Shown: positions 1 to 64,000 of the stretch, one piece after another
How positions within the stretch are numbered: position 1 is the stretch's first letter
Layout: every line of letters begins with the position of its first letter
IMG/VR virus record: IMGVR_UViG_3300035188_001352
Coordinates: 54,938 to 118,937 of that record
DNA length: 64,000 nt
Strand: one strand, 5' to 3'
Origin: a virus
The notes under the pieces: generated by a model
Database searches by the model: none
What the model was told of the DNA's origin: nothing
What the model saw: only the letters and a program-made list of their open reading frames with translations
Translations under genes and position numbers: made by a program

Positions 1-94
1 CTTTACGTTTGTATTGCTTGGATTTATCTTCTTCAACTTTAGCACGATTGAAGCGACAACAATACTTCGCTACTATGTTATTTATTTTCTTCAT
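1..94 (-). CDS. Small basic protein, partial at left edge
   Basis: ATG at 94 follows a GGAG ribosome site about 8 nt upstream. The frame stays open to the window edge (31 codons, starting MKKINNIVAKYCCRF) and is rich in Lys and Arg. The C-terminus lies outside the window, so no function can be given. It lies just downstream of tRNA-Cys in the minus-strand direction of transcription. Confidence 0.6.
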   Translation of the reverse strand, partial: MKKINNIVAKYCCRFNRAKVEEDKSKQYKRK

Positions 95-112
95 TTACTC
101 TCTCCTTTCAAG

Positions 113-189
113 TGGAGTCGAAGACGAGACTTGAACTCGTAGTATTCAGTTTTGCAGACTGATGCACTTACCAATTTTGCTACTTCGAC
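113..189 (-). tRNA. tRNA-Cys(GCA)
   Basis: A full cloverleaf: acceptor GTCGAAG/CTTCGAC, anticodon stem TCAGT/ACTGA around loop CTGCAAA, discriminator U and an encoded CCA end. Confidence 0.93.
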
Positions 190-195
190 AAATTC

Positions 196-687
196 TTACC
201 ATTTTACCATAGTTCTTAACATTGCTTCATCTGCATCTATTGCTTCTGCCTTCAAGTATAACTTTTCTGGAGCTTTACTGAAGTACAAAAATAGAGCAGG
301 ACATAACCAACCACTAATACCTGGAGTCCAATGTCCAGGAACATGCCAACGATACCAGTTGCCATGGATATTTCCGCTATAGTCTAATCCCTCTTTAACC
401 CAATCACCAATCAATTGGTGACCTTTGAAAGGCTTATCACTAAATGACATCTTGAACCCATTCTTAGCAGAGGGAATGTCTCTGACTAAGAAATCAATTG
501 CTTCATCAGTACCGGAAATAAAGGCTTCCCATTTGAGCCCAGTTTCTTTGTCATCAAATACCCAAATGTCATAACCTTCAATTTCCTTGCCGTCTTTGTC
601 ATTCATTACCCATGCAGAACCTGATAGCTTATATGGATAAAGAACGCGAACTTGTTCTTCCTTCTTCTTACAAAATGGCCAAAACAT
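196..687 (-). CDS. DUF6717-like protein
   Basis: A 163-aa soluble protein. The block IWVFDDKETGLKWEAFISGT and the C-terminal GWLCPALFLYF segment match what I remember of the DUF6717 family, found in phages and bacteria and without a known biochemical role. No signal peptide or membrane segment is visible. It ends 6 bp from tRNA-Cys and begins 16 bp from the tRNA-Thr group, so it is embedded in the tRNA array. The family assignment is from memory. Confidence 0.8.
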   Translation of the reverse strand: MFWPFCKKKEEQVRVLYPYKLSGSAWVMNDKDGKEIEGYDIWVFDDKETGLKWEAFISGTDEAIDFLVRDIPSAKNGFKMSFSDKPFKGHQLIGDWVKEGLDYSGNIHGNWYRWHVPGHWTPGISGWLCPALFLYFSKAPEKLYLKAEAIDADEAMLRTMVKW

Positions 688-703
688 TTAGTACCTTATA
701 GTA

Positions 704-779
704 TGGAGCCTCGTATCTGATTCGAACAGATGACCTATTCATTACTAGTGAATTGCTCTACCAACTGAGCTAACGAGGC
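704..779 (-). tRNA. tRNA-Thr(AGT)
   Basis: Acceptor GCCTCGT/ACGAGGC, D arm GCTC/GAGC, anticodon stem ATTCA/TGAAT with loop CTAGTAA, T arm with TTCGAAT, and CCA encoded. The anticodon AGU has A at position 34, which is uncommon for a bacterial or phage Thr tRNA. Confidence 0.9.
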
Positions 780-785
780 AATAAT

Positions 786-860
786 TGGAGCTCCCACCCG
801 GAACTGACCCGAGAACCGCGGGTTACAAAGCCGCCGTTTTTCCCGTTAAACTATAGGAGC
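786..860 (-). tRNA. tRNA-Thr(TGT), unusual T loop
   Basis: Acceptor GCTCCTA/TGGGAGC (one wobble) with CCA. The best fold puts loop TTTGTAA (anticodon UGU) on stem GCGGC/CCCGC with a C-C mismatch at its top. The T loop reads GTCAGTT instead of the usual TTCRANN. A one-base shift would read UUG (Gln), but then position 37 would be a pyrimidine. Confidence 0.68.
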
Positions 861-868
861 ATATTTTT

Positions 869-876
869 TATTTATA
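869..876 (-). promoter_or_regulatory. Late promoter TATAAATA
   Basis: An exact T4-type late -10 element on the minus strand, placed 9 bp upstream of the tRNA-Thr(TGT) gene, so the Thr-Cys tRNA group may be transcribed late as well as by read-through. Confidence 0.55.
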
Positions 877-889
877 GTCTTATTCTAAT

Positions 890-965
890 TGGTCGTGAAG
901 CTTGGATTCGAACCAAGGACACAAGCATTATGAATGCTTTGCTCTACCGACTGAGCTACATCACG
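890..965 (-). tRNA. tRNA with CAT anticodon (Met or Ile2)
   Basis: Acceptor CGTGATG/CTTCACG (one U-U mismatch), D arm GCTC/GAGC, stem AAGCA/TGCTT with loop TTCATAA, T arm TTCGAAT, A73 and CCA. C1 pairs with G72, so this is not a classical initiator. CAU could be elongator Met, or Ile after lysidine modification. Its first five bases overlap the stop region of the gene upstream. Confidence 0.88.
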
Positions 966-1146
966 ATTGTTCTTTTACCCAATCCAAAAACTCTTCAGCT
1001 CCATCACGTTGCATTATAGCTGCATCATCATATTGCAAAAGTGGTTCATTACCTTTTCTTTCATGAGTATCTTCAAATGTTTGTAACATTGACTGAAGTT
1101 CTTCAATTGTATATCTTACTTCTTTCTTACGTCTTACTCCACCCAT
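961..1146 (-). CDS. Small hypothetical protein (61 aa)
   Basis: An acidic, helix-rich protein starting MGGVRRKKEVRYTIEELQSM. Its stop codon overlaps the 5' end of the CAT tRNA by 5 nt, and it starts 1 bp after the stop of the next gene upstream, so it is the last gene of a tight minus-strand operon. No family recognised. Confidence 0.7.
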   Translation of the reverse strand: MGGVRRKKEVRYTIEELQSMLQTFEDTHERKGNEPLLQYDDAAIMQRDGAEEFLDWVKEQS

Positions 1147-1147
1147 G

Positions 1148-1480
1148 TTATATCAATCCTTCTTCCAAAAGAACTAATGCTATATCATAACGATACATAT
1201 AACGAAGTTCTCGCATTGTGCAATTACAGTATGGATGACTACCTTGAGGACCCATACAACAACAAGCATCAGAATAAGGCTGCAACATTAGTTCTTGAAA
1301 CATATCTAGTTTCATCTGTTTTGATGCATAAATCTGTGTCATAAATTCAAAATTTTCTTTGAAATATTGAACCAAAGATGCCAATAATTCGGGAGTCACC
1401 GGAAACTTATTCTCGATTTGCTCCACTTCCCGTAGTGTATCAGCCATCGTTTTCAATTGGAAGACTTCTTGATAGTTCAT
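1148..1480 (-). CDS. Hypothetical protein with a Cys cluster (110 aa)
   Basis: Mostly helical. A compact Cys cluster (CCCMGPQGSHPYCNC, about residues 73-87) could bind a metal ion. It lies in an operon with 961 and the cREC gene, with 1-bp gaps. Function unknown. Confidence 0.75.
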   Translation of the reverse strand: MNYQEVFQLKTMADTLREVEQIENKFPVTPELLASLVQYFKENFEFMTQIYASKQMKLDMFQELMLQPYSDACCCMGPQGSHPYCNCTMRELRYMYRYDIALVLLEEGLI

Positions 1481-1481
1481 C

Positions 1482-1802
1482 TTATTTCTCTACTTTGTAA
1501 AAGTTTCGACCATCTTTCGTTTCATACCCATAATGTTCCAACACTCGAGCCATATTAGTTCGACCAACAGGATTTGACGTCACTAATTGAACATGGTCTG
1601 GAACAAAACCTCTATACATCAAATGACACAATACATCATAGCCATTCATTGCTTCACCTAAATCATGGTCAAGACAAAGACATTCAATTCGGTCAAAATT
1701 TTCCATTACCATTTTGATGCCATCACGAGCATTCTTTGCAATCAATTCACAATTGAGTTCTCGGATATCATCAATGATTGCCCAAACTTTATTATCGCTC
1801 AT
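1482..1802 (-). CDS. Cyclic-phosphate-processing receiver-domain (cREC) protein
   Basis: A 106-aa protein made of one receiver-like domain. Visible signatures are the early WAIIDDIRE strand, the CLDHDLGEAMNGYDVL segment and a late NPVGRTNM motif, all typical of the cREC family as I know it. cREC domains are predicted, not proven, to act with enzymes that handle 2',3'-cyclic phosphate RNA ends. The start is set at ATGAGC (1802), preceded by GGAAATAACTAAG; a GTG 15 nt further upstream is less likely. Its presence in a genome with rearranged tRNAs is notable. Confidence 0.78.
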   Translation of the reverse strand: MSDNKVWAIIDDIRELNCELIAKNARDGIKMVMENFDRIECLCLDHDLGEAMNGYDVLCHLMYRGFVPDHVQLVTSNPVGRTNMARVLEHYGYETKDGRNFYKVEK

Positions 1803-1803
1803 C

Positions 1804-2019
1804 TTAGTTATTTCCACGTTGAATAGTAAAAGACGGATATGTTTCTCGAACTAGTTCTGATAAGACTTCTTTCAAGTCAGTAATATCTGTTGAAAGTTTG
1901 ATACGTTCTAAAAGTTCATTTCGCTTTTGTTCTTTCTTCAAGTATTGATGAGCAGTTGGCAAACTAACACCATACTTCTTACTCACTTCTTTTACTCGTT
2001 CAGCACAAATCTTACTCAT
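1804..2019 (-). CDS. Small HTH-like protein (71 aa)
   Basis: Begins MSKICAERVKEVSKKYGVS; the segment VKEVSKKYGVSLPTAHQYLK looks like a helix-turn-helix of the kind that recognises DNA, followed by a basic helix. An in-frame GTG at 2079 would add 20 residues and would overlap the stop of the possible peptide upstream (GTGA). I prefer the ATG at 2019 because GGAA lies before it. It may regulate the early operon in which it sits. Confidence 0.65.
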   Translation of the reverse strand: MSKICAERVKEVSKKYGVSLPTAHQYLKKEQKRNELLERIKLSTDITDLKEVLSELVRETYPSFTIQRGNN

Positions 2020-2075
2020 CTTTCTATGTTCCACTTTTTTGCTATAAAGAGTATTTGCAAGGAGATACTGGGTTT

Positions 2076-2222
2076 TCACCAGTATGGTGGCTTGGTTATG
2101 CTTCTATAGAAAGCGGCCACATTACATCCCGAATAACTTAGCTGATAAGAACCACCAAATCTACCAATGTTATCGATAAGTTGGAATCGTTCACCAACTG
2201 TATCTCCCGCAAATACTCCTTC
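2076..2222 (-). CDS. Possible small CDS without a clear start codon
   Basis: One frame reads GVFAGDTVGERFQLIDNIGR and continues to PPYW before TGA at 2076; the composition looks protein-like. A good GAAGGAG site lies at its front, but no ATG, GTG or TTG stands in frame behind it. It may use a rare start or be a gene that lost its start codon. It follows directly after the early promoter at 2237. Confidence 0.33.
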   Translation of the reverse strand, partial: EGVFAGDTVGERFQLIDNIGRFGGSYQLSYSGCNVAAFYRSITKPPYW

Positions 2223-2236
2223 TTTTTGAATATGTG

Positions 2237-2292
2237 TCTATTATAAACAATTTTTAGCAGATGTAAACGGTTATTTTTGATAACTACTTCAC
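2237..2292 (-). promoter_or_regulatory. Early promoter with upstream palindrome-like element
   Basis: On the minus strand, TTTACA (2262-2267) and TATAAT (2240-2245) are 16 bp apart, inside the recurring GTTTACA / TATAATAGA frame. The element GATAACTACTTCAC (written on the plus strand, 2279-2292) lies 11 bp upstream of the -35 box. Drives the 2.2-1.0 kb operon. Confidence 0.8.
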
Positions 2293-2511
2293 ATTTTCAC
2301 TATCTACTACAATCGGACCAATTTGACTCGTAGGACATTCTTTCAACCATGCAGTTACAATTCCAGCCGAACCAACTACTGCGTATTTGCATTCTTGCAA
2401 ACCAGCATTGACTTTGATTGCTTCGCCAGCTTGAACTAATAGTGCTATACATAATCCGATAGTAGCCCCAATTCCAGCCAGCCATATCCACATTTTATGT
2501 TCACTTTCCAT
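2284..2511 (-). CDS. Single-pass membrane protein (75 aa)
   Basis: Starts MESEHKMWIWLAGIGATIG behind GGAG 9 nt upstream; an upstream ATG at 2538 overlaps the previous gene but lacks a ribosome site. One hydrophobic segment spans about residues 7-28, followed by a soluble tail with two Cys. Its 3' end overlaps the palindrome-like element of the early promoter. Function unknown. Confidence 0.7.
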   Translation of the reverse strand: MESEHKMWIWLAGIGATIGLCIALLVQAGEAIKVNAGLQECKYAVVGSAGIVTAWLKECPTSQIGPIVVDSENVK

Positions 2512-2530
2512 TCTATTGTCTCCGAGTTCT

Positions 2531-2959
2531 CTATTCATGTTTTAGTTTTGCATCTTCAAATTTGACCAACAATCTTGATGTATCCCCATCAGTTGGTCGC
2601 TTTACCAAATAACGTGCTGGGCTATGTTCGCAAATTCCAGTAATGACACCATGAATCAATTCAGTTCCTACTTCAAATGGAGGTTCAATCTTGTTGTCTT
2701 CTACCCACTTCTGTCTTGCGTTAGTCAATGCACATTCTGCAATCCAATGCAGTTCTTCAAGTTCATTGACGTCGTCAATAGTAAGGTCCCAACCATAACT
2801 GTCCAATTCTTTAGCAATCTTGAATCCATCCGGTCCGTAAGACATGTAAGCCTTGACCAAAGTATTCAAATCACATTGAAACACTTCTTTAGCAAATTGA
2901 GCAAATGCTTCTGTCAGCATTTCTTTAGTTTCTTTTGGAGCAGGTGGATATTGGTTCAT
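2531..2959 (-). CDS. Hypothetical protein (142 aa)
   Basis: An acidic soluble protein. The N-terminal two thirds look helical; the end (residues about 95-142, with VGTELIHGVITGI and a Lys-rich tail) looks like a small beta barrel. GAGG precedes ATG 2959. It lies directly downstream of tRNA-Val. No family recognised. Confidence 0.75.
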   Translation of the reverse strand: MNQYPPAPKETKEMLTEAFAQFAKEVFQCDLNTLVKAYMSYGPDGFKIAKELDSYGWDLTIDDVNELEELHWIAECALTNARQKWVEDNKIEPPFEVGTELIHGVITGICEHSPARYLVKRPTDGDTSRLLVKFEDAKLKHE

Positions 2960-2980
2960 TCACAATCCTCTATCAATGTT

Positions 2981-3057
2981 TGGTACCTGAAACTGGGTTC
3001 GAACCAAGTGACCTCCGACTTGTAAGGACGGCGCTCTCCCAACTGAGCTATTCAGGC
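2981..3057 (-). tRNA. tRNA-Val(TAC)
   Basis: Acceptor GCCTGAA/TTCAGGT (G1-U72 wobble), D arm GCTC/GAGC, anticodon stem CCGTC/GTCGG with one mismatch and loop CTTACAA, T loop TTCGAAC, A73 and CCA. Confidence 0.9.
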
Positions 3058-3065
3058 TTTATGTT

Positions 3066-3161
3066 TGGAGTCGAGATGCAGATTTAAACTGCGTCGGACA
3101 TTTATGGAATCCCCAATCATGCTCTTATTGATTCGTACCAGCACCACTGGACTCTCTCGAC
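3066..3161 (-). tRNA. Class II tRNA-like gene with a 9-nt anticodon loop (Leu AAG?)
   Basis: 96 nt. Acceptor GTCGAGA/TCTCGAC, U73, CCA, a long variable region and T stem GCAG/CTGC. The only good anticodon stem, AATCA/TGATT, leaves a loop of nine bases, ATAAGAGCA. Taking U33 as the second base gives AAG (Leu), with two extra bases 3' of it; GAG is the other reading. The D stem is also weak. Confidence 0.6.
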
Positions 3162-3173
3162 TTGATTTAGTTA

Positions 3174-3287
3174 TTATATCACTAAAAGTACTACAAGTAA
3201 AACAATTATTCCAACGAAGACAAATGCTAAGTCTCTAAACAAGTTTCCAAATAAAGCTCTTACCCATTCATTTCGCGATGCTTTCAT
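3174..3287 (-). CDS. Small membrane peptide (37 aa)
   Basis: AGGAG precedes ATG 3287. MKASRNEWVRALFGNLF is followed by a hydrophobic stretch to the end (about residues 19-37), so this is a short C-tail-anchored peptide. It fills the space between the class II tRNA and tRNA-Arg. Function unknown. Confidence 0.6.
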   Translation of the reverse strand: MKASRNEWVRALFGNLFRDLAFVFVGIIVLLVVLLVI

Positions 3288-3299
3288 ATTACTCCTACT

Positions 3300-3656
3300 T
3301 TATAAGGTGGCCTCGCTGGTAGGATTTGAACCCACGACCGTAGGGATAGAAGCCCTCTGCTCTATTCCAACTGAGCTACAGCGAGTTTGTTCTTCGACTT
3401 TCAATAGTTCATATCGTTCAACATCATACATTGACTCAAACCAAATCGTAAACACTACAGGCAATTGGTATTGTGCTAATTGCTTTGTAACCCATTCAAT
3501 GTTGTCATTTCGGATAACACGACCTGTCTTTAAGCACAATGCAATTGCAGTATTACAGAAGTAATAGTAAGTTCTAAACCGTATCAGAACTATGCCAGCT
3601 TCTCGAGCTGTATTTTCTGCTTCATGTGAAACTGTGCCTCGTTGAAATCCACTCAT
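3300..3656 (-). CDS. Hypothetical protein whose C-terminus is encoded by a tRNA gene
   Basis: Residues 1-90 (MSGFQRGTVSHEAENTAREA onwards) look like a normal alpha/beta protein. The frame does not stop before tRNA-Arg on the same strand; the last ~28 residues are a translation of that tRNA gene, and the stop lies just past its CCA end. Either the gene runs through the tRNA or its original stop was lost. RNase processing of the tRNA would cut this mRNA. Confidence 0.6.
   Translation of the reverse strand: MSGFQRGTVSHEAENTAREAGIVLIRFRTYYYFCNTAIALCLKTGRVIRNDNIEWVTKQLAQYQLPVVFTIWFESMYDVERYELLKVEEQTRCSSVGIEQRASIPTVVGSNPTSEATL
3308..3385 (-). tRNA. tRNA-Arg(TCT)
   Basis: Acceptor CTCGCTG/CAGCGAG, D arm GCTC/GAGC, loop CTTCTAT (anticodon UCU for AGA), T loop TTCAAAT, G73, CCA. 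It lies entirely inside the 3' end of the 3300-3656 reading frame. Confidence 0.92.
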
Positions 3657-3684
3657 CGTCTATTCTCTCTATCTCTAAAACTTT

Positions 3685-3754
3685 CAGTCTGTAAGTGAGT
3701 CGAACACTTCCTACATCGTTCATAGCGACGGGTCTAGAATCCGCTAGACAGGCT
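3685..3754 (-). tRNA. tRNA-like gene, His(ATG) anticodon, no CCA
   Basis: A 70-nt fold: acceptor AGCCTGT/ACAGACT (one mismatch), D hairpin GTCTAG/CTAGAC, anticodon stem CGTCG/CGATG with loop CTATGAA, T stem AAGTG/CACTT with TTCGACT, G73. No CCA follows, and the usual two bases between acceptor and D stem are missing. It could be a degenerate tRNA or one that needs CCA addition. Confidence 0.45.
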
Positions 3755-3926
3755 ATAATGGTTTTGATTGAACCGTTACTTCATACTTTTGATATAAATC
3801 TTCAGTCCAAATCGTTACTTCAAAATTGTATTCCGAACCGACTGCATGTGTAAATTCCACACGAACATCTTTAGGATTTACGTTATGTTGGATTGCCATC
3901 ATTTCTTGAACTGCTTTATTCTTCAT
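3753..3926 (-). CDS. Small hypothetical protein (57 aa)
   Basis: MKNKAVQEMMAIQHNVNPKD is followed by a beta-rich half. The AACTAAG leader before ATG 3926 is common in this genome. The TAG stop overlaps the 5' end of the His-like tRNA by 2 nt. Function unknown. Confidence 0.62.
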   Translation of the reverse strand: MKNKAVQEMMAIQHNVNPKDVRVEFTHAVGSEYNFEVTIWTEDLYQKYEVTVQSKPL

Positions 3927-3935
3927 CTTAGTTTC

Positions 3936-4295
3936 TCACCATTGTAATTCAAACCAGTATTCAGTAACTGGTGTTTCAATAAAGTTATCATTTTCATCTA
4001 CAATAACACCGAGACCGCCCCGCCGCTGACCATAATGATTTTTGCATTGATCGTGAAATCCAAATCCAATAGCTTTCACTTCACTTCTAATCTTTTCTTG
4101 AAATGGCGTTAATATCACCATACCACGAGCATCAATATTAGGTTCAAATTTAGAAGGAAACTCTTTGGTCAAGTTCAAAACTCGCCCACCGTTAGTAGCA
4201 TGTTCCCTAACTTTCGTATCTAATTTGTCAAGAAATTCTTTGACAACAGTATTGCTAACTTTGGTAAGTTCAACGGCTTCTCTTGCAGTAATCAT
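3936..4295 (-). CDS. Hypothetical protein (119 aa)
   Basis: Start chosen at MITAREAVELTK (4295), which has GAGGGGGAACC upstream; the longer frame to 4337 overlaps the previous gene. The N-terminal helix is followed by a beta-rich region with QRRGGLGVIVDENDNF. A similar short-protein type is common in T4-like phages; no function known to me. Confidence 0.72.
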   Translation of the reverse strand: MITAREAVELTKVSNTVVKEFLDKLDTKVREHATNGGRVLNLTKEFPSKFEPNIDARGMVILTPFQEKIRSEVKAIGFGFHDQCKNHYGQRRGGLGVIVDENDNFIETPVTEYWFELQW

Positions 4296-4314
4296 CTTAG
4301 GTTCCCCCTCTCTT

Positions 4315-4542
4315 TTATAGTGAGCAATGATAAACAACTAACTTTTGGTACTTCAGTGGGAATTCAGGAAACTTGTTCTTTACCCAATCCAATGAAGTAA
4401 ATCCTGTAGGATAACCATGAATTGTCAAAGTAAACTCACGAGACAATTCATACTTCTTATTAGTTGTTGCAAGCTCTTGAATAAACTTTCTAATCTCATT
4501 AAGATTGGGTTGGCCATTATCAAACTGAAATGTTGTACTCAT
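4315..4542 (-). CDS. Hypothetical protein (75 aa)
   Basis: First gene after the early promoter at 4575; GGAGAACTACG precedes the ATG. Soluble, starting MSTTFQFDNGQPNLNEIRKF, with FTSLDWVKNKFPEF in the second half. No family recognised. Confidence 0.72.
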   Translation of the reverse strand: MSTTFQFDNGQPNLNEIRKFIQELATTNKKYELSREFTLTIHGYPTGFTSLDWVKNKFPEFPLKYQKLVVYHCSL

Positions 4543-4574
4543 CGTAGTTCTCCATACGTTTGTTTGAATATGGG

Positions 4575-4630
4575 TCTATTATAAACAGTTTTCTAGATTT
4601 GTAAACAACTAAAAGTGATAACTACTTCAC
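4575..4630 (-). promoter_or_regulatory. Early promoter with upstream element
   Basis: TTTACA 4600-4605 and TATAAT 4578-4583 (minus strand), spacing 16; GATAACTACTTCAC element at 4617-4630, 11 bp beyond the -35 box. Drives 4315-4542 and the genes after it. Confidence 0.8.
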
Positions 4631-4779
4631 AAAAATGCAGCTAAGATTTCACCAACGAGCTCTATCAAACCGCCCAAGATTTCTAATGAACCTTCTGTCT
4701 TATGACCTCGGCTCAATCTGATAATACCCCAAACTACTAACAATCCTGCTACAATAGCTAATCCACTAATTACTGGCAT
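4627..4779 (-). CDS. Small membrane protein (50 aa)
   Basis: Start MPVISGLAIVAGLL at 4779, with AGGA 8 nt upstream; the frame extended to 4833 overlaps the previous gene too far. One membrane segment (residues ~3-20), a short basic loop RLSRGHK and a second hydrophobic, Gly-rich segment. It overlaps the preceding gene by 14 nt, which suggests coupled translation. Confidence 0.68.
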   Translation of the reverse strand: MPVISGLAIVAGLLVVWGIIRLSRGHKTEGSLEILGGLIELVGEILAAFL

Positions 4780-4924
4780 TGACAATATCCTGTAATGCTT
4801 GCATTCCTGTACGTATTGCAAAGTTAACAACATCCAAATCTATCCAAGTATCTTCAGTATCAATTCCATCTTGGATGTCTTTTTCCAATTGCTTTCGCGT
4901 ATTCCATAACTGAGATAAGCTCAT
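4766..4924 (-). CDS. Small hypothetical protein (52 aa)
   Basis: Start MSLSQLWNTRKQLEK at 4924 behind AGGTGTTGG. Acidic and helical. It overlaps the membrane-peptide gene that follows. Function unknown. Confidence 0.65.
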   Translation of the reverse strand: MSLSQLWNTRKQLEKDIQDGIDTEDTWIDLDVVNFAIRTGMQALQDIVNASN

Positions 4925-4943
4925 CTGACCAACACCTCTATCT

Positions 4944-5207
4944 TCAACGCTGTACTTTAGCATATGTCACCATTCGTTTCAATTGAATAAGTTCAGCTTC
5001 AAAGTCATAACCATCTTGCAAAAAGCGACCTCTATCATTGCTGAAATAAAGCAAACCATTTTCTATGTCTAGTCTAAGCAGCATTGGCCGTGGGTGTTCT
5101 CGTGTCATATGCAATGCTAATACACTAGATGCATGATGTTCCACATCTTCAACAAGTATTGCTATTTGCTTTACTGGTTGTATCTGAACTAAAGTACCTT
5201 TCTTCAT
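4944..5207 (-). CDS. Hypothetical protein (87 aa)
   Basis: A beta-rich N-terminal half (MKKGTLVQIQPVKQIAILVE) and a helical end. The ATG overlaps the stop of the upstream gene by 4 nt (ATGA). No family recognised. Confidence 0.72.
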   Translation of the reverse strand: MKKGTLVQIQPVKQIAILVEDVEHHASSVLALHMTREHPRPMLLRLDIENGLLYFSNDRGRFLQDGYDFEAELIQLKRMVTYAKVQR

Positions 5208-5452
5208 TCTTCAGTTTGGCTTTTATACACTGTCAATAAAACAAATTGCTCAAAACTATAATGCTCAAAGTACTCATAGTACTTTGTTAAGTATTCTTCA
5301 AGAGCTTTTTCAGCCTGCTCAATTGAATTGAATAAACCATCATTCAATTTGAACTCATCATATTGAGGTCCATAAATGTGAGTATCTACTTGAGTCAAAT
5401 CACCGTTTTCATCCAATACTTTCCACAAATATTTTTTACAAAACATTTTCAT
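5204..5452 (-). CDS. Hypothetical protein (82 aa)
   Basis: AGGAG precedes ATG 5452. Acidic, aromatic-rich C-terminus (YYEYFEHYSFEQF). It is the first gene of the 5.4-4.6 kb operon, translationally coupled to the next gene. Confidence 0.72.
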   Translation of the reverse strand: MKMFCKKYLWKVLDENGDLTQVDTHIYGPQYDEFKLNDGLFNSIEQAEKALEEYLTKYYEYFEHYSFEQFVLLTVYKSQTEE

Positions 5453-5550
5453 TTACTCCTACATTTTCGAATATGTAATTATTATAACTACAAGCGACAA
5501 AAATGTAAATCATCAAATGTAAAACTGGTTAACAGTTTTCACATATTATC

Positions 5551-5626
5551 TGGCAGGCGGCTTCAGATTCGAACTGAAATCCCACGGCTTTGGAGGCCGG
5601 AATACTAGCCGTTGTACTAACCACCT
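5551..5626 (-). tRNA. tRNA-Trp(CCA)
   Basis: Acceptor AGGTGGT/GCCGCCT with two wobbles, loop CTCCAAA (anticodon CCA), T loop TTCGAAT, G73 and encoded CCA. Confidence 0.9.
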
Positions 5627-5633
5627 ATATCTT

Positions 5634-5709
5634 TGGTGGACCCGGATGGAATCGAACCATCGACACCATGCTCTTCAGGCACGTGCTCTTCCTACTGAGC
5701 TACAGGTCC
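5634..5709 (-). tRNA. tRNA-Phe(GAA)
   Basis: Acceptor GGACCTG/CGGGTCC, D arm GCTC/GAGC, stem CGTGC/GCATG with loop CTGAAGA, T stem GATGG/CCATC, A73, CCA. Its 5' end overlaps the stop of the T5orf172-type gene by 10 nt. Confidence 0.94.
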
Positions 5710-6242
5710 AAATTCTTTTTAAAAATAATTTTTTCAAACATTTCTATTGCATTATCTCTTTTAATCCATTCTCCAGTTTCTTTAAATATTTCTGGATGAT
5801 GTAAAATCTTTTTCTCTGCAGTAATCCTATCTAATACAAACTCATATTTTAATACTTTAAATCTTCTTAGCGGATCATAAGTTTGATAAGAATTTAACCT
5901 CGAGGGAAGGTCAATAGTCATACCAATCTTATAATGATCGGGATATACTATATTCTCAATGAGATAAATCATTCCAGATTTCATATCATGAAATTTTGCA
6001 TCTCGTTGAAAATTAAGTTTTAATAAATTTAATCCTGCTAATCGTCGTGCATATCTAGTATTAGAATTTTTATGTGTTCCTTTATTTGTTTTTCCAGCAA
6101 TATTACCATAGTGAGTAATGTAACTTTGTAAATGATATTCATTTATTTGAAATATTCCACTATATGGAATTATTCCAGAATACATCATCTGTCCAATTAC
6201 AATTTGTTCTAAAGCGGTTGCTGGTTTCATTTTACTACTCAA
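5700..6242 (-). CDS. GIY-YIG / T5orf172-type nuclease (likely homing)
   Basis: A 180-aa protein. The block GMIYLIENIVYPDHYKIGMT (about residues 90-109), followed by SRLNSYQTYDPLRRF and a late GEWI, fits the T5orf172 branch of the GIY-YIG superfamily: Tyr in IYLI, Tyr-x-Ile-Gly in YKIG and an Arg nearby. The N-terminus looks like a DNA-binding region. AT-rich codon use and its position against tRNA-Phe suggest a mobile gene that targets the tRNA region. Confidence 0.75.
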   Translation of the reverse strand: MSSKMKPATALEQIVIGQMMYSGIIPYSGIFQINEYHLQSYITHYGNIAGKTNKGTHKNSNTRYARRLAGLNLLKLNFQRDAKFHDMKSGMIYLIENIVYPDHYKIGMTIDLPSRLNSYQTYDPLRRFKVLKYEFVLDRITAEKKILHHPEIFKETGEWIKRDNAIEMFEKIIFKKNLDL

Positions 6243-6300
6243 AGTTTGTTAGACTAAAGATATTCTAACACAAAAACTTTTAAAAGTAAAATTATTTTGA

Positions 6301-6376
6301 TGGTGAGACGCTCGGGGCTTGAACCCGAAACCCTCGGATTAAAAATCCGATGCTCTACCTATTGAGCTAGCGTCTC
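6301..6376 (-). tRNA. tRNA-Lys(TTT)
   Basis: Acceptor GAGACGC/GCGTCTC, D arm GCTC/GAGC, stem TCGGA/TCCGA with loop TTTTTAA, T stem TCGGG/CCCGA, A73, CCA. Confidence 0.95.
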
Positions 6377-6386
6377 ATTCGTTTTT

Positions 6387-6535
6387 CATTCTAAGTTGAT
6401 TTACCGTGCCAACTTAGTCCGAATGAATGAGAGCTAAATTGACACTAAAGTTTAACGCACCATCGTTGATGATGGTGGCATCTAAATCGCTTGCTCATAA
6501 ATGTCTTCATGTGATTTATTACCTTTAGTGTGTTG
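6387..6535 (-). ncRNA. Candidate structured RNA, multi-hairpin
   Basis: A 190-bp gene-free stretch between tRNA-Lys and the toxin-like gene. It holds a 9-bp stem (6442-6450 with 6523-6531) enclosing a 7-bp hairpin CACCATC/GATGGTG (6458-6477) and a TAAATC/GATTTA stem. A separate two-part hairpin (6387-6398 with 6410-6425) lies beside it. A late promoter at 6564 points into it, so transcription would run through this RNA into tRNA-Lys. Strand is inferred from that. Confidence 0.45.
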
Positions 6536-6563
6536 AAATGATTTATACTACGTGTTATTTATT

Positions 6564-6571
6564 TATTTATA
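6564..6571 (-). promoter_or_regulatory. Late promoter TATAAATA
   Basis: A minus-strand late element at the very end of the toxin-like gene, reading toward the structured RNA and tRNA-Lys. Confidence 0.5.
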
Positions 6572-7013
6572 GACTTTTTATTTTTTCTTGTAATAAAGAA
6601 AAACTTTTTACTAAAGTCTCAAACCTTTCTTTTAGTTCAGCCTCATCTGGCATTGAAAAAGGTTTATGATTATCAAGTTTTATTAGCTTGACAGTATCCG
6701 CATCTACAATTTGATAATGTATTATGAATTCAGAAACATAATCTCCAAACTCATATTTCTTATATCGATTCTGTTTGATATAAGAAGGAATACCAATATG
6801 ATAATGCCACAAATGAAACTTATTAGCATATTCAGCTTTAGCTAAGAAATCTCGTTTATTTGTATTTGCTTCATTAGAATTTTTATTTCTACCTTGCAAA
6901 CCCTCAAAACCTTTAGTTTCTAGATGTTGAACAAAATCATAAATTTTATCAAAATCAGCATCATTCTGTCTAGCTAACCAAGCATTGAACTTTTTACTAT
7001 ATTGCACATCCAT
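6567..7013 (-). CDS. Toxin-like protein (possible type II TA)
   Basis: A 148-aa protein. The core KAEYANKFHLWHYHIGIPSY and YVSEFIIHYQIVDADTVKLI with a final LDNHKPF resembles the beta-sheet core of RelE/ParE-type mRNA-interferase relatives, where a toxin is paired with a small upstream antitoxin. It follows directly after a 77-aa acidic protein, with stop and start sharing the ATG region. A palindrome overlaps the promoter of the pair. The fold is inferred, not proven. Confidence 0.55.
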   Translation of the reverse strand: MDVQYSKKFNAWLARQNDADFDKIYDFVQHLETKGFEGLQGRNKNSNEANTNKRDFLAKAEYANKFHLWHYHIGIPSYIKQNRYKKYEFGDYVSEFIIHYQIVDADTVKLIKLDNHKPFSMPDEAELKERFETLVKSFSLLQEKIKSL

Positions 7014-7246
7014 TATGCATCAGCCTCAATTTCGCCTTCTGCACATTTTCTAACCCAGTCTCTCATTTGTTCTCGGGTCAATCCTTTTGGAACAGTGAAA
7101 GAAGGTTCTTTTATTATCTGTTCAATCTCAGCTTGCCAATTTGCAGTCTCTACTAAGAATTCTTCAGCTGAAGCACCTGGCTTATGGGCCATCATGCCAA
7201 GAGCTTCATATGTTTTTATTTGTTCTTCAGTCATCAGTTCAGTCAT
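7013..7246 (-). CDS. Possible antitoxin partner (77 aa)
   Basis: AAGGAG precedes ATG 7246. Acidic and helical (MTELMTEEQIKTYEALGMM), first in a two-gene unit with the toxin-like gene. The size, order and overlap fit an antitoxin, but no DNA-binding motif is certain. Confidence 0.55.
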   Translation of the reverse strand: MTELMTEEQIKTYEALGMMAHKPGASAEEFLVETANWQAEIEQIIKEPSFTVPKGLTREQMRDWVRKCAEGEIEADA

Positions 7247-7270
7247 GTCTGCTTCTCCTTAATTTTGAGA

Positions 7271-7332
7271 TATTATACCTTTTATATATGTTATTGTATA
7301 CAATATCTTCACGTAACTGATAACTGGTTATC
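7271..7332 (-). promoter_or_regulatory. Promoter and palindromic operators of the TA-like pair
   Basis: TATAAT on the minus strand at 7272-7277. A perfect 14-bp palindrome TATTGTATACAATA (7292-7305) covers the expected -35 area. A second palindrome GATAAC-TG-GTTATC (7319-7332) matches the element seen upstream of early promoters. This is typical placement for autoregulation. Confidence 0.55.
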
Positions 7333-7340
7333 ACTTTATT

Positions 7341-7457
7341 TGGAAGCGAGTGTAGGAATCGAACCTACCTAGACGAGCTACACAGGCATTAAACTTTTAT
7401 AAATAGGTTAGCTGGTATTTACGAGATATCAGCAACCTGAGCTAGAGTTTCAGGCTG
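7341..7457 (-). other. tRNA 3'-half-like sequence with hairpins
   Basis: The end nearest 7341 reads as a tRNA 3' half: T arm GTAGG-TTCGATT-CCTAC, then ACTCGCT, U and CCA. No matching 5' acceptor strand (AGCGAGT) is found nearby. Upstream lie a Thr-like arm (loop CTCGTAA) and a hairpin CAGCCTGA/TCAGGTTGCTG. It may be a tRNA remnant or one half of a split tRNA. Confidence 0.4.
7398..7405 (+). promoter_or_regulatory. Late promoter TATAAATA
   Basis: Plus-strand late element about 85 bp before the homing-endonuclease ATG at 7491, the only plus-strand gene in this part of the genome. Confidence 0.6.
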
Positions 7458-7490
7458 TCCCTATACATTTATTTATGCTAGAGAAAAAAC

Positions 7491-8282
7491 ATGAAAAACT
7501 TTAAATATTCAACCAAATGTTCTTGTATTATATGTAATCAAGAAACTACTACGCAAAGTTTAAATAAACATTACGAAAGTCATTTAAAACCAATTATTAC
7601 TAAGACTTGTCCTAAATGTAAATCTATTCATTCTAATCATGGAATCTTTTGTTCTAGAATTTGCGCAAATTCTAGAACACCTTCAGAATTAACTAAACAA
7701 AAAACTGCAAATACTTTAAAAGAAATCTTTTCGGTTAATCCACCAATTAAAAAATATCCAGAGTACACACCAATATCTTTTTGCACTAACTGTTCAAAAC
7801 TTTTTATTGGATTGAAATCCACATGCTCCCAAGAATGTTTAACGGCAAGACTACAGTCAGCCGGCAAAAAATCAGCTTCAGTTCAAATCAAACGCTCAAG
7901 AGATGAAATTACTCTATATGAGCTATGTAAATCTTATTTTTCTAATGTTGAACATAATCAACCAATTTTTGAGGGTTGGGATGCTGACATTATTATTCAT
8001 GATATCAAAACTGCTATTCTCTGGAATGGCCCATGGCATTATAAAGATTTAGGTTTTAACAATCATTCACTCAAACAAGTTCAAAATAGGGATAAACTAA
8101 AAATAAATATCATCAACAAAATGGGATGGAAATCTTTAGTCTTTGAAGATCGTTATTATACTCCAAAACAAGCTTTTAGTTTTTTAATTTCTCAAATATC
8201 TCAAATATCTAAAGAAGCGGGTGCTGGATTCGAACACAGCGTCCACGAGGGTTATGAGCCCTGTAATCTACCACTGATATAA
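7491..8282 (+). CDS. Homing endonuclease (Zn-finger plus Vsr/EDxHD-like nuclease)
   Basis: 263 aa. Three CxxC pairs sit in the N-terminal part (CSCIICNQ, CPKCKS, CTNC with CSQEC), as in zinc-ribbon homing proteins. The C-terminal nuclease core reads GWDADIIIHDIKTAILWNGP, then WHYKD, QNRDK and GWKSLVFED, the layout of Vsr-like/EDxHD homing nucleases. It is alone on the plus strand, has its own late promoter, and its last ~20 codons are antisense to a CAT tRNA. That placement suggests insertion into the tRNA array. Confidence 0.8.
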   Translation: MKNFKYSTKCSCIICNQETTTQSLNKHYESHLKPIITKTCPKCKSIHSNHGIFCSRICANSRTPSELTKQKTANTLKEIFSVNPPIKKYPEYTPISFCTNCSKLFIGLKSTCSQECLTARLQSAGKKSASVQIKRSRDEITLYELCKSYFSNVEHNQPIFEGWDADIIIHDIKTAILWNGPWHYKDLGFNNHSLKQVQNRDKLKINIINKMGWKSLVFEDRYYTPKQAFSFLISQISQISKEAGAGFEHSVHEGYEPCNLPLI

Positions 8283-8287
8283 CCCGC
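8216..8287 (-). tRNA. tRNA with CAT anticodon, no CCA
   Basis: Acceptor GCGGGTT/CACCCGC, short D arm ATC/GAT, stem CAGGG/CCCTC with loop CTCATAA, T loop TTCGAAT on a stem with a bulge. No CCA is encoded. Overlaps the homing endonuclease end in antisense. Confidence 0.72.
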
Positions 8288-8300
8288 ATTTTTATTTAAA

Positions 8301-8391
8301 AGGTTTTATCTCCGGGGCAGGGAATCGAACCCCGCTCACACGGTTTAACAGACCGGCCGCACACCTTGTGCGTTCCCCGGAGATAAAACCT
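8301..8391 (-). repeat. 17-bp perfect inverted repeat extending the tRNA-Asn acceptor
   Basis: 8301-8317 and 8375-8391 are exact reverse complements. The inner 7 bp are the tRNA-Asn acceptor stem and the outer 10 bp lie in the flanks, so the precursor would have a continuous 17-bp end helix in place of CCA and a free leader. Confidence 0.85.
8310..8381 (-). tRNA. tRNA-Asn(GTT), no CCA, extended acceptor
   Basis: Acceptor TCCGGGG/CCCCGGA, D region CGCA/TGCG, stem CCGGT/ACCGT with loop CTGTTAA, T stem CGGGG/CCCTG with TTCGATT, G73. The bases after G73 are ATA, not CCA, and they pair with the 5' leader as part of the 17-bp stem. Confidence 0.88.
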
Positions 8392-8448
8392 CTTCTTTAT
8401 CAATTTTGTTAGAACTATTATACACCAAAAATTTGTCAGTGTAAATAT

Positions 8449-8673
8449 TTATTTATACTTTTTACTAAATTTATTTCTGTAGTACTTCAATGTTGCTTTT
8501 GGATGTAAAAGTATTCCACCGATTGTAGCAATAGCCAACATTGGAAATGCTAATACCCACTTGTACCAAGGTGTTGGCTTACCGTTAGAATGTTTACGAC
8601 CTATGTTCTTAGCGAAATCTACCACACTTGCTAATGTCCATACAAGTATAACAATTATTACCAAAGAAATCAT
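8449..8673 (-). CDS. Membrane protein with two segments (74 aa)
   Basis: Hydrophobic segments at about residues 2-20 and 40-56 flank a basic loop (RKHSNGKPTPWYK); the tail is very basic (YYRNKFSKKYK). The stop codon overlaps a late promoter that points to tRNA-Asn. It begins on the last base of panD. Function unknown. Confidence 0.72.
   Translation of the reverse strand: MISLVIIVILVWTLASVVDFAKNIGRKHSNGKPTPWYKWVLAFPMLAIATIGGILLHPKATLKYYRNKFSKKYK
8450..8457 (-). promoter_or_regulatory. Late promoter TATAAATA
   Basis: Minus-strand late element ~70 bp upstream of tRNA-Asn. Confidence 0.55.
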
Positions 8674-9017
8674 TATGATTCTACCTTCAGGTTTTTATCA
8701 TCAACAAAAACTACTTTTGGTCGAAACTCGTCAGTTCGTTTGACTTGTCCATACGCACAAATGATAATCAAATCATTCACCATTCCAAGTCGTGCAGCAG
8801 AACCATTCAATGCTATCATACCAGGAACTTCACTTGGAATAGCATATGTAATGAATCGCTCACCATTGTTGATGTTGTATATATGGATTTGTTCATGCTC
8901 TTCAATACCACTTGAATACATCAAGTCTTTATCAATTGAGCATGAACCATGGTAATCCAAGTTAGCTTCGATTACTGTAGCTCGATGGATTTTAGACTTC
9001 AATACAGTAATTAGCAT
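8673..9017 (-). CDS. panD: Aspartate 1-decarboxylase
   Basis: A 114-aa full-length PanD. It makes beta-alanine from L-aspartate for pantothenate and coenzyme A synthesis. The opening MLITVLKSKIHRATVIEANL, the YHGS processing site (Gly-Ser, about residues 23-24, where self-cleavage makes the pyruvoyl group), the Tyr-Ala-Ile block TYAIPSE, the ALNGSAARL loop and the VVFVDD end all match the bacterial enzyme. Slightly shorter than the ~126-aa E. coli protein, at the C-terminus. It is the only CoA-pathway gene visible. It would act in the host cytoplasm as an auxiliary metabolic gene. Confidence 0.93.
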   Translation of the reverse strand: MLITVLKSKIHRATVIEANLDYHGSCSIDKDLMYSSGIEEHEQIHIYNINNGERFITYAIPSEVPGMIALNGSAARLGMVNDLIIICAYGQVKRTDEFRPKVVFVDDKNLKVES

Positions 9018-9039
9018 ATGTTATGTTTAGAGAGTTTCA

Positions 9040-9561
9040 TTATTGAGTGTATTTTTCATATGCCAAGATTTTTTCTTTAGTAATTGGTTTACTAGAAACT
9101 ACATAAACCGTATCTCCAGACCAAGTAAAAGTTTTCCATTGATAATTTAGCTTAGATGCCATTTTTTTTGCAACTCGCAAATATAAAGATGTTCGTTTCA
9201 ATAATTCTTTATTTGAGGATGAATGTATTTGTTTAGCACTAAAATACCATGTATCAATTTCTTTATCATTTTGACAAATATCAATCACTGTTGCTAAAAT
9301 TCCGCTAACACCATCTGCATTGAACTTATTGATTGCTTTGAAACCTGCTTCATCCGAAAAAAAGCTAACTTCTGCAATTTTTTCTTTATCCATTGGAATT
9401 ACTTGAGTAGCTACAATAAGTATTGGATTTGATTTTATTTCATACCATTTAGCAACAATATCTTTATAAGATTTTGTTTCAATCAGTTCATAATCTAAAG
9501 GTTGAGATAAACTTTCATCTAAAGTCAAATCTCCAAAATGATAGACTTCTTTTAACTTCAT
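9040..9561 (-). CDS. Hypothetical protein with a capsid-targeting-like start (173 aa)
   Basis: The N-terminus MKLKEVYHFGDLTLDESL ends in L-D-E|S, a possible prohead-protease site. The body (GISGILATVIDIC-like block, then IDTWYFSAKQIHSSSNKELL and a helix with RVAKKMASKL) resembles a protein type common in large T4-like phages and sometimes found in virions. The virion location is an inference. Confidence 0.68.
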   Translation of the reverse strand: MKLKEVYHFGDLTLDESLSQPLDYELIETKSYKDIVAKWYEIKSNPILIVATQVIPMDKEKIAEVSFFSDEAGFKAINKFNADGVSGILATVIDICQNDKEIDTWYFSAKQIHSSSNKELLKRTSLYLRVAKKMASKLNYQWKTFTWSGDTVYVVSSKPITKEKILAYEKYTQ

Positions 9562-9782
9562 ATTGTTTCAGTAGAAGTATCTTTTGATGCACCACTAGTT
9601 TTTACTTCTTTACCAATCTGGCTATACTTCGCATGATGAGCTGCTTCACGAATTGCAGTAATCATCAGCTTTCTCCAGACTTTGTCAGTTGAAGAACTAA
9701 CCTGTTTTGGTATCTTCACTTTGACTTGAGGTTTAGCTTTCTTTACTACTTTTTCTTGTACTGCTGGTTTTTTTGCTGCCAC
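9558..9782 (-). CDS. Small very basic protein (74 aa)
   Basis: MAAKKPAVQEKVVKKAKPQ opens a Lys-rich, low-complexity region, followed by a helix (KVWRKLMITAIREAAHHAKY). It could bind nucleic acid. Its stop overlaps the start of the next gene by 4 nt. Confidence 0.68.
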   Translation of the reverse strand: MAAKKPAVQEKVVKKAKPQVKVKIPKQVSSSTDKVWRKLMITAIREAAHHAKYSQIGKEVKTSGASKDTSTETI

Positions 9783-9794
9783 TTTTTGATTCCC

Positions 9795-10022
9795 CTATTT
9801 AGGATGATTTATTAAAACTGCCCAACTTGAACCACGCGGTTCTGTTTCAAACCCACATTCTTTTAGTTGTCCTCGCAACCATTCAGCCACTTCTTCTTGT
9901 GACTTACCAAGAAACCATGGATTATTTTGCACTGTCATTGCAACTTCAAACATGATATCAATTAGTTGTTGTTCATTATTCGTTTTACCTCGTCCAACTG
10001 AACCACTATTTGCTACACCCAT
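9795..10022 (-). CDS. Hypothetical protein (75 aa)
   Basis: MGVANSGSVGRGKTNNEQQL leads into a helical domain with NNPWFLGKSQEEVAEWLRGQ and ends FETEPRGSSWAVLI. No family recognised. Confidence 0.7.
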   Translation of the reverse strand: MGVANSGSVGRGKTNNEQQLIDIMFEVAMTVQNNPWFLGKSQEEVAEWLRGQLKECGFETEPRGSSWAVLINHPK

Positions 10023-10043
10023 AATGTTATTCCTCGTTATTCT

Positions 10044-10232
10044 CTATCCAAGCAAGATTTGCTGTTCATTTACCGTTTCTGATAATGCTAATGTCGAAAT
10101 GCTTACTACATCTTCTTTCAATGTAGAACCATCAAACCATTGAACTCTGACTAAGGTTCCCATGACTTCTTTTACTGTCATTGAAGGACCACCTGATTTC
10201 AATCTTACTGTACTACCTACTGATGTGCTCAT
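10044..10232 (-). CDS. YodC-like (DUF2158) protein
   Basis: Start MSTSVGSTVRLKSGGPSMTV at 10232, with GGAG just upstream; the frame to 10310 is not needed. VRLKSGGPSMTV with a later VQWFDG is the signature of the small YodC family, a short beta-barrel protein of unknown role. A late promoter lies ~30 bp upstream. Confidence 0.82.
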   Translation of the reverse strand: MSTSVGSTVRLKSGGPSMTVKEVMGTLVRVQWFDGSTLKEDVVSISTLALSETVNEQQILLG

Positions 10233-10263
10233 ATTATACTCCATTTTTGATTTTATAGTATCA

Positions 10264-10464
10264 TTATTTATAGAGCACTGGATAGCCATCAAATTCAACA
10301 GGATAGTCATCTCTAATGAACGAGAGCCCCTCTACAATCAAACCGAATCGACGATGATGGGTAACCCTAAACTTTTCGTAGACGAGACACTCGTGCTTTA
10401 GCTTGTTTCTTAGACGAACTCGTAAGCCTTTGACTGGAGTTCGTACCGTGTCTTCAACACTCAT
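10264..10464 (-). CDS. Small basic hypothetical protein (66 aa)
   Basis: MSVEDTVRTPVKGLRVRLRN, basic, beta-rich, ending PVEFDGYPVLYK. Its start overlaps the previous stop by 4 nt. Function unknown. Confidence 0.65.
   Translation of the reverse strand: MSVEDTVRTPVKGLRVRLRNKLKHECLVYEKFRVTHHRRFGLIVEGLSFIRDDYPVEFDGYPVLYK
10265..10272 (-). promoter_or_regulatory. Late promoter TATAAATA
   Basis: About 30 bp before the YodC-like gene, inside the end of the preceding gene. Confidence 0.55.
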
Positions 10465-10706
10465 GCAAACTTATAGAACTGACCTTTGTTGAAATATCCA
10501 GTCATATCTTCATTGTAATGAATGACTGACCCATCATCTTTGTGGTAATCAATAGGCTCATATCCAAAGAAAAGTTCCCGTTTAGCTTGACAATTTTTCC
10601 GCTTACCGACAATTCCAATGATTTCAATAACGTAATTGCTCAATACTTCTATTGACAAAATTTTCTCAAAGTTCTTCAATGAAGTTGATTTGAAGCTTCG
10701 TATCAT
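10461..10706 (-). CDS. Hypothetical protein (81 aa)
   Basis: MIRSFKSTSLKNFEKILSIE with a central NCQAKRELFFGYEPIDYH block. Coupled by overlap to the genes on both sides. No family recognised. Confidence 0.68.
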   Translation of the reverse strand: MIRSFKSTSLKNFEKILSIEVLSNYVIEIIGIVGKRKNCQAKRELFFGYEPIDYHKDDGSVIHYNEDMTGYFNKGQFYKFA

Positions 10707-11005
10707 TTCAAATCCCCACGTGTGTATATCTCTATGGACTTCTGACGGATTTCATCTGAGATGTCAGTTCTTCTCATCGCATCTTTGAAGCCACGACGAT
10801 GACGAGCTTTATCTGCATAACGGGAAGGAGAACCCATCTTGTCGTACCAACGAAGTAATTCGCGGCAAGCTGGACCTACTTCAAGTCGGGTCTTTACGAA
10901 AGACTCATCATGAATAGTGACACCATCAGGTTTGAACAAACGAATGCCATAACCTTTACCAAGGAATGTGACCTTTATCATAGGGTCGTTTTGTGTGAAT
11001 GACAT
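10703..11005 (-). CDS. Hypothetical protein (100 aa)
   Basis: Start MSFTQNDPMIKVTFLGKG at 11005 behind AAGGAG; the longer frame to 11044 overlaps the previous gene. A beta-rich first half, then a basic helix with RHRRGFKDAMRRTDIS. Function unknown. Confidence 0.72.
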   Translation of the reverse strand: MSFTQNDPMIKVTFLGKGYGIRLFKPDGVTIHDESFVKTRLEVGPACRELLRWYDKMGSPSRYADKARHRRGFKDAMRRTDISDEIRQKSIEIYTRGDLK

Positions 11006-11006
11006 G

Positions 11007-11285
11007 TTATGCTCCTTGTTCAAATGGATAGTATGTAAAGCCATCTATTGTTGTAATTTCAGTAGAGACTAAACGCCATCCGTATTTAGCCATGGCTGAA
11101 GTCATTTGATGAGAACACATACCATAACGGTTTGCTGCTTTTGCAAGTTCATCGCAACCATCTTCAATCCCGCCACAGATAATGACATCAACTGCTTCAC
11201 GAGTCATACTTTTATCGACATACGGGTCAACAAAAAATCCGATGAAGTCATCTTCGTAGTATTCAAAACCAGCAAAAACTTTCAT
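11007..11285 (-). CDS. Hypothetical protein (92 aa)
   Basis: MKVFAGFEYYEDDFIGFFVD, acidic, with VDVIICGGIEDGCDELAKAA resembling a short nucleotide-handling loop, although no complete motif is present. First gene after the early promoter at 11310. Confidence 0.7.
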   Translation of the reverse strand: MKVFAGFEYYEDDFIGFFVDPYVDKSMTREAVDVIICGGIEDGCDELAKAANRYGMCSHQMTSAMAKYGWRLVSTEITTIDGFTYYPFEQGA

Positions 11286-11309
11286 ATCATCTCTCTCTAC
11301 TCAATTTTG

Positions 11310-11342
11310 TCTATTCTATACTACTTTTCGGACGATGTAAAC
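11310..11342 (-). promoter_or_regulatory. Early promoter
   Basis: GTTTACA (11336-11342) and a TATAGAATAG -10 region on the minus strand; the -10 differs from the consensus. It lies over the stop of the next upstream gene. No palindrome-like element seen here. Confidence 0.65.
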
Positions 11343-11542
11343 TGTTCATCCCATCTTTTTAGAGCATCCATAACTAATAGTTCTGGGACGACTTGATTGC
11401 TATGTTTGCCAGTTGTTGCATGAGCCATCACTCGAATAGCACACCAATAGACAAGTCGCTTTGGAAGTATCCACGCAAAGCCGATTATCATTTGTTCCCA
11501 TTGACGAGACATTGAGTATTTGAAGTATTTGAAATTGTTCAT
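11321..11542 (-). CDS. Hypothetical protein (73 aa)
   Basis: An aromatic, partly hydrophobic protein (EQMIIGFAWILPKRLVYWCA) that ends VMDALKRWDEQF. This kind of short protein with a W-D-E-Q end is common in T4-like phages. Starts on the last base of the upstream gene. Confidence 0.68.
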   Translation of the reverse strand: MNNFKYFKYSMSRQWEQMIIGFAWILPKRLVYWCAIRVMAHATTGKHSNQVVPELLVMDALKRWDEQFTSSEK

Positions 11543-11766
11543 TATTGAGTTAGAGTAAGAGTGAAAGGAGAGATGTCATAAATGAGCTTCCAGCCAAAGC
11601 AGACTAATATGAATATGAACCAGACCCCAATCTTATCCCATATAGTATTAGGAATACCACCAAAGCTGGTATATTGACCCAAATCATGCCATGCATAAAC
11701 AATCCAAACGGCTGATACCAATAGCATGATGATGACTAAAATTGCCCAACCAAAAGCTGCTAACAT
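11542..11766 (-). CDS. Membrane protein with two segments (74 aa)
   Basis: Hydrophobic segments at about residues 2-26 and 46-63. No signal-peptidase site. It sits between two overlapping genes in one operon. Function unknown. Confidence 0.72.
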   Translation of the reverse strand: MLAAFGWAILVIIMLLVSAVWIVYAWHDLGQYTSFGGIPNTIWDKIGVWFIFILVCFGWKLIYDISPFTLTLTQ

Positions 11767-12209
11767 TATCTTACTCCGAAGTGTTGTCTAACGTCATTGA
11801 GCGTATGGCCGTGTTGTTCGATTTGATTGCCACATTCATCAATGATTAGTTTGACAAGTTCATACAACTTGTCTCGAAAGAAACCATCATATTCACATTC
11901 GATTTCTTTGAGATTGATATCAGCTTCAATTAGTAATTCTGCCAAGTTATGTTGAAGCTTCGTCTTTTCCCAATGGGTTATCTCGAATGTGTCAACGTTA
12001 TGAGGAATGTTGAAGCTTACCCAAATCCCACCATCGCTATTAGCTCCAAAACCCCCAGCACTATAACCACATTCAATACAAGCCGGAGTGCTCCAACCTT
12101 TAGTATGATGAGTTAGGACCGATTTGATATGTTTGGAGCCACAAGCCGGGCAGATATTTCGGTCCATTGCTTGTACATAGGTAATCGTTTTTGTAACTTT
12201 AGTTGCCAT
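11766..12209 (-). CDS. Zinc-ribbon-like protein (147 aa)
   Basis: Two Cys pairs, CPACGSKH (about residue 20) and CIECGYS (about residue 44), form a likely zinc ribbon. A helical C-terminal region follows. The domain might bind RNA or DNA, but nothing shows the target. Confidence 0.72.
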   Translation of the reverse strand: MATKVTKTITYVQAMDRNICPACGSKHIKSVLTHHTKGWSTPACIECGYSAGGFGANSDGGIWVSFNIPHNVDTFEITHWEKTKLQHNLAELLIEADINLKEIECEYDGFFRDKLYELVKLIIDECGNQIEQHGHTLNDVRQHFGVR

Positions 12210-12498
12210 TCGTTAGGTCCTTGTATTTAGCTTGGAGTTGTGCCAACAATTCAAGCTCTTCACGTTTAGTTTTTTCATAGCATTCAATCCGTTTAGCTTC
12301 TTCTTCAGGAGTTTCAGGTCGAATACCATAAATCACAATATCGCTGTCAATCGCTTCACATTGAATGTCACTTACACCAACATCATTATAAGCTTGATGT
12401 ATTTGAAGTAATTCTTGTATTGCATACAAAAGAGATTCACTAAACAAATCTCTCGGGTCGTATGTAGCTAAACGTACTTTCTTTGTTTGAGTGCTCAT
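12199..12498 (-). CDS. Hypothetical acidic protein (99 aa)
   Basis: MSTQTKKVRLATYDPRDLFS with a DIVIYGIRPETPEEEAKRIE block and a helical, coiled-coil-like end. It overlaps the following zinc-ribbon gene by 11 nt. Function unknown. Confidence 0.7.
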   Translation of the reverse strand: MSTQTKKVRLATYDPRDLFSESLLYAIQELLQIHQAYNDVGVSDIQCEAIDSDIVIYGIRPETPEEEAKRIECYEKTKREELELLAQLQAKYKDLTNGN

Positions 12499-12502
12499 AT
12501 TC

Positions 12503-13492
12503 TTATACCATTGCTAATGCTTGTTGAAAAGCTCTGTCTTTCATTTTGCCATACACACTGAATTCTGAGTCCCAGAACTGATGCGAGGTGTCACGTTTGC
12601 CAGTGCCATGGGTGTACTGTTGAGTGATTGCATTGACCACACCCCAAAGAGTACCAGTCGCCATATCAGCACCCATACCTTGACCTTTGTACAAGTCCAT
12701 CAAGTTATCGATTTTACGTTCTTGAACTTTAGTCAAAGGTTCAGTAGGTTTGTCGAATACGACTTTACTCAAGAAGTTGTATGCTTTCTTGTCAGTCACT
12801 TTAGTAGCAGACAATTTGCGAACATCTTGGATAAATTGCAACCATGCACCATCCATCAAACCAAGTTCAACTTTGACAGTATCAGGGTCCCATTCGGAAC
12901 GATGTGATACTTGAACAACGTTTCTTGTGCCTTTTTCAGCCATTGCAATGTTCAACGTATTGTTGCAGACTACACGAGTTGAAACGAACTTACCGACAGT
13001 TTTCATACTGCCATCGACAGCAGTAGTCAGCATCAAGTGACCTGTCACTTTATCGCCAGAGACTACTTCGAAGTCTTTACCAAGTTCAGCAAGAGCCCAG
13101 AACTTACGGCCACCAAACAATGAACCAGCAGTTGAAAGCTTCATGTTGTTCTTTTCGACCAGGTCACGAAAGAACTCAACTACTTGACGAGGTTGAACTA
13201 CTTTGAAATCTTTACCAACTACAGCCAATGAGTCTTTAGTATCAGAACGATACAAGACTTTGCGGTCAGCCATCGTTTTGATTGAAGGTATGAACAGATT
13301 GGCAGATGTTCCTGGGATTGTGTATTGCACTTCAGCAGGCACTACATCCCAGTCCAAACCGGCCGATACAATCCAATCATCAACTGATGCATCTTGCTGA
13401 AGTTCAGTTCCAAGACCGTGCCAAACTTTATCACGACTTCCAGTGAAAGCCATATTTGCACGGTTGTTGCTCATGTCGATTTCGTGTGCCAT
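12503..13492 (-). CDS. DUF932 phage/plasmid-like protein
   Basis: A 329-aa member of the DUF932 / TIGR03299 family: the WHGLGTELQQDASVDDWIVS motif near residue 24, a central VVGKDFKVVQPRQVVEFF and the GGRKFWALAELG segment are characteristic. The family is widespread in phages and plasmids and its biochemical role is unknown. It has its own early promoter (13530) and is one of the larger early genes here. Confidence 0.9.
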   Translation of the reverse strand: MAHEIDMSNNRANMAFTGSRDKVWHGLGTELQQDASVDDWIVSAGLDWDVVPAEVQYTIPGTSANLFIPSIKTMADRKVLYRSDTKDSLAVVGKDFKVVQPRQVVEFFRDLVEKNNMKLSTAGSLFGGRKFWALAELGKDFEVVSGDKVTGHLMLTTAVDGSMKTVGKFVSTRVVCNNTLNIAMAEKGTRNVVQVSHRSEWDPDTVKVELGLMDGAWLQFIQDVRKLSATKVTDKKAYNFLSKVVFDKPTEPLTKVQERKIDNLMDLYKGQGMGADMATGTLWGVVNAITQQYTHGTGKRDTSHQFWDSEFSVYGKMKDRAFQQALAMV

Positions 13493-13529
13493 CTGAGTTC
13501 TCCTCGTTGTGTTTGTTTGAATGTATGGG

Positions 13530-13562
13530 TCTATTATACTAAGAACTTCCTACTTTGTAAAC
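13530..13562 (-). promoter_or_regulatory. Early promoter of the DUF932 gene
   Basis: GTTTACA 13556-13562 and TATAATAGA 13530-13538 on the minus strand. The -35 box lies inside the last codons of the gene upstream. Confidence 0.75.
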
Positions 13563-14080
13563 GGTCTTTTCTTAGAAAATGTGACCGGCGTAACAGAAAC
13601 AAGTTCATCTCCATGATATTCATGGATTTCCCATTCCCACTCATCATCTCGTTTATGAGTGGGGATTTTTGATTTTGCTATTTTTTCATTTTTGTATCGA
13701 GGTCTATAATCATGACCTCTATTCTCATTCACGGTAGCATCTGGGTTATCGCCATCTTGTCTATGGTGTCCACACCAACTTTTGTTAGCTTTAGAATATG
13801 CAGTAAAACTTACCTTTTTTGGACGAGGGTCTTCAATTTGACCAGACTTGATATCGTATTCAAGACGTTCCATACAATGCACAAACACTTCAGGATGAGC
13901 TTTTGTCAATCCGACAAAATCATCTATCTTCTTAGTACTCCAACGCATACTAGCATCTTCAGATATCAAGATGAATGGTTCTACTGATACACAAATAGCA
14001 TGTGTAAAACATTCAGCACCAGAAAACAACTTATTCATGGTATTGCCATCACGGGCAATAACGATATCGCCTATGTTCAT
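13550..14080 (-). CDS. Hypothetical protein (176 aa) with a shared C-terminal motif
   Basis: Start MNIGDIVIARDGNTMNKLFS at 14080, with GGAG upstream; the longer frame overlaps the previous gene. Rich in His, Lys and Asp in the middle. The C-terminus EWEWEIHEYHGDELVSVTPV then TFSK is close to the end of the 14810 protein, so the two share a domain. Function unknown. Confidence 0.73.
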   Translation of the reverse strand: MNIGDIVIARDGNTMNKLFSGAECFTHAICVSVEPFILISEDASMRWSTKKIDDFVGLTKAHPEVFVHCMERLEYDIKSGQIEDPRPKKVSFTAYSKANKSWCGHHRQDGDNPDATVNENRGHDYRPRYKNEKIAKSKIPTHKRDDEWEWEIHEYHGDELVSVTPVTFSKKRPFTK

Positions 14081-14081
14081 A

Positions 14082-14258
14082 TTATGCTCCAAATCTCTCA
14101 GTGTATGCATTTAGACATTTATCTGCAATCTCAGTAGCACCATAAGAAGTAGTATCAGATTTCGCAATCGATGCCAGCCAAGCTCGCATCCAAACTTCTC
14201 TTAGTTCAGCTTGTATTGCTGCGTGTTGGTCTCGTTGCATTTCTTGTTGAAAGCTCAT
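14082..14258 (-). CDS. Small hypothetical protein (58 aa)
   Basis: MSFQQEMQRDQHAAIQAELR, helical, ending NAYTERFGA. Its ATG overlaps the stop of the upstream gene (TAATG), and its own stop lies 1 bp before the next start. A coupled operon member. Confidence 0.68.
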   Translation of the reverse strand: MSFQQEMQRDQHAAIQAELREVWMRAWLASIAKSDTTSYGATEIADKCLNAYTERFGA

Positions 14259-14533
14259 TATTCATCCTCCGGAAATTCAATACGTTGATATTCACCAGTT
14301 TCATCATTCTTTTTCCAAACAGGTTTGTTCAAGTCATGAAAAATCCAACCAAAACAAAATCCCAAACCCCAAAGAAGTAATGATACACCAAAAACTTCAT
14401 TTCCAAATATTGCAAATAACCCGCATACTACGATAAACAGAACGCCATACAACATAACTTTGGCACCATCATTTAGACGATTCCAAACATGCTTGAGTGA
14501 AGGTTCTTTCCAGAAAGGTTTATCAGTTCTCAT
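14258..14533 (-). CDS. Membrane protein with two segments (91 aa)
   Basis: Two adjacent hydrophobic segments (about residues 25-45 and 48-66) between soluble ends; no lipobox. Function unknown. Confidence 0.72.
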   Translation of the reverse strand: MRTDKPFWKEPSLKHVWNRLNDGAKVMLYGVLFIVVCGLFAIFGNEVFGVSLLLWGLGFCFGWIFHDLNKPVWKKNDETGEYQRIEFPEDE

Positions 14534-14544
14534 CGTAGTAACTC

Positions 14545-14790
14545 CTATTGGTCTTCGAAGATTTCATCAATTTCTTCGCTATCAACATTCATGTCCCAGA
14601 AGAATGCAAAGAACTTGCGAATGTTTTCTTCGGTGCCTTTGAATGTGACATCTGGAATACAGGATGGGCAATCATTGCTAATCCCAAGAACTTCCAAATT
14701 TAGTTCTTCGAGCTTGTCTTTGACTTCGGTATCTTCTACACATTTAAAAGACCAAGTGATTGTTTTGATTTCGTTTGTGTTGTCAGTCAT
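14545..14790 (-). CDS. Acidic hypothetical protein (81 aa)
   Basis: MTDNTNEIKTITWSFKCVED, strongly acidic, with one CPSC motif in the middle. No family recognised. Confidence 0.7.
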   Translation of the reverse strand: MTDNTNEIKTITWSFKCVEDTEVKDKLEELNLEVLGISNDCPSCIPDVTFKGTEENIRKFFAFFWDMNVDSEEIDEIFEDQ

Positions 14791-14809
14791 CGTAGGTTCC
14801 TCTGTGAAA

Positions 14810-15064
14810 TTATTTTGAAAAAACTATTGGAGTTTCTGAAACATAATCTTCATTTTCAAATTCTTGCATAACCCATTCATATTCATTTTTTCTTTTTGAA
14901 CGAGGTATAAGGTCTTTAGCTTCTTTAGGTAAAACTTGATAAAGACGTTTTCTATCAAGTTTAGGACAGATATTATCTACATAATGAATGTATCTTGTTT
15001 CACCATCTTGTAAAGCAGCATAAGCATCAAGAACTTTTGAATATGCAATGTATCTGATAATCAT
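14810..15064 (-). CDS. Hypothetical protein (84 aa), C-terminal paralogue of 13550
   Basis: Start MIIRYIAYSKVLDAYAALQD at 15064 behind GGAGAACTTGAG. The end EYEWVMQEFENEDYVSETPI then VFSK matches the end of the 13550 protein (shared pattern E-x-EW, E-[YF], VS-x-TP, FSK). First gene after the early promoter at 15098. Confidence 0.72.
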   Translation of the reverse strand: MIIRYIAYSKVLDAYAALQDGETRYIHYVDNICPKLDRKRLYQVLPKEAKDLIPRSKRKNEYEWVMQEFENEDYVSETPIVFSK

Positions 15065-15097
15065 CTCAAGTTCTCCATACGTTTGTTTGAATATGGG

Positions 15098-15162
15098 TCT
15101 ATTATATAACATCCAAAGTAGATGTAAATAGACCCAACATCAAAAAGTGATACCTACTTCAC
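15098..15162 (-). promoter_or_regulatory. Early promoter with distant upstream element
   Basis: TTTACA and TATAAT in the usual layout (15098-15129). The element GATACCTACTTCAC (15149-15162) lies ~20 bp upstream of the -35 box, about one helical turn further than at most sites. Confidence 0.75.
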
Positions 15163-15166
15163 AAAT

Positions 15167-15805
15167 TTACTCATAACCCGTTTTTTCTTTATAAGCATTA
15201 TCAATCCTTTCTTGAATTTCATGCCATTTGATTTTTGATTGTTGAGCTTCTTGTTCCTGTTCTTCCTTACGACGCCGAGCTTTCATTGTATTCAGAACAA
15301 TGAACACCGCATCATCGTCGCCTTGAACTAGCACCTTACGTAAGTATTCATATAGGCGATAATACCATTTGCTTTTAGGACCATAACGATAACATAAAGA
15401 GAAAACTAAGTTTGCTGGTTCTGACATTGGTTGAACCCCAACAATATCTGAAGCAATTAGCTTGCTAATACCCATTCCTCGAACTAATGCAACCATTTCT
15501 GCTGATATACTAGATGAAAATCTAATGATATCCCTATGTCCATCGAGATTAGATTTTTGACGATACACTGCATCTCGTTCATCATACAGTTTGGCTAGCA
15601 TATCCTCATACTTAGGATGCAACCATTTTGGAGTAAATTTGATGCCATATACTTCAACGAGTGAAGCACCTGGAACTTTATAAACTTGGGTCTTTATACA
15701 ATTAAGCCAAGTGTCTTTGTTGATATACCAACCAGCATTGATAAACTCTCGATGAAGTTCTTTGCCATTGGCATCATATGATATTGCGTATGAAGGTAAG
15801 CTCAT
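15167..15805 (-). CDS. Protein with a gp23-like (major capsid) motif
   Basis: 212 aa; not a capsid protein by length. Residues ~111-130 read IASDIVGVQPMSEPANLVFS. The capsid protein encoded at 47095 has IATELVGIQPMSGPVSLAYS at the same kind of position, about half identical. In T4 this part of gp23 is the Gol region that activates the host Lit protease. The rest has a basic, helical C-terminus (MKARRRKEEQEQEA). I infer mimicry of the capsid N-arm; a decoy for capsid-sensing defence is one idea, and a relic of a capsid gene is another. Confidence 0.72.
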   Translation of the reverse strand: MSLPSYAISYDANGKELHREFINAGWYINKDTWLNCIKTQVYKVPGASLVEVYGIKFTPKWLHPKYEDMLAKLYDERDAVYRQKSNLDGHRDIIRFSSSISAEMVALVRGMGISKLIASDIVGVQPMSEPANLVFSLCYRYGPKSKWYYRLYEYLRKVLVQGDDDAVFIVLNTMKARRRKEEQEQEAQQSKIKWHEIQERIDNAYKEKTGYE

Positions 15806-16023
15806 TGTTCTTGCGTCCAGTATAATCCACAGTCAGGGCATTTATGAACGGTCCAATAACAATCTTGGGTCGGGTCATAATTGCCAGTATTTGCTTTATG
15901 AGAAATAGTTTGATTAGGATGAGTGCAAGTATGTTGAAGTTCTTCTAATGCCTTATCCCATTTTTTGATATTCTTTTGAATGCAAGTATGCTCTTTCTTT
16001 ACTTCTTCAGGAGACAGTGTCAT
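15802..16023 (-). CDS. Small zinc-ribbon-like protein (73 aa)
   Basis: A helical start, then HTCTHP and a late CPDCGLYW pair that could bind zinc. Overlaps the next gene by 4 nt. No family recognised. Confidence 0.68.
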   Translation of the reverse strand: MTLSPEEVKKEHTCIQKNIKKWDKALEELQHTCTHPNQTISHKANTGNYDPTQDCYWTVHKCPDCGLYWTQEQ

Positions 16024-16388
16024 TATTTTTCCTTTACCAAATGGACATATACTTTGAGCCCTTTCTTTTCGGCGATTGATATCATATGTTTTGTACCAGG
16101 ACTTTTACCATCCCACAGAGCTATGAGTGCATCTGCATGGTTAGCCATTTCTACATTACGTTTGATACCTGCAGCTTTATCATACACACCAGGAGATGGT
16201 CGCCATTTAGCAGGAAATTCTTTGAGTGGGATATCAAACTCTTTAGCAAACCTTTCACCTAAAGTATCAACACCTTTAGCTTTACCAGATACTACTTCAG
16301 AGATATCATCAAAATTGGAGAACAAAATTGCTCTACATAGTTCTTCATAATCGGTAATATTTTGAGAACCAGCAATAATAACTTTCAT
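16023..16388 (-). CDS. DUF2493 SLOG-superfamily protein
   Basis: A 121-aa Rossmann-like protein with MKVIIAGSQNITDYEELCRA, SGKAKGVDTLGERFAKE, a middle AAGIKRNVEMANHADALIAL and WDGKSPGTKHMISIA. This is the classic DUF2493 pattern of the SLOG superfamily, which is thought to bind nucleotides or related ligands, often in conflict systems. It is coupled by overlaps to the Bfd-like gene and lies next to NADAR, which suggests a nucleotide-related function. Confidence 0.9.
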   Translation of the reverse strand: MKVIIAGSQNITDYEELCRAILFSNFDDISEVVSGKAKGVDTLGERFAKEFDIPLKEFPAKWRPSPGVYDKAAGIKRNVEMANHADALIALWDGKSPGTKHMISIAEKKGLKVYVHLVKEK

Positions 16389-16552
16389 TCTTCTTGTTCA
16401 AGCTCAGGGAAAAGTTCAGGTAGTACATCAAGACATTTTTGACAATACTCGCCAATATGAAGTCGCACTTTGATTTCTTCTAAAGTTTGACCTTCATATA
16501 GGCAAGTTTCAATATCTTCTTCGGATACTTTATTACAAATACAAACTATCAT
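16385..16552 (-). CDS. Bfd-like [2Fe-2S] protein
   Basis: A 55-aa protein starting MIVCICNKVSEEDIETCL and ending with GEYCQKCLDVLPEL: the Cys-x-Cys ... Cys-x2-Cys spacing and fold length of the bacterioferritin-associated ferredoxin (BFD) domain, which binds a [2Fe-2S] cluster. It overlaps the start of the DUF2493 gene (ATGA). Role in the phage unknown; iron release from bacterioferritin is one possibility. Confidence 0.82.
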   Translation of the reverse strand: MIVCICNKVSEEDIETCLYEGQTLEEIKVRLHIGEYCQKCLDVLPELFPELEQEE

Positions 16553-16564
16553 TTTTGATAATGC

Positions 16565-17152
16565 TTAGAAGGCAATAGGAGGAATAGGTTCTCCTAGCAA
16601 AACACACTTTGGAATGTCAGGAGGCAATATGATTTCAATGACTTTTTCTTCTGTCATATTTTTATATATTTCCATCCATAATTGACCAAGAACATTTTGA
16701 CCGATTTGAACAGTTGGTGCTTCTTTGTTATCAGGAACAGTTCCCCAAAATCTATCTTTATGTGAATACTCAACAATGTCACGACCACGAGTTTCTTTCA
16801 AAACTTTTGACAATCTTACAAAGTTTGATGCGTACTTCAATTGCAAACACCATCTCATGATATCAATCCGAACATCTTCGAAATCAGAACGAGTATGAGT
16901 AGCACGATAATGATTAGCTCTCATCTTAGCACCCATGCCACTTTTGATATCTAAGATTTCTTTTTGAACCTCAGGATAGTCTGGAAATCTCATAGCTTGA
17001 TAAAGACCTTCAGAATTGAAGATTCTCTTACTATTGTAAGGAAGAACGAATTCGAATCCACCTGTCATATTTCCGAACTCACCCCATTTTTCTTTGGCTT
17101 TGGAAAACAGACAGACGTTTGATGGAACATAATGCTTAGTATCTAAGTTCAT
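16565..17152 (-). CDS. NADAR family (YbiA-like) glycohydrolase
   Basis: 195 aa. Family motifs are visible: FNSEGLYQAMRF (residues ~45-56), IKSGMGAKMRAN, the RSDFEDVRIDIMRWCLQLKY helix, ETRGRDIVEYSHKDRFWGTV and QNVLGQLWMEI. NADAR proteins remove ADP-ribose from guanine bases and pair with DarT toxins in some bacteria. Here it could undo host DarT-type modification of phage DNA. An early promoter stands ~40 bp upstream. Confidence 0.9.
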   Translation of the reverse strand: MNLDTKHYVPSNVCLFSKAKEKWGEFGNMTGGFEFVLPYNSKRIFNSEGLYQAMRFPDYPEVQKEILDIKSGMGAKMRANHYRATHTRSDFEDVRIDIMRWCLQLKYASNFVRLSKVLKETRGRDIVEYSHKDRFWGTVPDNKEAPTVQIGQNVLGQLWMEIYKNMTEEKVIEIILPPDIPKCVLLGEPIPPIAF

Positions 17153-17190
17153 AATCTTACCTCTCCTATAATCAACTCAACAATAAAAGA

Positions 17191-17222
17191 CTATTATACT
17201 CTACTTCAAGCTCTATGTAAAT
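17191..17222 (-). promoter_or_regulatory. Early promoter of the NADAR gene
   Basis: TTTACA and TATAATAG on the minus strand; no palindrome-like element, but the structured RNA at 17228 begins a few bases upstream. Confidence 0.72.
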
Positions 17223-17227
17223 AGACG

Positions 17228-17355
17228 ACACATACATAGCATAAAAGTTGAACAAAAAGAAGACTTCGGAAACTGGCCACGCAATGGGCCAGAAGATTCG
17301 CCAAATGAAAGATAACCGAAAATCAGTCGGTCCGACCTTTATGCTATGTATGTGT
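17228..17355 (-). ncRNA. Structured RNA closed by an 18-bp perfect stem
   Basis: 17228-17245 and 17338-17355 are exact 18-bp reverse complements. Inside are a 6-bp GC-rich hairpin CTGGCC/GGCCAG with an 8-nt loop and a self-complementary GTCGGACCGAC. The inner ~92 nt hold no ORF and no standard tRNA arms. It begins 6 bp after the CCA end of tRNA-Asp, so it is probably cut from the same transcript. Strand inferred from tRNA-Asp. Confidence 0.6.
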
Positions 17356-17361
17356 ATAAAA

Positions 17362-17438
17362 TGGCGACCCCAACCGAACTTGAATCGGTGGCCTCTTGCG
17401 TGACAGGCAAGCGCTCTAACCAGCTGAGCTATGGGGCC
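17362..17438 (-). tRNA. tRNA-Asp(GTC)
   Basis: Acceptor GGCCCCA/TGGGGTC, D arm GCTC/GAGC, stem CTTGC/GCAAG with loop CTGTCAC, T loop TTCAAGT, G73, CCA. Confidence 0.94.
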
Positions 17439-17444
17439 ATTGTT

Positions 17445-18179
17445 CTAAAGTTGTTCGTATTTTTCACGAACGGTTTGCAAATGTTTTTCATCCATGACTT
17501 TACCGAAAGTATTCACAGCCAAGAAAGCTGCATACTTTTCCTTTTCAGATGGTTCTTCCAAAGTACCCATCGACACACCATAATCTTCAAAGTGGTATTT
17601 GTCACTTCTTGAAAGTTCCGAAAAGTAATAGCCTTTGTATTGAAAACGGTCTTCGTAAAACTCAATCAATGCCGTCAAACGTTGTTTGCCATCAATAACT
17701 TCATAACCTTTGTTATCTACTTCAAATGGAACTTTAGCAAATACGAACAGACCGATGGTGACATTGTTGAAGATTGAATCAATCAACTTTTGTTTGTCTT
17801 CCAATGTCCATACGTATTCACGTTGGTATTCAGGAGTAAAATCAACACCCGCATAATCACCAACAACCATTCGTAACAGACCTTCAATGTTGCGATTTGA
17901 TTGATTCATTCGAAAACGAATCGGTTGTTTCAAGCTTGTTTTTGGTAAATCTTCACGAATCTTATACAATTCGTGCCATGCAACTTGAGATTCTTGGGTA
18001 TAAGGAACTTGTGTTCCATAGTTGTTTTTCATACCCGAAGAATAGACTACATACATTCCACCTTCAAGGGCTTTTCTAACTACTGAATGTGTATGATTAC
18101 CAAACTCTACGTCTTCACCTTCTTCAAAAGAACGTGTTGGTTTGAAACCATCTCTTACCCGCCAGTCGAAGTCTTTCAT
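17445..18179 (-). CDS. DUF262 (ParB/GmrS-like) protein
   Basis: 244 aa. The central block PEYQREYVWTLEDKQKLIDS (about residue 115), then GLFVFAK and YEVIDGKQRLTALIEF, is the DUF262 signature. DUF262 forms the NTP-using N-terminal part of GmrSD-type restriction proteins and occurs as stand-alone genes in phages. No C-terminal DUF1524/HNH nuclease is present, so this is a single-domain version. It could interfere with a GmrSD-like host system or act on DNA itself; that is inference. Confidence 0.88.
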   Translation of the reverse strand: MKDFDWRVRDGFKPTRSFEEGEDVEFGNHTHSVVRKALEGGMYVVYSSGMKNNYGTQVPYTQESQVAWHELYKIREDLPKTSLKQPIRFRMNQSNRNIEGLLRMVVGDYAGVDFTPEYQREYVWTLEDKQKLIDSIFNNVTIGLFVFAKVPFEVDNKGYEVIDGKQRLTALIEFYEDRFQYKGYYFSELSRSDKYHFEDYGVSMGTLEEPSEKEKYAAFLAVNTFGKVMDEKHLQTVREKYEQL

Positions 18180-18211
18180 CTTAGTTCACTCTACGTTTGT
18201 TTGAATATGTG

Positions 18212-18267
18212 TCTATTATACAACAGTTCTAGTAAATGTAAACGGTTATTTTTGTGAAGCAGTTATC
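18212..18267 (-). promoter_or_regulatory. Early promoter with upstream element (DUF262 gene)
   Basis: GTTTACA 18237-18243, TATAATAG near 18212; element GTGAAGCAGTTATC (18254-18267), the reverse orientation of GATAACTGCTTCAC, 11 bp upstream of the -35 box. Confidence 0.8.
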
Positions 18268-18628
18268 ATTTACGAATATAAAATGTCAATTTGTCCAAAC
18301 AATCCGATTCTTCTATACGTGGAATAGAAGTATAAGCAAACTGCTTTTCAATTCGTATCGGTCTATTCAAAAAGTTGTATAAGAGCATTTGCTGTTCAGT
18401 TGAAAGTTCCATGCCATTTACTCGATACACTGGAGCAACCCAACCACCACTACCATTTATCCAATCACCACAAGCTACATTTTCAATACGATTAGGAGAA
18501 ACTCTAAGCCAAGCTCGCAAGGCTCCTGCTGCATCTTCTTGTTCTTCTTGTGCAATGTTAGCATTCCACCATTGTTGAATGTCTGGAGCAGCTGTCATTT
18601 CTCTGACAATCGAAACATAAGTACTCAT
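18266..18628 (-). CDS. Hypothetical protein (120 aa)
   Basis: MSTYVSIVREMTAAPDIQQW, Trp-rich in the N-terminal half (QQWWNANI, ALRAWLRV, GGWVAPVYRVNG). Translationally coupled to the gene upstream (GATGA). No family recognised. Confidence 0.72.
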   Translation of the reverse strand: MSTYVSIVREMTAAPDIQQWWNANIAQEEQEDAAGALRAWLRVSPNRIENVACGDWINGSGGWVAPVYRVNGMELSTEQQMLLYNFLNRPIRIEKQFAYTSIPRIEESDCLDKLTFYIRK

Positions 18629-18804
18629 CCCTCTTTATCCTCAGCTTCATTTTCGTTATACATCTGTCGAGCATCAGAATAGCCATTCCAATTATCAACA
18701 CCACAAGCTCGTAAGCAATCAAGAAAATCAGAATCTTCTACAAGTTCTTCAAAAAACTTTTTAGAAATCGTAATAGTTGCCGGCTCTTTTGCTTGTTCTG
18801 ACAT
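18625..18804 (-). CDS. Small acidic protein (59 aa)
   Basis: MSEQAKEPATITISKKFFEE, acidic, with DCLRACGVDNWNGYSDA in the middle. Its TGA overlaps the next ATG. Function unknown. Confidence 0.68.
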   Translation of the reverse strand: MSEQAKEPATITISKKFFEELVEDSDFLDCLRACGVDNWNGYSDARQMYNENEAEDKEG

Positions 18805-18839
18805 ATTTCCTCTTGTGAAAGTTATTATGTAATAAGTTT

Positions 18840-19049
18840 TTAGTTTGAATGACGTCTATCTCCAAAGTAGACAGCAAGGCAAAGAACTAAAGCCATCACA
18901 ACAAATAATCCAACACCAATCAACTCTTGGTGTTGTGCTTCTGCAATTTGCTCTGGTGTTTTAGCTGGTTGTTCTATAGAACTAGTTGTATCATCAACTG
19001 CAGCACCCCAAAACATTATACTTTGAGCATTCGAAAAATCTACTGGCAT
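18840..19049 (-). CDS. Single-pass membrane protein (69 aa)
   Basis: Start MPVDFSNAQSIMFWGAAVDD at 19049 behind AGAGGAAA; the longer frame runs into tRNA-Gly and is rejected. One membrane segment near the C-terminus (about residues 42-61) and a short basic tail. Confidence 0.7.
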   Translation of the reverse strand: MPVDFSNAQSIMFWGAAVDDTTSSIEQPAKTPEQIAEAQHQELIGVGLFVVMALVLCLAVYFGDRRHSN

Positions 19050-19069
19050 CTCATTTCCTCTGATAACTT

Positions 19070-19143
19070 TGGAGCGGGATAGGGTAGTCGAAACCCTGTA
19101 GATGGAGTGGAAGTCCATTGCCTGACCGCTAGGCTAATCCCGC
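19070..19143 (-). tRNA. tRNA-Gly(TCC)
   Basis: Acceptor GCGGGAT/ATCCCGC, D arm GCCT/AGGC, stem ATGGA/TCCAT with loop CTTCCAC, T stem AGGGT/ACCCT, U73, CCA. Confidence 0.94.
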
Positions 19144-19149
19144 ATTATT

Positions 19150-19225
19150 TGGTGGAGAATAGCGGACTCGAACCGCTCAGGCTAGGATCTTGCAAGGATC
19201 CTCCGGGTGCCCATGCCCATCCCCC
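19150..19225 (-). tRNA. tRNA-Ala(TGC), irregular D arm
   Basis: Stem GGATC/GATCC with loop CTTGCAA, T stem AGCGG/CCGCT with TTCGAGT, A73, CCA. The acceptor GGGGGAT/ATTCTCC has two wobbles and the D arm (GGG/CCC) is out of the usual register. Confidence 0.8.
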
Positions 19226-19275
19226 ATAAATCGAACCTGGCTATTTGTATTTGCACCGCCAGGAGGTGCCCCCAT
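19226..19275 (-). other. Short tRNA-like remnant
   Basis: A T-arm-like CCAGG-TTCGATT-TATGG follows a hairpin GCACC/GGTGC with loop TCCTGGC. There is no anticodon arm. It abuts tRNA-Ala. Probably decay or a fragment. Confidence 0.3.
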
Positions 19276-19280
19276 ATTAG

Positions 19281-19395
19281 TTGATAAACAAAAATCGAAA
19301 GTTCAAATAAAGTTGTACCACACATTCAAGGCGGGAGTCGAACCCACAACTACTTTTTAGCAGAAAGAGATAATGAACTCTCAGCGGTTTATCAA
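19281..19395 (-). other. tRNA-like RNA (Ser GCT-like) inside a 9-bp closing stem
   Basis: TTGATAAAC (19281-19289) pairs with GTTTATCAA (19387-19395). Inside are an arm CTTT/AAAG with loop CTGCTAA (anticodon GCU) and a perfect T arm GTGGG-TTCGACT-CCCGC. The normal acceptor for the T-arm half is absent. It resembles the closed precursor forms described for the permuted tRNA, but I could not find the matching 5' half. Confidence 0.4.
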
Positions 19396-19436
19396 AATCT
19401 ATTATACCATACTTTCTCTCAGAAGAGAGCAAAATA

Positions 19437-19619
19437 TCAATAATACGGTGTTCGTAATATGTTATTTACATTCTTCAAATTTTCTAACAATTTGTCAAGT
19501 GCTTCTTCTTTAGTTTTTCCAGTACCACTTACTTGCACCATACCTTGATACTGCTGTCTGCAAGTCCAACGTTTAGTATTGCTATCTTGACTATATACGT
19601 AATTCATATTCTCGTACAA
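19437..19619 (-). CDS. Small hypothetical protein (60 aa)
   Basis: MYENMNYVYSQDSNTKRWTC with a strand-strand-helix layout (GTGKTKEEALDKLLENLK). It resembles small HicB-like half-folds, but is too short to assign. Confidence 0.6.
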   Translation of the reverse strand: MYENMNYVYSQDSNTKRWTCRQQYQGMVQVSGTGKTKEEALDKLLENLKNVNNILRTPYY

Positions 19620-19624
19620 TAAAG

Positions 19625-19750
19625 ATTATTTTGTTAGTTACATCGCCTTACGTGCTTAGCCTGAGAAAGCGTTTATCGGTTTTACCAGCACGCCCAACGG
19701 AACAAAGAGGATGTCTCAGTTACTAACCTCACTATAACTAACAAAATAAT
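19625..19750 (-). ncRNA. Structured RNA closed by a 16-bp perfect stem
   Basis: 19625-19640 and 19735-19750 are exact reverse complements. On the minus strand the interior includes a D-arm-like GCTT-TCTCAGGCT-AAGC and a GTGCT/AGCAC pairing. No ORF and no T arm. It fills the gap between two coding genes exactly. Confidence 0.55.
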
Positions 19751-19752
19751 GT

Positions 19753-20379
19753 CTATAAATCTTTCAATATCAATCTAACATCTTTCTTTTCAGAAGAATA
19801 ATCCTTCCCCCAAACTCTTGTATCATAATCCCAATCTTCTTTACCTTGATGAACTACAATATTCTTTTCGATATAAACATCTTTTGCAATATCAATAAGG
19901 TCAACGGTTACATCCGTCATTGCACTTATCTTAGCCCAAAGTTTTCTTGCTCCAAAGTATTGTACTTCATCACCCATTAATTGATGTTTTAGAACTTTCA
20001 AAAAGTAACGATACATTTGAAGTGCTATACCATAACATCTAACATTTTCTCTAACCTGTACTTCATCAACATTTAGAAAAGATTCTCCAACTGATTTGAC
20101 TGGAGTAAGTGTCATCTTGAAAATAACATCAAGTTTAGTTTCTTTTTCTTTTCCTCTTTTTGTCAAAATATCTTTAGTTTCAAACTTACCCAAAACATAA
20201 TGATGATTAGATTTCATTTTATAAAGCTCCATATTTCCAATAGGAGTTCTTATATCACTTATCTTATCATAAAATTCGAATAAACCTGTTTCAGATAAAA
20301 AACCAAGAGAATAAATACCGGGCTCCCAGTTTCCAAAAGCCGCTATAGCATTCATTTCTAATAGTTTATTTACCCGCAT
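19753..20379 (-). CDS. Hypothetical protein (208 aa), T4-like type
   Basis: Start MRVNKLLEMNAIAAFGNWEP at 20379 with GGAG upstream. MRVNKLLE|M resembles the short N-terminal targeting sequences seen on other genes here. The later part has YFLKVLKHQLMGDEVQYFGA and ARKLWAKIS. Its general plan is similar to that of the 39957 protein. A virion or host-takeover role is possible; no function is known. Confidence 0.7.
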   Translation of the reverse strand: MRVNKLLEMNAIAAFGNWEPGIYSLGFLSETGLFEFYDKISDIRTPIGNMELYKMKSNHHYVLGKFETKDILTKRGKEKETKLDVIFKMTLTPVKSVGESFLNVDEVQVRENVRCYGIALQMYRYFLKVLKHQLMGDEVQYFGARKLWAKISAMTDVTVDLIDIAKDVYIEKNIVVHQGKEDWDYDTRVWGKDYSSEKKDVRLILKDL

Positions 20380-20626
20380 TTTTGCTCCAAAGTTTTTCAA
20401 GAAGTGTTTCGTATTCTTTGTTCAAATACTTTTCAACCAATAAACAGAATACTTCTTGTTGTTCTTTTGTCGCAAATCTAAACTCATTGACATATTCATC
20501 ATGTTCAATCAAATCAAATTTAGTATTACGCCAGAAATGACTACATAACAATTTGATACCAGGACAATCATATGTTTCAACAACATATGGCTTGTCAATT
20601 TCAAATGCTTTATATCTGTCAGTCAT
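20366..20626 (-). CDS. Hypothetical protein (86 aa)
   Basis: MTDRYKAFEIDKPYVVETYD, acidic N-terminus, helical end with EKYLNKEYETLLEKLWSK. Overlaps both neighbours. Function unknown. Confidence 0.7.
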   Translation of the reverse strand: MTDRYKAFEIDKPYVVETYDCPGIKLLCSHFWRNTKFDLIEHDEYVNEFRFATKEQQEVFCLLVEKYLNKEYETLLEKLWSKNAGK

Positions 20627-20888
20627 TCAAAGTAAATCCTAATTCCAACAAAATCTTTTTACCTTCTTCAGAAGCTTCCTTGACTGCAAGCTCTAAGTTT
20701 GATAGAGGGAAGCCAGCAAAACCACCGCAATTTTCGCATTTTCCAAGGATAAATGAAGTATGAAACCCACCTTGTAATGGAAATCCTTCATGATGTGTTG
20801 ACCTTTTGAAAGAAATATTACCTGGGCATTCACAAAGCTTACCCACATTTGGCTTTTCAACTACTTTCTTCTTAACCCAACTAAACAT
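20619..20888 (-). CDS. Small protein with Cys motifs (89 aa)
   Basis: A basic start (MFSWVKKKVVEK), then LCECPG and later GKCENCGG, a pair of Cys sites that may bind zinc, and an acidic helix at the end. Coupled to the ATP-grasp gene by an 8-nt overlap. Confidence 0.68.
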   Translation of the reverse strand: MFSWVKKKVVEKPNVGKLCECPGNISFKRSTHHEGFPLQGGFHTSFILGKCENCGGFAGFPLSNLELAVKEASEEGKKILLELGFTLND

Positions 20889-21705
20889 CAGCCTTTACTC
20901 CTCGTTCTCTATTAGTTTCAAACTTGAACCATTCAGTCATAATTAATTCAACATCGTGGTCATAAAAACCTGAACAGTTAATGCAATTGAACTCAACTAC
21001 CTTAACAACACCATCTGGTCCAAGAAGTGCAGTGTCCATAACACAACAACTATCTGGTAACCAAATGTCTGCAAGCTCTTGAGCTTCTTCAGTGATACGT
21101 TGATCAGTAACTCTTTGCTTTATTAACCTGCCATCACAACGATATAATGACCCAGAAACAACTTTTCCATCAATGATAAACCATCGCCATTCAGCCATGA
21201 TATCGTGTGGAGTGTTAACCACTATCTTCGTATCTTTTGTCAATTGAGCAGCTTTACTTGTATCAGCCGCTAAAGCATCTAAGAAGAACTTCAAACATTC
21301 CATTTTGGTCGTAACTTCTCCAGCAAACTGCTTCAAATCAAGTACTGGTCGAATGAAGATACGTTCTTCGAGTTCATGATCTAACACTGTCGATAAGTAA
21401 TCGACATATTCTCCAACCGTCGTGACCAGTTCTCCATTCAACATATCGGTTCTGTTCTTTAACGCTACTTCATAATCGAAATTGTCATTAAAATGGACAC
21501 CCTGCCAGCCAAGTTCTTTTGCTTTCAAAGTTAACGACGTTGAACCATACGGAATGTATGCAGTTCCCACAAGTTCGTTATCAGAACTTATTTCATGAGA
21601 GAATGGAATAATACCAATACTCTCAAAAGGTAACTTGTCAAGAACTGGAACTAGCAACTGCAACTGGTATTCTGAAATCAGGTTTGTCTGAAACATGAAC
21701 TTCAT
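20881..21705 (-). CDS. ATP-grasp protein (DUF4343-like)
   Basis: 274 aa; start MKFMFQTNLISEYQLQLLVP at 21705 behind AAGGAAAC (the longer frame runs into tRNA-Ser). ATP-grasp features: ERIFIRPVLDLKQFAGEV (lysine/arginine strand), EWRWFIIDGKVVSGSLYR, VMDTALLGPDGVVKVVEFN and the metal-binding end VEFNCINCSGFYDHD. ATP-grasp enzymes join a carboxylate to an amine or thiol with ATP. The substrate is unknown; peptide or amino-acid ligation to a protein or small molecule is possible. Confidence 0.86.
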   Translation of the reverse strand: MKFMFQTNLISEYQLQLLVPVLDKLPFESIGIIPFSHEISSDNELVGTAYIPYGSTSLTLKAKELGWQGVHFNDNFDYEVALKNRTDMLNGELVTTVGEYVDYLSTVLDHELEERIFIRPVLDLKQFAGEVTTKMECLKFFLDALAADTSKAAQLTKDTKIVVNTPHDIMAEWRWFIIDGKVVSGSLYRCDGRLIKQRVTDQRITEEAQELADIWLPDSCCVMDTALLGPDGVVKVVEFNCINCSGFYDHDVELIMTEWFKFETNRERGVKADV

Positions 21706-21722
21706 TTGAGTTTCCTTAAAAT

Positions 21723-21813
21723 TGGCGGAGAGCGGGTGCACTTGAAGCCCAAACCATTTCTGGTTCCCACAGTTTTCAAGACTGGTCCGGCGCGCCTGTC
21801 CGGTTCACTCTCC
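21723..21813 (-). tRNA. tRNA-Ser(TGA)
   Basis: A class II cloverleaf: acceptor GGAGAGT/GCTCTCC, stem CCAGT/ACTGT with loop CTTGAAA, a long variable arm, G73, CCA. Confidence 0.9.
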
Positions 21814-21825
21814 ATAATTCTTTCG

Positions 21826-22170
21826 CTATTTCAAAATCTTTATGACTTCGAATGCTTGTTCTTCTGTAATGCCCACTTCTTCTAACTTGGTTGAAACTTC
21901 TCTAGCTTTTTTCAACCAAGATTGATGTTCATGACCAATCCAATTGTGTCTTTCATTTTTTACTTCATAATACCAACTACAACCATCAGTATGATTATGC
22001 TTGCATAATATGCCATGCAATCGAATTGCTAATTGTTTGAGCGGGTCGTTATTATCAATTTCTGCTTGAGCTTTTTCAGCTGCTTCTTTTTCTTCTTTTA
22101 TCAGCTTTTCAAGCTCTGCTTTATGTTGTGCTAATTCTCTTTCCAATTCTGCTATTCTGTTAGTGCTCAT
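21826..22170 (-). CDS. Coiled-coil protein (114 aa)
   Basis: Start MSTNRIAELERELAQHKAEL at 22170 behind AGAGGAG. Residues ~5-45 form an obvious heptad-like coiled coil; the rest (LCKHNHTDGCSWYYEVKNER) is compact with Cys and His. A T4-like phage protein type without known function. Confidence 0.75.
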   Translation of the reverse strand: MSTNRIAELERELAQHKAELEKLIKEEKEAAEKAQAEIDNNDPLKQLAIRLHGILCKHNHTDGCSWYYEVKNERHNWIGHEHQSWLKKAREVSTKLEEVGITEEQAFEVIKILK

Positions 22171-22183
22171 CGTTATTACTCCT

Positions 22184-22384
22184 CTATTCATCAAAATTAG
22201 TAGTGAGTTTCCACTTGATTTCATCAGCTAATTGTTTTGCAATATCAGCACGTTTATTCATCGAACCCTGTTCATTTTGCAAAATATTCAATACTTCTAA
22301 CAATACCTTATTAGCTACTTCCTGTATTGCATCACTTTGTTCTGAATCAGTTTCACTTACAATCTTATCAATTATGCTAGTCAT
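22184..22384 (-). CDS. Small helical protein (66 aa)
   Basis: Start MTSIIDKIVSETDSEQSDAI at 22384. All-helical and acidic. First gene after the early promoter at 22413, followed by the coiled-coil gene. Confidence 0.68.
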   Translation of the reverse strand: MTSIIDKIVSETDSEQSDAIQEVANKVLLEVLNILQNEQGSMNKRADIAKQLADEIKWKLTTNFDE

Positions 22385-22412
22385 CGTAATCACCTGTTCA
22401 TCAATTTATGGT

Positions 22413-22444
22413 TCTATTATAAACAGTTTTTTATAAATGTAAAC
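22413..22444 (-). promoter_or_regulatory. Early promoter
   Basis: GTTTACA 22438-22444 and TATAAT near 22416. Only a degenerate trace of the palindrome-like element follows (GACTTCACA near 22460). Confidence 0.72.
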
Positions 22445-22470
22445 ACTTATTTAGTACAGACTTCACAATT

Positions 22471-22752
22471 TTACTCACCATGATATTGCCATAAGACTGC
22501 ATTACAAACTGCATGAACTGCTCCAATAGTCATACCAGTATCATGAGCATGGTGTAGATGAACTGGCCATTTGAAAAAGTTCGGTGGAAATAACGTTCTA
22601 TCAATTCGCTTCCCAATCATTTCTTTAGAAGCTTTACCATCTAATGGTTGTCCACAATGACAACACTTACCTTCCTGAAGACGAACATATTCTTCTCGAA
22701 CTAACCTACGTTGAGCTGAAGATATCTTATCGTAATTGACTGGTAATTGCAT
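22471..22752 (-). CDS. HNH-like nuclease-fold protein (93 aa)
   Basis: CCHCGQPL forms the first half of a zinc site, and HLHHAHDTGMTIGAVHAVCN resembles the HNH core: the HH pair, a later His in GAVHAVCN and a Cys. Small HNH-like proteins of this length are common in T4-like phages; nuclease activity is not proven. Confidence 0.75.
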   Translation of the reverse strand: MQLPVNYDKISSAQRRLVREEYVRLQEGKCCHCGQPLDGKASKEMIGKRIDRTLFPPNFFKWPVHLHHAHDTGMTIGAVHAVCNAVLWQYHGE

Positions 22753-22772
22753 ATCAATCTCTTTCTAAAATT

Positions 22773-22846
22773 TGGTAGGACCAGAAAGAGTCGAACTTTC
22801 ATTGACGGATTATCGGTCCGGCATTCTACCATTGAATTATGGTCCT
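22773..22846 (-). tRNA. tRNA-Ile(GAT) with C33
   Basis: Acceptor AGGACCA/TGGTCCT, D arm ATTC/GAAT, anticodon stem CCGGA/TCCGT with loop CCGATAA (anticodon GAU), T stem GAAAG/CTTTC, A73, CCA. Position 33 is C instead of the near-universal U. Its 5' end overlaps the stop region of the homing gene by 21 nt. Confidence 0.85.
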
Positions 22847-23482
22847 AATATATTCTTCTGTTAATTGTTCTTTCAATAAAATGAACAACTTTACATTATT
22901 TTGTTCAATTACTTTGGCTATTTTTTCTTCATCTTGTTTTGCTTTATAACTATTTTTTGGGTCTAACCAAATATCATATTCCGGTAAATAAAAATCGGCA
23001 AAGTAATTTCTGTTATCATATTTTAAAGCCTTAGGTCTCAACCACTTAATGTTCAGATTATTCAAAATTTCACTACATCTTAATTCATAACTACTCTGAA
23101 GTGTTGTTAGCTTTCCAAAACTATCAATAACTTTCGTTTTTTGGCTTCGCCCAGCATTTTCTCGATATCCACCGCCTTTAGCAGAATTTACTCTATGTTG
23201 TTCTGTATTATCTTTGTGGTATTTTTTACTGCAATAGCCATTAGGTTCATTGTTTTCATAATACTTTTTTACGCCTAAACTATTTTCAAATACTCTTGAA
23301 TCTGTTTCTTTTGTTAGACCTTTATTCCAAGCTTTTCTAATTCCATTTTTATATCCACTATTTGGATCAAAATCTATACCTCTAATCTTTTTTATTTTGA
23401 CGCCATTACAACTTTTAATATGTTTTTTAAAATTATTATTAGTTATATCTTTACAACATTTTACACAATAAGTAGTTTTCAT
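22826..23482 (-). CDS. Homing endonuclease (PD-(D/E)XK type)
   Basis: 218 aa. A Cys motif at the N-terminus (YCVKCCKDI and a KSCNG), a basic linker with DNA-contact repeats and a nuclease core: SSYELRCSEILNNLNIKWLR, FADFYLPEYDIWLDPKNSY (Asp ... Asp-x-Lys) and a final VKLFILLKEQL. It ends 21 nt inside tRNA-Ile and is headed by a late promoter at 23507. A mobile gene in the tRNA array. Confidence 0.75.
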   Translation of the reverse strand: MKTTYCVKCCKDITNNNFKKHIKSCNGVKIKKIRGIDFDPNSGYKNGIRKAWNKGLTKETDSRVFENSLGVKKYYENNEPNGYCSKKYHKDNTEQHRVNSAKGGGYRENAGRSQKTKVIDSFGKLTTLQSSYELRCSEILNNLNIKWLRPKALKYDNRNYFADFYLPEYDIWLDPKNSYKAKQDEEKIAKVIEQNNVKLFILLKEQLTEEYIRTIIQW

Positions 23483-23506
23483 AATAATCTCACAATCGAA
23501 AATTAT

Positions 23507-23514
23507 TATTTATA
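23507..23514 (-). promoter_or_regulatory. Late promoter TATAAATA
   Basis: About 25 bp before the homing endonuclease start at 23482, minus strand. Confidence 0.6.
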
Positions 23515-23574
23515 CAGATCAGGTTCACGTTCTACCTTTAAACTAAGGAGCTATTTTTGATGTCAAACCATTCT

Positions 23575-23829
23575 TCATTTGATAAAAGTAAACCAATTGG
23601 AACTTTTATCATAAATGATGTCATCATTATTACTGCAAGCTTTACTTACCAAATCTGAAAAATCTTTCAATGCTGCCAAATACTTTGGCAAAACACATGT
23701 AGCATGCACTCGATACATATCGAGTTCTTCAACATAGTGAACACCTGAAAACTTCATCGTAGACAAGACTTCCAAGTTTTCATACAAATTTTGTAGAATT
23801 GCTTTTACTACTAATTCATTTCCGTTCAT
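23575..23829 (-). CDS. Hypothetical protein (84 aa)
   Basis: MNGNELVVKAILQNLYENLE, mixed alpha/beta. First gene after the early promoter at 23862. No family recognised. Confidence 0.7.
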   Translation of the reverse strand: MNGNELVVKAILQNLYENLEVLSTMKFSGVHYVEELDMYRVHATCVLPKYLAALKDFSDLVSKACSNNDDIIYDKSSNWFTFIK

Positions 23830-23861
23830 CTTAGTTCACTCCACGTTCTTTAGAATATGGG

Positions 23862-23917
23862 TCTATTGTATACTAAGAAATCAGTAATGTAAACACTTTT
23901 TATGTGAACTGCTTCAC
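23862..23917 (-). promoter_or_regulatory. Early promoter with upstream element
   Basis: GTTTACA 23888-23894; the -10 reads TATACAATAG. Element GTGAACTGCTTCAC (23904-23917) lies 10 bp upstream of the -35 box and overlaps none of the flanking RNA genes. Confidence 0.75.
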
Positions 23918-23926
23918 AAAAATTGG

Positions 23927-24022
23927 TGGTGGAGTATCCTGGTAACGCTCACAGGTGGTGACAGTCGCGAACAGTCACAGAGCTTCACGGGCTCTACCGC
24001 CTCTTTAGCGGCTTACTACTCC
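23927..24022 (-). tRNA. Class II tRNA-like gene, His GTG in the anticodon place
   Basis: 96 nt with CCA and A73. Acceptor GGAGTA/TACTCC, D arm CCGC/GCGG, stem AGAGC/GCTCT with loop CCGTGAA (strict reading GUG, and C33), a variable arm of the GTGAC...GTCAC type and a weak T arm. A long variable arm is wrong for His; UGA (Ser) sits one base off register. Possibly an off-frame Ser tRNA or a decoy. Confidence 0.55.
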
Positions 24023-24028
24023 GAAAAA

Positions 24029-24223
24029 CATTATAACCTTACCCACTCTCTCGAGTATCCCCACTCTCCACGAGCAGTGAATTATACGCTATACATCCAT
24101 TCCTACTTTACAATGCTCTACGCGTCGAGCTAAAGTGTTTCGCAACTTTGGTTTGCATCCTACTTGTTCAGGCGATCAACAAGAACTTTCGGTTTTCATT
24201 TATCCCAGGGTAGAGTTATAATG
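24029..24223 (-). ncRNA. Large structured RNA closed by a 9-bp (extended 14-bp) stem
   Basis: CATTATAAC (24029-24037) pairs with GTTATAATG (24215-24223); after a 2-nt internal loop TACCC/GGGTA continues it. Inside are CTTGTT/AACAAG, an AAAGT/ACTTT hairpin and a D-arm-like GCTC-GACGCGTA-GAGC. No ORF and no full tRNA found in the ~195 nt. It fills the gap between the class II tRNA-like gene and the next CDS. Confidence 0.5.
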
Positions 24224-24225
24224 TC

Positions 24226-24678
24226 TTAGTCAAGATAGCTATCAATATTTTTTGCTATACTTTTACTCAAGTCTTTACTCAAGTTAGTCATTATTTCAAT
24301 AATCGTGAAATAAACTTCTTCATTAGTTCTAAGTTCTTTTAGTTGATGATATCTATTCAAGCTATCAATCCATAGTTCAATAGTATTCTTATCAGGTATC
24401 AAATCAGATATCATCCATTGATGATAATCATTATACTTTGGAACTTTATTTCCTTTCAACTTTATAATTCTTATTTGTCTAATCCATCCATCAATATCGC
24501 CCAGATGTTTATTGTAGTTCAAATCATCTTTCCATTTTAGAACTTTTATTAGATGTTCAATAATAGGATGTGCTAATCCAGTAATTTTACTTTCAGCATC
24601 TCTTCGCGAAAATGCCATTTCATACAATATATCCAAAAAACTTTCAGTTAGATTATCAAATAATTCTACTAGTTTCAT
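24226..24678 (-). CDS. Candidate internal head protein (150 aa)
   Basis: The N-terminus MKLVELFDNLTESFLDILYE|M resembles a T4 capsid-targeting sequence, with L-Y-E as a possible prohead-protease site. The body is helical with basic clusters (WIRQIRIIKLKGNKVPKY). Inference only. Confidence 0.65.
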   Translation of the reverse strand: MKLVELFDNLTESFLDILYEMAFSRRDAESKITGLAHPIIEHLIKVLKWKDDLNYNKHLGDIDGWIRQIRIIKLKGNKVPKYNDYHQWMISDLIPDKNTIELWIDSLNRYHQLKELRTNEEVYFTIIEIMTNLSKDLSKSIAKNIDSYLD

Positions 24679-24700
24679 TTATCTTTCTCTTTTACAAAAT

Positions 24701-24775
24701 TGGCATCGCGACGGGGAGTTGAACCCCGCTTGTCGGGTTGAAAACCCGATGTCCTAACCGATAGACGACCGCGAT
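24701..24775 (-). tRNA. tRNA-Glu(TTC)
   Basis: Acceptor ATCGCGG/TCGCGAT, D arm GTCT/GGAC, stem TCGGG/CCCGA with loop TTTTCAA, T stem CGGGG/CCCCG, G73, CCA. Confidence 0.92.
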
Positions 24776-24781
24776 ATAATT

Positions 24782-24869
24782 TGGTGGGGAGAGAGGGATT
24801 CGAACCCCCTGTGTTTCTGTGTGCCTGGGTTACAGCCAGGTGCCCTTCCGCCGTCAGGACAGTCTCCCC
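24782..24869 (-). tRNA. tRNA-Tyr(GTA)
   Basis: Class II: acceptor GGGGAGA/TCTCCCC, stem CCTGG/CCAGG with loop CTGTAAC, long variable arm, T stem GGGGG/CCCTC, A73, CCA. Confidence 0.93.
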
Positions 24870-24875
24870 ATAAAA

Positions 24876-24991
24876 TACATACTCAGGATAGTAGGATTCG
24901 AACCTACGTCCCGGCATCGGGCTATATTCTCGTTAGAAAACATAGTCCAAATGCCGTGCTAAACCAACCTCAGCTACACCCTGAGTATGTA
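24876..24991 (-). repeat. 12-bp inverted repeat extending the tRNA-Pro acceptor
   Basis: TACATACTCAGG (24876-24887) and CCTGAGTATGTA (24980-24991) are exact reverse complements. The inner bases are part of the tRNA-Pro acceptor, so leader and trailer zip together as in tRNA-Asn. Confidence 0.85.
24883..24983 (-). tRNA. tRNA-Pro(TGG) with 28-nt anticodon-loop insertion
   Basis: Acceptor CAGGGTG/TATCCTG, D arm GCTG/TAGC, anticodon stem CGGCA/TGCCG and T arm GTAGG-TTCGAAT-CCTAC are all intact, but the loop is 35 nt. It begins TTTGG and ends GA; joined they give TTTGGGA, the standard Pro(UGG) loop, so the extra 28 nt sit between anticodon and position 37, an intron-like position. The insert folds as a hairpin (CTAT/ATAG and TTCT/AGAA). 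No CCA is encoded. Confidence 0.75.
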
Positions 24992-25065
24992 CTCTATTTT
25001 GGTCGCCTATTATAGACCGGGCGAGTAACGGTCACGTCCTTCTACCATTGGTAGATGACAACTTC

Positions 25066-25275
25066 TTACACCGTATATTTGATTTCCAACACTTCATCTT
25101 TCATATCTAATCGCATCCCTGAATAATCACCACCTCTAGGAACATCAAAAGTGATTGAAATATCCTTAGCATTAGGATGAATTAACTTCTTTTCTATCAA
25201 CATTTGAATAATACCTACACCATCAATAAGACCAGTAACTGTTTCAGTCACAACTTTTTGTTGTATTTCAAACAT
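25066..25275 (-). CDS. Hypothetical protein (69 aa)
   Basis: Start MFEIQQKVVTETVTGLIDGV at 25275 behind GAGG. Helical start, beta-rich end (ISITFDVPRGGDYSG). First gene after the early promoter at 25311. Confidence 0.7.
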   Translation of the reverse strand: MFEIQQKVVTETVTGLIDGVGIIQMLIEKKLIHPNAKDISITFDVPRGGDYSGMRLDMKDEVLEIKYTV

Positions 25276-25310
25276 CTTAGTATTCCTCACTATGTTTTAC
25301 CGATTATGTG

Positions 25311-25366
25311 TCTATTATAATCAGATTTTCGTAAATGTAAATGGTTATTTTTGATAACTGCTTCAC
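25311..25366 (-). promoter_or_regulatory. Early promoter with upstream element
   Basis: TTTACA 25336-25341 and TATAATAGA 25311-25319; element GATAACTGCTTCAC (25353-25366), 11 bp upstream of the -35 box. Confidence 0.8.
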
Positions 25367-25387
25367 ATTTTTACTAACTAAAAAACT

Positions 25388-25476
25388 TGGCGGAAGACTG
25401 AGGGCATGCTCCCCAAACCTTGTTAGGTTCCCATTGTTTAGCAAACAAGTTCGGTACCTTGACCGATTAATCTTCC
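25388..25476 (-). tRNA. tRNA-Ser(GCT)
   Basis: Class II: acceptor GGAAGAT/GTCTTCC, stem CTTGT/ACAAT with loop TTGCTAA, long variable arm, a reduced T arm (GGGG/CCCT with loop AGCATG), G73, CCA. Confidence 0.82.
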
Positions 25477-25493
25477 AGAAGAGCCTTAATAAC

Positions 25494-25528
25494 AAAAAAG
25501 GGATTCTTTTTACGGAATCCCTTTTGTA
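25494..25528 (-). terminator. Rho-independent terminator
   Basis: Hairpin AAAAGGGATTC/GAATCCCTTTT with U-runs on both sides, downstream of the small gene 25555-25695 and before tRNA-Ser. Works in either direction by sequence. Confidence 0.85.
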
Positions 25529-25554
25529 AAATCTTTATAAGTAAAACTAAAACT

Positions 25555-25695
25555 TTACAAAAGAGGTCCCCATTCAGGATAACTTCCCTCACTATCAATC
25601 GACGCCGATTCCGGTGCATATACTTCCGGTCTGGCTTCAATAGAAGAGCCATAGAACATATCAATAATGGAAGGATCGATGATAAAAGTTTTCAT
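25555..25695 (-). CDS. Small acidic protein (46 aa)
   Basis: MKTFIIDPSIIDMFYGSSIE, ending EGSYPEWGPLL. It is bracketed by a late promoter (25723) and a terminator (25494), so it forms its own late transcription unit. Function unknown. Confidence 0.7.
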   Translation of the reverse strand: MKTFIIDPSIIDMFYGSSIEARPEVYAPESASIDSEGSYPEWGPLL

Positions 25696-25722
25696 TTTAC
25701 TAAGTTTGTTTTGTTATAAATC

Positions 25723-25730
25723 TATTTATA
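25723..25730 (-). promoter_or_regulatory. Late promoter TATAAATA
   Basis: 28 bp upstream of the small gene at 25695, minus strand. Confidence 0.62.
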
Positions 25731-25751
25731 GAATTTCTAAAAATTATGTAG

Positions 25752-25783
25752 CTATTATACCACAATTTTTTGTGGTTGTAAAC
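25752..25783 (-). promoter_or_regulatory. Early promoter
   Basis: GTTTACA 25777-25783 and TATAATAGC on the minus strand; no palindrome-like element. Placed just upstream of the late promoter, giving tandem early and late starts. Confidence 0.68.
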
Positions 25784-25786
25784 ACT

Positions 25787-25873
25787 TTATTGAAAAAATG
25801 CTAAAATTACCACTATCAATACCACAAAAACAATAAACACTCTATAAAGATATTTCAATGCTATTGATTGCAT
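25787..25873 (-). CDS. Tiny membrane peptide (28 aa)
   Basis: MQSIALKYLYRVFIVFVVLI and 8 more residues, almost entirely hydrophobic from residue 12. A weak AATAAG precedes the ATG. Its coding status is supported only by the clean start, stop and TM pattern. Confidence 0.42.
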   Translation of the reverse strand: MQSIALKYLYRVFIVFVVLIVVILAFFQ

Positions 25874-25877
25874 GTTC

Positions 25878-26051
25878 TTATTTCTTGTTGTAGTGGTTTT
25901 TGAACCGAAGTCTGTCTTCATCAGTAAGGTCATTGCCTTCCCAATCAAGAATACCAAGCTTTGCATCTATTTGCCATTGATGTTCTGCTGATTACTTGAA
26001 GTAAACAGCAGGTCTCTCAAAGGACTTCTCAAACATTTGACGTTCAGTCAT
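25878..26051 (-). pseudogene. Small gene interrupted by an in-frame TAA at codon 20
   Basis: The ATG at 26051 overlaps the TGA of the gene upstream (ATGA). Codons 1-19 read MTERQMFEKSFERPAVYFK, then TAA (25992-25994), then the same frame continues SAEHQWQIDAKLGILDWEGN and LTDEDRLRFKNHYNKK to a second TAA. The two parts together look like one small T4-like protein. Either a nonsense mutation or read-through by a suppressor tRNA; no UUA anticodon was found in this window. Confidence 0.7.
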
Positions 26052-26356
26052 GTCTTATTACATGCCAAAAATACTGGATAAATGTTGGCAGTTCTAACAT
26101 ATTTTTTTGAAGCGAAGTGTTGTTCAAATTCATCGCTAAACACCGATTTTGTAATCAATTCAAAAGGCTCATTGAGCTGTTCCATATAAAATAGTAAATA
26201 CTTTCCGATTTTTGACTGAAAGTATTCTTTTGACATAGAACCTTCTTTCTCAAAATAACCATCTTTTTCCCGTTGCTCAATCATTGCACTGATTTGAGCT
26301 TCGGAAATCGGTTTATTGTTGGTAATTTGTTCGGCAAAATAATCTTTTATTTCCAT
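26048..26356 (-). CDS. Hypothetical protein (102 aa)
   Basis: Start MEIKDYFAEQITNNKPISEA at 26356, overlapping the upstream gene by 10 nt. Helical N-terminal half, beta strands at the end. Function unknown. Confidence 0.68.
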   Translation of the reverse strand: MEIKDYFAEQITNNKPISEAQISAMIEQREKDGYFEKEGSMSKEYFQSKIGKYLLFYMEQLNEPFELITKSVFSDEFEQHFASKKYVRTANIYPVFLACNKT

Positions 26357-26916
26357 TGATGTTCTCGTTTTGATTGATATTTCCAACTTTTTTCTGCATT
26401 GCTAAATGCTTCTCTATCCCATGCATCTGGTGGAACTGCTTTTCTTCTATATTGTATCACAATGTCAAGCTCTTGTGCATCAACATCGTAGAAGTCATTG
26501 CGGTTAGAACCAAATGTATGTATTCTTCTATAGCTTCCAAACGCACCACGTTTTCTTCCATGACGACGATTGTGACATCTTACTTTCCAACGATAATCAC
26601 GTTGCTTTTTCCACACATCATAAAAGCCACTAATATAAGATGGAGACAACCAGTTTCCGTCTTGGTCATATGCTGCATAATACACCGGATGATTTCTAAA
26701 AGAATAAGAAAGATGTCTTGATGCTTTATCTTCATCTGATACTTTATACCAAATCTTATCCCAATTGACAAATTGACATAGTACAGACCATTGAGAAAAG
26801 TAATTGAAAAAGTTTTCCCAAGTATCAAAGTAGTAATAAGCTACTCGTCTGCTGACTAAGCCCAAGTTATCATCTACATAATACACATAGATGCCAGGAA
26901 CATTTTGTATTTTCAT
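26347..26916 (-). CDS. Aromatic-rich hypothetical protein (189 aa)
   Basis: Very rich in Tyr, Trp and Phe. A basic centre with CHNRRHGRKRGAFGSYRR resembles a conserved phage protein type of unknown role. MKIQNVPGIYVYYVDDNLGL opens it. Function unknown. Confidence 0.75.
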   Translation of the reverse strand: MKIQNVPGIYVYYVDDNLGLVSRRVAYYYFDTWENFFNYFSQWSVLCQFVNWDKIWYKVSDEDKASRHLSYSFRNHPVYYAAYDQDGNWLSPSYISGFYDVWKKQRDYRWKVRCHNRRHGRKRGAFGSYRRIHTFGSNRNDFYDVDAQELDIVIQYRRKAVPPDAWDREAFSNAEKSWKYQSKREHQWK

Positions 26917-26993
26917 TTTGAAGCTCTCCGTTACTAAGTAAAATTACCTAGTGGAAACCTTCATTCCTCAAATGTAGTATGTATGTCATAATG

Positions 26994-27239
26994 TTATTGT
27001 CCTTTTGATGCTAACATTTCTGTTAGCTTTTGTTTTATTTCAGCATCTGTCAAATCAACTTTTTCTAAAATGTCTGGAGAATATTCCCACTCTCCATCAT
27101 CAGAAATCAATATTTCTTCGCTAGTACCAGTATCAGGATTTCTAGATATTGCTAACCCTAAAGGATGGAGAATATCTCGATTAATACGACGTATCAATCC
27201 TAGTTCTGACATTTGGTTCCAATTTATAGATTGTATCAT
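26994..27239 (-). CDS. Hypothetical protein (81 aa)
   Basis: Start MIQSINWNQMSELGLIRRIN at 27239 behind GGAAAGC; the longer frame begins inside tRNA-Leu and is rejected. The mid-part LGLAISRNPDTGTSEEILIS and a helical end with DAEIKQKLTEML. A common small T4-like phage protein type. Confidence 0.72.
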   Translation of the reverse strand: MIQSINWNQMSELGLIRRINRDILHPLGLAISRNPDTGTSEEILISDDGEWEYSPDILEKVDLTDAEIKQKLTEMLASKGQ

Positions 27240-27262
27240 TGCTTTCCAGAATACTTTATGTT

Positions 27263-27339
27263 TGGTGCATCGGGAGGGAGTCGAACCCTCAAAACCGGGC
27301 ATCTTAAACCCGTACGTATGCCAATTCCGTCACCGATGC
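27263..27339 (-). tRNA. tRNA-Leu (AAG by pairing, UAA if shifted), short variable region
   Basis: The D arm (GGAATTGGCATACGT region) is typical of Leu. Acceptor GCATCGG/CCGATGC, stem CGGGT/GCCCG with loop TTAAGAT, A73, CCA. The variable region is only 5 nt, whereas Leu tRNAs normally have a long arm, so the arm may have been lost. Confidence 0.8.
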
Positions 27340-27344
27340 AAATT

Positions 27345-27428
27345 TGGTACCTCTAACAGGACTTGAACCTGTACGCCATTCGGCACTTGCTCCTAAGGCA
27401 AGCGTGTCTGCCATTCCACCACAGAGGC
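27345..27428 (-). tRNA. tRNA-Leu(TAG)
   Basis: Class II: acceptor GCCTCTG/TAGAGGT (G1-U72), stem GCTTGC/GCAAGT with loop CTTAGGA, variable arm GCCG/TGGC-like, T loop TTCAAGT, A73, CCA. Confidence 0.92.
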
Positions 27429-27432
27429 TTTG

Positions 27433-27924
27433 TTACTTTTTCGACCTAAATCCTAAAGACCTACTGTAAGATTGTAATATCATTATATCACATCTTGCTG
27501 CTTCTGTACACAAATACTTTGGGTCAGGATACACTCCAACTCGTCCTAAGTCCAACCTATCAGCATCCCAACATATCTGAGTGGTAATGTCTGCCAGAGT
27601 TGCTCCATGAGTGTGGAACATGCATGCATACCGTAAGATGCTCAGTTCAGTATCATCAAGACTAATGATACCTTTATCATTCAGTTCTTTAGCAAAATCA
27701 GCTGCTCGGTCTCCATGTCTATGATCGTGGCCATCATTCAATCGACAACTATCATGTAAGAATGCAAACAGTTCAATGACCTTGACATTAGCTCCAGGAT
27801 AGTGCGTTGCAAGTGTTAGACCATTCAACTTTACTCTTGACCAATGAGCAACTCCATGAATGCCATTCCAATCCAGTTGATACTTTTGACGAACTGTTTC
27901 AATGAGTTGCTTAGTGATGTTCAT
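27433..27924 (-). CDS. HD-domain hydrolase
   Basis: 163 aa. HGVAHWSRV gives the first His; FAFLHDSCRLNDGHDHRHGD contains the HD pair and later His residues; ICWDADRLDLGRVG holds the final Asp. This is the metal-binding set of the HD phosphohydrolase superfamily, which hydrolyses nucleotides or cyclic phosphates. The substrate is unknown. It is downstream of the endolysin gene and shares one base with it. Confidence 0.86.
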   Translation of the reverse strand: MNITKQLIETVRQKYQLDWNGIHGVAHWSRVKLNGLTLATHYPGANVKVIELFAFLHDSCRLNDGHDHRHGDRAADFAKELNDKGIISLDDTELSILRYACMFHTHGATLADITTQICWDADRLDLGRVGVYPDPKYLCTEAARCDIMILQSYSRSLGFRSKK

Positions 27925-28346
27925 TATGCTACGTTTAGTGTTTTACCTTTTTGAAAATCTGCTAACTTAAGACCGCCAGTGAATTGACAATGAGCCATTT
28001 CACGAAATCGGGTCCATCTTCCAGCCCATTCTAATCCAACTGACTCAGCAATGACACCGCAACGTTCAAATGTTTTGAGGTCTGCCCATTGTGCTTTACC
28101 ATTTACAACTGGCACGAAATCAAAAGCTACTCGCCAGTTATGCCAGCTTTGACCAGGCTTAGCATTAGTTACTTTCTTACCTGGAGTTGTACGACCTTGT
28201 GCATAGATTGCAGCTTGAGATTCCAAGTCACGATAAGTGCTAGTAATAAGAACATCAATCCCTTCTTCATCGCATTTTGCGACAAAGTCACGACACATTT
28301 TTGCAACAATTGGATGCAAGTCGTCAATATTTCTAGAGTTTTTCAT
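27924..28346 (-). CDS. Endolysin, M15-type peptidase
   Basis: 140 aa. DVLITSTYRDLESQAAIYAQ and GRTTPGKKVTNAKPGQSWHN lead to the zinc site: His in SWHNWRVAFDF and its Asp, and His in MAHCQF near the end. It fits the L-alanyl-D-glutamate / VanY-like endolysin family that cuts the peptidoglycan peptide. No signal peptide, so it needs a holin. A late promoter at 28379 fits expression at lysis. Confidence 0.9.
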   Translation of the reverse strand: MKNSRNIDDLHPIVAKMCRDFVAKCDEEGIDVLITSTYRDLESQAAIYAQGRTTPGKKVTNAKPGQSWHNWRVAFDFVPVVNGKAQWADLKTFERCGVIAESVGLEWAGRWTRFREMAHCQFTGGLKLADFQKGKTLNVA

Positions 28347-28378
28347 AGTTGTTTCTCCAATTTATTTTAACTTTCTAA

Positions 28379-28386
28379 TATTTATA
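28379..28386 (-). promoter_or_regulatory. Late promoter TATAAATA (endolysin)
   Basis: About 33 bp upstream of the endolysin start, minus strand. Confidence 0.68.
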
Positions 28387-28459
28387 TACTATATTATTTA
28401 TTCAAAGTTGCAAAAATGGAAGTTTCAAAACATTTATTTCTATTTTTTAATGAAACTAG

Positions 28460-28467
28460 TATAAATA
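28460..28467 (+). promoter_or_regulatory. Late promoter TATAAATA (secreted cassette)
   Basis: Plus strand, ~60 bp before the first secreted-protein gene; back to back with the endolysin promoter. Confidence 0.65.
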
Positions 28468-28525
28468 TTATTTGCTGAGACTGTTATGATGAGTTTTATT
28501 ATCAACAATTTAAAAGGAAATAAAA

Positions 28526-29038
28526 ATGAAAAGAGTACTACTTTTATCACTTAGTCTTTTGATTAGTTTTTCAGCTTCTGCAGTTATTTTACCTGCAGCA
28601 GTCGGACAAACATCAGGAGACTTAAAATTTAATGGAACTGTAGCTCCATCTTGTAATCTTATGACTTTTGTCGATGGAACAATTACTACTTCAGCAGACC
28701 AAACTCAATTATCTTCTGAAAATTCAGGTGGTTCTCCAGCTTCAGTAAGCTTACGTGCTAATGTGAATGGATATTCTTTACCATTAGGAACGCCAATTAT
28801 TATTGGTCCTAATGGAGTTTTATCTGACGCGATTGTAACTTCTTCAGCAATTGGTAATGGTTCTGATTTATTTGGCGTTGCTGTAAGTCAATTTGGACCA
28901 GATGCTGCGTCTAATACATTCTTCTTTGATGGCGGAACATACAACATTGCCGTAAATGCTAATGTTACGCGTCAAGATGGTTCTGCTTTCCCTGCTGGAA
29001 CATATCAATTAAAAATACCAGTATCTTGCACAATGTAA
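28526..29038 (+). CDS. Secreted pilin-like protein (170 aa)
   Basis: A clear signal peptide (MKRVLLLSLSLLISFSASA, cut near residue 19) leads a beta-rich, Thr/Ser/Gly-rich domain with two Cys: TVAPSCNLMTF near the start and IPVSCTM at the very end. GTYQLKIPVSC and GGTYNIAVNANVTRQDG resemble fimbrial or spore-coat-U-type subunits. It would be exported to the periplasm or surface. AGGAAAT precedes the ATG. Possible roles: shielding the host surface or a virion adhesin; unproven. Confidence 0.75.
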   Translation: MKRVLLLSLSLLISFSASAVILPAAVGQTSGDLKFNGTVAPSCNLMTFVDGTITTSADQTQLSSENSGGSPASVSLRANVNGYSLPLGTPIIIGPNGVLSDAIVTSSAIGNGSDLFGVAVSQFGPDAASNTFFFDGGTYNIAVNANVTRQDGSAFPAGTYQLKIPVSCTM

Positions 29039-29045
29039 TGTAAAA

Positions 29046-29114
29046 TAATAAGTTGAGGGATAGGGAATTTATAACCCGAAAAGATTTAATCCAGGTCCTT
29101 CTCTCAACTTATTA
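29046..29114 (+). other. Intergenic stem-loop with a 12-bp perfect stem
   Basis: TAATAAGTTGAG (29046-29057) and CTCAACTTATTA (29103-29114) are exact reverse complements with a 45-nt loop. It lies between the first two secreted-protein genes and has no U-run, so it is not a simple terminator; it may set mRNA processing or relative expression. Confidence 0.6.
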
Positions 29115-29150
29115 CTGGATTTATAAATTATAAAGTATAAAGGACATATT

Positions 29151-29516
29151 ATGAAACAGCATCTGATAAACTTATTTATTACCTTTTTTATATCAATCCC
29201 ATCAGTATTTGCAGTAAGTGTTTTTCCAAACAAAATAACTACAACCGGAGTTATTGGTACTAAAACTCCGATTCAATTTAAAATTTATGGTCACTTTGAA
29301 ACTGCTTCTATAGAATTTGTAAAAGTAATTGATTTACAAAAAAATGAAGACAAAATTATTTCTGAATTTGTTTTAGGTAAAGAGCAAGAACGAATTATTC
29401 CAATTGATATTATCATAAAAGATAATTCAAAATATTATCTTTGTGCGGTTCTAAAAGATTCTCAATCAATGAGGTTAAGAACATGCTCTATAGTTACCAC
29501 AAAAGTTTCTCAATAA
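29151..29516 (+). CDS. Secreted protein, second in cassette (121 aa)
   Basis: Signal peptide MKQHLINLFITFFISIPSVF with cleavage near A22, then a beta-sandwich-like body (VSVFPNKITTTGVIGTKTPI) and two Cys residues (YYLCAVL, RTCSIV). It may be a chaperone or partner for the pilin-like protein. AAAGGACAT precedes the ATG. Confidence 0.72.
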   Translation: MKQHLINLFITFFISIPSVFAVSVFPNKITTTGVIGTKTPIQFKIYGHFETASIEFVKVIDLQKNEDKIISEFVLGKEQERIIPIDIIIKDNSKYYLCAVLKDSQSMRLRTCSIVTTKVSQ

Positions 29517-29920
29517 TACTATTACTTATAGTTTCAAATAATGGTTATGGCTCACCAATGATGCCAATGACTCCTCAAAACTCAATTGGTGGAGATTCTG
29601 TTAGAGGACGTGATGGAACAACATGTAATCAAGGAACTCATATTGGCCCTACATTAGATTTTGGTATTACCGGAACAAAAAATACTAATGCATCTAATAG
29701 TTCAGACCCACAAGTTATCAATAATTATTATTCTAATCAAGAATCTTCTAATAATATCGCCGGTAATGACATTGGAGTTTATGCTCGAATTGTTATTCCT
29801 ATTGGAGAAGAACCTGCGAGAATTGATTGCACACAACTTTACGCTTTAGAAATAGAACGATTAAAAATGGAGTTAGAAAACATGAAAAAAGCCGGTTCTT
29901 CAGCTGTTAGTATTGAATAA
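29483..29920 (+). CDS. Secreted protein, third in cassette (145 aa)
   Basis: Start MLYSYHKSFSIILLLIVSNN at 29483 behind GAGG, inside the end of the previous gene (34-nt overlap). Signal peptide to about G22, then an Asn/Ser-rich linker (TKNTNASNSSDPQVINNYYS) and a C-terminal helix (LYALEIERLKMELENMKKAG) able to form a coiled coil. It may anchor or multimerise the complex. Confidence 0.7.
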   Translation: MLYSYHKSFSIILLLIVSNNGYGSPMMPMTPQNSIGGDSVRGRDGTTCNQGTHIGPTLDFGITGTKNTNASNSSDPQVINNYYSNQESSNNIAGNDIGVYARIVIPIGEEPARIDCTQLYALEIERLKMELENMKKAGSSAVSIE

Positions 29921-29944
29921 ATTCATTAGTTTATTCGCATTTAT

Positions 29945-30030
29945 TGGTAGCATCGCCCGGACTTGAACCGGGATAGCCGAAGCTGGCAGATTTTAAGTCT
30001 GCTGGGTATACCTAATTCCCCCACGATGCC
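29945..30030 (-). tRNA. tRNA-Leu(TAA)
   Basis: Class II: acceptor GGCATCG/CGATGCT, stem GCAGA/TCTGC with loop CTTAAAA, variable arm, T loop TTCAAGT, A73, CCA. Confidence 0.94.
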
Positions 30031-30044
30031 ACGTATAATTTGAA

Positions 30045-30180
30045 GTGAATGAATAGGATTCGAACCTATGACATGCTGCTTGGATTTGGATAATCATTTT
30101 CAACGGTTCAACGTGAATTGAACAAAAACTAAAAACGCTATTTTGATGGCGGCTGCTCTACCAACTGAGCTATCATTCAC
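30045..30180 (-). tRNA. tRNA with a 62-nt anticodon-loop insertion
   Basis: Acceptor TGAATGA/TCATTCA with an extra G-1:C73 pair, D arm GCTC/GAGC, anticodon stem GCCGC/GCAGC (one mismatch) and T arm ATAGG-TTCGAAT-CCTAT are intact. The loop is 69 nt and contains its own hairpin GTTCAA/TTGAAC. Joined, the ends give CATCCAA (UCC), but A33 makes this uncertain. The G-1:C73 pair is a His-tRNA feature. No CCA is encoded. Confidence 0.65.
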
Positions 30181-30291
30181 ATTATTCTATAGAAAAATAC
30201 TATTTATTCTAATACTTTTTTATAGAATGACTAGCGATTAGAACATACCTGTCTAACCACCAGTCATCAAGAACCTTTGTCTTACATCTTT

Positions 30292-30476
30292 TTGCAAATA
30301 ACCCACATGTTTGACGATGAGTTTGAGTTATATTTGACCGACACTCTAACCACTGAGTTACTCCACCCCACTTGATACTGACGAGCTATTCAATACCAAG
30401 TGGAGGTGGAAATGGGATTCGAACCCACGACTTTCGGTTTATCATAATAGAATGATAAGATTGTGCCTATTTGCAA
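30292..30476 (-). repeat. 9-bp terminal inverted repeat closing the permuted tRNA precursor
   Basis: TTGCAAATA (30292-30300) and TATTTGCAA (30468-30476) are exact reverse complements that flank the permuted tRNA-Ile. Confidence 0.8.
30336..30444 (-). tRNA. Circularly permuted tRNA-Ile(GAU)
   Basis: On the minus strand the 3' half comes first (30444 to 30401): TGATAA, ACCGA, AAGTC, T arm GTGGG-TTCGAAT-CCCAT, TTCCACC, U, CCA. After a 33-nt linker the 5' half follows (30367 to 30336): GGTGGAG, TA, ACTC-AGTGGTTA-GAGT, G, TCGGT, C. Acceptor (7 bp with one wobble) and anticodon stem (TCGGT/ACCGA) pair only between the swapped halves. Joining C to TGATAA gives loop CTGATAA. The linker adds a further 10-bp stem (CCACTTGGTA/TATCAAGTGG, one G-U). 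Confidence 0.85.
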
Positions 30477-30559
30477 TTGTTAAGATGCCTTCCTAGTCAC
30501 GTATGCTGAGCGATACGAAGAAGATAACTTTGTAATAGAACTGAATACTCACATAAGAG

Positions 30560-30660
30560 CAGAATATGCCTGTTCTTCTACTTCCCCACAAAATATTCTA
30601 TGTTGATAAAACACTTTGTGGGGAAGGATGGACTCGAACCACCACATCAATTCTAAAACG
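30560..30660 (-). other. Possible second permuted tRNA
   Basis: The minus strand reads a T arm GGTGG-TTCGAGT-CCATC and acceptor CTTCCCC-A, then a 22-nt linker, then GGGGAAG-TA-GAAG and a D-like loop with GG. The acceptor strands are part of a perfect 12-bp stem (30581-30592 with 30615-30626). The anticodon stem is not clear (ATTCT/AGAAT is possible but clashes with the D stem), and only CA follows A73. Confidence 0.45.
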
Positions 30661-30701
30661 ATTTACTACAATAATAAAGATAAGTTTGGCTCGTTTGTTT
30701 T

Positions 30702-31061
30702 CTAATCCAGGTCAATCAAAATGGTATCACCGTCTATGACCTGGACATATCTAATCATATTTATCATACACTGAATCATAGTCAATTCAGTTAGAACTTC
30801 TATTGCTTGATAATTTCTAAAAAATGGAGATGGAACAATTGCATTTGCAAAATCCCTAAACATATGAGCTCTGATTACTCCAGCTTCTATTGCTTGACCA
30901 ACAGTTTCAAATACTACTTCATACACAGAATAATCAGAAAGCATATCAGGTACAATACCAGAATATTCTGATATGACTTCTTTTAGATTTTCCATTGTAA
31001 CTTCTTTAGAAGATTTTGCAAACTTCCAAATAACTTGGCCTATACCTTCAGGTCTGTACAT
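30702..31061 (-). CDS. Hypothetical protein (119 aa)
   Basis: An acidic helical body with hydrophobic patches and a final VQVIDGDTILIDLD strand pair. It is headed by the early promoter at 31174 and a ~100-nt leader with a stem-loop. No family recognised. Confidence 0.7.
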   Translation of the reverse strand: MYRPEGIGQVIWKFAKSSKEVTMENLKEVISEYSGIVPDMLSDYSVYEVVFETVGQAIEAGVIRAHMFRDFANAIVPSPFFRNYQAIEVLTELTMIQCMINMIRYVQVIDGDTILIDLD

Positions 31062-31095
31062 CGAATTTTCTCTCCACTTTATTTCACAATTTGGT

Positions 31096-31166
31096 AAAAG
31101 TACAACTAAAAACGCTTATGGGTTTGTATCTTAACGGGATAATCCATTAGCTCCGGTTGAACTTTT
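31096..31166 (-). promoter_or_regulatory. Structured 5' leader
   Basis: AAAAGTTCAAC (minus strand, 31166-31156) pairs with GTTGTACTTTT (31106-31096) with one mismatch, enclosing about 49 nt with GGATTATCC and CTAATGG/CCCGTTAAG pairings. The region begins at the predicted start of the early transcript and ends ~35 nt before the gene at 31061. A leader regulator (riboswitch-like) or another closed small RNA. Confidence 0.42.
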
Positions 31167-31173
31167 ATTTGTA

Positions 31174-31206
31174 TCTATTCTATCATGCTTTTTAGTCAAT
31201 GTAAAC
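31174..31206 (-). promoter_or_regulatory. Early promoter
   Basis: GTTTACA 31200-31206 and a TAGAATAGATAC -10 area that deviates from the consensus; the spacing is longer by one or two bases. Confidence 0.65.
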
Positions 31207-31209
31207 GGT

Positions 31210-31974
31210 TTATTTGAAGACATCCAAAATCAAGTTTGCAATCGTGTTACCGATTTTTTCGTTGATGACTTCAACAGAGTTTGCACGCTGTCTTGCTTGT
31301 TTGGTTTCAACCAACAATTCATCAAGAATTGCAATTGCATCTGCTTTTTGCTTGGAAGTAGCAGCACCAGAAATCAAACGACGTTTGAATGTTCCAACAA
31401 CTTTATCGGCAGTCACTTTTTCAATTTGAGCTGGATGTTTGTCAGTTGCTTCATACAAGACCACAGCAGTCATTGTCTTTTCAGTTTTGCTGGTGACTTC
31501 TTCACCTGTCGTTACGAACTCGCCTTTACGACCATTGTCAGTTACTTTCCATTCTTTAGACGCATCCAAAGTTGGAACCGTATCCATCACATTACGCAAT
31601 GTTTGCAGACGAGTTTCAAGACCAAGCAATTCATCAACCGGTACATTAGGTACTAATACTTGTCCACGGAACAACAGGTCAGCATTGGCAATTTGGTTAG
31701 TACGATTTTTTGCAAAAGTGATGTCTTCGGCTTTTGCCCAGAAGTCAAACACATATTCAAGAGTTTCAGGGACTGTAGTTGGCAAAGCTTTTTCGTCACG
31801 AGCAGCTTCTTCAATTGCAGCATTTTCCGGAGAATCAACCAACATTTTCAATGTTTTGATATGACCTGCAAAAAACTGGTCTTTACGGAATTTGTTGCTA
31901 GTGTCATCCAGTAATTTTGCAACTGCAGTGTTACGAGTTTTTTCAACAGCTAGGATTTCGTGGAGTTTTGTCAT
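31210..31974 (-). CDS. Conserved phage protein (DUF7873-like)
   Basis: 254 aa. MTKLHEILAVEKTRNTAVAK, LPTTVPETLEYVFDFW, then VPTLDASKEW and VLYEATDKHPAQIEKV are blocks that recur in a phage protein family I recall as DUF7873. Soluble, mixed alpha/beta, no known biochemical role. It has a long well-kept frame and a GAGG-type ribosome site. Confidence 0.82.
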   Translation of the reverse strand: MTKLHEILAVEKTRNTAVAKLLDDTSNKFRKDQFFAGHIKTLKMLVDSPENAAIEEAARDEKALPTTVPETLEYVFDFWAKAEDITFAKNRTNQIANADLLFRGQVLVPNVPVDELLGLETRLQTLRNVMDTVPTLDASKEWKVTDNGRKGEFVTTGEEVTSKTEKTMTAVVLYEATDKHPAQIEKVTADKVVGTFKRRLISGAATSKQKADAIAILDELLVETKQARQRANSVEVINEKIGNTIANLILDVFK

Positions 31975-32023
31975 TTTGATTTACCTCTTGTGATATGTTT
32001 ATAAGTATTACGATAAAGTTGTA

Positions 32024-32317
32024 TTATATACCAGATTTCTTACGTAGATGATATCTTAGTGTAAGAAGTTTTTCGCGAAAGTCTACATAATACCTGTCTT
32101 GTTCAGTTGCAAGTACATCAGTGACTACACTTCGTGGGTCATGATTATGCATATCATATTCAGTCTGAACAATATAACCAGCGGGATTGATAGCCTCAAT
32201 GGACTCAAGTGGAACATAGATGTCTTCAACTAAAGAAAGAACTGCGCTAATCAGGTCTGATTCAGACACATTGATAGAAACTATCTGTTGTTGAGTACCA
32301 CGAATTTGAACTGCCAT
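32024..32317 (-). CDS. Hypothetical protein (97 aa)
   Basis: MAVQIRGTQQQIVSINVSES, beta-rich first half, then a helix and a basic end (LRYHLRKKSGI). First gene after the early promoter at 32350. Confidence 0.7.
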   Translation of the reverse strand: MAVQIRGTQQQIVSINVSESDLISAVLSLVEDIYVPLESIEAINPAGYIVQTEYDMHNHDPRSVVTDVLATEQDRYYVDFREKLLTLRYHLRKKSGI

Positions 32318-32349
32318 ATAAAAGACTCATAAGGTTTTAAGATTATGAG

Positions 32350-32382
32350 TCTATTATAACAAGCAGAAGGACTAAAGTAAAC
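32350..32382 (-). promoter_or_regulatory. Early promoter
   Basis: GTTTACTTTA and TATAATAGA on the minus strand; the -35 has one base changed. No palindrome-like element; the lipoprotein gene ends 3 bp upstream. Confidence 0.66.
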
Positions 32383-32384
32383 GG

Positions 32385-32561
32385 TTATTTTTGCGGAAGT
32401 TGGTTTTGGTCAGGAACAGGTGGTGCATTGCCATGACGATGACTGTATTCATTGCGATGATAGCCAGACGGTTGTTTTGAACCATCATCTTGATAGACAC
32501 TTGTTGTTCCACACGCAGTAAGAACCATCGTGATTGTGATTAAGATAAGTAGAGCTTTCAT
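32385..32561 (-). CDS. Small Pro/His-rich lipoprotein (58 aa; possible outer-membrane spanin)
   Basis: Lipobox LTAC at residues 14-17 after a short signal (MKALLILITITMVLTAC). The mature part is short and rich in Pro, His and Gln (GNAPPVPDQNQLPQK), as in Rz1-type o-spanins. The two genes upstream could be lysis partners. Low certainty for the role, good for the lipoprotein call. Confidence 0.68.
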   Translation of the reverse strand: MKALLILITITMVLTACGTTSVYQDDGSKQPSGYHRNEYSHRHGNAPPVPDQNQLPQK

Positions 32562-32564
32562 ATG

Positions 32565-32828
32565 TTATTGTGCCATTGGAAAAAGATGTTTGATTATTTT
32601 GTCAATAAAAGAACGATGTTCATTATCGACAAACTGTAAGCGAGATTCAAGCTTCTTGATTTTCATTTGAGCTATACGTAATTCTTCAGTGAGTTCTTCA
32701 ATTTGTTCGTTCTTGCTTTTTACTGCATATTGAAGAACTCGCAAAAAGTCTGCATACTTACCCCAAATGCCATCCTTGCATTGCTCCATAGGACCAAACT
32801 TCCAGAAGCCTTGATTGTATCGGTTCAT
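32565..32828 (-). CDS. Coiled-coil protein (87 aa)
   Basis: Start MNRYNQGFWKFGPMEQCKDG at 32828, overlapping no coding sequence of importance. Residues ~35-70 form a strong coiled coil (KSKNEQIEELTEELRIAQMK). No TM segment is seen. Lies between the lipoprotein and a membrane protein. Confidence 0.66.
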   Translation of the reverse strand: MNRYNQGFWKFGPMEQCKDGIWGKYADFLRVLQYAVKSKNEQIEELTEELRIAQMKIKKLESRLQFVDNEHRSFIDKIIKHLFPMAQ

Positions 32829-32830
32829 CA

Positions 32831-33124
32831 CTACTTTGCAGCTTTTTCTGGTCCGCCCCATACGATTGGAGTAGAAGTGACATAACGAAGACCAATATTG
32901 ATGATAGTCAAGATTTGAGCTTGCATACCTTCATCCATGACATAACCGTACTTGCTCTGTAAAAAGAATGCTACAAAAGCTAACAAATTTACCCAGATTG
33001 TCTTGCTTTGAATGATGCGCTTCGCGTCCTGCATATCAATCTTGCCATCATCAAGAATACCCAATGTATCAAGTTGATTAGGTTTTGTGATTTCTTCTGT
33101 AGTGTCAGGTTTTTGAGTGTTCAT
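32831..33124 (-). CDS. Membrane protein (97 aa), possible lysis-related
   Basis: A hydrophilic N-terminal part, then one membrane segment (about residues 44-62, TIWVNLLAFVAFFLQSKYGY) and a second weak hydrophobic stretch near QILTIINIGLRYV. Topology resembles small phage holin-like proteins, and the lipoprotein gene follows. Inference from context. Confidence 0.66.
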   Translation of the reverse strand: MNTQKPDTTEEITKPNQLDTLGILDDGKIDMQDAKRIIQSKTIWVNLLAFVAFFLQSKYGYVMDEGMQAQILTIINIGLRYVTSTPIVWGGPEKAAK

Positions 33125-33184
33125 ATCGTTATCTCCATATAAGTGTATTTGGTTATACCACTATTTATGGAGATAGTATGAAAA

Positions 33185-33261
33185 TGGTAGGCCGGGAGGG
33201 ATTCGAACCCGCTGTCTTCACCTTATGAGGGAGTTGCTTATACCGCTTAAGCTTCCGGCCT
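33185..33261 (-). tRNA. tRNA with CAT anticodon (third in window)
   Basis: Acceptor AGGCCGG/CCGGCCT, D arm GCTT/AAGC, loop CTCATAA on a stem with two mismatches, T loop TTCGAAT, A73, CCA. Three CAU tRNAs could cover elongator Met, initiator-like and Ile2 use. Confidence 0.84.
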
Positions 33262-33268
33262 GAAAAGG

Positions 33269-33460
33269 TTATTGACTTATTTCATTATTGCGACGTAAGC
33301 AGTATTTACCACCAACTTCATCTGCAATGATGAAGCCATTTTGGCTGTCACAAGTACGTCTAAATTCCATGTCTTTCATGGCTTTTTCGTAATTGAAAAC
33401 ATAAAGACCAACAATGAGTGCGAAAATAATTGCAAGGCTAATAAGAATACGTTTCATCAT
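33269..33460 (-). CDS. Small exported or membrane-anchored protein (63 aa)
   Basis: MMKRILISLAIIFALIVGLY is a signal anchor; the outside part has two Cys (FRRTCDSQNGF and KYCLRRN) that could form a disulfide. Ends 8 bp from the CAT tRNA. Confidence 0.7.
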   Translation of the reverse strand: MMKRILISLAIIFALIVGLYVFNYEKAMKDMEFRRTCDSQNGFIIADEVGGKYCLRRNNEISQ

Positions 33461-33481
33461 GATAGTTCTCTCTCTTCGTAG

Positions 33482-33649
33482 TTATAGTTGATAAGTAGTG
33501 ACTTGGATGTCACGAGTTTCACTTGATTCTGAAGGACATTGTATACTAGTTTTTTCAGAATGTAAACGGTTAATTAGCAAATGCATATAAAAAATCAATC
33601 CAAATACAATGACATGAAGAGCAATGATATATGCTTTCTTAGTCATCAT
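33482..33649 (-). CDS. Small membrane protein (55 aa)
   Basis: MMTKKAYIIALHVIVFGLIF is a membrane segment; the tail has one Cys. The ATG overlaps the stop of the gene upstream. An early promoter is embedded in its 3' half, which either limits the gene or shows compact packing. Confidence 0.55.
   Translation of the reverse strand: MMTKKAYIIALHVIVFGLIFYMHLLINRLHSEKTSIQCPSESSETRDIQVTTYQL
33538..33567 (-). promoter_or_regulatory. Early promoter, weak -10
   Basis: TTTACA 33561-33566 and GTATACAAT as the -10 region, inside a small reading frame; drives 33269-33460. Confidence 0.6.
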
Positions 33650-33986
33650 AATGATGACTATTATAATGACCGTGGTGATGTCTATGTTCTCCGCTACGGT
33701 AAGAAGTATATCCTCTATAGTAGTATGGACGATGATACACTACTGGAGGTGCATAATAGTGATGCTCATACACTACAGGAGGTCTAACATAGGTTGGAAC
33801 TGAAAATGTAATGCTTGGAGAATTGTAAGTATTCCCAAGTGGGATTGTGATACTACCAGAAGACGGTTGTTGATAATATCGTGGCGGTTGAGTATCATAA
33901 TAGTAATCGCCATCATAAGCATGAATAGACATGCTCGTCATAAAACCGATTATTCCTAACAATGCTCCTAATTGATAACGTTTCAT
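33639..33986 (-). CDS. Secreted Tyr/His/Pro-rich protein (115 aa)
   Basis: Start MKRYQLGALLGIIGFMTSMS at 33986; the signal peptide is cut after about A23 (IHA). The mature part is full of Tyr, Pro and His (YYYDTQPPRYYQQ, YRSGEHRHHHGHYNSHHYDD), so it may bind metal or be disordered. A late promoter is ~30 bp upstream. Function unknown. Confidence 0.75.
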   Translation of the reverse strand: MKRYQLGALLGIIGFMTSMSIHAYDGDYYYDTQPPRYYQQPSSGSITIPLGNTYNSPSITFSVPTYVRPPVVYEHHYYAPPVVYHRPYYYRGYTSYRSGEHRHHHGHYNSHHYDD

Positions 33987-34014
33987 TATATACTCTCCTT
34001 TATTATCTAAAAGG

Positions 34015-34022
34015 TATTTATA
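34015..34022 (-). promoter_or_regulatory. Late promoter TATAAATA
   Basis: Minus strand, ~29 bp upstream of the Tyr/His-rich gene. Confidence 0.65.
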
Positions 34023-34419
34023 GCCAGCTGCTATACAATCTATGACTATACGGAACAATGTCATCTAACAATTGAGCACCATTGATATTGCAATTCCAAA
34101 AATCCAAAAGAACTTGACGATTGAGCTTGATAAAACCTTCAACCAGTTCAAATCGTGGTTTTGTCATGATAACATCAAATGGCCCTTTGACATATGAATG
34201 TCCAAAGAAGAATGATGTTAGTTCAGATGAAGTATCAACAATGTCGCCATCATGAATAGCAATACGAATTCTTGGACCATTGTCGTCTGATACACAGTTC
34301 TTAGTTAGAGCAAGTGATACCATTGGAAGATTTGTCTTTTCACGTGGCAAATCAAACATCAACCACTTGTCATTCAAAGTACCATCGATTGTTGAGAACC
34401 TAAAACGTTCTTCTTCCAT
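34018..34419 (-). CDS. Hypothetical protein (133 aa)
   Basis: Start MEEERFRFSTIDGTLNDKWL at 34419, right after the previous stop (TAATATGG). Beta-rich; contains RIRIAIHDGDIVD. Its end overlaps a late promoter. No family recognised. Confidence 0.7.
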   Translation of the reverse strand: MEEERFRFSTIDGTLNDKWLMFDLPREKTNLPMVSLALTKNCVSDDNGPRIRIAIHDGDIVDTSSELTSFFFGHSYVKGPFDVIMTKPRFELVEGFIKLNRQVLLDFWNCNINGAQLLDDIVPYSHRLYSSWL

Positions 34420-34420
34420 A

Positions 34421-34597
34421 TTAGTCTTCATAAGGTTCAAGCTCATAGTTATCTGCATCTTTACCCAAATGTTCAATTGACCATTCTACGAAATCACGGA
34501 CTTCCAAATAGTCGCCAAACCATCCATAAGTGCGTGCAAGCTCAACTAAGTCAGCTATTAGCGCATCAGGATTGCTTTGTATGTTAGCAGTAATCAT
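34421..34597 (-). CDS. Small acidic protein (58 aa)
   Basis: MITANIQSNPDALIADLVEL, ending DNYELEPYED. AGGAATAG precedes the ATG. Directly upstream of the next gene with 1 bp between. A tRNA follows on the other side. Confidence 0.68.
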   Translation of the reverse strand: MITANIQSNPDALIADLVELARTYGWFGDYLEVRDFVEWSIEHLGKDADNYELEPYED

Positions 34598-34630
34598 TAC
34601 TCTATTCCTCGTGTGTTGTTATGAAAGGAT

Positions 34631-34755
34631 TGACTGAAAGGGGGTTCGAACCCACTACCTACCTCATGCGGACTTACAGGCGCCACTTATCTGTTAGGAA
34701 TCGAACCTAACCCCCTGCCCTAGCTGAGATGCTCTGCCGATTAAGCTATTCAGTC
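34631..34755 (-). tRNA. tRNA with a 51-nt anticodon-loop insertion and a nested T arm
   Basis: Acceptor GACTGAA/TTCAGTC, D arm GCTT/GAGC, anticodon stem TCTCA/TGAGG and T loop TTCGAAC fit a normal tRNA, but the loop has 58 nt. The insert holds a second perfect T-arm sequence TTAGG-TTCGATT-CCTAA and a GGCGCC palindrome. Possible 7-nt loops give CCG or TAG, so the identity is open. A73, no CCA. Confidence 0.62.
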
Positions 34756-34950
34756 ATTACATCTGATATGTTCTGGATTTTCGTCTTCATATGGTCGCCA
34801 AAAATCCAGAAAGTCTTGCGAAAAGCTGTAATCTCCAATGCATTGTATCACATTTTCTGAGGTTTGTCTAGAAATGTCTAAGTATTTTAGCAATGGCATA
34901 ATGCTAAACAACAGAAGTACGATAAGAAATAATTGGAGATTGATTTTCAT
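34750..34950 (-). CDS. Small exported protein (66 aa)
   Basis: MKINLQLFLIVLLLFSIMPL is a signal peptide or anchor; the mature end is acidic with two Cys (IQCIGDYSF, HIRCND). Its stop overlaps the 5' end of the disrupted tRNA by a few bases. Confidence 0.68.
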   Translation of the reverse strand: MKINLQLFLIVLLLFSIMPLLKYLDISRQTSENVIQCIGDYSFSQDFLDFWRPYEDENPEHIRCND

Positions 34951-34962
34951 TTCCTACATTTC

Positions 34963-35409
34963 CTACAGTTCCTCAATCGCAGACTTAGCAAATACTGAAG
35001 CAGCTTTACCATCATACTGACCAGCATAGTTAGACTTCAAGTATGCCATAATCATACCAATTGATGGTGTCTTATCTGCATCAACGACAAACTTGGCAAT
35101 GATGTTTTCAAGCTCGATGTTTGACATTTGCTTTGGCAGATAACTGTCCAAGATTGCAAGTTCGCGTTCGGTCACGATAATCTTATTAACATCTTCAACT
35201 CGTTCGAAGACATCAAGCATTTCAAGAGCACCGGTCTTGAACTTAGTCAAAACTTTCAGTACTTCTTCGTCAGTACTTTCACGACTGCCATCGTCTTTAC
35301 CAGGACGAGAAGCTTCGCCTAACAAAGTTGTTAGATACACTGCTTCAGGCGCTTTAGCCTTGCGAGCTTCAAGCGAACGGTCTTTGATTTGTTGTAGTAA
35401 TGAAGTCAT
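34963..35409 (-). CDS. YqeY (GatB/Yqey-domain) protein
   Basis: 148 aa. LLQQIKDRSLEARKAKAPEA, VYLTTLLGEASRPGKDDG, EVLKVLTKFKTG and LAILDSYLPKQMSNIELENI are hallmark YqeY segments. YqeY resembles the tail domain of the GatB subunit of the Asp/Glu-tRNA amidotransferase and may bind tRNA. Here it is the only full domain of that type and could act on phage tRNAs (inference). Confidence 0.9.
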   Translation of the reverse strand: MTSLLQQIKDRSLEARKAKAPEAVYLTTLLGEASRPGKDDGSRESTDEEVLKVLTKFKTGALEMLDVFERVEDVNKIIVTERELAILDSYLPKQMSNIELENIIAKFVVDADKTPSIGMIMAYLKSNYAGQYDGKAASVFAKSAIEEL

Positions 35410-35588
35410 CTTTCGTTATTCCTCTTCTGAGTTTGATTTCTATGTTGTTTATCTCGTTCTATTGTTTCTTGTGAAAACCATCTTGGATGATATTCACCAT
35501 TCTCTGTTAGTATTTCTGCTTTTATCAGAAGTTGATATCGATGACGTTGAGCATCATCGATACCTAATTGCTCTGACGTAGCAGTCAT
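35406..35588 (-). CDS. Small basic protein (60 aa)
   Basis: MTATSEQLGIDDAQRHRYQL, ending EFRD-like basic tail (KQHRNQTQKRNNER). Shares ATGA with the YqeY start. Function unknown. Confidence 0.66.
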   Translation of the reverse strand: MTATSEQLGIDDAQRHRYQLLIKAEILTENGEYHPRWFSQETIERDKQHRNQTQKRNNER

Positions 35589-35591
35589 TAC

Positions 35592-35846
35592 TTACTGTTC
35601 TGTTTCAGATGTCGCTAGAGAAGCTACAACTTCTTCAACATTGAACTCTGCTAAACCTTTTGGATAGACCACAATTCGTGCTGGTTCAAAAGCTTTCTTT
35701 GCCGCTGCTGCATAAGCTTCCATATGCTCTTTGGCTTTTGACATAGTTCCAATATCAACACCAATTGTAATGACATGAGACGATGTCAATTGAGATGTAT
35801 CCAACCAATTGACATCGCACTTTTCAAAGTTTATTTCAGATTTCAT
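35592..35846 (-). CDS. Hypothetical protein (84 aa)
   Basis: MKSEINFEKCDVNWLDTSQL, a strand then helix (KAKEHMEAYAAAAKKAFEPA) then a strand (RIVVYPKGL). Typical small T4-like phage protein, no known role. Confidence 0.7.
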   Translation of the reverse strand: MKSEINFEKCDVNWLDTSQLTSSHVITIGVDIGTMSKAKEHMEAYAAAAKKAFEPARIVVYPKGLAEFNVEEVVASLATSETEQ

Positions 35847-35880
35847 ATTTGTTATAAAGGTTATTACTACGTGAGTAAAA

Positions 35881-36279
35881 TTAGTCTAAGACGCGATGTC
35901 CACGTCCACGCATACAGTTGCGATAGATACGTTTGTAAGTTTCATCGCCTTCAATTGCACCTTTAGCAACACCACCTAACGCACCGGCTGATGCACCTAC
36001 TGCTGCTCCCATGCCCGGATTGCCCAAGAATGCACCACCAACGGCACCGGCAGCACCACCAAGTAAGGCACCAGCTAAACCGTCAGTTGCAGCACCTTTA
36101 GCAGCACCTGAGTTTTCTGATGCCAATTGTTCGCATTCATAAGAGTCTTGTGATAAGAAAGCTGCACGTGGGTCGCCATAAGTATCAACTACTGGTCTAT
36201 AGTTTGTCACTGATGCACAACCAGATAAAGTAGTCACAGCAGCTACAATAGCAGTAATAAGTAAAGTATTGTGTTTCAT
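35881..36279 (-). CDS. Glycine-zipper lipoprotein (132 aa)
   Basis: Signal peptide with lipobox LSGC (residues 18-21) and a long Gly/Ala-rich zipper (ALLGGAAGAVGGAFLG, AAVGASAGALGGVAKG), as in outer-membrane lipoproteins of the SlyB/Lpp-like group. It could modify the host envelope. Headed by a late promoter. Confidence 0.82.
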   Translation of the reverse strand: MKHNTLLITAIVAAVTTLSGCASVTNYRPVVDTYGDPRAAFLSQDSYECEQLASENSGAAKGAATDGLAGALLGGAAGAVGGAFLGNPGMGAAVGASAGALGGVAKGAIEGDETYKRIYRNCMRGRGHRVLD

Positions 36280-36309
36280 TGTTTCATTTCCTAATTGAGA
36301 TAAAAAGTC

Positions 36310-36317
36310 TATTTATA
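36310..36317 (-). promoter_or_regulatory. Late promoter TATAAATA
   Basis: 31 bp upstream of the glycine-zipper lipoprotein, minus strand. Confidence 0.65.
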
Positions 36318-36585
36318 CGATGGCATTTAGGATTTTTAGATTAGAGTCAAACATCATAACAAAAAAATCATCGCCTTGTTGATACGCAGCATTTCGTAAG
36401 TGGTTCATTTCACTTTTCAAATCTTGAATAACTTTGAAAAAGGTGTCAAAGGTATCACGTTTTTCTTTTGCTTGACGAACTTTGCCATCAACAAAATTCA
36501 AAAAAGCAGCTTCAGGTAATCCACGTGATAACGCATCTTGAGCCAAAACATGCAAAAAACTCTCTCTACTTAATACCATCCCCAT
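36313..36585 (-). CDS. Hypothetical protein (90 aa)
   Basis: MGMVLSRESFLHVLAQDALS, helical. First gene after the early promoter at 36620; its stop overlaps the late promoter of the next gene. Function unknown. Confidence 0.7.
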   Translation of the reverse strand: MGMVLSRESFLHVLAQDALSRGLPEAAFLNFVDGKVRQAKEKRDTFDTFFKVIQDLKSEMNHLRNAAYQQGDDFFVMMFDSNLKILNAIV

Positions 36586-36619
36586 GATACTCTCTCCTCA
36601 ACGTTTGTTTGAATATGGG

Positions 36620-36685
36620 TCTATCATACCACATCAACCATACAATGTAAACGGTTGATGTGATAGAAAATGTGAAGTGGTTATC
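36620..36685 (-). promoter_or_regulatory. Early promoter with distant upstream element
   Basis: GTTTACA 36646-36652; the -10 reads TATGATAGA. Element GTGAAGTGGTTATC at 36672-36685, about 20 bp from the -35 box, as at 15149. Confidence 0.72.
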
Positions 36686-36929
36686 AGATTAGGGTTGCCA
36701 TGAATTTCAAGTTTTTCAATAGTTCGAGCAAATCCCAGAACTCTTTGATAGCTTGTAAATCGACCATGTCTTCATTGATATGTTTCAAGTCAGTCAAGTC
36801 ATTCAACAGTTCAATGTATTCAACTGTTGAGATTTCCTTGTTTTCGTGAAGCTTGATGATACGTTGAGACCTTTCAGCTAAGTCCTTAACAACTGGGACA
36901 GGTGATAAAAGAAAGTCATTCAATTCCAT
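36684..36929 (-). CDS. Helical acidic protein (81 aa)
   Basis: MELNDFLLSPVPVVKDLAER, a nearly all-helical protein with a coiled-coil pattern (EFWDLLELLKNLKFM). Follows the lipoprotein gene by 1 bp. Function unknown. Confidence 0.7.
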   Translation of the reverse strand: MELNDFLLSPVPVVKDLAERSQRIIKLHENKEISTVEYIELLNDLTDLKHINEDMVDLQAIKEFWDLLELLKNLKFMATLI

Positions 36930-36930
36930 G

Positions 36931-37317
36931 TTATTGAGCTCCTAAAGTTGCGGCAATGAGACGTGAGCCGTCTGCAATGTTTTTGAGTTTTTCTGTGCAA
37001 TATGGTACTGATGGAGGTGTCATACCTTCAGCATACTTATCACTGAATTCTTGGACCATTGAAAGTAGTGCTTTAGATGAACGTTGGATTTCTGGACTGT
37101 TTGACCTGAATTCCGCATATGTTGCCATATGATGAACATAGTTCTTGATACTTTGGGTATCTTTACGAACTGCTGACGGGTCACTACATTTGGTTTGCAA
37201 ATCTACAGCGACTTCATAGATAGTCACAAACCTATCATATTGAAGTCCGTCAAACTTGATGTTTGAACAACCTGCTGATGTTGCTAAAAGTAATAGTGCT
37301 ATGTATAGTTTTTTCAT
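36931..37317 (-). CDS. Lipoprotein (128 aa)
   Basis: Signal MKKLYIALLLLATSAGCSN with lipobox at residues 14-17; the mature part has two more Cys (TKCSDPSA, VPYCTEK) and is helical. Acts in the envelope if exported. Role unknown. Confidence 0.75.
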   Translation of the reverse strand: MKKLYIALLLLATSAGCSNIKFDGLQYDRFVTIYEVAVDLQTKCSDPSAVRKDTQSIKNYVHHMATYAEFRSNSPEIQRSSKALLSMVQEFSDKYAEGMTPPSVPYCTEKLKNIADGSRLIAATLGAQ

Positions 37318-37334
37318 ATGTATGTTATCTCCCC

Positions 37335-37607
37335 TTATAATAGTTTAGTTTCTATGATATTTTCAATTCGAAAAGATCGCCATGCATTCTTATCTAAATC
37401 ATATACGGCAATCGTATTAGGATTATCAGCTTTATTTTTTGGTTCATAAACACTTTTGTCTAATGTCACCGGTATCAAGTCTTCATTGAGGGTGCAGTTC
37501 ATTATTCGTGTGTCGCCGTTGACTTTGGTAAATGTCACTTGAACTTTATTATGACTCAAAAAACTTTTGAGCATTTTTTTACGATTGGCAATATCAGTCG
37601 TATTCAT
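37335..37607 (-). CDS. DUF2693-like SH3-fold protein (90 aa)
   Basis: KVQVTFTKVNGDTRIMNCTL (about residue 21) with a final WRSFRIENI matches the small DUF2693 phage family, a beta-barrel protein of unknown role. First gene after the early promoter at 37640. Confidence 0.8.
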   Translation of the reverse strand: MNTTDIANRKKMLKSFLSHNKVQVTFTKVNGDTRIMNCTLNEDLIPVTLDKSVYEPKNKADNPNTIAVYDLDKNAWRSFRIENIIETKLL

Positions 37608-37639
37608 TATATTTATTCCACTATTACATACAAATGTTA

Positions 37640-37669
37640 ATTATATACAAGTTCTGTGTTGATGTAAAC
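37640..37669 (-). promoter_or_regulatory. Early promoter
   Basis: GTTTACA 37663-37669 and TATATAATT on the minus strand. Confidence 0.66.
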
Positions 37670-38075
37670 GGACATCACTTATGGACTTTACTCTCAAAAA
37701 CTGACAGACTATATAATTGATTTCGCTTAGGTGTAACTTATTGATTTTATTACTCGAAAAACTGACAGACTAAGGGTATATATTATATTTAGTTGTCTCT
37801 CCCTCTTCTTCATTTTCATATCATTTTCTCTTTTACTTCTGGTTTGTCTTTTTCTAAGTAGTTGATTTTATTACTAAAAATATTTATCATTATCTTCGTA
37901 ACTTATTGATTTATATACTAGTTTTCAAACACATCATTTTCCATGACTAATCACTCGGCAATTTTTGAAGAAAAATGAGGATTTTGAAGAAAATCATATT
38001 TTGATGTTTATGGGTGTCATAAATAGTGATAAAATATACTTATACAAACACTTTCAAACAAAGGTTCTCGTTCAT
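37670..38075. other. 406-bp gene-free region with direct repeats
   Basis: AT-rich with no good gene. A 16-bp direct repeat AAAAACTGACAGACTA occurs at 37696 and 37757. GTAACTTATTGATTT occurs at 37733 and 37898, and TTGATTTTATTACT at 37741 and 37862. A pyrimidine-rich tract runs from about 37795 to 37855. It separates the minus-strand operons from the plus-strand nuclease, so it may be a regulatory or origin-like site. A TATAAAATAT-like -10 lies just before the nuclease gene. Confidence 0.6.
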
Positions 38076-38813
38076 ATGATTAGGTTCGCCAAACATTATA
38101 CTCCTACATCTTTTCTTCTAAGTAGCATTTTAGTAGCATCCAATGTAAATGCTTGTCCTGAACTTGATGATACATTGGAACCGAAGCTATCATATCAAAT
38201 TACTAAACTATGCAGGTCTGAATTTGAACTTGGTTATTCTACTGAGAAAAAAATAACATTGTGGGCAGGTGAAAAACTAACTGCAATTGAAGCTCGAGAT
38301 ACTGAACCAAGAATGAGTTTATTCAAAGCAGACCCAGAGTTAGAAAAAGGACAACGTGCTGAACTATATGATTATACTAACTCAGGTTTTGATAGAGGTC
38401 ATATGGTACCAACTGGAGATATGCATACCCTTGAAGGAATGACTGATAGTTTCTTGTTGTCAAACATGATGCCTCAGAAGCCGTCAAACAATCGAGGAAT
38501 TTGGAAGGTATTAGAAAAGTTTGCTAAAGATACTGCTAAGTCGCATGGCGAAGTGATTATCTTCACTGGACCTGTGTTGAGTAAAACTACATTGACTATC
38601 GGACCAAATAGAATACCAGTTCCACGTGCAATGTATAAAGTCATTTTTGACCCTAAGTCATCTGAGAGTTGGTCTTTTATTGTACCGAATGAAAAGATAT
38701 CTTCTAGCTTATTACCTCGTAAATTGGTAAAGCTGAAAGATATAAAAGATGAGACAGGAATTGAATTTTTGAAAGGGATGCAAGTAAAAGAACAAACATC
38801 CCTTTCTAATTAA
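38076..38813 (+). CDS. Secreted DNA/RNA non-specific nuclease (NUC1/EndA-like)
   Basis: Start MIRFAKHYTPTSFLLSSILV at 38076 gives a signal peptide cut near A26; a longer frame to 37965 would hide the signal. The nuclease motif is FDRGHMVPTGDM (catalytic His in DRGH), and SNMMPQKPSNNRGIW supplies the metal-binding Asn. It cleaves DNA and RNA without sequence preference and is expected in the periplasm or outside, where it could degrade incoming DNA. The only gene on this strand in the area. Confidence 0.9.
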   Translation: MIRFAKHYTPTSFLLSSILVASNVNACPELDDTLEPKLSYQITKLCRSEFELGYSTEKKITLWAGEKLTAIEARDTEPRMSLFKADPELEKGQRAELYDYTNSGFDRGHMVPTGDMHTLEGMTDSFLLSNMMPQKPSNNRGIWKVLEKFAKDTAKSHGEVIIFTGPVLSKTTLTIGPNRIPVPRAMYKVIFDPKSSESWSFIVPNEKISSSLLPRKLVKLKDIKDETGIEFLKGMQVKEQTSLSN

Positions 38814-38821
38814 GAGCGGGA

Positions 38822-39073
38822 TTATTTGATAACGCCTAATCCATCATGGGCTAACTGAAAATTGACACAACCTTGCATTAGTTGTTTGATGTTTTTAGCG
38901 TTAGCGATTTGAGCATTTGCTTTTGCAATATTTTTTGGGCGAGCGTTTGACTTAGCTTTAACTTCTTCGTAAGCACGTTCCTTTGCTTTTGTCAAATCTT
39001 TTTCATTTTGCAATGAAGCAATAAACTTCATTGAGAAGAAAGCATTGTCAGAATAATCAGGTTTAGTAGTCAT
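38822..39073 (-). CDS. Basic hypothetical protein (83 aa)
   Basis: MTTKPDYSDNAFFSMKFIAS, a Lys/Ala/Asn-rich helix in the middle (AKERAYEEVKAKSNARPKNI). First gene after the early promoter at 39119. Ends tail to tail with the nuclease gene. Confidence 0.7.
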   Translation of the reverse strand: MTTKPDYSDNAFFSMKFIASLQNEKDLTKAKERAYEEVKAKSNARPKNIAKANAQIANAKNIKQLMQGCVNFQLAHDGLGVIK

Positions 39074-39118
39074 CGTATTTTCCTGTATAAAAGATTGAAA
39101 TAAAACTTTACTTACAGG

Positions 39119-39151
39119 TCTATTATACCATAGACTTTACTAGTTGTAAAT
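39119..39151 (-). promoter_or_regulatory. Early promoter
   Basis: TTTACAA 39144-39150 and TATAATAG on the minus strand, just after the stop of the next upstream gene. Confidence 0.7.
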
Positions 39152-39156
39152 AGTTT

Positions 39157-39459
39157 TTAGTAGTCGCCTAAGGTGCAATAGTCACAGTACATTTCAACTT
39201 GTTGTTTGATGTACTGTTCATTTTCATAACTTACTGTCACACCAATTTCCTGAAGTTCTAAAAACAAACCTTTGAGAATGATTTGGCTTATAGGAACTCC
39301 GGACTCTTTGCTTACCTTATCAATAACATTGATATCGTATTCGTCTTCAAAGCTAAAACGTTCTGGGCTATTTAGCTCTAATTGAATAATGATACAATTA
39401 TCATTGAAGTCCAAGCTTAGATTTACATCATGATGTGTGGGTAATTGTAGAGTGTTCAT
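39157..39459 (-). CDS. Hypothetical protein (100 aa)
   Basis: MNTLQLPTHHDVNLSLDFND, beta-rich, with a Cys pair at the end (YCDYCTLGDY). No family recognised. Confidence 0.7.
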   Translation of the reverse strand: MNTLQLPTHHDVNLSLDFNDNCIIIQLELNSPERFSFEDEYDINVIDKVSKESGVPISQIILKGLFLELQEIGVTVSYENEQYIKQQVEMYCDYCTLGDY

Positions 39460-39480
39460 ATCTTTATCCTTCTTATTGTA

Positions 39481-39531
39481 TGATTACTAGTGGCATAAAC
39501 TATTTAATCGTATATGCCACACTTGTAATCA
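39481..39531 (-). other. Imperfect long hairpin between genes
   Basis: TGATTAC/GTAATCA and TGGCATA/TATGCCA form a two-part stem around a short loop. No U-run follows, so it is more likely an mRNA stability or processing signal than a terminator. Confidence 0.5.
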
Positions 39532-39543
39532 GTTTATCTTATA

Positions 39544-39960
39544 TTACCAAGAACTTACATCAGTAATGTCAATCGATTCACCGCAATCACATGTGACGAT
39601 ATGAGTTGGACCGATACCACTTTCATGAGAAGTTTTGAAGTGAATTTGAGTAAAGACTTCTTCATGGTCTTTGATGTAAGGACACGTTTCTGCATGTTCT
39701 AAAATCCATTCAGCAAAAGCTTTAGCTTCTGTAACGGTAATAGACAAATTTGCTTTTGATTTGTTTGATGGCATAACATCCTTCCTATGTTCATTGATTT
39801 TTGACATTCTTTGGAACTTTTTGCTATCAGCCGCTTGTTTGATTTCGCTAATTGAAATAGAAAGTAAGGTTGGTTCTTGAACGTGTAACGTATTGTTATA
39901 CACAAAAACTTCAACCTTATCTCCGTCGTTATTAACGTCCCATGAAAGAGTTCTACTCAT
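39544..39960 (-). CDS. Hypothetical protein with a Cys motif (138 aa)
   Basis: A strand-rich start (MSRTLSWDVNNDGDKVEVFV), a basic middle, then CPYIKDH and a CDCGES end that may bind metal. Coupled by ATGA to the gene upstream. Function unknown. Confidence 0.7.
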   Translation of the reverse strand: MSRTLSWDVNNDGDKVEVFVYNNTLHVQEPTLLSISISEIKQAADSKKFQRMSKINEHRKDVMPSNKSKANLSITVTEAKAFAEWILEHAETCPYIKDHEEVFTQIHFKTSHESGIGPTHIVTCDCGESIDITDVSSW

Positions 39961-40592
39961 AGAGTTTTATCCTGACCTGCCTCTATTACTAATTGATAGA
40001 TTTCTTTTTGCTTTAATTCTGGTATATGTCTAGCTATAATTGCTATAGCTTTACCTTTAGGTAATATAATATCTCTATACACATTTCCAAACTTTTTCGC
40101 AAATTTATCTGCCATTCTACCATAGAGTCGCATTCGAGGTTCTATGTTGTCAACAGCAACAAATAATACTACATCAACATCAAAATGAATAATCTTTTCA
40201 CCTAATGAGTTTTGAATAGTTCCTATTACCTGATTGGGTTGTCCAGCAGAAGTTAGATTAGTTGTATATTCACCATCTACTTTTACTTCAAAACTAACAT
40301 TAACCCCTTTTAATAAAGTATCATTTACTTTGTATTGAAAAAGTTCAAAATGAATAACGTAATCAAAACCTTGTGATGAAAAGAATCCATTCAGCCCTGT
40401 TTCAGTAGCTCGTTCCCATTTTACCGGTAAAGCCATTTCGTTTAGAACAAATTCATCCCACACTGGAGGATAAACATATTCTTCTCGTAATACATGGCCA
40501 TTATAGATTGGTCGTATACCTAACCGCCCAGATAAATCTTGAAGGTCAATATCGATTTTTGACCAATCTATAAACACTTCACTTAATTTCAT
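39957..40592 (-). CDS. Hypothetical protein (211 aa)
   Basis: MKLSEVFIDWSKIDIDLQDL, then beta-rich; KIIHFDVDVVLFVAVDNIEP and a later FGNVYRDIILPKGKAIAIIA. It has the same N-terminal style as other MK-[LI]-x-E-[LV]F proteins here. No assigned function. Confidence 0.7.
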   Translation of the reverse strand: MKLSEVFIDWSKIDIDLQDLSGRLGIRPIYNGHVLREEYVYPPVWDEFVLNEMALPVKWERATETGLNGFFSSQGFDYVIHFELFQYKVNDTLLKGVNVSFEVKVDGEYTTNLTSAGQPNQVIGTIQNSLGEKIIHFDVDVVLFVAVDNIEPRMRLYGRMADKFAKKFGNVYRDIILPKGKAIAIIARHIPELKQKEIYQLVIEAGQDKTL

Positions 40593-40858
40593 TTTGCTTT
40601 TTTGTCCTCTTCGATTTTGTTCAATTGAGCAATTTCGTCTTTAGTCAAAAGCGATTCAAAATAATGTAAGTGCTGACACATTAAGACATGAACTTCACGA
40701 ACTGTTGCCGCTTTAGCCTCATACATTTGGAATGATGCTTTATCATCACGATTATCAGACCGAGCATACATTGTAGCACACATATTAGCGTCCCGGTCAA
40801 ATGATCTTGCGTGATTTAGAATAGCATCGCATAAGTCGTTAAGAGCTGTAAGTTTCAT
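40589..40858 (-). CDS. Hypothetical protein (89 aa)
   Basis: MKLTALNDLCDAILNHARSF, helical, with many Asp and His and three Met-Cys spots. Overlaps the vWA gene stop by 1 nt. Function unknown. Confidence 0.7.
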   Translation of the reverse strand: MKLTALNDLCDAILNHARSFDRDANMCATMYARSDNRDDKASFQMYEAKAATVREVHVLMCQHLHYFESLLTKDEIAQLNKIEEDKKAK

Positions 40859-41949
40859 TATGCGCTAATCCCTTCTTTGAAGTGAACACCAACTTGAGGC
40901 CAGTAAAGAACTTCAGTTCCGACAGGCAGTTTGCGATTCACTGATGTAGATTGAACGAATACTTCCCACTTGCCCAAATCGCCAGGTCTAAGTTTCGCAT
41001 CACCATACTTTGGCAATCCCAACATATCGCGAGCAGCTTGACCAGAATAGATGACTTTCGTATTTTTGTCTCGAATCATAATCAGCTTGGTTTGTTGTAC
41101 TTTGTCTGCAGTCTTTTTGCCGCCAACAAGTTTGTAGAATGCTCCACCTTTCAACATTTTGTCGCCAAGCTTATGTTCAACGAACTCACGAATGTTTGAA
41201 CCTTCAGCTTCAGTTTGGACCAACCATGAAGTGACTTGAGATGAGATATCGACCAATTGAGCTTTGACTTCGTCAAGTGATACATTATGCAAGTCTGCGT
41301 AAAACGAACGAGTTGCAGTCTTACCTTCGCTACGAGCAGTAAAGTAAGAACCTAATGAAGTAGTCGTAATGGTTGTTGATTGTTCCATACCACGAGCAGT
41401 AGTTTCCCATTCTTGAACATTGCCATCGTATAAGCCAAGGTCACGGACTAATTGACGTGCATAGCCTTTTGGAGTTCTAAAAGCAAAGGTCCAACGGTCA
41501 GTGCTTTGAAGTGCTTTGATTTCAGCCGCTAATGTTGTTGCTCTCCAGTTATAAGAGCTGTTTTCTTCACCATCAGTTACAACCAACACCAAGAATGAAG
41601 TGTTTGGGTCGGCAAAGTCTGGAGATTTTTTTGCAATGTCAATAAGCTCGCCGACGCTGTCGTAAAGCGGAGTACCACTACCATCAGTTTCATAACTGTG
41701 TTCAGGAATGGAAGCAAGGCCAGTGATTGATGCATTGACGAATTCAGTTCGAACTTCACGAGTTCGACCATAACCACAATTGACTAATGATACGACTACG
41801 TTTTGCGATAGGTCAATTGCATTTTGTTTGATTGTTGCAATTTGGGAATTGTAATCGCGAGCTGCTTGTTTGGCAATACCACGCATAGACGCAGAATGGT
41901 CTAAGGAGATAAGGACGTGAGTTTTGTATTGTTGTGCTAAAGTATCCAT
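40858..41949 (-). CDS. von Willebrand factor A (vWA) domain protein
   Basis: 363 aa; start MDTLAQQYKTHVLISLDHSA at 41949. The MIDAS motif DHSAS (DxSxS) lies near residue 16, with the Thr in DGSGTPLYDS and the Asp in LVVTDGEENSS as further metal ligands, so the fold is complete. A C-terminal region of mixed beta (RPGDLGKWEVFVQ and PQVGVHFKEG) follows. vWA proteins bind proteins through a metal ion. It is late-expressed (42029). Adhesion or assembly roles are possible. Confidence 0.85.
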   Translation of the reverse strand: MDTLAQQYKTHVLISLDHSASMRGIAKQAARDYNSQIATIKQNAIDLSQNVVVSLVNCGYGRTREVRTEFVNASITGLASIPEHSYETDGSGTPLYDSVGELIDIAKKSPDFADPNTSFLVLVVTDGEENSSYNWRATTLAAEIKALQSTDRWTFAFRTPKGYARQLVRDLGLYDGNVQEWETTARGMEQSTTITTTSLGSYFTARSEGKTATRSFYADLHNVSLDEVKAQLVDISSQVTSWLVQTEAEGSNIREFVEHKLGDKMLKGGAFYKLVGGKKTADKVQQTKLIMIRDKNTKVIYSGQAARDMLGLPKYGDAKLRPGDLGKWEVFVQSTSVNRKLPVGTEVLYWPQVGVHFKEGISA

Positions 41950-42028
41950 AAAGTATAAACCTCTAAAATGTGTGTAAAAAGTAAAAATCAATAAAGTATA
42001 CGAACCGAATAGTATAAGCTCGTATATC

Positions 42029-42036
42029 TATTTATA
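42029..42036 (-). promoter_or_regulatory. Late promoter TATAAATA (vWA gene)
   Basis: 80 bp upstream of the vWA start and overlapping the stop of the 42032 gene. Confidence 0.65.
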
Positions 42037-42205
42037 GCTTTCGTTTCCATGCTTTTTGCGATGTCCAGTTATGGAAGTCAATTGCTGGCTGCCACTGATA
42101 CAATGTTAGTGCAATTAACGGGTGTGCAATAATGTCATGGACTAAAGCCCAGAATAAGCATTCATCAAACATTATGCAACAATTGTTAGGGTCAAGTTTT
42201 GCCAT
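42032..42205 (-). CDS. Small hypothetical protein (57 aa)
   Basis: MAKLDPNNCCIMFDECLFWA, with LVHDIIAHPLIALTLYQW and a basic end. It looks like a membrane-adjacent amphipathic protein. A T4-like phage type of unknown role. Confidence 0.66.
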   Translation of the reverse strand: MAKLDPNNCCIMFDECLFWALVHDIIAHPLIALTLYQWQPAIDFHNWTSQKAWKRKL

Positions 42206-42207
42206 AC

Positions 42208-42489
42208 TTACTTCTTCCGAAAAATAACAATGTCTTCAAGTTTAGAAAAAAGATTGATTAGTTTATCAATGCCCAAATTGATTGATGCTACAATACAAAT
42301 ACAAAATCCAAGAATTGGGCAAAATGATAAGATGCACCATGAAGTAAGTCCAAAAATGTCCATTAATGTCATTTGACGCTTTCGACAATATTCTTTTCGC
42401 GCATAACGATAGATGTATATCAACATTATGCAACCAGCAATAAGGGTGATTGGAGCAAAGAATCCAAAATCGTGGTATGTAATGTTCAT
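42208..42489 (-). CDS. Membrane protein, two segments (93 aa)
   Basis: Hydrophobic segments at about residues 9-30 and 46-70, with several Cys inside them and a basic loop (RYARKEYCRKRQ). Overlaps the upstream gene by 4 nt. Confidence 0.72.
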   Translation of the reverse strand: MNITYHDFGFFAPITLIAGCIMLIYIYRYARKEYCRKRQMTLMDIFGLTSWCILSFCPILGFCICIVASINLGIDKLINLFSKLEDIVIFRKK

Positions 42490-42833
42490 TCAACTACCGT
42501 TAAATTTGCTCTACGTTTTTTGGACATTCTCATAATGTATGTTTGCAAGTAGTCACAGAAACCTTTAGGAGGCATTCCGTTGTAGCTACCGAATGTAGTC
42601 ATTTCAAGTTGCTTACCTTCAAACCAGAACTCGATTTGAGATGCAGGGATATCACCTTCAGCAACACCCAAACGAAAGCGTTGAACAATAAGTTCAGAAC
42701 CAACTCGAACTCTCATTGTCTTCCCAATTTTCAGGTTATGCTTAAGATACCGACAATACATTTTGTAGAAATCTTCAATGTTTGCATCACTAACAACTTG
42801 ACCTTCTTTGGGATCATATACAATTTTCATCAT
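42486..42833 (-). CDS. Hypothetical protein (115 aa)
   Basis: MMKIVYDPKEGQVVSDANIE, mixed alpha/beta with a basic end (MRMSKKRRANLTVVE). First gene after the early promoter at 42867. Confidence 0.7.
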   Translation of the reverse strand: MMKIVYDPKEGQVVSDANIEDFYKMYCRYLKHNLKIGKTMRVRVGSELIVQRFRLGVAEGDIPASQIEFWFEGKQLEMTTFGSYNGMPPKGFCDYLQTYIMRMSKKRRANLTVVE

Positions 42834-42866
42834 GATGACTTACTCTCTATACTGTTTGAATATGTG

Positions 42867-42924
42867 TCTATTATACTATACAAAATGTAAAAGTGTAAAT
42901 GGCTATTTGTGATAACCAGTTATC
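42867..42924 (-). promoter_or_regulatory. Early promoter with a full palindromic operator
   Basis: TTTACA near 42894-42900 and TATAATAGA 42867-42875; operator GATAAC-CA-GTTATC (42911-42924), a perfect 6+6 palindrome 11 bp from the -35 box. Confidence 0.8.
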
Positions 42925-43126
42925 AAATCTTGTAAGTCATACCTACTGCAAAAGCATCTTTGAGAGTAACATAGACCGGGATACACTGATAACCACGTTC
43001 TTTCCATAAGGGAAGTTTTGATGGTTCCCGTTCCACGTGATGAACAGCATCATTACCAAGCTTGTTCAATATCATCCAGCCAAAAAGAGCTTTTCGATTT
43101 TCATCAATATCAGAAGGAGTAGTCAT
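42923..43126 (-). CDS. Hypothetical protein (67 aa)
   Basis: Start MTTPSDIDENRKALFGWMIL at 43126; the longer frame to 43180 lacks support. Ends IPVYVTLKDAFAVGMTYKI. Its stop lies on the operator of the next transcription unit. Confidence 0.66.
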   Translation of the reverse strand: MTTPSDIDENRKALFGWMILNKLGNDAVHHVEREPSKLPLWKERGYQCIPVYVTLKDAFAVGMTYKI

Positions 43127-43223
43127 CGTCTTGGTACCGTAGTGTAAGCGTATGAAATTTGGATATGCGTCTAAAAGCAATAAGAAATGCTACCCACTTG
43201 TAGCGATACTTGCCAATCAATTC

Positions 43224-43256
43224 AGACGACATAGAAGTCGAATACATATGTCGTCT
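43224..43256 (-). other. 10-bp perfect hairpin between genes
   Basis: AGACGACATA (43224-43233) pairs with TATGTCGTCT (43247-43256), loop of 13 nt, no U-run. In the leader of 42923 and downstream of 43271, minus strand; a regulator or processing signal. Confidence 0.5.
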
Positions 43257-43270
43257 ATAAAGATACCACA

Positions 43271-43510
43271 TTACTGTTTGAAGTTTTTGATTAGGTTAGC
43301 TTTAGCATGTAATAAGATTTGTTTGGCCTTCAACGCATCTCTTGACGTACATTCTTTGAGCTCGTCAAGTTGTCTATTAAGCTCGTCAAACACTTCAATG
43401 AATGACATATCTTGAGCGACAATTTTGTGATTAGTTTCACGCCCATCATCGAATGCATCAAATCCGAAACGAGATTCTTTTTCTGTTTTTTGATATGCTA
43501 AAACGCTCAT
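43271..43510 (-). CDS. Helical hypothetical protein (79 aa)
   Basis: MSVLAYQKTEKESRFGFDAF, then a coiled-coil-like helix (FDELNRQLDELKECTSRDAL). Shares ATGA with its upstream neighbour. Function unknown. Confidence 0.7.
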   Translation of the reverse strand: MSVLAYQKTEKESRFGFDAFDDGRETNHKIVAQDMSFIEVFDELNRQLDELKECTSRDALKAKQILLHAKANLIKNFKQ

Positions 43511-43764
43511 TTCAACTCCAACCGTTCAAGGATTTCTCCTCTAATAGAGTGCAAAACTCCTCGACGAACACTAGTGATTTCATCTAAAGGTATTTGAGCT
43601 ATTTGCTCATTAAGGATATCTAATACCTCTTGATATGTCAATTCAATCAACTTATCTGAATTGACATATGTATCAGTATAAGCTTCAGGTTCGCCAAATG
43701 CACCATGCCCATATGATCTTACGTTGTATTTTGCTTTATCTATAAGGTCTGAATATAAGTTCAT
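43507..43764 (-). CDS. Hypothetical protein (85 aa)
   Basis: MNLYSDLIDKAKYNVRSYGH, helical, with a basic IRGEILERLELK end. Overlaps both neighbours by 1-4 nt. Confidence 0.7.
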   Translation of the reverse strand: MNLYSDLIDKAKYNVRSYGHGAFGEPEAYTDTYVNSDKLIELTYQEVLDILNEQIAQIPLDEITSVRRGVLHSIRGEILERLELK

Positions 43765-43949
43765 TATGCTCCTGCCAACATTGCTTTGATTTCTTTACGA
43801 GAAATCATTTGACGGTTCAAGTAGTATTCGTTTCCAGCCATTCCCCATTCGCCATGAATGGTTGTCATGAACATACCATTGAAACTGAATACTTTGAAGT
43901 TACTGGGATTAGATTGGAATGCATCTTTCAAACATGTTAAGCTATACAT
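43764..43949 (-). CDS. Hypothetical protein (61 aa)
   Basis: Start MYSLTCLKDAFQSNPSNFKV at 43949, behind GAGAGGAACC. Compact, beta-rich with FSFNGMFMTTIHGEWGMAG. First gene after the early promoter at 43981. Confidence 0.68.
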   Translation of the reverse strand: MYSLTCLKDAFQSNPSNFKVFSFNGMFMTTIHGEWGMAGNEYYLNRQMISRKEIKAMLAGA

Positions 43950-43980
43950 CTTTAGGTTCCTCTCTTTAGTTGATGGAACC

Positions 43981-44034
43981 ATTGTATACAGAAGTGTTGC
44001 AAATGTAAATAGACAATAATGATAACTACTTCAC
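43981..44034 (-). promoter_or_regulatory. Early promoter with upstream element
   Basis: TTTACA and a TATACAAT -10 on the minus strand; element GATAACTACTTCAC (44021-44034) 11 bp from the -35 box. It lies between two divergent genes. Confidence 0.72.
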
Positions 44035-44049
44035 AATTTTGGACATACA

Positions 44050-44814
44050 ATGAAAGTACGCGAACTCTTCCTAACTGAAAAAATCAATCTTACCGATATA
44101 CGAGCAAAGTTGAACAAAATCATCCGCTTAGAGCTTGAAAAGCTTTCCGGTAAGCTTGAAATCTTTGATGAACATTATAAACCATTAGAACAAATAAGTG
44201 AAAGCATCCAAGCCATCAAAAAGCTTGAACTTAAAATTGCACAAGAGCTAAAAGAGTTTGGTGTAAAGACTGTTGTCATCCAAGGGGCTAAAGAAGCTTA
44301 CTTCGACAGCGGACATGCACGTATTGGTTCTTTCGCAGCCGGGTATGGTGGGTTAGAGTTTTACATACCATTCGATTTGGTCAATAAAGCAACCTACTTT
44401 GGAGATGCTAAGCGAGACAAGTTCATTTCTCTTGCCATTGCTATCCTACTGCATGAACTAACCCATGCAGTTCAAAACCAAAGAACTCCTACAGAAAAGA
44501 GCATCAAACGTTCTAACTATCATGATGACCAAGGGGAAGTGATGATAAAGCCTTACCTTAGCAACCCATCAGAAATTGAAGCACTTGCTGTCAATACAGC
44601 AGAGATGCTAATGAATAGATTTGACAATGACAAGAACAAAATTTTGCACTCTATAGATAACCTAAAGAACGAGACTTCCAAACAAGACACCATTGGCACA
44701 TCTATCACCAAGTATTGGACACACTTTGGCACTTCAGAAGAACGACTTGACCAACGCATTTGGAAGCGGTTCCTCAAGAAGCTCCATCAACATATTGTCG
44801 ATTTTGATAACTAG
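44050..44814 (+). CDS. HExxH metalloprotease-like protein with a capsid-targeting-like start
   Basis: 254 aa. HELTHAVQ at about residue 136 is an HExxH zinc-protease motif, with a candidate third ligand later (the Glu of SNPSEIEALAVN, about residue 180). The N-terminus MKVRELFLTE|KINLTD resembles a T4 capsid-targeting sequence with L-T-E as the cut site. The rest is a helical linker (IRLELEKLSGKLEIFDEHYK). It could be packaged in the head and injected to cut a host protein. Inference from motifs; the cut site is unproven. No promoter of the early type is seen before it. Confidence 0.75.
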   Translation: MKVRELFLTEKINLTDIRAKLNKIIRLELEKLSGKLEIFDEHYKPLEQISESIQAIKKLELKIAQELKEFGVKTVVIQGAKEAYFDSGHARIGSFAAGYGGLEFYIPFDLVNKATYFGDAKRDKFISLAIAILLHELTHAVQNQRTPTEKSIKRSNYHDDQGEVMIKPYLSNPSEIEALAVNTAEMLMNRFDNDKNKILHSIDNLKNETSKQDTIGTSITKYWTHFGTSEERLDQRIWKRFLKKLHQHIVDFDN

Positions 44815-44859
44815 TTATCACTTTTAACCGTTTACATCTGACTTTATTCCTTTTATAAT
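44806..44859 (+). promoter_or_regulatory. Early promoter with a full palindromic operator, plus strand
   Basis: GATAAC-TA-GTTATC (44806-44819) lies 11 bp before TTTACA (44831-44836); TATAAT at 44854-44859, spacing 17. The same module as on the minus strand, so the orientation relative to -35 is conserved. Confidence 0.82.
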
Positions 44860-44890
44860 AGCTACATATTCTAAAGAGGGGAGAACTACG

Positions 44891-45160
44891 ATGACAACCA
44901 AACCGATGACCTGGACCAAATTTTTGGAATCCTTTACAGAAGATGATTGGAAAGAAATTGTTGCTGATGACCAACGATTCAACAAAAGTAGTATAATTGG
45001 TGATTGTCTGTTACGAGAAAAAGCCCAAGAATGGGAAGCAAACATCGATTATTCTGGCGGTGTTATTATGACAATGCGAAACATTTCCCATGAAGCTTAC
45101 AAGTACTTTACCAACAAATACTTTGAATCGATTTACTCAAAAGAGCCATTAGTGAAATGA
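44891..45160 (+). CDS. Hypothetical protein (89 aa)
   Basis: MTTKPMTWTKFLESFTEDDW, acidic, helical. GGGGAGAACTACG precedes the ATG. First gene of a plus-strand operon. Confidence 0.72.
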   Translation: MTTKPMTWTKFLESFTEDDWKEIVADDQRFNKSSIIGDCLLREKAQEWEANIDYSGGVIMTMRNISHEAYKYFTNKYFESIYSKEPLVK

Positions 45161-45495
45161 AAAGACCATTTGAAGTTCGCATCAAATCCCTTGGCTTGGC
45201 AAGCAAATATTATCAAATCGAATACACTGAATACTGGTTTTTTGGTTTATTCAAGACTTGGGTTACAATTGAACAATATCATTACCTTAAAGGTGATGTA
45301 TCATATGCTGGACTTTGTTGGACTCGATGGTTAGGAACCTATCAAGAAGCTATTGTGTTTGCAAAGACTTTGACTTCATATGAAAAAGTTGAAGAGTATA
45401 ACCAAAGACAATTAGCAATCGAAGAAGAAAGTGAAAAACGTTATGCAGAGTATTTGAAGAAAGTACGACCGGTAAAAGTAAAGCAGATTTTATGA
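45157..45495 (+). CDS. Hypothetical protein (112 aa)
   Basis: MKRPFEVRIKSLGLASKYYQ, an aromatic beta-rich domain (YWFFGLFKTWVTIEQYHYLK) and a charged helical end. Overlaps both neighbours by 4 nt. Confidence 0.7.
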   Translation: MKRPFEVRIKSLGLASKYYQIEYTEYWFFGLFKTWVTIEQYHYLKGDVSYAGLCWTRWLGTYQEAIVFAKTLTSYEKVEEYNQRQLAIEEESEKRYAEYLKKVRPVKVKQIL

Positions 45496-47039
45496 TTGAA
45501 TGTCCAATATGTAACCGAAAGCTATCTAAAATTGATAAGCAACATCTAAAAGCTCATGGTTTTTCTAAAGAAGAATACTTTGAACAGTTTGGAAATGATG
45601 CTCCATTTGGATATTCACCAGAGCTAAAAGCAAAAAAGTCTGGTGACAATCATCCCCTAAAAGGTAAAGGTCATTCAGAAGAAACTAAAACTAAAGCTAA
45701 ACTTGTTGAAACTACAAAAAAACTTTGGCAAGAAGGTAGGGTTTCTGATAAACAAAAGAATGGTATTGGACAACGATCTAAAGAAGCTGCAGAAAATGGA
45801 GAGCATTTCAATACTGGTAGAACTCATGAACGTTCAGATGAATATCGTGAAAAACTGAGTATTGCGCTAAATGAATATTATCATAACAATCCAAAACCTC
45901 CACTTTCTGATGAAAGAATGGAGTTTCAAATACCTCACCTAGAAAAAATTGCTAAGCGAAGGAAAGAAGAAACCGCTAAAAAACTAGAAACTAATCTTCA
46001 AATTGAATGGGGTGAAGTTTTAGAAAATAGTGAACATTTCATATCAGGCAATTTTAGATTTAGTATCAAATGCAGTACATGTAATAACGTTTCGAATGTT
46101 GCATTAGTTACTTTGAAAAAGCATCAATTTGCTAATACTTTATGTCATACTTGCTTCCCTCCTCTAAAAGGAGAAAGTAAAGCTGAAGTAGAATTGGCTG
46201 ACTTTGTGTCTCAATATGTTGAAATTGTTAGACATAATAAAAGTATTCTTCCGAATAACTTAGAACTTGACATTTATATTCCAAGCAAAAACATTGCTAT
46301 CGAATATCATGGCTTATATTGGCATTCAAGTAAAGCTGGTTATGATAGGTATAAGCATCGGAAAAAATATGAATTATGTAAAGAACGTGGAATTAGATTA
46401 GTTCAAATTTTTGAAGATGAATGGTTGTCAAAAAAAGATTTAGTAAAAAATAAAATCATCAACATTATTGGTTGTAATGTTTCAACGAAACTTTTTGCAC
46501 GTAAATTACAAGCTAAAATTATTTCATCAAATGAAGCTACGTTATTTCTAAATCAATATCATATTCAAGGTTCAGCAAAATCTAAAGTGCAAATTGGATT
46601 ATTCACTGGTATTGATTTAGTAGCAGTAATGACATTTTGCAGACCTCGAATAATGATGAACCAAATTGATGATGGTAATACGTGGGAGTTATTACGTTAT
46701 GCAACTCATAGTGATTATCAGATTATTGGTGGTGCAGGGAAATTATTATCATGTTTTATAAAAAATAATCCAACAAAGAAAATTATTTCTTGGGCAGATT
46801 TGCGATGGACTGATTATAATAAAAATGTATATCAAACCTTGGGCTTTTCATTAGTAGGTGAAACTAAGATTGGCGTATTCTTTACTAACTTTACTGAAAG
46901 AAAACATCGATGGGGATTTAGAAGACCTGCTCATTTAGGACATGATATTATCACTAAAGATTATTGGGACTCACTAGGATGGTATTCTATTTCGGATGCA
47001 GGACAACTAAAATATCAATTAGAACTGTCAGATGGGTAA
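45492..47039 (+). CDS. Large homing endonuclease (Hef/EDxHD-like)
   Basis: 515 aa. An N-terminal zinc-finger-like CPICNRKL ... HLKAHGFSKEEYFEQFG (as in MucR-like DNA-binding parts), DNA-contact repeats with ERSDEYREKLSIALN, a CSTCNN/CHTC pair (residues ~195-225), then the nuclease core LELDIYIPSKNIAIEYHGLY, WHSSKAG and GIRLVQIFEDEW. A long C-terminal domain of unknown type follows (RPRIMM and ADLRWTDYNKNV). It sits beside the capsid gene, which fits a freestanding homing gene that protects a neighbouring target site. Confidence 0.82.
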   Translation: MIECPICNRKLSKIDKQHLKAHGFSKEEYFEQFGNDAPFGYSPELKAKKSGDNHPLKGKGHSEETKTKAKLVETTKKLWQEGRVSDKQKNGIGQRSKEAAENGEHFNTGRTHERSDEYREKLSIALNEYYHNNPKPPLSDERMEFQIPHLEKIAKRRKEETAKKLETNLQIEWGEVLENSEHFISGNFRFSIKCSTCNNVSNVALVTLKKHQFANTLCHTCFPPLKGESKAEVELADFVSQYVEIVRHNKSILPNNLELDIYIPSKNIAIEYHGLYWHSSKAGYDRYKHRKKYELCKERGIRLVQIFEDEWLSKKDLVKNKIINIIGCNVSTKLFARKLQAKIISSNEATLFLNQYHIQGSAKSKVQIGLFTGIDLVAVMTFCRPRIMMNQIDDGNTWELLRYATHSDYQIIGGAGKLLSCFIKNNPTKKIISWADLRWTDYNKNVYQTLGFSLVGETKIGVFFTNFTERKHRWGFRRPAHLGHDIITKDYWDSLGWYSISDAGQLKYQLELSDG

Positions 47040-47043
47040 TAAC

Positions 47044-47072
47044 AAAAAACCCGCCATGAAGCGGGTTTTTTT
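47044..47072 (+). terminator. Rho-independent terminator
   Basis: AAAACCCGC, loop CATGAA, GCGGGTTTTTTT: a GC-rich 6-bp stem with U-run, between converging homing and capsid genes; may serve both strands. Confidence 0.88.
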
Positions 47073-47094
47073 ACTTTCGTATTTCTAATTTCTA

Positions 47095-48387
47095 TTAGAT
47101 GAATGAAAGATTTGCAACATTCACACGACCATAGTAATCGGCACTATTGCCCAACGAAGTAGCAGTATCGGTAAATGTAGCTTTTCCATATCTTGTCATC
47201 AAGCTTACTTGTGGGTTGTAAGTTGCAGGGTCAAACAATACGTTTGAGCTCATAAGTGGAACGTATGGGCAGTAGAAATAACCGGTATCCATTTCGCCGT
47301 TTCCACCTTTGTAACCAACCAAGATTGGCTCAGAACCAGTGTCATGATAGATGTAAGTGTAAACTTTGATAGAACCGTTTAAAGTACCAATCAATTTGGT
47401 GTTGTTAGGACCTTCGAATGAACCGCTTACTGCTGGAGCAAATACTGATTTTGCAGCAGATTGTAATACTGAAGCAACGATTGGAGATACAACAATCCAG
47501 TTAGCTGCATTACGACGAGTTTTGCGAGCAATCTCGTTTGCAACTTTATTGATTAAAGTACCAAGAACTGCATGACGGTCACCAACATAGTTAGGAACAC
47601 CAGTGAAAGTACCATTCATGTCGAAAGTTTCAACAGTACCAGCAAGAGCAATCAAGTCATTGATGATTTCGTTGTCGATTTCAGAAACGATTTCAGCAGA
47701 AAGAGCTGCAGTGATTTCAGCTTCAAGGTCTAAACCATGTTGTGCTGAAAGGTCTTGCATCGCTTCAACTGTCCATTTAGCTTGTAATTTACGTGAGCCA
47801 GCAGTAACAGTTTGTTTCAATACTTCTAATTGCAATTGACGTCCGCCGTACGCTTCGAAGTCAGCTGTAAGAGCTGCAGTACCAAGAGCCATACCACCAG
47901 CATTGATTGCACCAGAATACCAACGTTTAGTTTTGCTGTTGTTACCAAATACTTCAGTAGCACCTAAATAAGTACCAGTTACTGGGTCAACTAAACCAGC
48001 ACCGATGATGTCTTCAGGACCAGCACCTGGTGTTAAGTTCACAGCAGAAATAGTTCCATCTGGATTAGTAACATAACTAACAGTTGGAACATCAGTATTT
48101 TGAGAGAAAAGGAAACGTAATGAGTACGCTAAAGATACTGGACCTGACATTGGTTGGATACCAACAAGTTCAGTAGCGATAGTGCCAGGGATAATACGAC
48201 GAATCATTGGGATAATGATTTTTTGGAAATTACCAATTGCGCCTGCAGCGTTAACACCAGCAGCAGCAGTTTCCATCAACTGTTGTTTAGTGTTTTCCAT
48301 AATACGGCCCATGTAGGCTTTTTTATGAGCAGGTAATTCAGTTAGTAAAGCTTCTTTGGTTTGTGACCAATTTTCAAAAAGTTCCAT
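47095..48387 (-). CDS. gp23: Major capsid protein
   Basis: 430 aa, shorter than T4 gp23 (521 aa). N-terminal part: MELFENWSQTKEALLTELPA; a likely gp21 cut at QQLME|TAAAGVN; then the gp23 N-arm IIIPMIRRIIPGTIATELVG followed by IQPMSGP; later NWIVVSPIVASVLQSAAKSV and GYFYCPYVPLMSSNV, typical of the T4 capsid fold. It forms the hexamers of the head and is cleaved during maturation. Downstream of the scaffold gene in the head cluster. Confidence 0.93.
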   Translation of the reverse strand: MELFENWSQTKEALLTELPAHKKAYMGRIMENTKQQLMETAAAGVNAAGAIGNFQKIIIPMIRRIIPGTIATELVGIQPMSGPVSLAYSLRFLFSQNTDVPTVSYVTNPDGTISAVNLTPGAGPEDIIGAGLVDPVTGTYLGATEVFGNNSKTKRWYSGAINAGGMALGTAALTADFEAYGGRQLQLEVLKQTVTAGSRKLQAKWTVEAMQDLSAQHGLDLEAEITAALSAEIVSEIDNEIINDLIALAGTVETFDMNGTFTGVPNYVGDRHAVLGTLINKVANEIARKTRRNAANWIVVSPIVASVLQSAAKSVFAPAVSGSFEGPNNTKLIGTLNGSIKVYTYIYHDTGSEPILVGYKGGNGEMDTGYFYCPYVPLMSSNVLFDPATYNPQVSLMTRYGKATFTDTATSLGNSADYYGRVNVANLSFI

Positions 48388-48425
48388 ATAGTTAACTCCT
48401 ATTCAGATATATTAAGATTTTATTT

Positions 48426-49346
48426 TTAAGATGTTATGCCGGCAATTCTTTTTAAGAACGCTAAATCAGCAATAGATTTTTGTTGTTGTTCAGAAATGAT
48501 TGGCTGTTTAGTTTCATCATCACCAGTTGCAAGAACGACTGCGTCTTCTAAAGCTTTGTCTTCAGAAATAACTTTGTCTTTTGCGACAGTAGCGGATGAT
48601 TTAGGTGCAGCAGCTTCTTCTTTCAAAATACGACCGATGAAGTAACCATAAGCTTCTTCTAATTTTTCAGTTTCAACGTTTTGTAAAACAAAACTCATTT
48701 GCTCACGTTTTGAACCAGAAAGTGGTCTTAACACGTCTTGCATTTTAGCTTCGCGAACTAATTGTGCTTTTTCAGTTTCAACTTCTTGCATACGTTTTTC
48801 AGCATCAGCCAATTTACTTTCTGCAATACTTAATTGTGATTGAATAGAAGTTTCATCAACATATGATTTTGAATATTCGGTTACGAACGCTTCAAATACA
48901 CGTTTACCGAAGTCATTTTGTTTTACAACTTCTAAATCTTCTTTCATTTCTTCAAATTCTTCTGAAAGTCTAACTTCCAAGAAAGAATCCAATTTATCAA
49001 CTAAAGACTCGATTTCAGACTCAACTTCTTCTGCTAATCTTTTCTTTTCTTCAACTAGTTTACCAGCGAACTCAGCTTCCAAATCGCGAAAACGTTCGAT
49101 ATCGCTTTTCAATTCGATGTATGATTGTTTTAGTTGTTCAGTAACAAATGCATCAACCTTATCGACTAATGCTTCACGAGCAACAACAAATTGTTCAGCT
49201 AACTCTGCGCGAACTTCCAAAGATACTTCTTCTCTAATTTCTGCACGCTTAGCTTCAACAGCTTCAGCCCATGCTTCTGAGATTTCGGTTTTTGTGTCTT
49301 CGCTAAGTAGGTCTGTTTCTAACAACTTTTGTAAAATTTCATCCAT
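48426..49346 (-). CDS. gp22: Prohead core scaffold protein, gp22-like
   Basis: 306 aa, start MDEILQKLLETDLLSEDTKT at 49346 behind GGAGGTAAAT. Very rich in Glu, Lys, Ala and coiled-coil heptads through most of its length. It would build the inner core around which capsid protein assembles and be degraded by the protease. Position between capsid and protease, and the late promoter, match T4 gp22. Confidence 0.87.
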   Translation of the reverse strand: MDEILQKLLETDLLSEDTKTEISEAWAEAVEAKRAEIREEVSLEVRAELAEQFVVAREALVDKVDAFVTEQLKQSYIELKSDIERFRDLEAEFAGKLVEEKKRLAEEVESEIESLVDKLDSFLEVRLSEEFEEMKEDLEVVKQNDFGKRVFEAFVTEYSKSYVDETSIQSQLSIAESKLADAEKRMQEVETEKAQLVREAKMQDVLRPLSGSKREQMSFVLQNVETEKLEEAYGYFIGRILKEEAAAPKSSATVAKDKVISEDKALEDAVVLATGDDETKQPIISEQQQKSIADLAFLKRIAGITS

Positions 49347-49402
49347 ATTTACCTCCAAAGATATATTGATTATCTAAAACCCTAATTCAAGGGTGCTAAC
49401 TT

Positions 49403-49410
49403 TATTTATA
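49403..49410 (-). promoter_or_regulatory. Late promoter TATAAATA (scaffold and capsid)
   Basis: Minus strand, ~57 bp upstream of the scaffold start; with no terminator between scaffold and capsid it can express both. Confidence 0.72.
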
Positions 49411-49433
49411 GTAGTTACCTATAAATTTGATTT

Positions 49434-49613
49434 TTACTCGTCATTATCTTCTTCAGAAGAAATAGAATCTTCGCCTGAAGGTTTTGATTGAATGCCGGCT
49501 ATCTCTTTCATTTTAGTGGTAAAAACTGGATGTAAATCCATTTCTGCTTGAGTTGTATTATCTTTAATTAAGCTTTGAATGAAGTTTCTTATTGAATCTT
49601 TCGTTTCTGACAT
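49434..49613 (-). CDS. Small acidic protein, possible prohead core protein (59 aa)
   Basis: MSETKDSIRNFIQSLIKDNT, with a strongly acidic end (EDSISSEEDNDE). Size, charge and place beside the scaffold recall T4 gp67/gp68 core proteins; the sequence match is not proven. Confidence 0.62.
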   Translation of the reverse strand: MSETKDSIRNFIQSLIKDNTTQAEMDLHPVFTTKMKEIAGIQSKPSGEDSISSEEDNDE

Positions 49614-49634
49614 ATGTGTATCTCCTAAGTTTTA

Positions 49635-50366
49635 TTACGTTTTTGAATATGATGAAATGACTTTCCATCCTTTACTTTTACCCCTAGTTACAGGAAGAGT
49701 GTTTTGAACTTGAGCTTTATATCTAAAAATTGAATATGCTAAATCAAGTTCTTGACAAAAGAGCGTTATGTCTCCGGTCTCAATCACTTCTCCGATTGGA
49801 TTTTCTAATATCCAATTTTTTGCATTATGATTATTTGCTCCTTTCATTTTTATTTTCATAAATTCAGAATGTGTTCTACATCTTTCAGAGTTTTCTTTAT
49901 TTTCTTTAGACATTCTTTCTGAATTTTTTCTATGATGTTCTGTATTAAATTTATTTTTACCAAGCAGTTTATTACTAATTCGCTGTAGATACTCAAAATC
50001 TTCTTTTGTCCTTCCCGATTTGGTTTGTGCCATTCTATCAGTCATTTCTTTTCGTTTTTCGTCAGAAATACATTGAGCTACACCTAACCCTCCTTGTCCG
50101 CCAATAGCAATATTATAAGTATCTTCTCGCATAATCATTTCGGCATTTACAATTTTTGTCTCTAACTCGTTCATTTCTTCTTCTGAGGAACAAAAATGTA
50201 ATATTTCTCTAACAAAATTATTTCTGCCATATTTGGCAATAGCGGTTTTTAGAAGTTTTCCACTACCTAAATAATTATCGTTAAGATTGTTTGTTTTATG
50301 TTTTCCTATATAAAATTTATTATTCACTATACATATAGTTCTATAAATTAGATAAAACGAATACAT
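49635..50366 (-). CDS. GIY-YIG homing endonuclease (Seg-like)
   Basis: 243 aa. The GIY-YIG core is in residues ~4-95: FYLIYRTICIV, FYIGKH, then GSGKLLKTAIAKYGRNNFVR with a Glu later. NUMOD-like DNA-binding repeats follow (SDEKRKEMTDRMAQTKSGRT and HRKNSERMSKENKE). It sits inside the head gene cluster, a usual homing site in T4-like genomes. Confidence 0.88.
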   Translation of the reverse strand: MYSFYLIYRTICIVNNKFYIGKHKTNNLNDNYLGSGKLLKTAIAKYGRNNFVREILHFCSSEEEMNELETKIVNAEMIMREDTYNIAIGGQGGLGVAQCISDEKRKEMTDRMAQTKSGRTKEDFEYLQRISNKLLGKNKFNTEHHRKNSERMSKENKENSERCRTHSEFMKIKMKGANNHNAKNWILENPIGEVIETGDITLFCQELDLAYSIFRYKAQVQNTLPVTRGKSKGWKVISSYSKT

Positions 50367-50414
50367 AAATCTCCTACTACAATTATTATAAAAATCTATT
50401 TACATTATTAGATT

Positions 50415-50714
50415 TTATTTATTAGTAATAATATAATTAGCTAAAGCTTTCCAATTACCACTAAAACCGTATTTCTTTAATACTTCTTCATCTGCTTCTC
50501 TATACAATAAAGCTGCTAAATCTTCAACATCAGCTGAAGATTTATGTTTTTTACTAACTAAATCATCATACTCATCTTGAATTGATAAATCACTAGGCAT
50601 CCATTTATCAATCTTGTAAAGTATTGTGTGAAAGTCGTCTTCATTCAGAATTGCCATTGCTTTATCAATGTCTTTGATGCCAGCAATTTCAAATAGTTGT
50701 TGAAGAGTTTTCAC
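50415..50714 (-). CDS. Candidate internal head protein (99 aa)
   Basis: MKTLQQLFEIAGIKDIDKAM followed by AILNE|DDFHT, an L-N-E site. The segment LFEIAGIKDID is shared with the 52333 and 52966 proteins, so they carry one packaging signal. Helical. Head localisation is an inference. Confidence 0.66.
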   Translation of the reverse strand: MKTLQQLFEIAGIKDIDKAMAILNEDDFHTILYKIDKWMPSDLSIQDEYDDLVSKKHKSSADVEDLAALLYREADEEVLKKYGFSGNWKALANYIITNK

Positions 50715-50718
50715 TATC

Positions 50719-51096
50719 TTAGTCCTTTAAGCTATGTACATGTAAATTTAAGGATTGAACGCCGTCAAACCCGGTTATTTTTTTACAATGAGCCTGAAGT
50801 GCCTCACCAAAACGTACTACTTCATGGTAAAATCTTTCAGTTTTAGGAACACCAAGATACTTATCAAAATCGTTTACCATCATATTGAATTGACCAAGAA
50901 GAAGCTCTGCTTCTGATATTAAGTCATATGCAATTTTCTTTTCATCTTTTGATTTAAGATCATTAAAGAGTTTTCCTTTGATTGCTTTTTCTTTAGTTTC
51001 AAAATCTTTTTCATCACTATAAATGCTTTGGCTGAAAGCATTTTCATTGATATTAGTAATTCCAGCAATTTTCATTAGTTTTTCAAAGTCTTTCAT
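50719..51096 (-). CDS. Candidate internal head protein (125 aa)
   Basis: MKDFEKLMKIAGITNINENA is a variant of the shared start, with later IYSDE|KDFE. Helical, no TM. Next to the genes with stronger versions. Confidence 0.62.
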   Translation of the reverse strand: MKDFEKLMKIAGITNINENAFSQSIYSDEKDFETKEKAIKGKLFNDLKSKDEKKIAYDLISEAELLLGQFNMMVNDFDKYLGVPKTERFYHEVVRFGEALQAHCKKITGFDGVQSLNLHVHSLKD

Positions 51097-51137
51097 TTTA
51101 TAATTCTCCGTATGAAGTGTTCGGGGGTTAAATTTTG

Positions 51138-51740
51138 TTATTCTGCGTACTCGTCTAAATCACGCTCAATCATTTCTCGTTGACATGCAATAATGTCTGT
51201 GTTATTTTTTAAAACATATTCATTTATTTTTTTTGCTGCTTGTTTTAACGCAGGTATTGCATTTTCATCAATGATAACAGGGATTCCTTCTTTGACATGA
51301 CGCAATAAACCACCAACAAACTTATTGTCGTATTGAATTGGCACCTGTATTGTTGTGCCAAAAGAACCATTGCCTTTAACAAAATTTCGTGATTGACGTA
51401 AAACTTCAACTTGTGTCCCGTTAGCAATTAATGGTTCAATTAATTTTCCAAATAATTGTTTTTCTTTTGAAATTGCTAAATTTTCCGCATCTTCATTGTA
51501 ATCTACTTGATGTTTACGTGGACCTGGTTCTTCACCTTGAATTGTATAACTAATGTTATATTCTTTACTATCAGGAGAAGCTATTTTGGTTACTTCATCA
51601 ATGATTAGCGATTTACTGGTTTTCAATTGTTTTTTGACAAGTTTCTTTTGAATAAAAAACAATAGAATATCATTATGCTCAGCAAATCCTAACGATGCTT
51701 CTTGTAAAGTTACCTTTTCAAACAGTTCATTAATTTTCAT
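51138..51740 (-). CDS. Candidate internal head protein, tandem paralogue 1 (200 aa)
   Basis: MKINELFEKVTLQE|ASLG shows an L-Q-E|A site. The C-terminal part, KFVGGLLRHVKEGIPVIIDE then NTDIIACQREMIERDLDEYA, is shared with the next two genes. Overlaps its neighbour by 1 nt. Function after delivery unknown. Confidence 0.7.
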   Translation of the reverse strand: MKINELFEKVTLQEASLGFAEHNDILLFFIQKKLVKKQLKTSKSLIIDEVTKIASPDSKEYNISYTIQGEEPGPRKHQVDYNEDAENLAISKEKQLFGKLIEPLIANGTQVEVLRQSRNFVKGNGSFGTTIQVPIQYDNKFVGGLLRHVKEGIPVIIDENAIPALKQAAKKINEYVLKNNTDIIACQREMIERDLDEYAE

Positions 51741-52333
51741 TATTCTGCGTACTCGTCTAAGTCTCTTTCAATTAATGCTCGTTGACATGCAACGATGTCG
51801 GTATTTTTTTGAATACAAGAATTGATAATATCAGCCGACATTCTTAATTCACTACTGGCATTTGGGCCAACTAAAATTGGTTTTTTAGATTTAAGATGAT
51901 GCAATAAGCCCCCTTTAAAATTATTATCATACTCCCACATATCAATAAAAACTCCTAAAGAGTTTTTTGATTGTTGCCCATTTTCAGTCCAACTAACAGA
52001 AAAACTCATATCAGTTCCGAGAAGTACTTTAATTTGAGAAATTATAGAATTATCTCCATAGGGATGCATTAGCGCTTTCTTACTTGGATTATGCCATATA
52101 GGCATCTTCTTAAGTCCATTTACATAAATCTGATAATCATTCCATCCACGTTTCCATATATCAATATCAGTTATTTCTAATTTCATCATACTACGTGAAT
52201 CACGTACTGCCATGTTTTCATTATGCATCACTAATGTTTTTCCAATAAGTTTTTCTTTTATATAATTTAAAACGTATAGGTCTTTATTAAACTTAGTTGG
52301 TGCTGCTTCAGTAAATAGTTCGTTAATTTTCAT
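51740..52333 (-). CDS. Candidate internal head protein, tandem paralogue 2 (197 aa)
   Basis: MKINELFTE|AAPTKF with a very T4-like cut site (F-T-E|A). Shares NFKGGLLHHLKSKKPILVGP and the NTDIVACQRALIERDLDEYA end. The middle is different from its paralogues, suggesting specialised effectors. Confidence 0.72.
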   Translation of the reverse strand: MKINELFTEAAPTKFNKDLYVLNYIKEKLIGKTLVMHNENMAVRDSRSMMKLEITDIDIWKRGWNDYQIYVNGLKKMPIWHNPSKKALMHPYGDNSIISQIKVLLGTDMSFSVSWTENGQQSKNSLGVFIDMWEYDNNFKGGLLHHLKSKKPILVGPNASSELRMSADIINSCIQKNTDIVACQRALIERDLDEYAE

Positions 52334-52959
52334 TATTCTGCGTACTCGTCTAAATTCTTTTCAATTAGTTCTCGTTGGCATGCAATGACATTTACGTTAT
52401 TCTTAATGGCGTCATTGACAATCTTTGCTGCCTCTAATAATTGTTCTGATGCTTTAGCTCCAACTATAACCGGAACTTTATCTTTGACATTAGACAATAA
52501 ACCGCCAACATAATTGCCAGGATATTGAGCTTTTATTTTTACTCCATCAATGCCTATCATCCCTTGTGATTGATAGTTTTGACTTTCATATCCACCCACT
52601 TTACTACCTTTTGGTAAAAAGCTTTTTATCTTCTTGAGCATGCCTTGTTGATATTCTTTATGCTCTCTTAGCGGATGCCAATCTATAGTTTTATCATAAA
52701 TGATTAACAATTTCTCAGGGTCACGAAAAGAATTAAATGCAACATTTTTTATAATGACTGCTGATGATGGGTCAGATAAAGTAACTCGGGTAAGTTCTTT
52801 ACCAATAAGTATTATCTGTAACGCATCTCGTAAAGTATCATTCCAGTCTGCCCAACCTGCTGATGAAGTTGATGCCTCAGTAATCAAAGACAGAGCTGAG
52901 TCAATATCCTTAATACCTGCAATCTCAAACAGCTCTTTCATTGATTTTTCTGATTTCAT
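52333..52959 (-). CDS. Candidate internal head protein, tandem paralogue 3 (208 aa)
   Basis: MKSEKSMKELFEIAGIKDID followed by SALSLITE|ASTSS, an I-T-E|A site. Shares NYVGGLLSNVKDKVPVIVGA and the NNVNVIACQRELIEKNLDEYA-type end. Closest in the front to 52966 and in the back to 51138. Confidence 0.72.
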   Translation of the reverse strand: MKSEKSMKELFEIAGIKDIDSALSLITEASTSSAGWADWNDTLRDALQIILIGKELTRVTLSDPSSAVIIKNVAFNSFRDPEKLLIIYDKTIDWHPLREHKEYQQGMLKKIKSFLPKGSKVGGYESQNYQSQGMIGIDGVKIKAQYPGNYVGGLLSNVKDKVPVIVGAKASEQLLEAAKIVNDAIKNNVNVIACQRELIEKNLDEYAE

Positions 52960-52965
52960 TTTGAC

Positions 52966-53442
52966 TTACTCCGGTTTTCCTGCTACAAAAAATGTCATGA
53001 TATTTCCAACTGTTCCATTGCCTTCCCAAGTATCACCCTTAATATACCCGCCTTTTGGTTGAGTTATAAGATATCCTTCATTACGTAAAGAATTGTAGAA
53101 CTTATCTAGTATTTTGTTAAATGCTTCATAAGAATTGTGAATGTTATGCAAATCATTTGCTTTTGTAATAACTGGTATTCTAAATCTAGCAACAGGTGTT
53201 TTTCCATCAAGAAAATCTTTATCTACAATTAGCTTATACATTTTATTCGACAGGTTTTCAGTTTCGCTGGTTCTAAGCGAACCAAAATCTTTTTCAAATG
53301 CTGCACTTATTTTATCGGCAATTTGTTTTGTAGTAAGGTCGACTTCTCGTAGATTAACTTCGGTAATCAAAGATAGAGCTTTATCAATATCTTTAATACC
53401 AGCAATTTCAAACAATTCTTTCATTGATTTTTCTGGTTTCAT
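52966..53442 (-). CDS. Candidate internal head protein (158 aa)
   Basis: The first ~28 residues are nearly identical to paralogue 3 (KSMKELFEIAGIKDID, then KALSLITE|VNLRE), but the rest is unrelated: one packaging tag on different cargo. No family recognised for the body. Confidence 0.7.
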   Translation of the reverse strand: MKPEKSMKELFEIAGIKDIDKALSLITEVNLREVDLTTKQIADKISAAFEKDFGSLRTSETENLSNKMYKLIVDKDFLDGKTPVARFRIPVITKANDLHNIHNSYEAFNKILDKFYNSLRNEGYLITQPKGGYIKGDTWEGNGTVGNIMTFFVAGKPE

Positions 53443-53463
53443 TTTTATTTTCTCCCTGGTTCT

Positions 53464-54084
53464 TTATTTTTTTGTAACTATTGATAGTAAGAATTTTTTG
53501 ATTTCTTTTTCTAAATGCTTTTGAGCACTTTTGTCTTCTACCACAATTTCAGCTAAGGTTACTATCTTTTGATTTTCTAAGCTTTCACGAACAAGGTTAG
53601 GGCGAGCATCAGGAGCTGAAGGATTATCAACGATATCAACAGTCACAAAGCTAAAGCCAGATACTTTACCGTCAGCACCGACTGAACCTGTACCACGAGA
53701 AGAAACACCAAGTCTAACACCACCTTCAAGAATCGCTTTTGCAATTTGACCAGATGGAGTATTCAAAAGTTTCATTTTACCAACTACGTTTGAACCATCC
53801 ATTCTCATTTCAGTAATAGCATGAGATACGTTGGCAAGGTTGATAGCGATATTGTTAGGGTGGGTCAGCTCACCCATGATTAGCTGACCGCTTGCAATCT
53901 TTTTAGAGTTTTCTTCAACAACTTTCAACATTTCTGCTAATTGATACTCGCGGCCATTTCCATTGATAACGCCTGCTTGCATCATAATGCCAGAAAGATA
54001 ATAGTTTTTGCCATCATCAATGCTTTCAATTAAGTTAGCTTGATCAGGAGTTAGGTCTTCAGTAAGTAATATTTGTTGTGACAT
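53464..54084 (-). CDS. gp21: Prohead protease
   Basis: 206 aa. NGNGREYQLAEMLKVVEENS, then IMGELTHPNN with the catalytic His, and EGGVRLGVSSRGTGSVG with the catalytic Ser; SFVTVDIVDNPSAPDARP follows. Matches the T4 gp21 serine protease that cuts capsid, scaffold and internal proteins after Glu. Flanked by its substrates and by the portal gene. Confidence 0.93.
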   Translation of the reverse strand: MSQQILLTEDLTPDQANLIESIDDGKNYYLSGIMMQAGVINGNGREYQLAEMLKVVEENSKKIASGQLIMGELTHPNNIAINLANVSHAITEMRMDGSNVVGKMKLLNTPSGQIAKAILEGGVRLGVSSRGTGSVGADGKVSGFSFVTVDIVDNPSAPDARPNLVRESLENQKIVTLAEIVVEDKSAQKHLEKEIKKFLLSIVTKK

Positions 54085-54149
54085 GATATTGTCTCTCCAT
54101 GTATTTGTAGATTTTTAAGTGATTATCTATTTAGGATAATCTTTGATTT

Positions 54150-55874
54150 TTATAGACCTAAATTGTCCATGCCACCACCGGCTCCTGGTGCTCCAAGTCC
54201 CATGTCGTCAGCTCCACCACCAAGACCACCACCTAAATCACCACCAAGACCACCACCTAAATCATCACCTGGAGGAGGGCTTCCTCCTCCCATGTCCATA
54301 CCTAACTCATCTCCGCCTCCGCCTCCACCAGCCGGAGCTTCATCTGACTCGATATGTTTAGGTTTGATTTTCGCGGCTTGTCTAGCTTCCATTTGAACTG
54401 GGTCATAGATTTGACGTAAATCAGAAACATTAGCATCTTCATCAATCTCAAGTTCTTGTTTGAGCATTTTCTCATTCATTTGCAAGTCATCTTCAGTTAA
54501 GCCTAAGTAACGTTTTAGTTTCCATCTCATTGACAACTGTTTGACATCTTCAATCGATTTGAATGCATTGATTAAGTCTGAGTCAAGAGCATTTTGACGG
54601 TAGATACCAAAGTTTTGTGGTTCAGGTAATCTAAGAAGGAATAACCAATCTTCGACATTGATACCAATCGTTTTGAGATAGAGTTTGAACTGTTCGTCCA
54701 TCACACATTCAATCTTGTTCTGTAATCGACGGATGTAGTTGGCAAATCGTAACTCGTCAAGAAGTGCAACACCTAACTTACCGTCATTGTATTGTTGAGG
54801 TTGTGCATCTGCTCCACCTAAGTAAGAGGTTGGAACACGTAAGCCTTTGTAAAGCTTTTCACGGAAGTATTTCAACTCATTCAATTCACCCAAGTTTTCG
54901 CCACCTGGCAATACTTCTACACGAGAAGAACGACCTGAGGCAGTCACTGGAAAGTAATAGTCTTCAGAGATACTGTTAGGATTATAAGTTCCGTCGATGA
55001 CGTCTTGATTGTTGGTTGTGTTAGGCATTCTCTTTTGACGTATCTCATTCTTGATGTTCTCAAGATATTGCTTAACACGTTGTTGAGGCATATTACCAAC
55101 GTCAACATAGAAGACTCGACGTTCAGGTGCCCTAACAAGACGGTAGATGATGACAGAGTCTTCTAACATTGAAAGCTGTTTGAAGGTTCTAAAGATTGGT
55201 TGAAGAACACTTTCGCCGAATGGAGCACTTTCACCCATGTCATCAGACAGGGTAAAGTGGATAATCCCTGCAGCAGGTACGACCTCTACATCAGTCACCT
55301 TACCTGCATATCCAACCATTCCACCACCATCGCCTTTTAGTTGGTATGCAACTCGGTCACCATTTTCGTCAAGATAGATACCCAATACTTTAGATGGGTC
55401 AAGGTATTCCCACTTTTTAGTATCAGCCGACTTCTTGAAGAAGCAGTCGCCATACTTTGACATAATGCGACCAATGCGGAAGATGCGATTGCTAAAGTCT
55501 TGAACGCGAGACCATTGTCTAAGAGCCGCACGAATAGTAGTAACGGTATTTTCCGATACTTCCTGGTCATCTTCAGTTTGATACTCTATTTCGAATGGAA
55601 GATTGGTGGTTTCGTCGTCATTTGATATTTCTTCAGCGATAATATCAAGAGCACGAGAGATGTCAATATCATTATCCATGCTATCATACTGAATGTATCG
55701 TTGCATACGAGTTCCAGCGCCTTTCATTACTTGAGTTAGAAAAGCAACAGACGATGCAGCGTTTGAGAACCCGTTAGGTCCATTCATATTAGTCGAGTCA
55801 GCATGCAATTGAGTATATTGCTTCTGACTCGATACTGGAGTGATTATTCTGAAGTAACTTTGTAAAGTTGCCAT
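54150..55874 (-). CDS. gp20: Portal vertex protein
   Basis: 574 aa. YIQYDSMDNDIDISRALDII, FFKKSADTKKWEYLDPSKV, LYKGLRVPTSYLGGADAQPQ and QFKLYLKTIGINVEDWLFLL agree with gp20, the dodecameric portal through which DNA enters. The last ~45 residues are a Gly/Pro/Asp repeat (GGGLGGDLGGGLGGGADDMG), a low-complexity tail not typical of T4. Confidence 0.94.
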   Translation of the reverse strand: MATLQSYFRIITPVSSQKQYTQLHADSTNMNGPNGFSNAASSVAFLTQVMKGAGTRMQRYIQYDSMDNDIDISRALDIIAEEISNDDETTNLPFEIEYQTEDDQEVSENTVTTIRAALRQWSRVQDFSNRIFRIGRIMSKYGDCFFKKSADTKKWEYLDPSKVLGIYLDENGDRVAYQLKGDGGGMVGYAGKVTDVEVVPAAGIIHFTLSDDMGESAPFGESVLQPIFRTFKQLSMLEDSVIIYRLVRAPERRVFYVDVGNMPQQRVKQYLENIKNEIRQKRMPNTTNNQDVIDGTYNPNSISEDYYFPVTASGRSSRVEVLPGGENLGELNELKYFREKLYKGLRVPTSYLGGADAQPQQYNDGKLGVALLDELRFANYIRRLQNKIECVMDEQFKLYLKTIGINVEDWLFLLRLPEPQNFGIYRQNALDSDLINAFKSIEDVKQLSMRWKLKRYLGLTEDDLQMNEKMLKQELEIDEDANVSDLRQIYDPVQMEARQAAKIKPKHIESDEAPAGGGGGGDELGMDMGGGSPPPGDDLGGGLGGDLGGGLGGGADDMGLGAPGAGGGMDNLGL

Positions 55875-55887
55875 TTAGTATTCCGTA

Positions 55888-58800
55888 TTAGTTGATATAT
55901 TCATAACGACCACCTCTGCCAAATAATGATGAATGACCTGGAATTGGTTTGAGACTTTTTGCATTCTTATAAGCTTCATCACTTGCTGTCACTAATGCGG
56001 CAAGCATATCAAGCTGGTCTTGTTCTATATTTAGTGACTTAGTTTGTGTGTCATTCAAAGTTGTTAGATAATTACCAAGTTTAGCGATAGTATCTTTTGA
56101 CAGCCTAATAACTGGAGCATCAGCTTCGTTTGAACTACTTGAACTTGATGTTCCAGCAGTTGAACCACCTATTGGGGTTACTCTAGAAGCTGTTGACGCA
56201 GATGGTTGTGGACTATAGATTGATGGGGGATTCGTTCCTACCGGATATGAACTTGATATACCAGATGTTGGAGACGCATCACTTGAACCTTCTCCTCCTC
56301 CCGATGCACCATATAAACCAACACCTGCGCCAATCACTCCACCTGCTAAACCGACTAACGGGTTACCAGATAGCATTCCCAATGATGCACCGGACATCGC
56401 GCCTGATGCCATTGCAGCCAATTTTCCGCCAGTTGATACTTCGCCAGTTTCCGGGTTAGTTTGATTGTCAATAATAGCATTAGCCGCTAAACCTGAAGCT
56501 AATGCACCAACTCCAAAACCTGTTGGCTTCAACGCCCCAGCTAATCGGCTAACATTTCCAGCTCTTGGTCTTGCAGGTGTCGTTCTATTTCTAACCCCAC
56601 CTCGTCTTCTTCTTTGACTTTCTTCTCTTCTACGTCGTTCAGCTCTTTCTTGTGCGGTTCCACCACTACTATCATCACCTGTCGATGATGACATACTACC
56701 AGTGTTCTTGTCAATATTGAACAACGAATTTTTCATGCTTCTGAAAGTTTCAATAACTGAACCTCCGGCTCTAAAAAGCAGAAGCAAGCCACCAGCAGCA
56801 AGAGCAATTCCACCAATAGCTTTTACAATCGGGTCAGTGATAACAGTCTCAATACTATGTCCAATGTCAATCAATGTTGCTGCCCAAGGCGGTATCTTGA
56901 TATCTCCATCAACGGTTTGACGACCAAAAGCTTTCTCAGCAAACTTGCCTAAAGCATCGGTTGTTTTAGAAGCTTCTCGTCCTTGTTCCATCATAGCAAG
57001 TAACGGTCCTGATAAACCACCAACTAAAGACTGGATAATGTTCTCATCGCCATAACTTCCGCGTCTTCTAACATCAGCGCGTTTTTGCATTTCAACCGCA
57101 GCTTCCATTAGTTCTTTCTTCTCATCAGCTGTAGCTCTATCACCTTTACGAACTATTTGACCAAGTTGAGCTGCATTCTTCATTCCAAGAACACCTGCTA
57201 ATTGTTGGAACTTTGCTGCTTGGGTAAATCTGTCTGCTAACTTTTCTTTGCCTAAATCCTGAATAGAGATAAGTGCTTTATTAGCGGATTGAGCTGAAAG
57301 TCCTAACTTGACGAAGTCTTCACGTAATTTGAACATCGCATTCATTCTTACTTCTCGCTCGTCTCGACCTATACCATTCAATTGCTCTTGAACAGATTGA
57401 GCGTCAAAAAGCTCATCATTAAGAGCTTTGAACTCTGAAGCTGAAGCACCTGTCAATACTTTCAATCGGCCATATGCTTCCGTTTGAGTCTTCATAGCCT
57501 TTCTTACTTTATCATTACTTGTGATGTCAATACCTGCTTTAGTTGCATTCTTTGCAAAATCAACCGCAGTCTTAGCAGCATCTTCATTACCCATGCCTAA
57601 CAAAATCAAACTCTTTTGACCTTCATCTAAGGCATCTGCAAAATCACCAACATTATCACCAACGCTATAAGCCATTCTTCGGTTCTCTTGGAAGATTTTA
57701 GCAGTTTCTTCAAAACTAATACCTAACTGAACTTGTGCTTCTTTGAGTCTTGCAAAACTTCCTAAGTAATCATTTGCGCCAAGCATACCAATATCAGCAG
57801 CTTTAGTAAACTGGTCATAGACTTTGACAATGCTATCGCCAAGCATCATAACACCTAAAGCAAATAACCCAAATGGGCCTTTGCCTCCAAATAATGCGCT
57901 AGCGTATTTTCCAAACTTATCATGGAACGATTGTGTCATTTTAGCAATAGTCATATGCTTGACTGCAATCTCTTGCATTTTTATCATATCAGCTTTGATT
58001 TGATTTGTATGATTTCGAATAGCCTGAACATTTTGAACTCGTCCATGTTCATCCATCATATTAGTTTTTCTTGCAATTTCCAGAATCTCTCGTTGATGGT
58101 CTGTTAAATTACCAGTAGCTTGTTCAAGCTCGTATAGACTTTCAATGTATTCCGATGTTTGATTTCCGTGCTCTTTCAGTAATGCTTCAAATACTTTACC
58201 ATCTTTATTCAGTTCATCAATTGCTTCAGACAAATCTTGAACCGAAGACAACTCTCGACCTAAATTAGTAAAGCTTGATAGTGTATCACTTGCATCAAGT
58301 AGCTTAGTAATATACTTATCATATGCCGCATTTTGAAGACTTGAACCTTCGACCATTCCAGCTAACATTGAAGACTGAGCGGAAATGGATTTGTTCATGC
58401 TCAAGTTATAGTCTTCAAAAGCATTCCAGTTTGCACGAACAGGTTCGGTCAAACTTGATAAAGCTCGACCTAATCTTCTCGAACTATTTTGGATAATTTC
58501 TGATTGTTCTATTTCCCCACGTCTAGCTTCAAGAATGATTTCACGTGCTATTTGAGCTTCTTCGCGTTGGTCAGCAAGAAGTTGTCTTCTATCATCTGAT
58601 AACCTTTCTTCATGTCCTTCAACGCTATTCTTTAAGTCTTCAATAGAGTTTATCAAACTATCAAGAGTTTGTTCTAACTCTTGTGTAGTGCGGTTCTGTA
58701 GGGCTTCACGACGTCGTTGAGCAGCATCACTTTGAGTATTACTTCCGCTATCGTTAGTCCCACTTCCTGCTCCTCGTCGGTCACTTCCTCTATCACCACC

Positions 58801-58902
58801 CGAACCAACTGAAGCACTACCATTACTAAGTGCTCTTTCTATCTTTAGAAGAATTTGGTATGTTTCTTCTCGTAATTGTGCTTCAGAAACTGCTCTTGCC
58901 AT
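55888..58902 (-). CDS. Tail tape measure protein
   Basis: 1004 aa. Long helical regions (residues ~60-330), a membrane-like patch (FALGVMMLGDSIVKVYDQFT) and more hydrophobic stretches (IVKAIGGIALAAGGLLLLF; SGNPLVGLAGGVIGAGVGLY), with low-complexity Gly/Ser/Arg regions near both ends. This is the usual make-up of a tape measure protein that sets tail length and enters the cell envelope; the T4 analogue is gp29. The small assembly gene lies ~0.9 kb away across the divergent promoter region. Confidence 0.86.
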   Translation of the reverse strand: MARAVSEAQLREETYQILLKIERALSNGSASVGSGGDRGSDRRGAGSGTNDSGSNTQSDAAQRRREALQNRTTQELEQTLDSLINSIEDLKNSVEGHEERLSDDRRQLLADQREEAQIAREIILEARRGEIEQSEIIQNSSRRLGRALSSLTEPVRANWNAFEDYNLSMNKSISAQSSMLAGMVEGSSLQNAAYDKYITKLLDASDTLSSFTNLGRELSSVQDLSEAIDELNKDGKVFEALLKEHGNQTSEYIESLYELEQATGNLTDHQREILEIARKTNMMDEHGRVQNVQAIRNHTNQIKADMIKMQEIAVKHMTIAKMTQSFHDKFGKYASALFGGKGPFGLFALGVMMLGDSIVKVYDQFTKAADIGMLGANDYLGSFARLKEAQVQLGISFEETAKIFQENRRMAYSVGDNVGDFADALDEGQKSLILLGMGNEDAAKTAVDFAKNATKAGIDITSNDKVRKAMKTQTEAYGRLKVLTGASASEFKALNDELFDAQSVQEQLNGIGRDEREVRMNAMFKLREDFVKLGLSAQSANKALISIQDLGKEKLADRFTQAAKFQQLAGVLGMKNAAQLGQIVRKGDRATADEKKELMEAAVEMQKRADVRRRGSYGDENIIQSLVGGLSGPLLAMMEQGREASKTTDALGKFAEKAFGRQTVDGDIKIPPWAATLIDIGHSIETVITDPIVKAIGGIALAAGGLLLLFRAGGSVIETFRSMKNSLFNIDKNTGSMSSSTGDDSSGGTAQERAERRRREESQRRRRGGVRNRTTPARPRAGNVSRLAGALKPTGFGVGALASGLAANAIIDNQTNPETGEVSTGGKLAAMASGAMSGASLGMLSGNPLVGLAGGVIGAGVGLYGASGGGEGSSDASPTSGISSSYPVGTNPPSIYSPQPSASTASRVTPIGGSTAGTSSSSSSNEADAPVIRLSKDTIAKLGNYLTTLNDTQTKSLNIEQDQLDMLAALVTASDEAYKNAKSLKPIPGHSSLFGRGGRYEYIN

Positions 58903-58963
58903 AATTTGTATTTCTCTCTCTTGCTTTGCAGTGATGTTGGGTATATGGTGGGTATTTACAAAG

Positions 58964-58971
58964 TATAAATA
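58964..58971 (+). promoter_or_regulatory. Late promoter TATAAATA (baseplate genes)
   Basis: Plus strand, ~54 bp before the gp26-like start, in the gap between the divergent tape measure and baseplate genes. Confidence 0.74.
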
Positions 58972-59024
58972 GTTTTAGTATTTATTGTATAATCATAACT
59001 CTATATTATAAGGTTTCTTACATC

Positions 59025-59810
59025 ATGTTAAATGAACACAATCCACTTCTCGCTAAATTAAAACTTCCAGGCCGAGTTCTTCAATTACCTTCTAGAGGTC
59101 TTCTATATTCGAACGGGGAATTAGATAGTAGTATTACTGCTGGAGAATTACATATTCAGCCAATGAATGCATTTGATGAAGTAGTTCTCAAGAATCCTGA
59201 TATGTTATTTACCGGTAAAGCATTAGACCCAGTATTCTCAAATTGTATTCAAGGAATTATAAAACCAACTGAACTATTTGGTAAAGATGTTGATGCTATT
59301 ATGCTATTCTTGAGATTAGTGACTTATGGACCAAGTTATGAAATTACTGCCAATCATCGTTGCGAAAACGGAAGACAACATACATATACTATTGATTTAG
59401 AACAAGTATTATCAACAATAAAGTATCTTGACTCAACTATTCTAGAAAATCAGTTTGTGGTTAGATTAGAAAATGGACAAATAGTAAAACTTCAACCTGC
59501 TAGATATGACAAAATTATTGAAGTGTTACAAGCAAACGAAGGCAAAGAAAAACTCTCAGTTGAGGATATTCAAAACAATATCTTTATGAACCTAATGAGT
59601 GTTATTCAGAGTATTGACGGAATTGAAGATAGAAATTTGATTAGCGAATGGATTAGATCTGCTGGAGCAAATCATATTGACCGAATAGCAGGATATCTTG
59701 ATGATATCAATAATTGGGGATTAGATTTGACATCTACTTTAGTATGTCGTGATTGTGGTGAAAAATTTGATGTTGAACTTCCATTGAACCCTATAAGTTT
59801 TTTCTCCTAA
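59025..59810 (+). CDS. gp26: Baseplate hub protein, gp26 family
   Basis: 261 aa. LKLPGRVLQLPSRGLLYSNG, ITAGELHIQPMNAFDEVVLK, then NPDMLFTGKALDPVFSNCI and a late CRDCGEKFDVELPLNP. This is the T4_baseplate (gp26) family pattern; the Cys pairs (HRCENG, CRDCGE) may bind zinc. It would take part in hub assembly. Confidence 0.9.
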   Translation: MLNEHNPLLAKLKLPGRVLQLPSRGLLYSNGELDSSITAGELHIQPMNAFDEVVLKNPDMLFTGKALDPVFSNCIQGIIKPTELFGKDVDAIMLFLRLVTYGPSYEITANHRCENGRQHTYTIDLEQVLSTIKYLDSTILENQFVVRLENGQIVKLQPARYDKIIEVLQANEGKEKLSVEDIQNNIFMNLMSVIQSIDGIEDRNLISEWIRSAGANHIDRIAGYLDDINNWGLDLTSTLVCRDCGEKFDVELPLNPISFFS

Positions 59811-60034
59811 TGCTCCGTTCAGGTGAATTAGCACGAATTCAAGCACTAATTGACCAGCTCGGAGCAGAGATAAAATCAATCATTCAAAGTTGTTTAGAAC
59901 TATCTTGGTATTCTCGTGGTGCATGGGATTATCATACAACTTTGCAAATGACAGCGGGTGAACGTGACATTGCTTCCGACTTTATCAATAAAAGATTAGA
60001 GCAGGAAGCTAAGAAACACAACCCTGTGTATTAG
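59810..60034 (+). CDS. Small tail assembly protein (74 aa)
   Basis: MLRSGELARIQALIDQLGAE, then ELSWYSRGAWDYHTTLQMTA and DFINKRLEQEAKKHNPVY. Small proteins with such an aromatic centre and a NKRLE-type end follow gp26-like genes in many T4-like phages and act as tail or hub assembly helpers; the specific role is inferred. Starts on the last base of gp26. Confidence 0.7.
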   Translation: MLRSGELARIQALIDQLGAEIKSIIQSCLELSWYSRGAWDYHTTLQMTAGERDIASDFINKRLEQEAKKHNPVY

Positions 60035-60315
60035 CGATTAGGAGTGTTTTTGAAAGAACGTTTTAACGAACGGTAAGTGCCGCGAACTGAAGCAGGTTCG
60101 TTGGTCATTTGCCCATAAGCAACAAACGTTGCATTGTATTTTGGACGACCTGTTTCGCTATCAACAATTGGACCACCATCAATATCTTTCAATAGTTCAA
60201 AGTGATACTTGCGACGGCTTTCGTTTTCAACCAATTGTCTGTCTAAGACAATGCCACTAGAAGCAGCCATAACACGAGCAGCTTTTCTTAATGCTTTTGC
60301 AGTTTTTAAGTTCAT
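60031..60315 (-). CDS. Basic hypothetical protein (94 aa)
   Basis: MNLKTAKALRKAARVMAASS, strongly basic, with RRKYHFELLKDIDGGPIVDS in the middle and a very basic end (SLKRSFKNTPNR). Overlaps the end of the previous gene, which runs the other way, by 4 nt. Confidence 0.72.
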   Translation of the reverse strand: MNLKTAKALRKAARVMAASSGIVLDRQLVENESRRKYHFELLKDIDGGPIVDSETGRPKYNATFVAYGQMTNEPASVRGTYRSLKRSFKNTPNR

Positions 60316-60354
60316 ATGGGTATTTCCTAAAAGTATTATTGAAGTTATATTATA

Positions 60355-60894
60355 TCACAATATCCAAAAAGAGTTATGTTTTAGAAGCTCTAACAAATGA
60401 CAGACTTTATCGCCAGATGGTAAAGTCATATGTTTGCATGGGAGTTCAATGTGAGGTCTTACTGCGGCATAGTAAGGGGTGTTGTTCCATTTCATAATCA
60501 CAATTCCTTCTTTATTGACCTTGACTTTATCAACATCAACTTCATCAAGCCAACCATACACACTATGCTTTCCGACAAAGAGGGACTCAAAGCTATCAGG
60601 AGTTTTGTATGCTTTAGTCTCAATCACAAATCGAAACTTTACTCCTGCTTCTTCTTCATTACTTGGCACTACATCACCAACATAATGTTCAAGTGTTTGC
60701 TTAGAGAACATATGTCCTCTAAACCCAAAGTTCTTTCCGCCAGTAATTGCACCAGATTGTTGTGTTCTTACGAATTTAAGGGGTGCCAAATGTTCTGCTA
60801 AAAGTTTTGAGAGCTTCAGTTCATTTGAAGAACCTTTACTTTTGGAATTTATTCGCTTCTTCTTTATAGGTATTGTTATAGTTTCTGTTTGCAT
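60355..60894 (-). CDS. PD-(D/E)XK nuclease-like protein (179 aa)
   Basis: A basic start, then SSNELKLSKLLAEHLAPLKF (Glu in the first helix), RTQQSGAITGG, YVGDVVPSNEE (Asp in GD), and RFVIETKAYKTPDSFE (E-x-K). This order is that of PD-(D/E)XK nucleases of the resolvase or replication-linked kind. Close to the recombination nuclease genes. Confidence 0.72.
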   Translation of the reverse strand: MQTETITIPIKKKRINSKSKGSSNELKLSKLLAEHLAPLKFVRTQQSGAITGGKNFGFRGHMFSKQTLEHYVGDVVPSNEEEAGVKFRFVIETKAYKTPDSFESLFVGKHSVYGWLDEVDVDKVKVNKEGIVIMKWNNTPYYAAVRPHIELPCKHMTLPSGDKVCHLLELLKHNSFWIL

Positions 60895-60895
60895 A

Positions 60896-61492
60896 TTAGT
60901 CCGCTAATCGATAGTTTTGTTCAAAATGAGTCTTATCAAGTTGGATTAGAGTTGAAGCATCATCGGTTGGATAGCCGAGATAGTCACCGAACTTTACGTG
61001 AATGGTATGTCCATGTTCATCTTGCAGTCTAAGAGGTTCATGTTCGTTATATTGAAATGCTAAGATTTGCCCTTTTGAACGATATGATGTATAGCCTTCT
61101 GCATCTGGTTTGCTATCGCTTTTTTCGATTTCGTATTCAACTTCAAACTCGTGTTTTGGAACAACTTTCATTGCATTTGGATTTTCGCTATCACGAACAA
61201 CTAAGTCACCTTCTTTTGTCACAATGTTCTTTGACGGAACACCAGGAAAGTTTTGATGGATTTCTTCTCCAACATTTGCTTCCTTAGCTTGTAAAGTTTC
61301 ATTCTTTACATAAGGTTGAAGACTGCCATTACCATCAGCTTCTTTGAACATATCTTGAAGATGGTCTTTCATGCTTTTATGTTCATCTTTAGGTGCATCC
61401 TCTTTATCCCCACCTTCTTGCTGTTGTTCTTGTTCGCCTTCTTCAGTTAGTGATTGACGGCGAAGTTCTAATAGTTCTTGTAATATGCTCAT
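60896..61492 (-). CDS. Possible internal or head-linked protein (198 aa)
   Basis: Start MSILQELLELRRQSLTEEGE at 61492. SLTE|E could be a protease site. A Glu/Gln-rich low-complexity linker (QEQQQEGGDKEDAPKDEHKS) is followed by a beta domain (EVEYEIEKSDSKPDAEGYTS). No certain family; the capsid-tag idea is weak. Confidence 0.66.
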   Translation of the reverse strand: MSILQELLELRRQSLTEEGEQEQQQEGGDKEDAPKDEHKSMKDHLQDMFKEADGNGSLQPYVKNETLQAKEANVGEEIHQNFPGVPSKNIVTKEGDLVVRDSENPNAMKVVPKHEFEVEYEIEKSDSKPDAEGYTSYRSKGQILAFQYNEHEPLRLQDEHGHTIHVKFGDYLGYPTDDASTLIQLDKTHFEQNYRLAD

Positions 61493-61529
61493 GTAAAGTA
61501 ATCCTGTACGTATTCGTGGAAAGTTATTA

Positions 61530-63281
61530 CTATTTACACTCTTCGCTTTGCAAACTAACGGTACTAAAGCCATTCTCCTTTATGACCAACATCTTTCTAT
61601 CAAACTTATCTTCTACACCTTCACGATGCATAATGACCCAGGTTGATAGTTCATCTTCTTTTGTCTTTTGGTTTAGTAAAGCAACAACACTTTCAACCCC
61701 GGATGCACATAACGAAGCATCAATTTCATCGACAAACAGTAAGTTATCTTTTGCATGTAAATGATGTAAGACATCTCTAAAAGCTAATGACATTGCAAGA
61801 TTGACACGTTTCTTTTCGCCAGCGGATAAGTTACCAAAATCAAGTTCTCGTCCATACTGAGACACCATACAAGTCATATCATCTTTGAACTGTATGACAT
61901 GTGGTAATCCTAATTGCTTAGCATAAGTATTCATTCTAAGATTTAGAAACGGGATAGTTCGACTGATAATGCGACGTCTTAAGAAGCTATTCTTATCAGT
62001 CAAAAGTTTCAAAAGAAACTGTTGGTGTTCAATGGTGCTTTTCAATTCATCTAGTTTCTCATAGCTAATAGAACTTTCATTTACTTCTGACTCCATTTGT
62101 TCATATGTTTCAAAGTATGGATTTTCTGCTAGTTCGAGTTCGCGTAATTGAACTTGTAAGGTATTCATGTTTGCTAATGTATCAAGTAACACTGGAAGAT
62201 TATCATATGTCATACTTTCGTTGACTTCTTTCAATTCAGCTTGGATGTTAGTTAGCTTAGTCGTTTCTGTCGCTAGTTTTTCTTCATGCTCTTCTAAAGA
62301 AGCAACAAGAGCTAACAGCTTCTCTTCAATGTCATGTAGCTTAGAAGCTGCATCTGCCATGTTCTGTAAGCAATACGGACACTTGTCATCTTCCAAATGC
62401 TGTTGCTGTTTTAGGAGTGTTGCAATATCTTTATCAAGTCGTTCTTTAGCTCGTGTTAGCGATGCCTTAGTTGAAGAGGTTCGTTGTTGTTCTTCTGACA
62501 ACTTTGTCTTACGTTCAAATAGTTCTCGTTCATTAGTAAAGTCAATGCCTTCTACTGAAGCTAATTGCTTGCGATAACTTATTAGCTTAGCTTCTTTCTG
62601 TTCTTCCCAACTAATGACCTTTTGTTCAAACTCTGCTAAACGTTTCTGCTTCAGCTTTGACGAAGTTTCTCGTTCTTTCAATAAGGCTTCTTCTACCTTT
62701 GCATCACTTTCACTAGTTTGAATAACCTTCTTCAGCTTTTGAGCTTTTTCGCTTAAGACTGTAATGTTGAATAGTTCTTCAATATGAGCTCGTTGCAAAC
62801 TAACCGGTAAATCAAGGAATGGCGTAGTATTACCAGCAAAGACAATTACTCTAGTAAAAAGTTCATAACTTCTACCATAGATACGTTCTATCAATGCATC
62901 AGTTTCGTTAATACTATCTGGAGTAATATCAATTCCATTTTCTTCTAAAGTTACACCGTGAGATTCACCTCGCTTACGTTTGATTTCATATATGTCAGAA
63001 CCTTTAGAAAAAAGATACTCAACTTCCATCAAAGTATTCTTTGCCGCATTAGTGATATTGATTAGTCGAGGTAAGGTGATATTATCAAAAGCTCGATTAT
63101 AGACGGCATATACAATAGCATTTAGAATTGAAGTTTTACCAGCACCATTTCTAGTATTAGTATCTATGTTTTCTCCGTAAATGAAAGTAGAAGTAGAGTC
63201 TTCAAAATTGATTTCAGTCCATTGGTTACCAAATGACATGAAGTTTCTAAAACGTAATCTTATTGCTTTTAATCTTTGCAT
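61530..63281 (-). CDS. gp46: Recombination endonuclease subunit, SbcC/Rad50-like
   Basis: 583 aa. Walker A GENIDTNTRNGAGKTSILNA (residues ~35-54), two coiled-coil arms with the zinc-hook CPYC (about residue 299), ABC signature FGNLSAGEKKRVNLAMSLAF and Walker B LLFVDEIDASL near the end. Works with gp47 to resect DNA ends for recombination-dependent replication. The gp47 gene follows 4 bp upstream on the same strand. Confidence 0.95.
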   Translation of the reverse strand: MQRLKAIRLRFRNFMSFGNQWTEINFEDSTSTFIYGENIDTNTRNGAGKTSILNAIVYAVYNRAFDNITLPRLINITNAAKNTLMEVEYLFSKGSDIYEIKRKRGESHGVTLEENGIDITPDSINETDALIERIYGRSYELFTRVIVFAGNTTPFLDLPVSLQRAHIEELFNITVLSEKAQKLKKVIQTSESDAKVEEALLKERETSSKLKQKRLAEFEQKVISWEEQKEAKLISYRKQLASVEGIDFTNERELFERKTKLSEEQQRTSSTKASLTRAKERLDKDIATLLKQQQHLEDDKCPYCLQNMADAASKLHDIEEKLLALVASLEEHEEKLATETTKLTNIQAELKEVNESMTYDNLPVLLDTLANMNTLQVQLRELELAENPYFETYEQMESEVNESSISYEKLDELKSTIEHQQFLLKLLTDKNSFLRRRIISRTIPFLNLRMNTYAKQLGLPHVIQFKDDMTCMVSQYGRELDFGNLSAGEKKRVNLAMSLAFRDVLHHLHAKDNLLFVDEIDASLCASGVESVVALLNQKTKEDELSTWVIMHREGVEDKFDRKMLVIKENGFSTVSLQSEECK

Positions 63282-63285
63282 AATT

Positions 63286-64000
63286 CTATAATAGTTTGTA
63301 GATTGATACTAATGTGGTAGGGTTAATAGTTGATGTTGCTTGAACCCCAGTTTCAATAAGTTTCATAACAGTTTCATCTAAAGAACTTAAGTCTAATTCT
63401 TCAAGCTCAGCAATACTTTCTTCAAGAGCCGCTTGTTGTTCTTTGACATTTTCTTCAAGTATTAACTCACGTAAGTCGTATAACTCCATAAACTCTTGCT
63501 TTAGTGCTTGAGCTTCAGAGTAAGTTACTTCCACATCTAATAAACATCTAACTCGTGCTTTATTCTTAGGTTTTACTAATTCATCAAGTAACGAGCTTAA
63601 CTCAGTTTTTAGATAAGTTGGACCTGCTTCATAATCAATAAAAGATACTTCAGCTGTACTAACATTTAAGATACAACAACCTCGTTCATAATCGCCAGCA
63701 TCTGCATATGAAGTGCCGAACGGATTACCTATGTAGATAACATTATCAGTTGCTTGTCTTTTATGATAATGACCAGAGAAGATATGAGTTGGACCATCAA
63801 ATAATTTATGATGATATCCATGTTCGGCTCTTGCATTAGTACCAGTCAAATAAAAGTTTCTAAACTCAAAATGACCAAAGACATATTTAGATTTATTAAC
63901 TTGTGGTGCAACTAATGGATATTCATCTTTGAAAAGATAAGGCAATAATAACATATCATTAAGTTTAGCCGGAGCATCGATAATATGAACATTGTTCAAT
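63286..64000 (-). CDS. gp47: Recombination endonuclease subunit, SbcD/Mre11-like, partial
   Basis: The N-terminal part lies past the window edge. The visible part has HIFSGHYHKRQATDNVIYIG, a metal-binding His site of the calcineurin-like phosphoesterase fold, then GNPFGTSYADAGDYERGCCI and a C-terminal helical region that binds the gp46 arms. It is the nuclease half of the gp46/gp47 complex. Confidence 0.92.
   Translation of the reverse strand, partial: LNNVHIIDAPAKLNDMLLLPYLFKDEYPLVAPQVNKSKYVFGHFEFRNFYLTGTNARAEHGYHHKLFDGPTHIFSGHYHKRQATDNVIYIGNPFGTSYADAGDYERGCCILNVSTAEVSFIDYEAGPTYLKTELSSLLDELVKPKNKARVRCLLDVEVTYSEAQALKQEFMELYDLRELILEENVKEQQAALEESIAELEELDLSSLDETVMKLIETGVQATSTINPTTLVSIYKLL

Follow-up and report, generated by a model that had tools for sequence, protein, structure and literature searches.

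A non-capsid protein family of T4-like phages that carries a segment matching the Gol region of the major capsid protein gp23

Why would a phage encode, among its tRNA genes, a small protein that contains a piece of its major capsid protein, gp23, and is this piece a remnant or a working part? Gol is the capsid peptide through which the Lit protease senses T4, and a first-pass annotation of one open reading frame had proposed that a segment of it resembles gp23 in the region of that peptide and might act as a decoy for capsid-sensing defences. The frame lies in a stretch of 64 kb (hereafter the window), which forms the final part of a 118,937-base virus record. The features concerned are the following:

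15167–15805, minus strand: gene for a protein of 212 aa, with an ATG start, a divergent phrog_12830 protein composed of N-domain, linker, Gol segment and C-terminal extension
15626–15805, minus strand: N-domain, residues 1–60 (MSLPS..FINxGW..VYG), predicted to be beta-beta-alpha-beta-beta, without sequence or fold match to gp23
15497–15625, minus strand: helical linker, residues 61–103
15380–15496, minus strand: gp23 Gol-like segment, residues 104–142 (core ISKLIASDIVGVQPM, then SEPANLVFSLCYRYG)
15170–15379, minus strand: helical C-terminal extension, residues 143–212, absent from the short family members
15802–16023, minus strand: upstream gene, 73 aa, phrog_4837, function unknown
47095–48387, minus strand: the phage's own major capsid protein gp23, 430 aa (Pfam Gp23, E 3.6e-96)
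about 48148–48222, minus strand: Gol-equivalent stretch of the phage's own gp23
113–30030, minus strand: tRNA-rich stretch with 19 tRNA genes (ARAGORN), inside which the 212-aa gene lies

Within 113–30030, small open reading frames are interspersed with the 19 tRNA genes, every one of them on the minus strand. In the sequence ATGA, the stop codon of the 73-aa gene and the start of the 212-aa gene overlap, and coupling of these genes is therefore probable. Homing endonuclease-like genes flank the region of the capsid gene, at 45492–47039 (plus strand) and 49635–50366 (minus strand).

The gp23-like segment and its carrier

Residues 117–136 of the 212-aa protein read IASDIVGVQPMSEPANLVFS, and their counterpart in the phage's own gp23 reads IATELVGIQPMSGPVSLAYS. 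The Smith–Waterman score between the two proteins is 70, which none of 2000 shuffles reached (mean 31.5, sd 4.3, maximum 53); the Pfam Gp23 profile matches residues 103–162 (32.6 bits; cut-off 24.4), and phrog_138 matches residues 100–147 with an E value of 4.1e-7. The segment aligns to about residues 97–131 of T4 gp23, Gol peptide included; we take this peptide to be residues 93–122 of T4 gp23 (PAVMGMVRRAIPNLIAFDICGVQPMNSPTG). The likeness of the segment to gp23 is far beyond chance, and these comparisons (Smith–Waterman, Pfam Gp23, phrog_138 and the T4 alignment) bear out the earlier proposal of a gp23-like segment overlapping Gol.

The Pfam Gp23 match spans just positions 7–61 of the 376 of the profile. 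The possibility that the 212-aa protein is itself a major capsid protein with the gp23/HK97 fold was rejected on this partial match and on the absence of a PDB fold match for AF2 models that are partly confident. The earlier placing of the segment in a non-capsid protein is likewise supported. In the AF2 model of the related protein of phage Merlin, a beta-beta-alpha-beta-beta N-domain is predicted with confidence and precedes a long helix, whereas confidence is low for the C-terminal tail; the Gol part is of low confidence in both AF2 models, and neither has a match in a PDB fold search at E ≤ 0.001. The rest of the capsid fold is lost, and no capsid similarity is detectable in the N-domain. 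The first-pass annotation had named a lack of fold similarity to gp23 outside the motif, together with no effect on capsid-sensing defences, as what would refute a mimic; the former is what the models gave against the PDB, but the same is expected of a mimicking peptide borne by a domain of foreign type.

A family with and without the Gol core

The first-pass annotation missed a whole-family match: residues 1–136 match positions 1–127 of the 128 of phrog_12830 (E 1.2e-10), an uncharacterised family labelled “major head protein” (e.g., Merlin CPT_Merlin284 and Aeh1p187). Searches by tblastn with two members placed the family in T4-like phages of Aeromonas, Citrobacter, Cronobacter, and Vibrio; the search with the protein of phage Ursula gave 29 records, 25 of them at ≥80% coverage. 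From these 29 records, 14 named-phage representatives were taken, 13 with the Gol core and one (S13) without; the comparison of Gol-bearing members likewise comprised 14 proteins, that of the window among them. The counts exclude IMG/VR copies of named phages (L168–L173, L176), near-duplicate GenBank/RefSeq records, and phages NM4.3, CF1, AsFcp_1, AsFcp_2, phiWae14, and LPCS28.

Common to all 14 are an N-domain of about 60 residues (MSxPS..FINCGW..YG, with variations), a linker, which is predicted to be helical in the members modelled, and a C-terminal gp23-like core. An alignment of eight members (A2) has 17 invariant columns; in the homologue scan with this alignment, most of the matches listed cover the gp23-like part only. 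The window protein has the same N-domain, linker, and Gol core as phrog_12830; it differs in being about 30% identical, in its additional 70-aa C-terminal extension, and in the gp23 of its phage, which is nearest to the gp23 of XacN1, a jumbo phage (55%). The member from Aeromonas phage Ahp1 (L181:119–898) is the second extended one, with 259 aa and a long extension past the Gol core. In Aeromonas phage Ah1 (L210, L202), the gp23 match is split, with about 100 bases between the open frame that holds residues 5–45 and the one that holds 66–521. RefSeq attaches the “major head protein” label to small non-capsid proteins in L083, L084, L085, L177, L182, and L183; the label is misleading and is likely an annotation error arising from the short gp23 match.

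The N-domain also occurs without the Gol core in Cronobacter phage S13, in KVP40-like and other Vibrio phages, and in records L174 and L175 (six proteins read). A Pfam scan of four N-domain-only proteins at E 0.1 gave no match except a sub-threshold one in S13. Families phrog_13244 and phrog_5175 (KVP40.0220 and its relatives) share the N-domain of phrog_12830 but, unlike it, have no Gol segment and are 80–96 aa long in the proteins read. A tree of the N-domain, which is poorly resolved and in which the window protein (window_GOL) forms a long branch, needs four changes to account for the presence of Gol.

Conservation of the core inside and outside the family

The family core corresponds to about residues 101–117 of T4 gp23, the heart of the Gol peptide; Merlin has MARRAIPELLAKDILSVQPMN where T4 has MVRRAIPNLIAFDICGVQPMN, and departs from the gp23 sequence soon after QPM. 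In T4 numbering, A108, V114, Q115, and P116 are invariant in the 14 small proteins, and position 110 is D or E in every one; P104, L106, I111, and M117 are each kept in 12, I107 in 11, G113 in 10, and R101 in 9, while N105 is kept in one. Most members thus have in common with the T4 peptide P104, L106-I107-A108, D/E110-I111, and G113-V114-Q115-P116-M117. What sets them apart from T4 Gol is that the peptide sits on a non-capsid protein, that its Gol activity is putative, and that F109 is always replaced (0 of 14, against 16 of 20 gp23s). Since A108, V114, Q115, and P116 are kept and F109 never is, packing in the capsid is not what maintains the core. In 16 small proteins (the 14 plus two from Jiaodavirus, described below), the stretch 103–114 has a greater amphipathicity and a lower hydrophobicity than in 20 gp23s (Mann–Whitney p 2e-4 and 3e-5, respectively, for rows that are not independent). 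From these sequence comparisons, we infer that one face, which is packed in the capsid, may have become exposed to solvent here and that another face may have been retained for a partner.

The Gol core is under purifying selection in the relatives, independently of the capsid: eight pairs of relatives were compared, and in the seven for which dN/dS over the core could be computed it is 0–0.26, with small counts per pair. After the core, selection is relaxed in the Aeromonas phages, with values near 1 in three pairs (1.44, 1.10, and 0.96); the values are 0.59 for PX29–Aeh1, and 0–0.11 in two Citrobacter pairs. These results stem from the relatives, the IMG/VR copies of the window lineage (L002 and L003) being identical in DNA. 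As to origin, the window core scores 0.33 against its own gp23 and a mean of 0.47 against other gp23s (over 24 ungapped positions; a local alignment needs one gap), and it is probably not derived from its own gp23 because it is closer to those of others. For 10 of the 14 small proteins, none of the gp23s compared is a better match than that of the same phage, but the margin is small, the comparison covers 24 positions, and clade-mates are identical there; this does not hold for D479, Ci1, Ahp1, or the window.

These data bear on what the first-pass annotation offered as the simple alternative, namely that the segment is a decayed capsid duplicate without function. The similarity to gp23 only would suit such a remnant. 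However, the unrelated N-domain is conserved, the architecture spans several genera, and the core recurs in relatives under purifying selection, on which grounds decay was rejected for the family; the window core is, moreover, less like its own gp23 than like other gp23s, and this explanation is very improbable. Because related phages have the same arrangement, the segment is better regarded as a working part than as a broken capsid gene.

The core may also exist almost by itself. That of Ci1 matches phrog_21284 (E 1.7e-6), with tblastn E values of 0.02–0.1 for the Klebsiella records listed, and two proteins of Klebsiella Jiaodavirus phages consist of little beyond the Gol core (IPRMGIPDDIAKQLASVQPMPDN...):

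L225:1965–2135: Jiaodavirus protein of 57 aa
L226:1965–2120: Jiaodavirus protein of 52 aa

On a match that is short and weak, these microproteins are likely homologous to the Gol core. For this pair, dN/dS over the core is about 0.32. Their genes lie near ones annotated as glutaredoxin or thioredoxin, ribonucleotide reductase, pin (an inhibitor of host Lon), and an antitoxin. One of the proteins is labelled “hydrolase”, a label that looks wrong, and in the copy in L227 the frame is broken after 23 residues. The arrangements in which the Gol core occurs number at least two and probably three.

A second family, phrog_2086/phrog_1823 (Gp61.1 in RB49, JSE, and others), is unrelated and carries at its C-terminus a gp23 stretch of about residues 42–103:

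L218:744–1229: gp61.1-type gene
L219:778–1248: gp61.1-type gene
L220, minus strand: gp61.1-type gene

Like the phrog_12830 family, the gp61.1-type proteins are small accessory carriers of a gp23 segment; they differ from it both in the stretch carried and in the N-terminal part. Since this unrelated family carries the neighbouring stretch, pieces of this region of gp23 have been reused repeatedly. No gp61.1-type gp23 mimic was found in the window by blastp at E ≤ 0.5.

Gene neighbourhoods and possible roles of the core

Among the Gol-bearing genes, 11 of 14 lie in or beside tRNA arrays as identified by ARAGORN (window, D479, phiAS5, Aeh1, avDM12, AsFcp_4, Ah1, ZPAH1, Ci1, Ahp1, and PX29), as against one of the six N-domain-only genes (S13), a difference for which Fisher's test gives p 0.018 with relatedness and unequal flanks ignored. 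The location of the window gene itself means little because the array spans nearly half of the window. In the Moonviruses Moon, Merlin, and Ursula, the gene is flanked by arn and asiA, with no tRNAs nearby; arn encodes an inhibitor of McrBC, and this neighbourhood fits a counter-defence role. The tRNA arrays also house many unrelated phage accessory genes. As for the sensor, the Lit family was found in 282 of 5426 E. coli genomes, in 13 plasmid records, and in one of 274 gammaproteobacterial genomes, that one being the seed.

According to PMC3014915, the Gol function is defined by a 29-residue region of gp23, the most conserved part of that protein, in which 13 residues of a 20-residue core are the most important; Gol binds domains II/III of EF-Tu, inhibits its GTPase, and lets Lit cleave it. 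Capsid triggers exist beyond Lit, as the work on CapRel-SJ46 shows (PMC9712102). In both systems, a capsid segment is the trigger (PMC9712102 and PMC3014915); they are, however, sensors of the host, whereas the small proteins are phage-borne carriers of the trigger segment.

The best reading, which we hold tentatively at a probability of roughly 0.38 and which rivals nearly match, is that of a Gol mimic acting in trans to pre-empt capsid-triggered translation arrest. The accessory proteins present the gp23 Gol core (about 101–117 in T4) as a peptide at their C-terminus, attached to a small domain that is unrelated; the small protein, produced apart from the capsid, would occupy EF-Tu, an effector that senses Gol (Lit or another capsid-triggered system like it), or both, and capsid synthesis could then proceed without EF-Tu cleavage or translation arrest. 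We infer the binding to EF-Tu or the effector, the timing ahead of the capsid, and the blocking rather than triggering. This reading is supported because the piece of gp23 that was kept includes part of T4 Gol, because Gol binds EF-Tu and inhibits its GTPase (PMC3014915), because the core is under purifying selection and keeps A108, V114, Q115, and P116 but never F109, because the core apparently stands alone in Jiaodavirus near pin and an annotated antitoxin, and because the Moonvirus gene lies between arn and asiA. Against it count the rarity of Lit-family genes, the possibility that a faithful mimic could trigger Lit instead of blocking it, the many unrelated accessory genes that tRNA arrays hold, and the low AF2 confidence of the Gol part.

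The rarity of Lit keeps two other explanations close, control of EF-Tu and control of capsid assembly. The core might be a docking module with no role in defence, which recruits the N-domain to EF-Tu or inhibits this factor and so adjusts translation during infection. This would explain a spread past the range of Lit, and it accords with the binding of Gol to EF-Tu domains II/III and the inhibition of its GTPase (PMC3014915) and with the tRNA-array association of the Gol-bearing genes; that association, however, draws on a small number of independent lineages and does not extend to Moonvirus or Jiaodavirus, and the N-domain is without known fold or function. We consider docking rather unlikely. 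About as unlikely is a capsid-assembly factor, in which the peptide would dock in trans on gp23, its chaperone, or the prohead to time, inhibit, or escort assembly. In favour of this, no part of gp23 is more conserved than the segment (PMC3014915), the gp61.1-type family carries the neighbouring stretch, and the Aeromonas and window members retain traces of the next strand (FSL..YG); but F109, G97, and the PTGxVFALR stretch, which gp23s conserve, are lost or eroded, the genes are distant from the head cluster, by arn/asiA or in tRNA arrays, and the window member resembles other gp23s more than its own.

No published report of a Gol-bearing non-capsid phage protein was found in the open-licence literature. 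The phrog_12830 family is already catalogued; its architecture and its link to Gol appear to be new, and the annotation of its small proteins as major head proteins is a database error that is flagged here. A broader and more doubtful idea is that the Gol core is a portable module (found in gp23, attached to the FINCGW N-domain, and, it appears, free as a microprotein) that neutralises host systems reading the most conserved capsid stretch or seizes EF-Tu directly. A selected non-capsid carrier of Gol in many phages is a reagent for asking whether the binding of Gol to EF-Tu serves phages beyond Lit, and the small proteins also bear on whether phages shield a hard-to-mutate trigger with decoys. 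If the broader idea of a portable module is true, phages would have in it an answer to a defence trigger from which gp23 can hardly escape by mutation.

What the first reader, a model, noticed from the sequence alone, without database searches (positions are those of the whole stretch)
34631..34755. tRNA with a 51-nt insertion that carries a second T-arm sequence
The outer tRNA has normal stems. In its anticodon loop lies TTAGG-TTCGATT-CCTAA, an exact T arm, so one tRNA piece may have entered another, or two halves may be interleaved. Possible joined loops (CCG or UAG) leave the identity open.
Basis: partly seen in the sequence, partly recalled or inferred. Interest (0 to 1): 0.82.

Follow-up and report, generated by a model that had tools for sequence, protein, structure and literature searches.

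The report
T5 RNA2-type tRNA-like phage RNA
What looked like a tRNA broken by a stray piece of another tRNA is a distant member of a conserved tRNA-shaped RNA, known in phage T5 only as 'RNA2, stable RNA with unknown functions', which hundreds of phages carry and which has a second T arm where a tRNA has its anticodon.

Summary
In detail: on the minus strand at 34755-34631 there is a tRNA body with an exact second T arm inside a 58-nt anticodon loop. The reading as a tRNA interrupted by another tRNA does not hold. The same layout, with compensatory changes in every variable helix including the inner T stem, occurs in two relatives of this phage, in Acinetobacter T4-like phages, in environmental giant phages and in hundreds of T5-like phages. 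In T5 it is annotated as RNA2, 'tRNA-like stable RNA with unknown functions' (AY543070). A covariance model of the insert alone, trained without the window phage or its relatives, finds 34662-34729 at 52 bits (E 1.5e-11); the best chance match scores 18 bits. Removing the insert leaves no usable anticodon: U33 is absent here and in nearly all members. The insert is an inside-out tRNA elbow (T arm, then a D-loop-like TGG) on a conserved internal-loop helix. Best reading: a new, remote member of the T5 RNA2 family. It is probably matured like a tRNA and acts as a two-elbow, anticodon-less tRNA mimic (mechanism inferred, about 0.3). The family matches no Rfam 15 model of its own.

The parts
34631..34755 (-). 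whole tRNA-like RNA, member of the T5 RNA2 family (125 nt)
   Evidence: Rfam tRNA match 35.3 bits; R2 insert model 52 bits; homologs
34749..34755 (-). acceptor stem 5' strand GACTGAA
   Evidence: 7 of 7 pairs with TTCAGTC; compensatory C-G to T-A in L003
34632..34638 (-). acceptor stem 3' strand TTCAGTC; 34631 is the discriminator A, no CCA encoded
34731..34746 (-). outer D arm GCTTAATCGGCAGAGC with G18G19
   Evidence: sequence
34725..34729 (-). anticodon-stem 5' strand TCTCA
   Evidence: 97% of cells paired over 24 homologs, 59% shuffled, 0 of 2000
34662..34666 (-). anticodon-stem 3' strand TGAGG
34721..34724 (-). variable internal-loop strand GCTA (where 32-35 of a tRNA would be)
   Evidence: varies between homologs, no U33
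34667..34669 (-). conserved internal-loop strand GCA opposite GCTA
   Evidence: GCA in all 21 members parsed, ATA in three Acinetobacter phages
34717..34720 (-). helix P4 5' strand GGGC
   Evidence: pairs with GTCC; fourth pair C-G or T-A, six T-T exceptions
34670..34673 (-). helix P4 3' strand GTCC
34674..34677 (-). conserved bulge GTAA, opposite the single A at 34716
34713..34715 (-). helix P5 5' strand GGG
   Evidence: first two pairs 39 of 42 paired, shuffled mean 25.3, 0 of 5000
34678..34680 (-). helix P5 3' strand CCT
34694..34710 (-). inner T arm TTAGG-TTCGATT-CCTAA
   Evidence: 95% of cells paired over 24 homologs, 57% shuffled, 0 of 2000; up to four pair types per position
34683..34688 (-). 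D-loop-like segment AAGTGG after the inner T arm
   Evidence: GG present in all 21 members listed; contact with the inner T loop is inferred
34639..34655 (-). outer T arm GTGGG-TTCGAAC-CCCCT
   Evidence: 96% of cells paired over 24 homologs; one mismatch here

Best explanation
This is a remote member of the phage T5 RNA2 family: a conserved, structured, tRNA-like non-coding RNA carried in the tRNA clusters of large phages. Shown: an outer tRNA body (acceptor stem, D arm, T arm) whose anticodon loop is replaced by a conserved lobe, made of helix P4, a one-by-four internal loop A/GTAA, helix P5, an inner T arm and a D-loop-like TGG. Inferred: the inner T loop and TGG dock as in a tRNA elbow but in permuted order, giving a rod with an elbow at each end. 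Inferred: it is cut from the polycistronic tRNA transcript by host tRNA-maturing enzymes, stays unspliced, and never decodes because it has no anticodon. Proposed mechanism (about 0.3): it is an anticodon-less tRNA mimic that occupies host proteins that grip the tRNA elbow, most plausibly tRNA-cutting defence nucleases that would bind it but find no anticodon loop to cut. Family membership I hold at about 0.95; the confidence below covers the statement as a whole.
For: Homologs with compensatory changes: L003, L104 at 78 bits over the full length, further contigs by pattern scan (one stretch, L109, is a chance match), T5-like and Acinetobacter phages. T5 AY543070 annotates the same RNA, 32959-33083, as RNA2, 'tRNA-like stable RNA with unknown functions'. 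Helix tests over 24 homologs: anticodon stem 97% paired against 59% shuffled, inner T stem 95 against 57, outer T stem 96 against 71, acceptor 83 against 59, none of 2000 shuffles reaching these; P5 39 of 42; slid-column control 96% against 48.5% or less. Blind test: insert-only model R2, trained without window, L003 or L104, hits window 34662-34729 at 52.0 bits, E 1.5e-11; the fourteen true hits score 42 or more, the next match 18.3. One match per genome at E 0.001 in all 11 GenBank phages searched whole. No U33 in nearly all members, loop sequence not conserved. Some members encode CCA (AAS21, PM135, PSTCR5, PL1, Sugarland, INF11).
Against: No expression or biochemical data for this phage, and for T5 only the depositors' annotation. 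The minimum-energy fold of the window sequence differs from the consensus (-41.1 against -24.1 kcal/mol by nearest-neighbour energies), so this copy might misfold unless tertiary contacts or proteins help. The shuffles do not keep relatedness. P4 is mostly invariant, and its fourth pair is T-T in six members. The inner D stem is missing, so the inner elbow rests on the T loop plus a conserved TGG. The acceptor stem is poor in several Acinetobacter and environmental members. Nothing tests the decoy idea directly.
Confidence: 0.55

Rival explanations
1. Intron: the 51-nt insert is removed by a protein-dependent or self-splicing step and the outer part becomes a working tRNA.
For: The insert sits in the anticodon loop, and 4 + 3 nt (GCTA and GCA) remain, exactly a 7-nt loop, in most members. 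P4 of 4 bp between two internal loops recalls the archaeal bulge-helix-bulge.
Against: The joined loop lacks U33 (C at that place in 12 of 16 members with a 4-nt strand) and its sequence is not conserved; several members leave 6 nt. Neither RtcB nor the archaeal-type splicing endonuclease was found in the 118.9-kb record (the record may be incomplete, and the T4 RNA ligase search was uninformative). The insert is more conserved than the exons, the reverse of most introns. No member without the insert was found.
Confidence: 0.08
2. Decayed or chimeric tRNA: a recombination accident put one tRNA piece in another and the gene is drifting.
For: The window copy encodes no CCA, has one outer T-stem mismatch and a competing fold. 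Single-sequence reading suggests it.
Against: Compensatory changes in all variable helices across at least three phage groups, and 414 records, nearly all T5-like phages, with at least 80% of the element.
Confidence: 0.02
3. Processing or assembly aid: the RNA acts in cis or trans in maturing the phage tRNA transcripts, or as a sponge for T-arm-modifying enzymes (TruB, TrmA), rather than against defence.
For: It lies near tRNA genes in most records seen, and two canonical T arms per molecule would double the substrate for T-loop enzymes.
Against: No conserved neighbouring tRNA; one copy per genome; the strict conservation of GTAARTCCGCA is not explained by T-loop modification alone.
Confidence: 0.2
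4. Ligand- or ribosome-directed RNA: the conserved internal loops (A/GTAA, GCA) form a binding site or catalytic centre, and the tRNA body is a delivery or stability scaffold.
For: The unpaired nucleotides are among the most invariant ones in the alignment, as in riboswitches and ribozymes.
Against: No adjacent gene kept across the family as for a riboswitch; no match to any ribozyme or riboswitch family in Rfam.
Confidence: 0.15

Closest known systems
Phage T5 RNA2 (GenBank AY543070, 32959-33083)
   Same: Same length (125 nt), same order of parts, same conserved insert core (GGGC A ... TTCGATT ... TGG ... GTAAGTCCGCA), covarying helices, position in a tRNA cluster, no encoded CCA.
   Different: Outer acceptor, D and T arm sequences differ; the variable loop strand is GCTA instead of GCGA; the D-loop-like part is AAGTGG instead of GAATGG; lies in a T4-like rather than a T5-like phage.
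Phage T4 stable RNAs C and D (species 1 and 2)
   Same: Stable tRNA-sized RNAs, without a stated function, in a T4 tRNA cluster.
   Different: RNA C has only one T arm, RNA D none; model R2 finds no member in T4 (best match is a bare T arm, E 0.98).
tmRNA
   Same: tRNA acceptor and T arm around a long insert at the anticodon side.
   Different: No conserved tag frame; ARAGORN and Rfam call no tmRNA; the outer D arm is kept with a stem in most members.
Permuted and intron-containing tRNA genes of archaea and algae
   Same: tRNA segments in permuted order and extra sequence in the anticodon loop.
   Different: No decoding anticodon arises on joining; no splicing enzymes found; the insert is the conserved part.

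Membership tests
T5 RNA2-type tRNA-like stable RNA | insert core recognised by a model trained on other members only | tested here: met
   R2, window 34662-34729, 52.0 bits, E 1.5e-11; noise at 18.3 bits or less
T5 RNA2-type tRNA-like stable RNA | outer tRNA body: acceptor stem, D arm with GG, T arm | tested here: met
   Rfam tRNA 35.3 bits over the full model; 7 of 7 acceptor pairs
T5 RNA2-type tRNA-like stable RNA | inner T arm followed by TGG, closed by P4 and P5 with the A/GTAA and GCA internal loops | tested here: met
T5 RNA2-type tRNA-like stable RNA | accumulates as a stable RNA in infection | not testable with these tools
   stated by the depositors for T5; no expression data for this phage
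working tRNA (RF00005 sense) | 7-nt anticodon loop with U33 and an anticodon | tested here: not met
   58-nt loop; joined loop GCTAGCA without U33
intron-bearing tRNA (bulge-helix-bulge type) | splicing endonuclease and ligase available | tested here: inconclusive
   none found in the 118.9-kb record, possibly incomplete; T4 ligase search uninformative; host unknown
intron-bearing tRNA (bulge-helix-bulge type) | joined exons give a decoding loop | tested here: not met
tmRNA | recognised by ARAGORN or Rfam tmRNA models | tested here: not met
T4 RNA C and RNA D | sequence and fold of T4 species 1 or 2 RNA | tested here: not met

The most novel reading that the evidence does not exclude
Large phages of several families share a dedicated two-elbow, anticodon-less tRNA mimic (T5 RNA2 family) whose far end is an inside-out tRNA elbow, and use it to block host proteins that grip tRNAs, such as tRNA-cutting defence nucleases: a non-coding RNA counter-defence hidden among phage tRNA genes.
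Probability: 0.3. Interest if true: 0.85.

Novelty: new member of a known kind. Interest (0 to 1): 0.6.

Why it matters
T5 RNA2 stands in GenBank as a stable RNA of unknown function, and I found no description of the family in the papers searched or in Rfam 15. The window member, with its relatives, widens it from T5-like phages to T4-like Acinetobacter phages and environmental giant phages, and the divergence gives a covariation-supported fold with an inner permuted elbow. That makes the function testable: the RNA occurs in laboratory phage T5, one copy per genome in the GenBank phages searched, and the conserved parts to mutate are now known. It also warns that tRNA finders report such RNAs as odd intron-bearing tRNAs (with introns allowed, ARAGORN called the L003 copy a tRNA-Ile with an intron) or not at all.

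Tried and rejected
Reading the front 65 nt as an ordinary tRNA with anticodon UAG: the proximal anticodon arm does not pair and no 3' acceptor follows. Reading the insert as a complete circularly permuted tRNA: after the inner T arm there is no acceptor pair. A conserved reading frame in the insert (ATGGTTCTCGTA... in T5): broken in PR1 and absent in the window copy. tRNA-Tyr resemblance of GTAAATCCGC: no U before GTA in most members. Membership in T4 RNA C or D: only one or no T arm. Host chromosomes: six contigs matched the DNA pattern, but none is a member (normal tRNAs followed by other sequence, or no tRNA at all; R2 21 bits or less). Contig L109 in the viral scan is likewise a chance match. 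Near-identical contig G010 shows no match to this locus, but its sequence leaves the window's at 37696, before the RNA, so it is uninformative. The ten literature searches and the one paper opened gave nothing on RNA2 beyond lists of T5 tRNAs.

Full report
WHAT IS THERE. The minus strand of 34631-34755 encodes a tRNA body with a 58-nt anticodon loop that contains a perfect second T arm. cmscan scores the outer part as tRNA, 35.3 bits, and puts the extra sequence in the anticodon loop; ARAGORN does not list it among its 19 tRNA genes. The window lies in a 118.9-kb virus record with T4-like structural genes (my reading of the translations). Nineteen of the 22 other tRNA genes encode CCA; this one does not.

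RELATIVES OF THIS PHAGE. A search with the neighbouring protein (34963-35409) found L003, 77% identical, with a syntenic 124-nt copy. The two differ in the acceptor (C-G to T-A), the anticodon stem (three changed pairs), the inner T stem (TTAGG/CCTAA to ATGGG/CCCAT) and two inner helices (GGGC/GTCC to GGGT/ATCC; GGG/CCT to GAG/CTC), with pairing kept throughout. A model of these two (R1) found a third full-length copy in a 164-kb phage with 81% identical capsid protein (L104, 78.3 bits).

THE WIDER FAMILY. The conserved parts GGTTCRATTCC and GTAARTCCGCA, used as a gapped DNA pattern, hit 13 stretches of viral contigs, 12 of them true members (including this phage and its two relatives) and one chance match. 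Among them were isolates, which led to GenBank: Acinetobacter phages 133, Acj9, AB1I1M-1 and ZZ1 (Straboviridae where classified) and many T5-like phages of Salmonella, Escherichia, Klebsiella, Proteus, Providencia, Pantoea, Erwinia and Pectobacterium. One T5-type query alone covers 80% or more of itself in 414 records. In almost all records the place is unannotated or called a hypothetical protein. The exception found is T5 itself: AY543070 lists it as RNA2, 'tRNA-like stable RNA with unknown functions', among other stable RNAs. Its sequence has the same parts.

FOLD. Parsing 24 members by anchors and shuffling partners between members gives: acceptor 83% paired (shuffled 59%), anticodon stem 97 (59), inner T stem 95 (57), outer T stem 96 (71), none of 2000 shuffles reaching the observed value; P4 90 (86), 12 of 2000. 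One row, L114, was mis-registered by the parser and lowers the observed value for the anticodon stem. P5 pairs in 39 of 42 cells, shuffled 25.3, 0 of 5000. On the ten-sequence alignment A5, sliding the partner by one to three columns drops pairing from 96% to 26-49%. The unpaired parts are among the most conserved: GTAA, GCA and the TGG after the inner T arm. The shuffles do not keep relatedness, so they are a guide; but three or four different pair types at single positions within the inner T stem are hard to get without selection for pairing.

BLIND TEST OF MEMBERSHIP. Model R2 covers only the insert with its closing stem and was trained on ten members outside the window phage, L003 and L104. 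Over 645 kb of window, relatives and tRNA-rich phage DNA it gives fourteen hits of 42 bits or more, all at family members (some of them training sequences), among them the held-out window (52.0 bits, E 1.5e-11), L003 (49.1) and L104 (74.4); the next match scores 18.3. It also found a new member in a 363-kb phage (G003, 55.8 bits) and none in T4. Every one of 11 GenBank phages searched whole has exactly one match at E 0.001.

NOT AN INTERRUPTED TRNA. Joining the two loop strands gives GCTAGCA here, GCGAGCA in T5, CCTTGCA in L003 and so on; the place of U33 is C in 12 of 16, and some members leave six nucleotides. The phage record holds neither RtcB nor an archaeal-type splicing endonuclease, although the record may be incomplete. 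No member without the insert was found. By contrast, the tRNA-Pro at 24883-24983 has a plain hairpin insert and a relative with the empty loop, which is what a real insertion looks like.

MECHANISM. Steps shown: conserved fold and presence in tRNA clusters. Steps inferred: processing by tRNA enzymes (acceptor stem, T arm, CCA in some members), docking of inner T loop and TGG as an elbow, no decoding. The proposal that it occupies elbow-gripping proteins, first of all tRNA-cutting defence nucleases, fits an RNA that looks like a tRNA to elbow readers but offers no anticodon loop. I give it 0.3. A role in maturation or T-loop modification and a ligand- or catalysis-type role remain open. Against all of these: the lowest-energy fold of the window copy alone differs from the family fold, and no RNA data exist for it here.

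NOVELTY. The molecule is a new, remote member of a kind known from T5 by annotation. T5 RNA2 matches no Rfam 15 family at E up to 1, the window copy matches only the tRNA model, and the papers searched do not describe the RNA, though the library lacks most subscription journals, where the older T5 work lies. The cross-family spread and the permuted inner elbow appear not to have been reported, within those limits.

Noticed in passing
window 24883-24983 (-): tRNA-Pro(UGG) with an extra hairpin of about 28 nt (around ACTATGTTTTCTAACGAGAATATAGCC) in the anticodon loop just after UGG and no CCA; relative G015 (L154 about 1510-1585) has the same tRNA with an ordinary TTTGGGG loop, so an occupied and an empty site both exist.
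   Followed up: partly
window 30046-30178 (-): Another tRNA-like RNA: acceptor TGAATGA/TCATTCA, D and T arms, and a long insert at the anticodon side with hairpin GTTCAATTCACGTTGAAC; matches R1 weakly (30.6 bits) and R2 not at all, so not RNA2. Perhaps akin to T5 RNA1 or T4 RNA C.
   Followed up: partly
L005 5462-5580: Directly after a YqeY-like gene: a long helix AGGTTCAC/GTGAACCT enclosing CGGG, a T arm, a short linker, a D arm and CCCG, i.e. a permuted tRNA core without an acceptor stem or outer tRNA. R2 matches only its T arm.
   Followed up: partly
L135 357-441 (Salmonella phage vB_Sen_SG_WM_RUS_R2): A tRNA-Arg gene whose end and downstream DNA are the 3' end of RNA2 (100% over 41 nt), as if a deletion had fused the two; this T5-like phage seems to have lost RNA2.
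   Followed up: no
window 8215-8288 and 8309-8382 (-): Two further tRNA genes without encoded CCA in a genome where nearly all others encode it.
   Followed up: no
L029 (G010) at window position 37696: A contig 99.95% identical to the window over 20.7 kb leaves it abruptly at 37696; most of the tail matches nothing held, either a real rearrangement or an assembly join.
   Followed up: partly
L129 (T5) 2285-2645, 3809-3980, 4839-4941: T5 carries further annotated stable RNAs of unknown function (RNAI, RNAIII, RNA1, RNA2H, RNAIV) that may repay the same comparative treatment.
   Followed up: no
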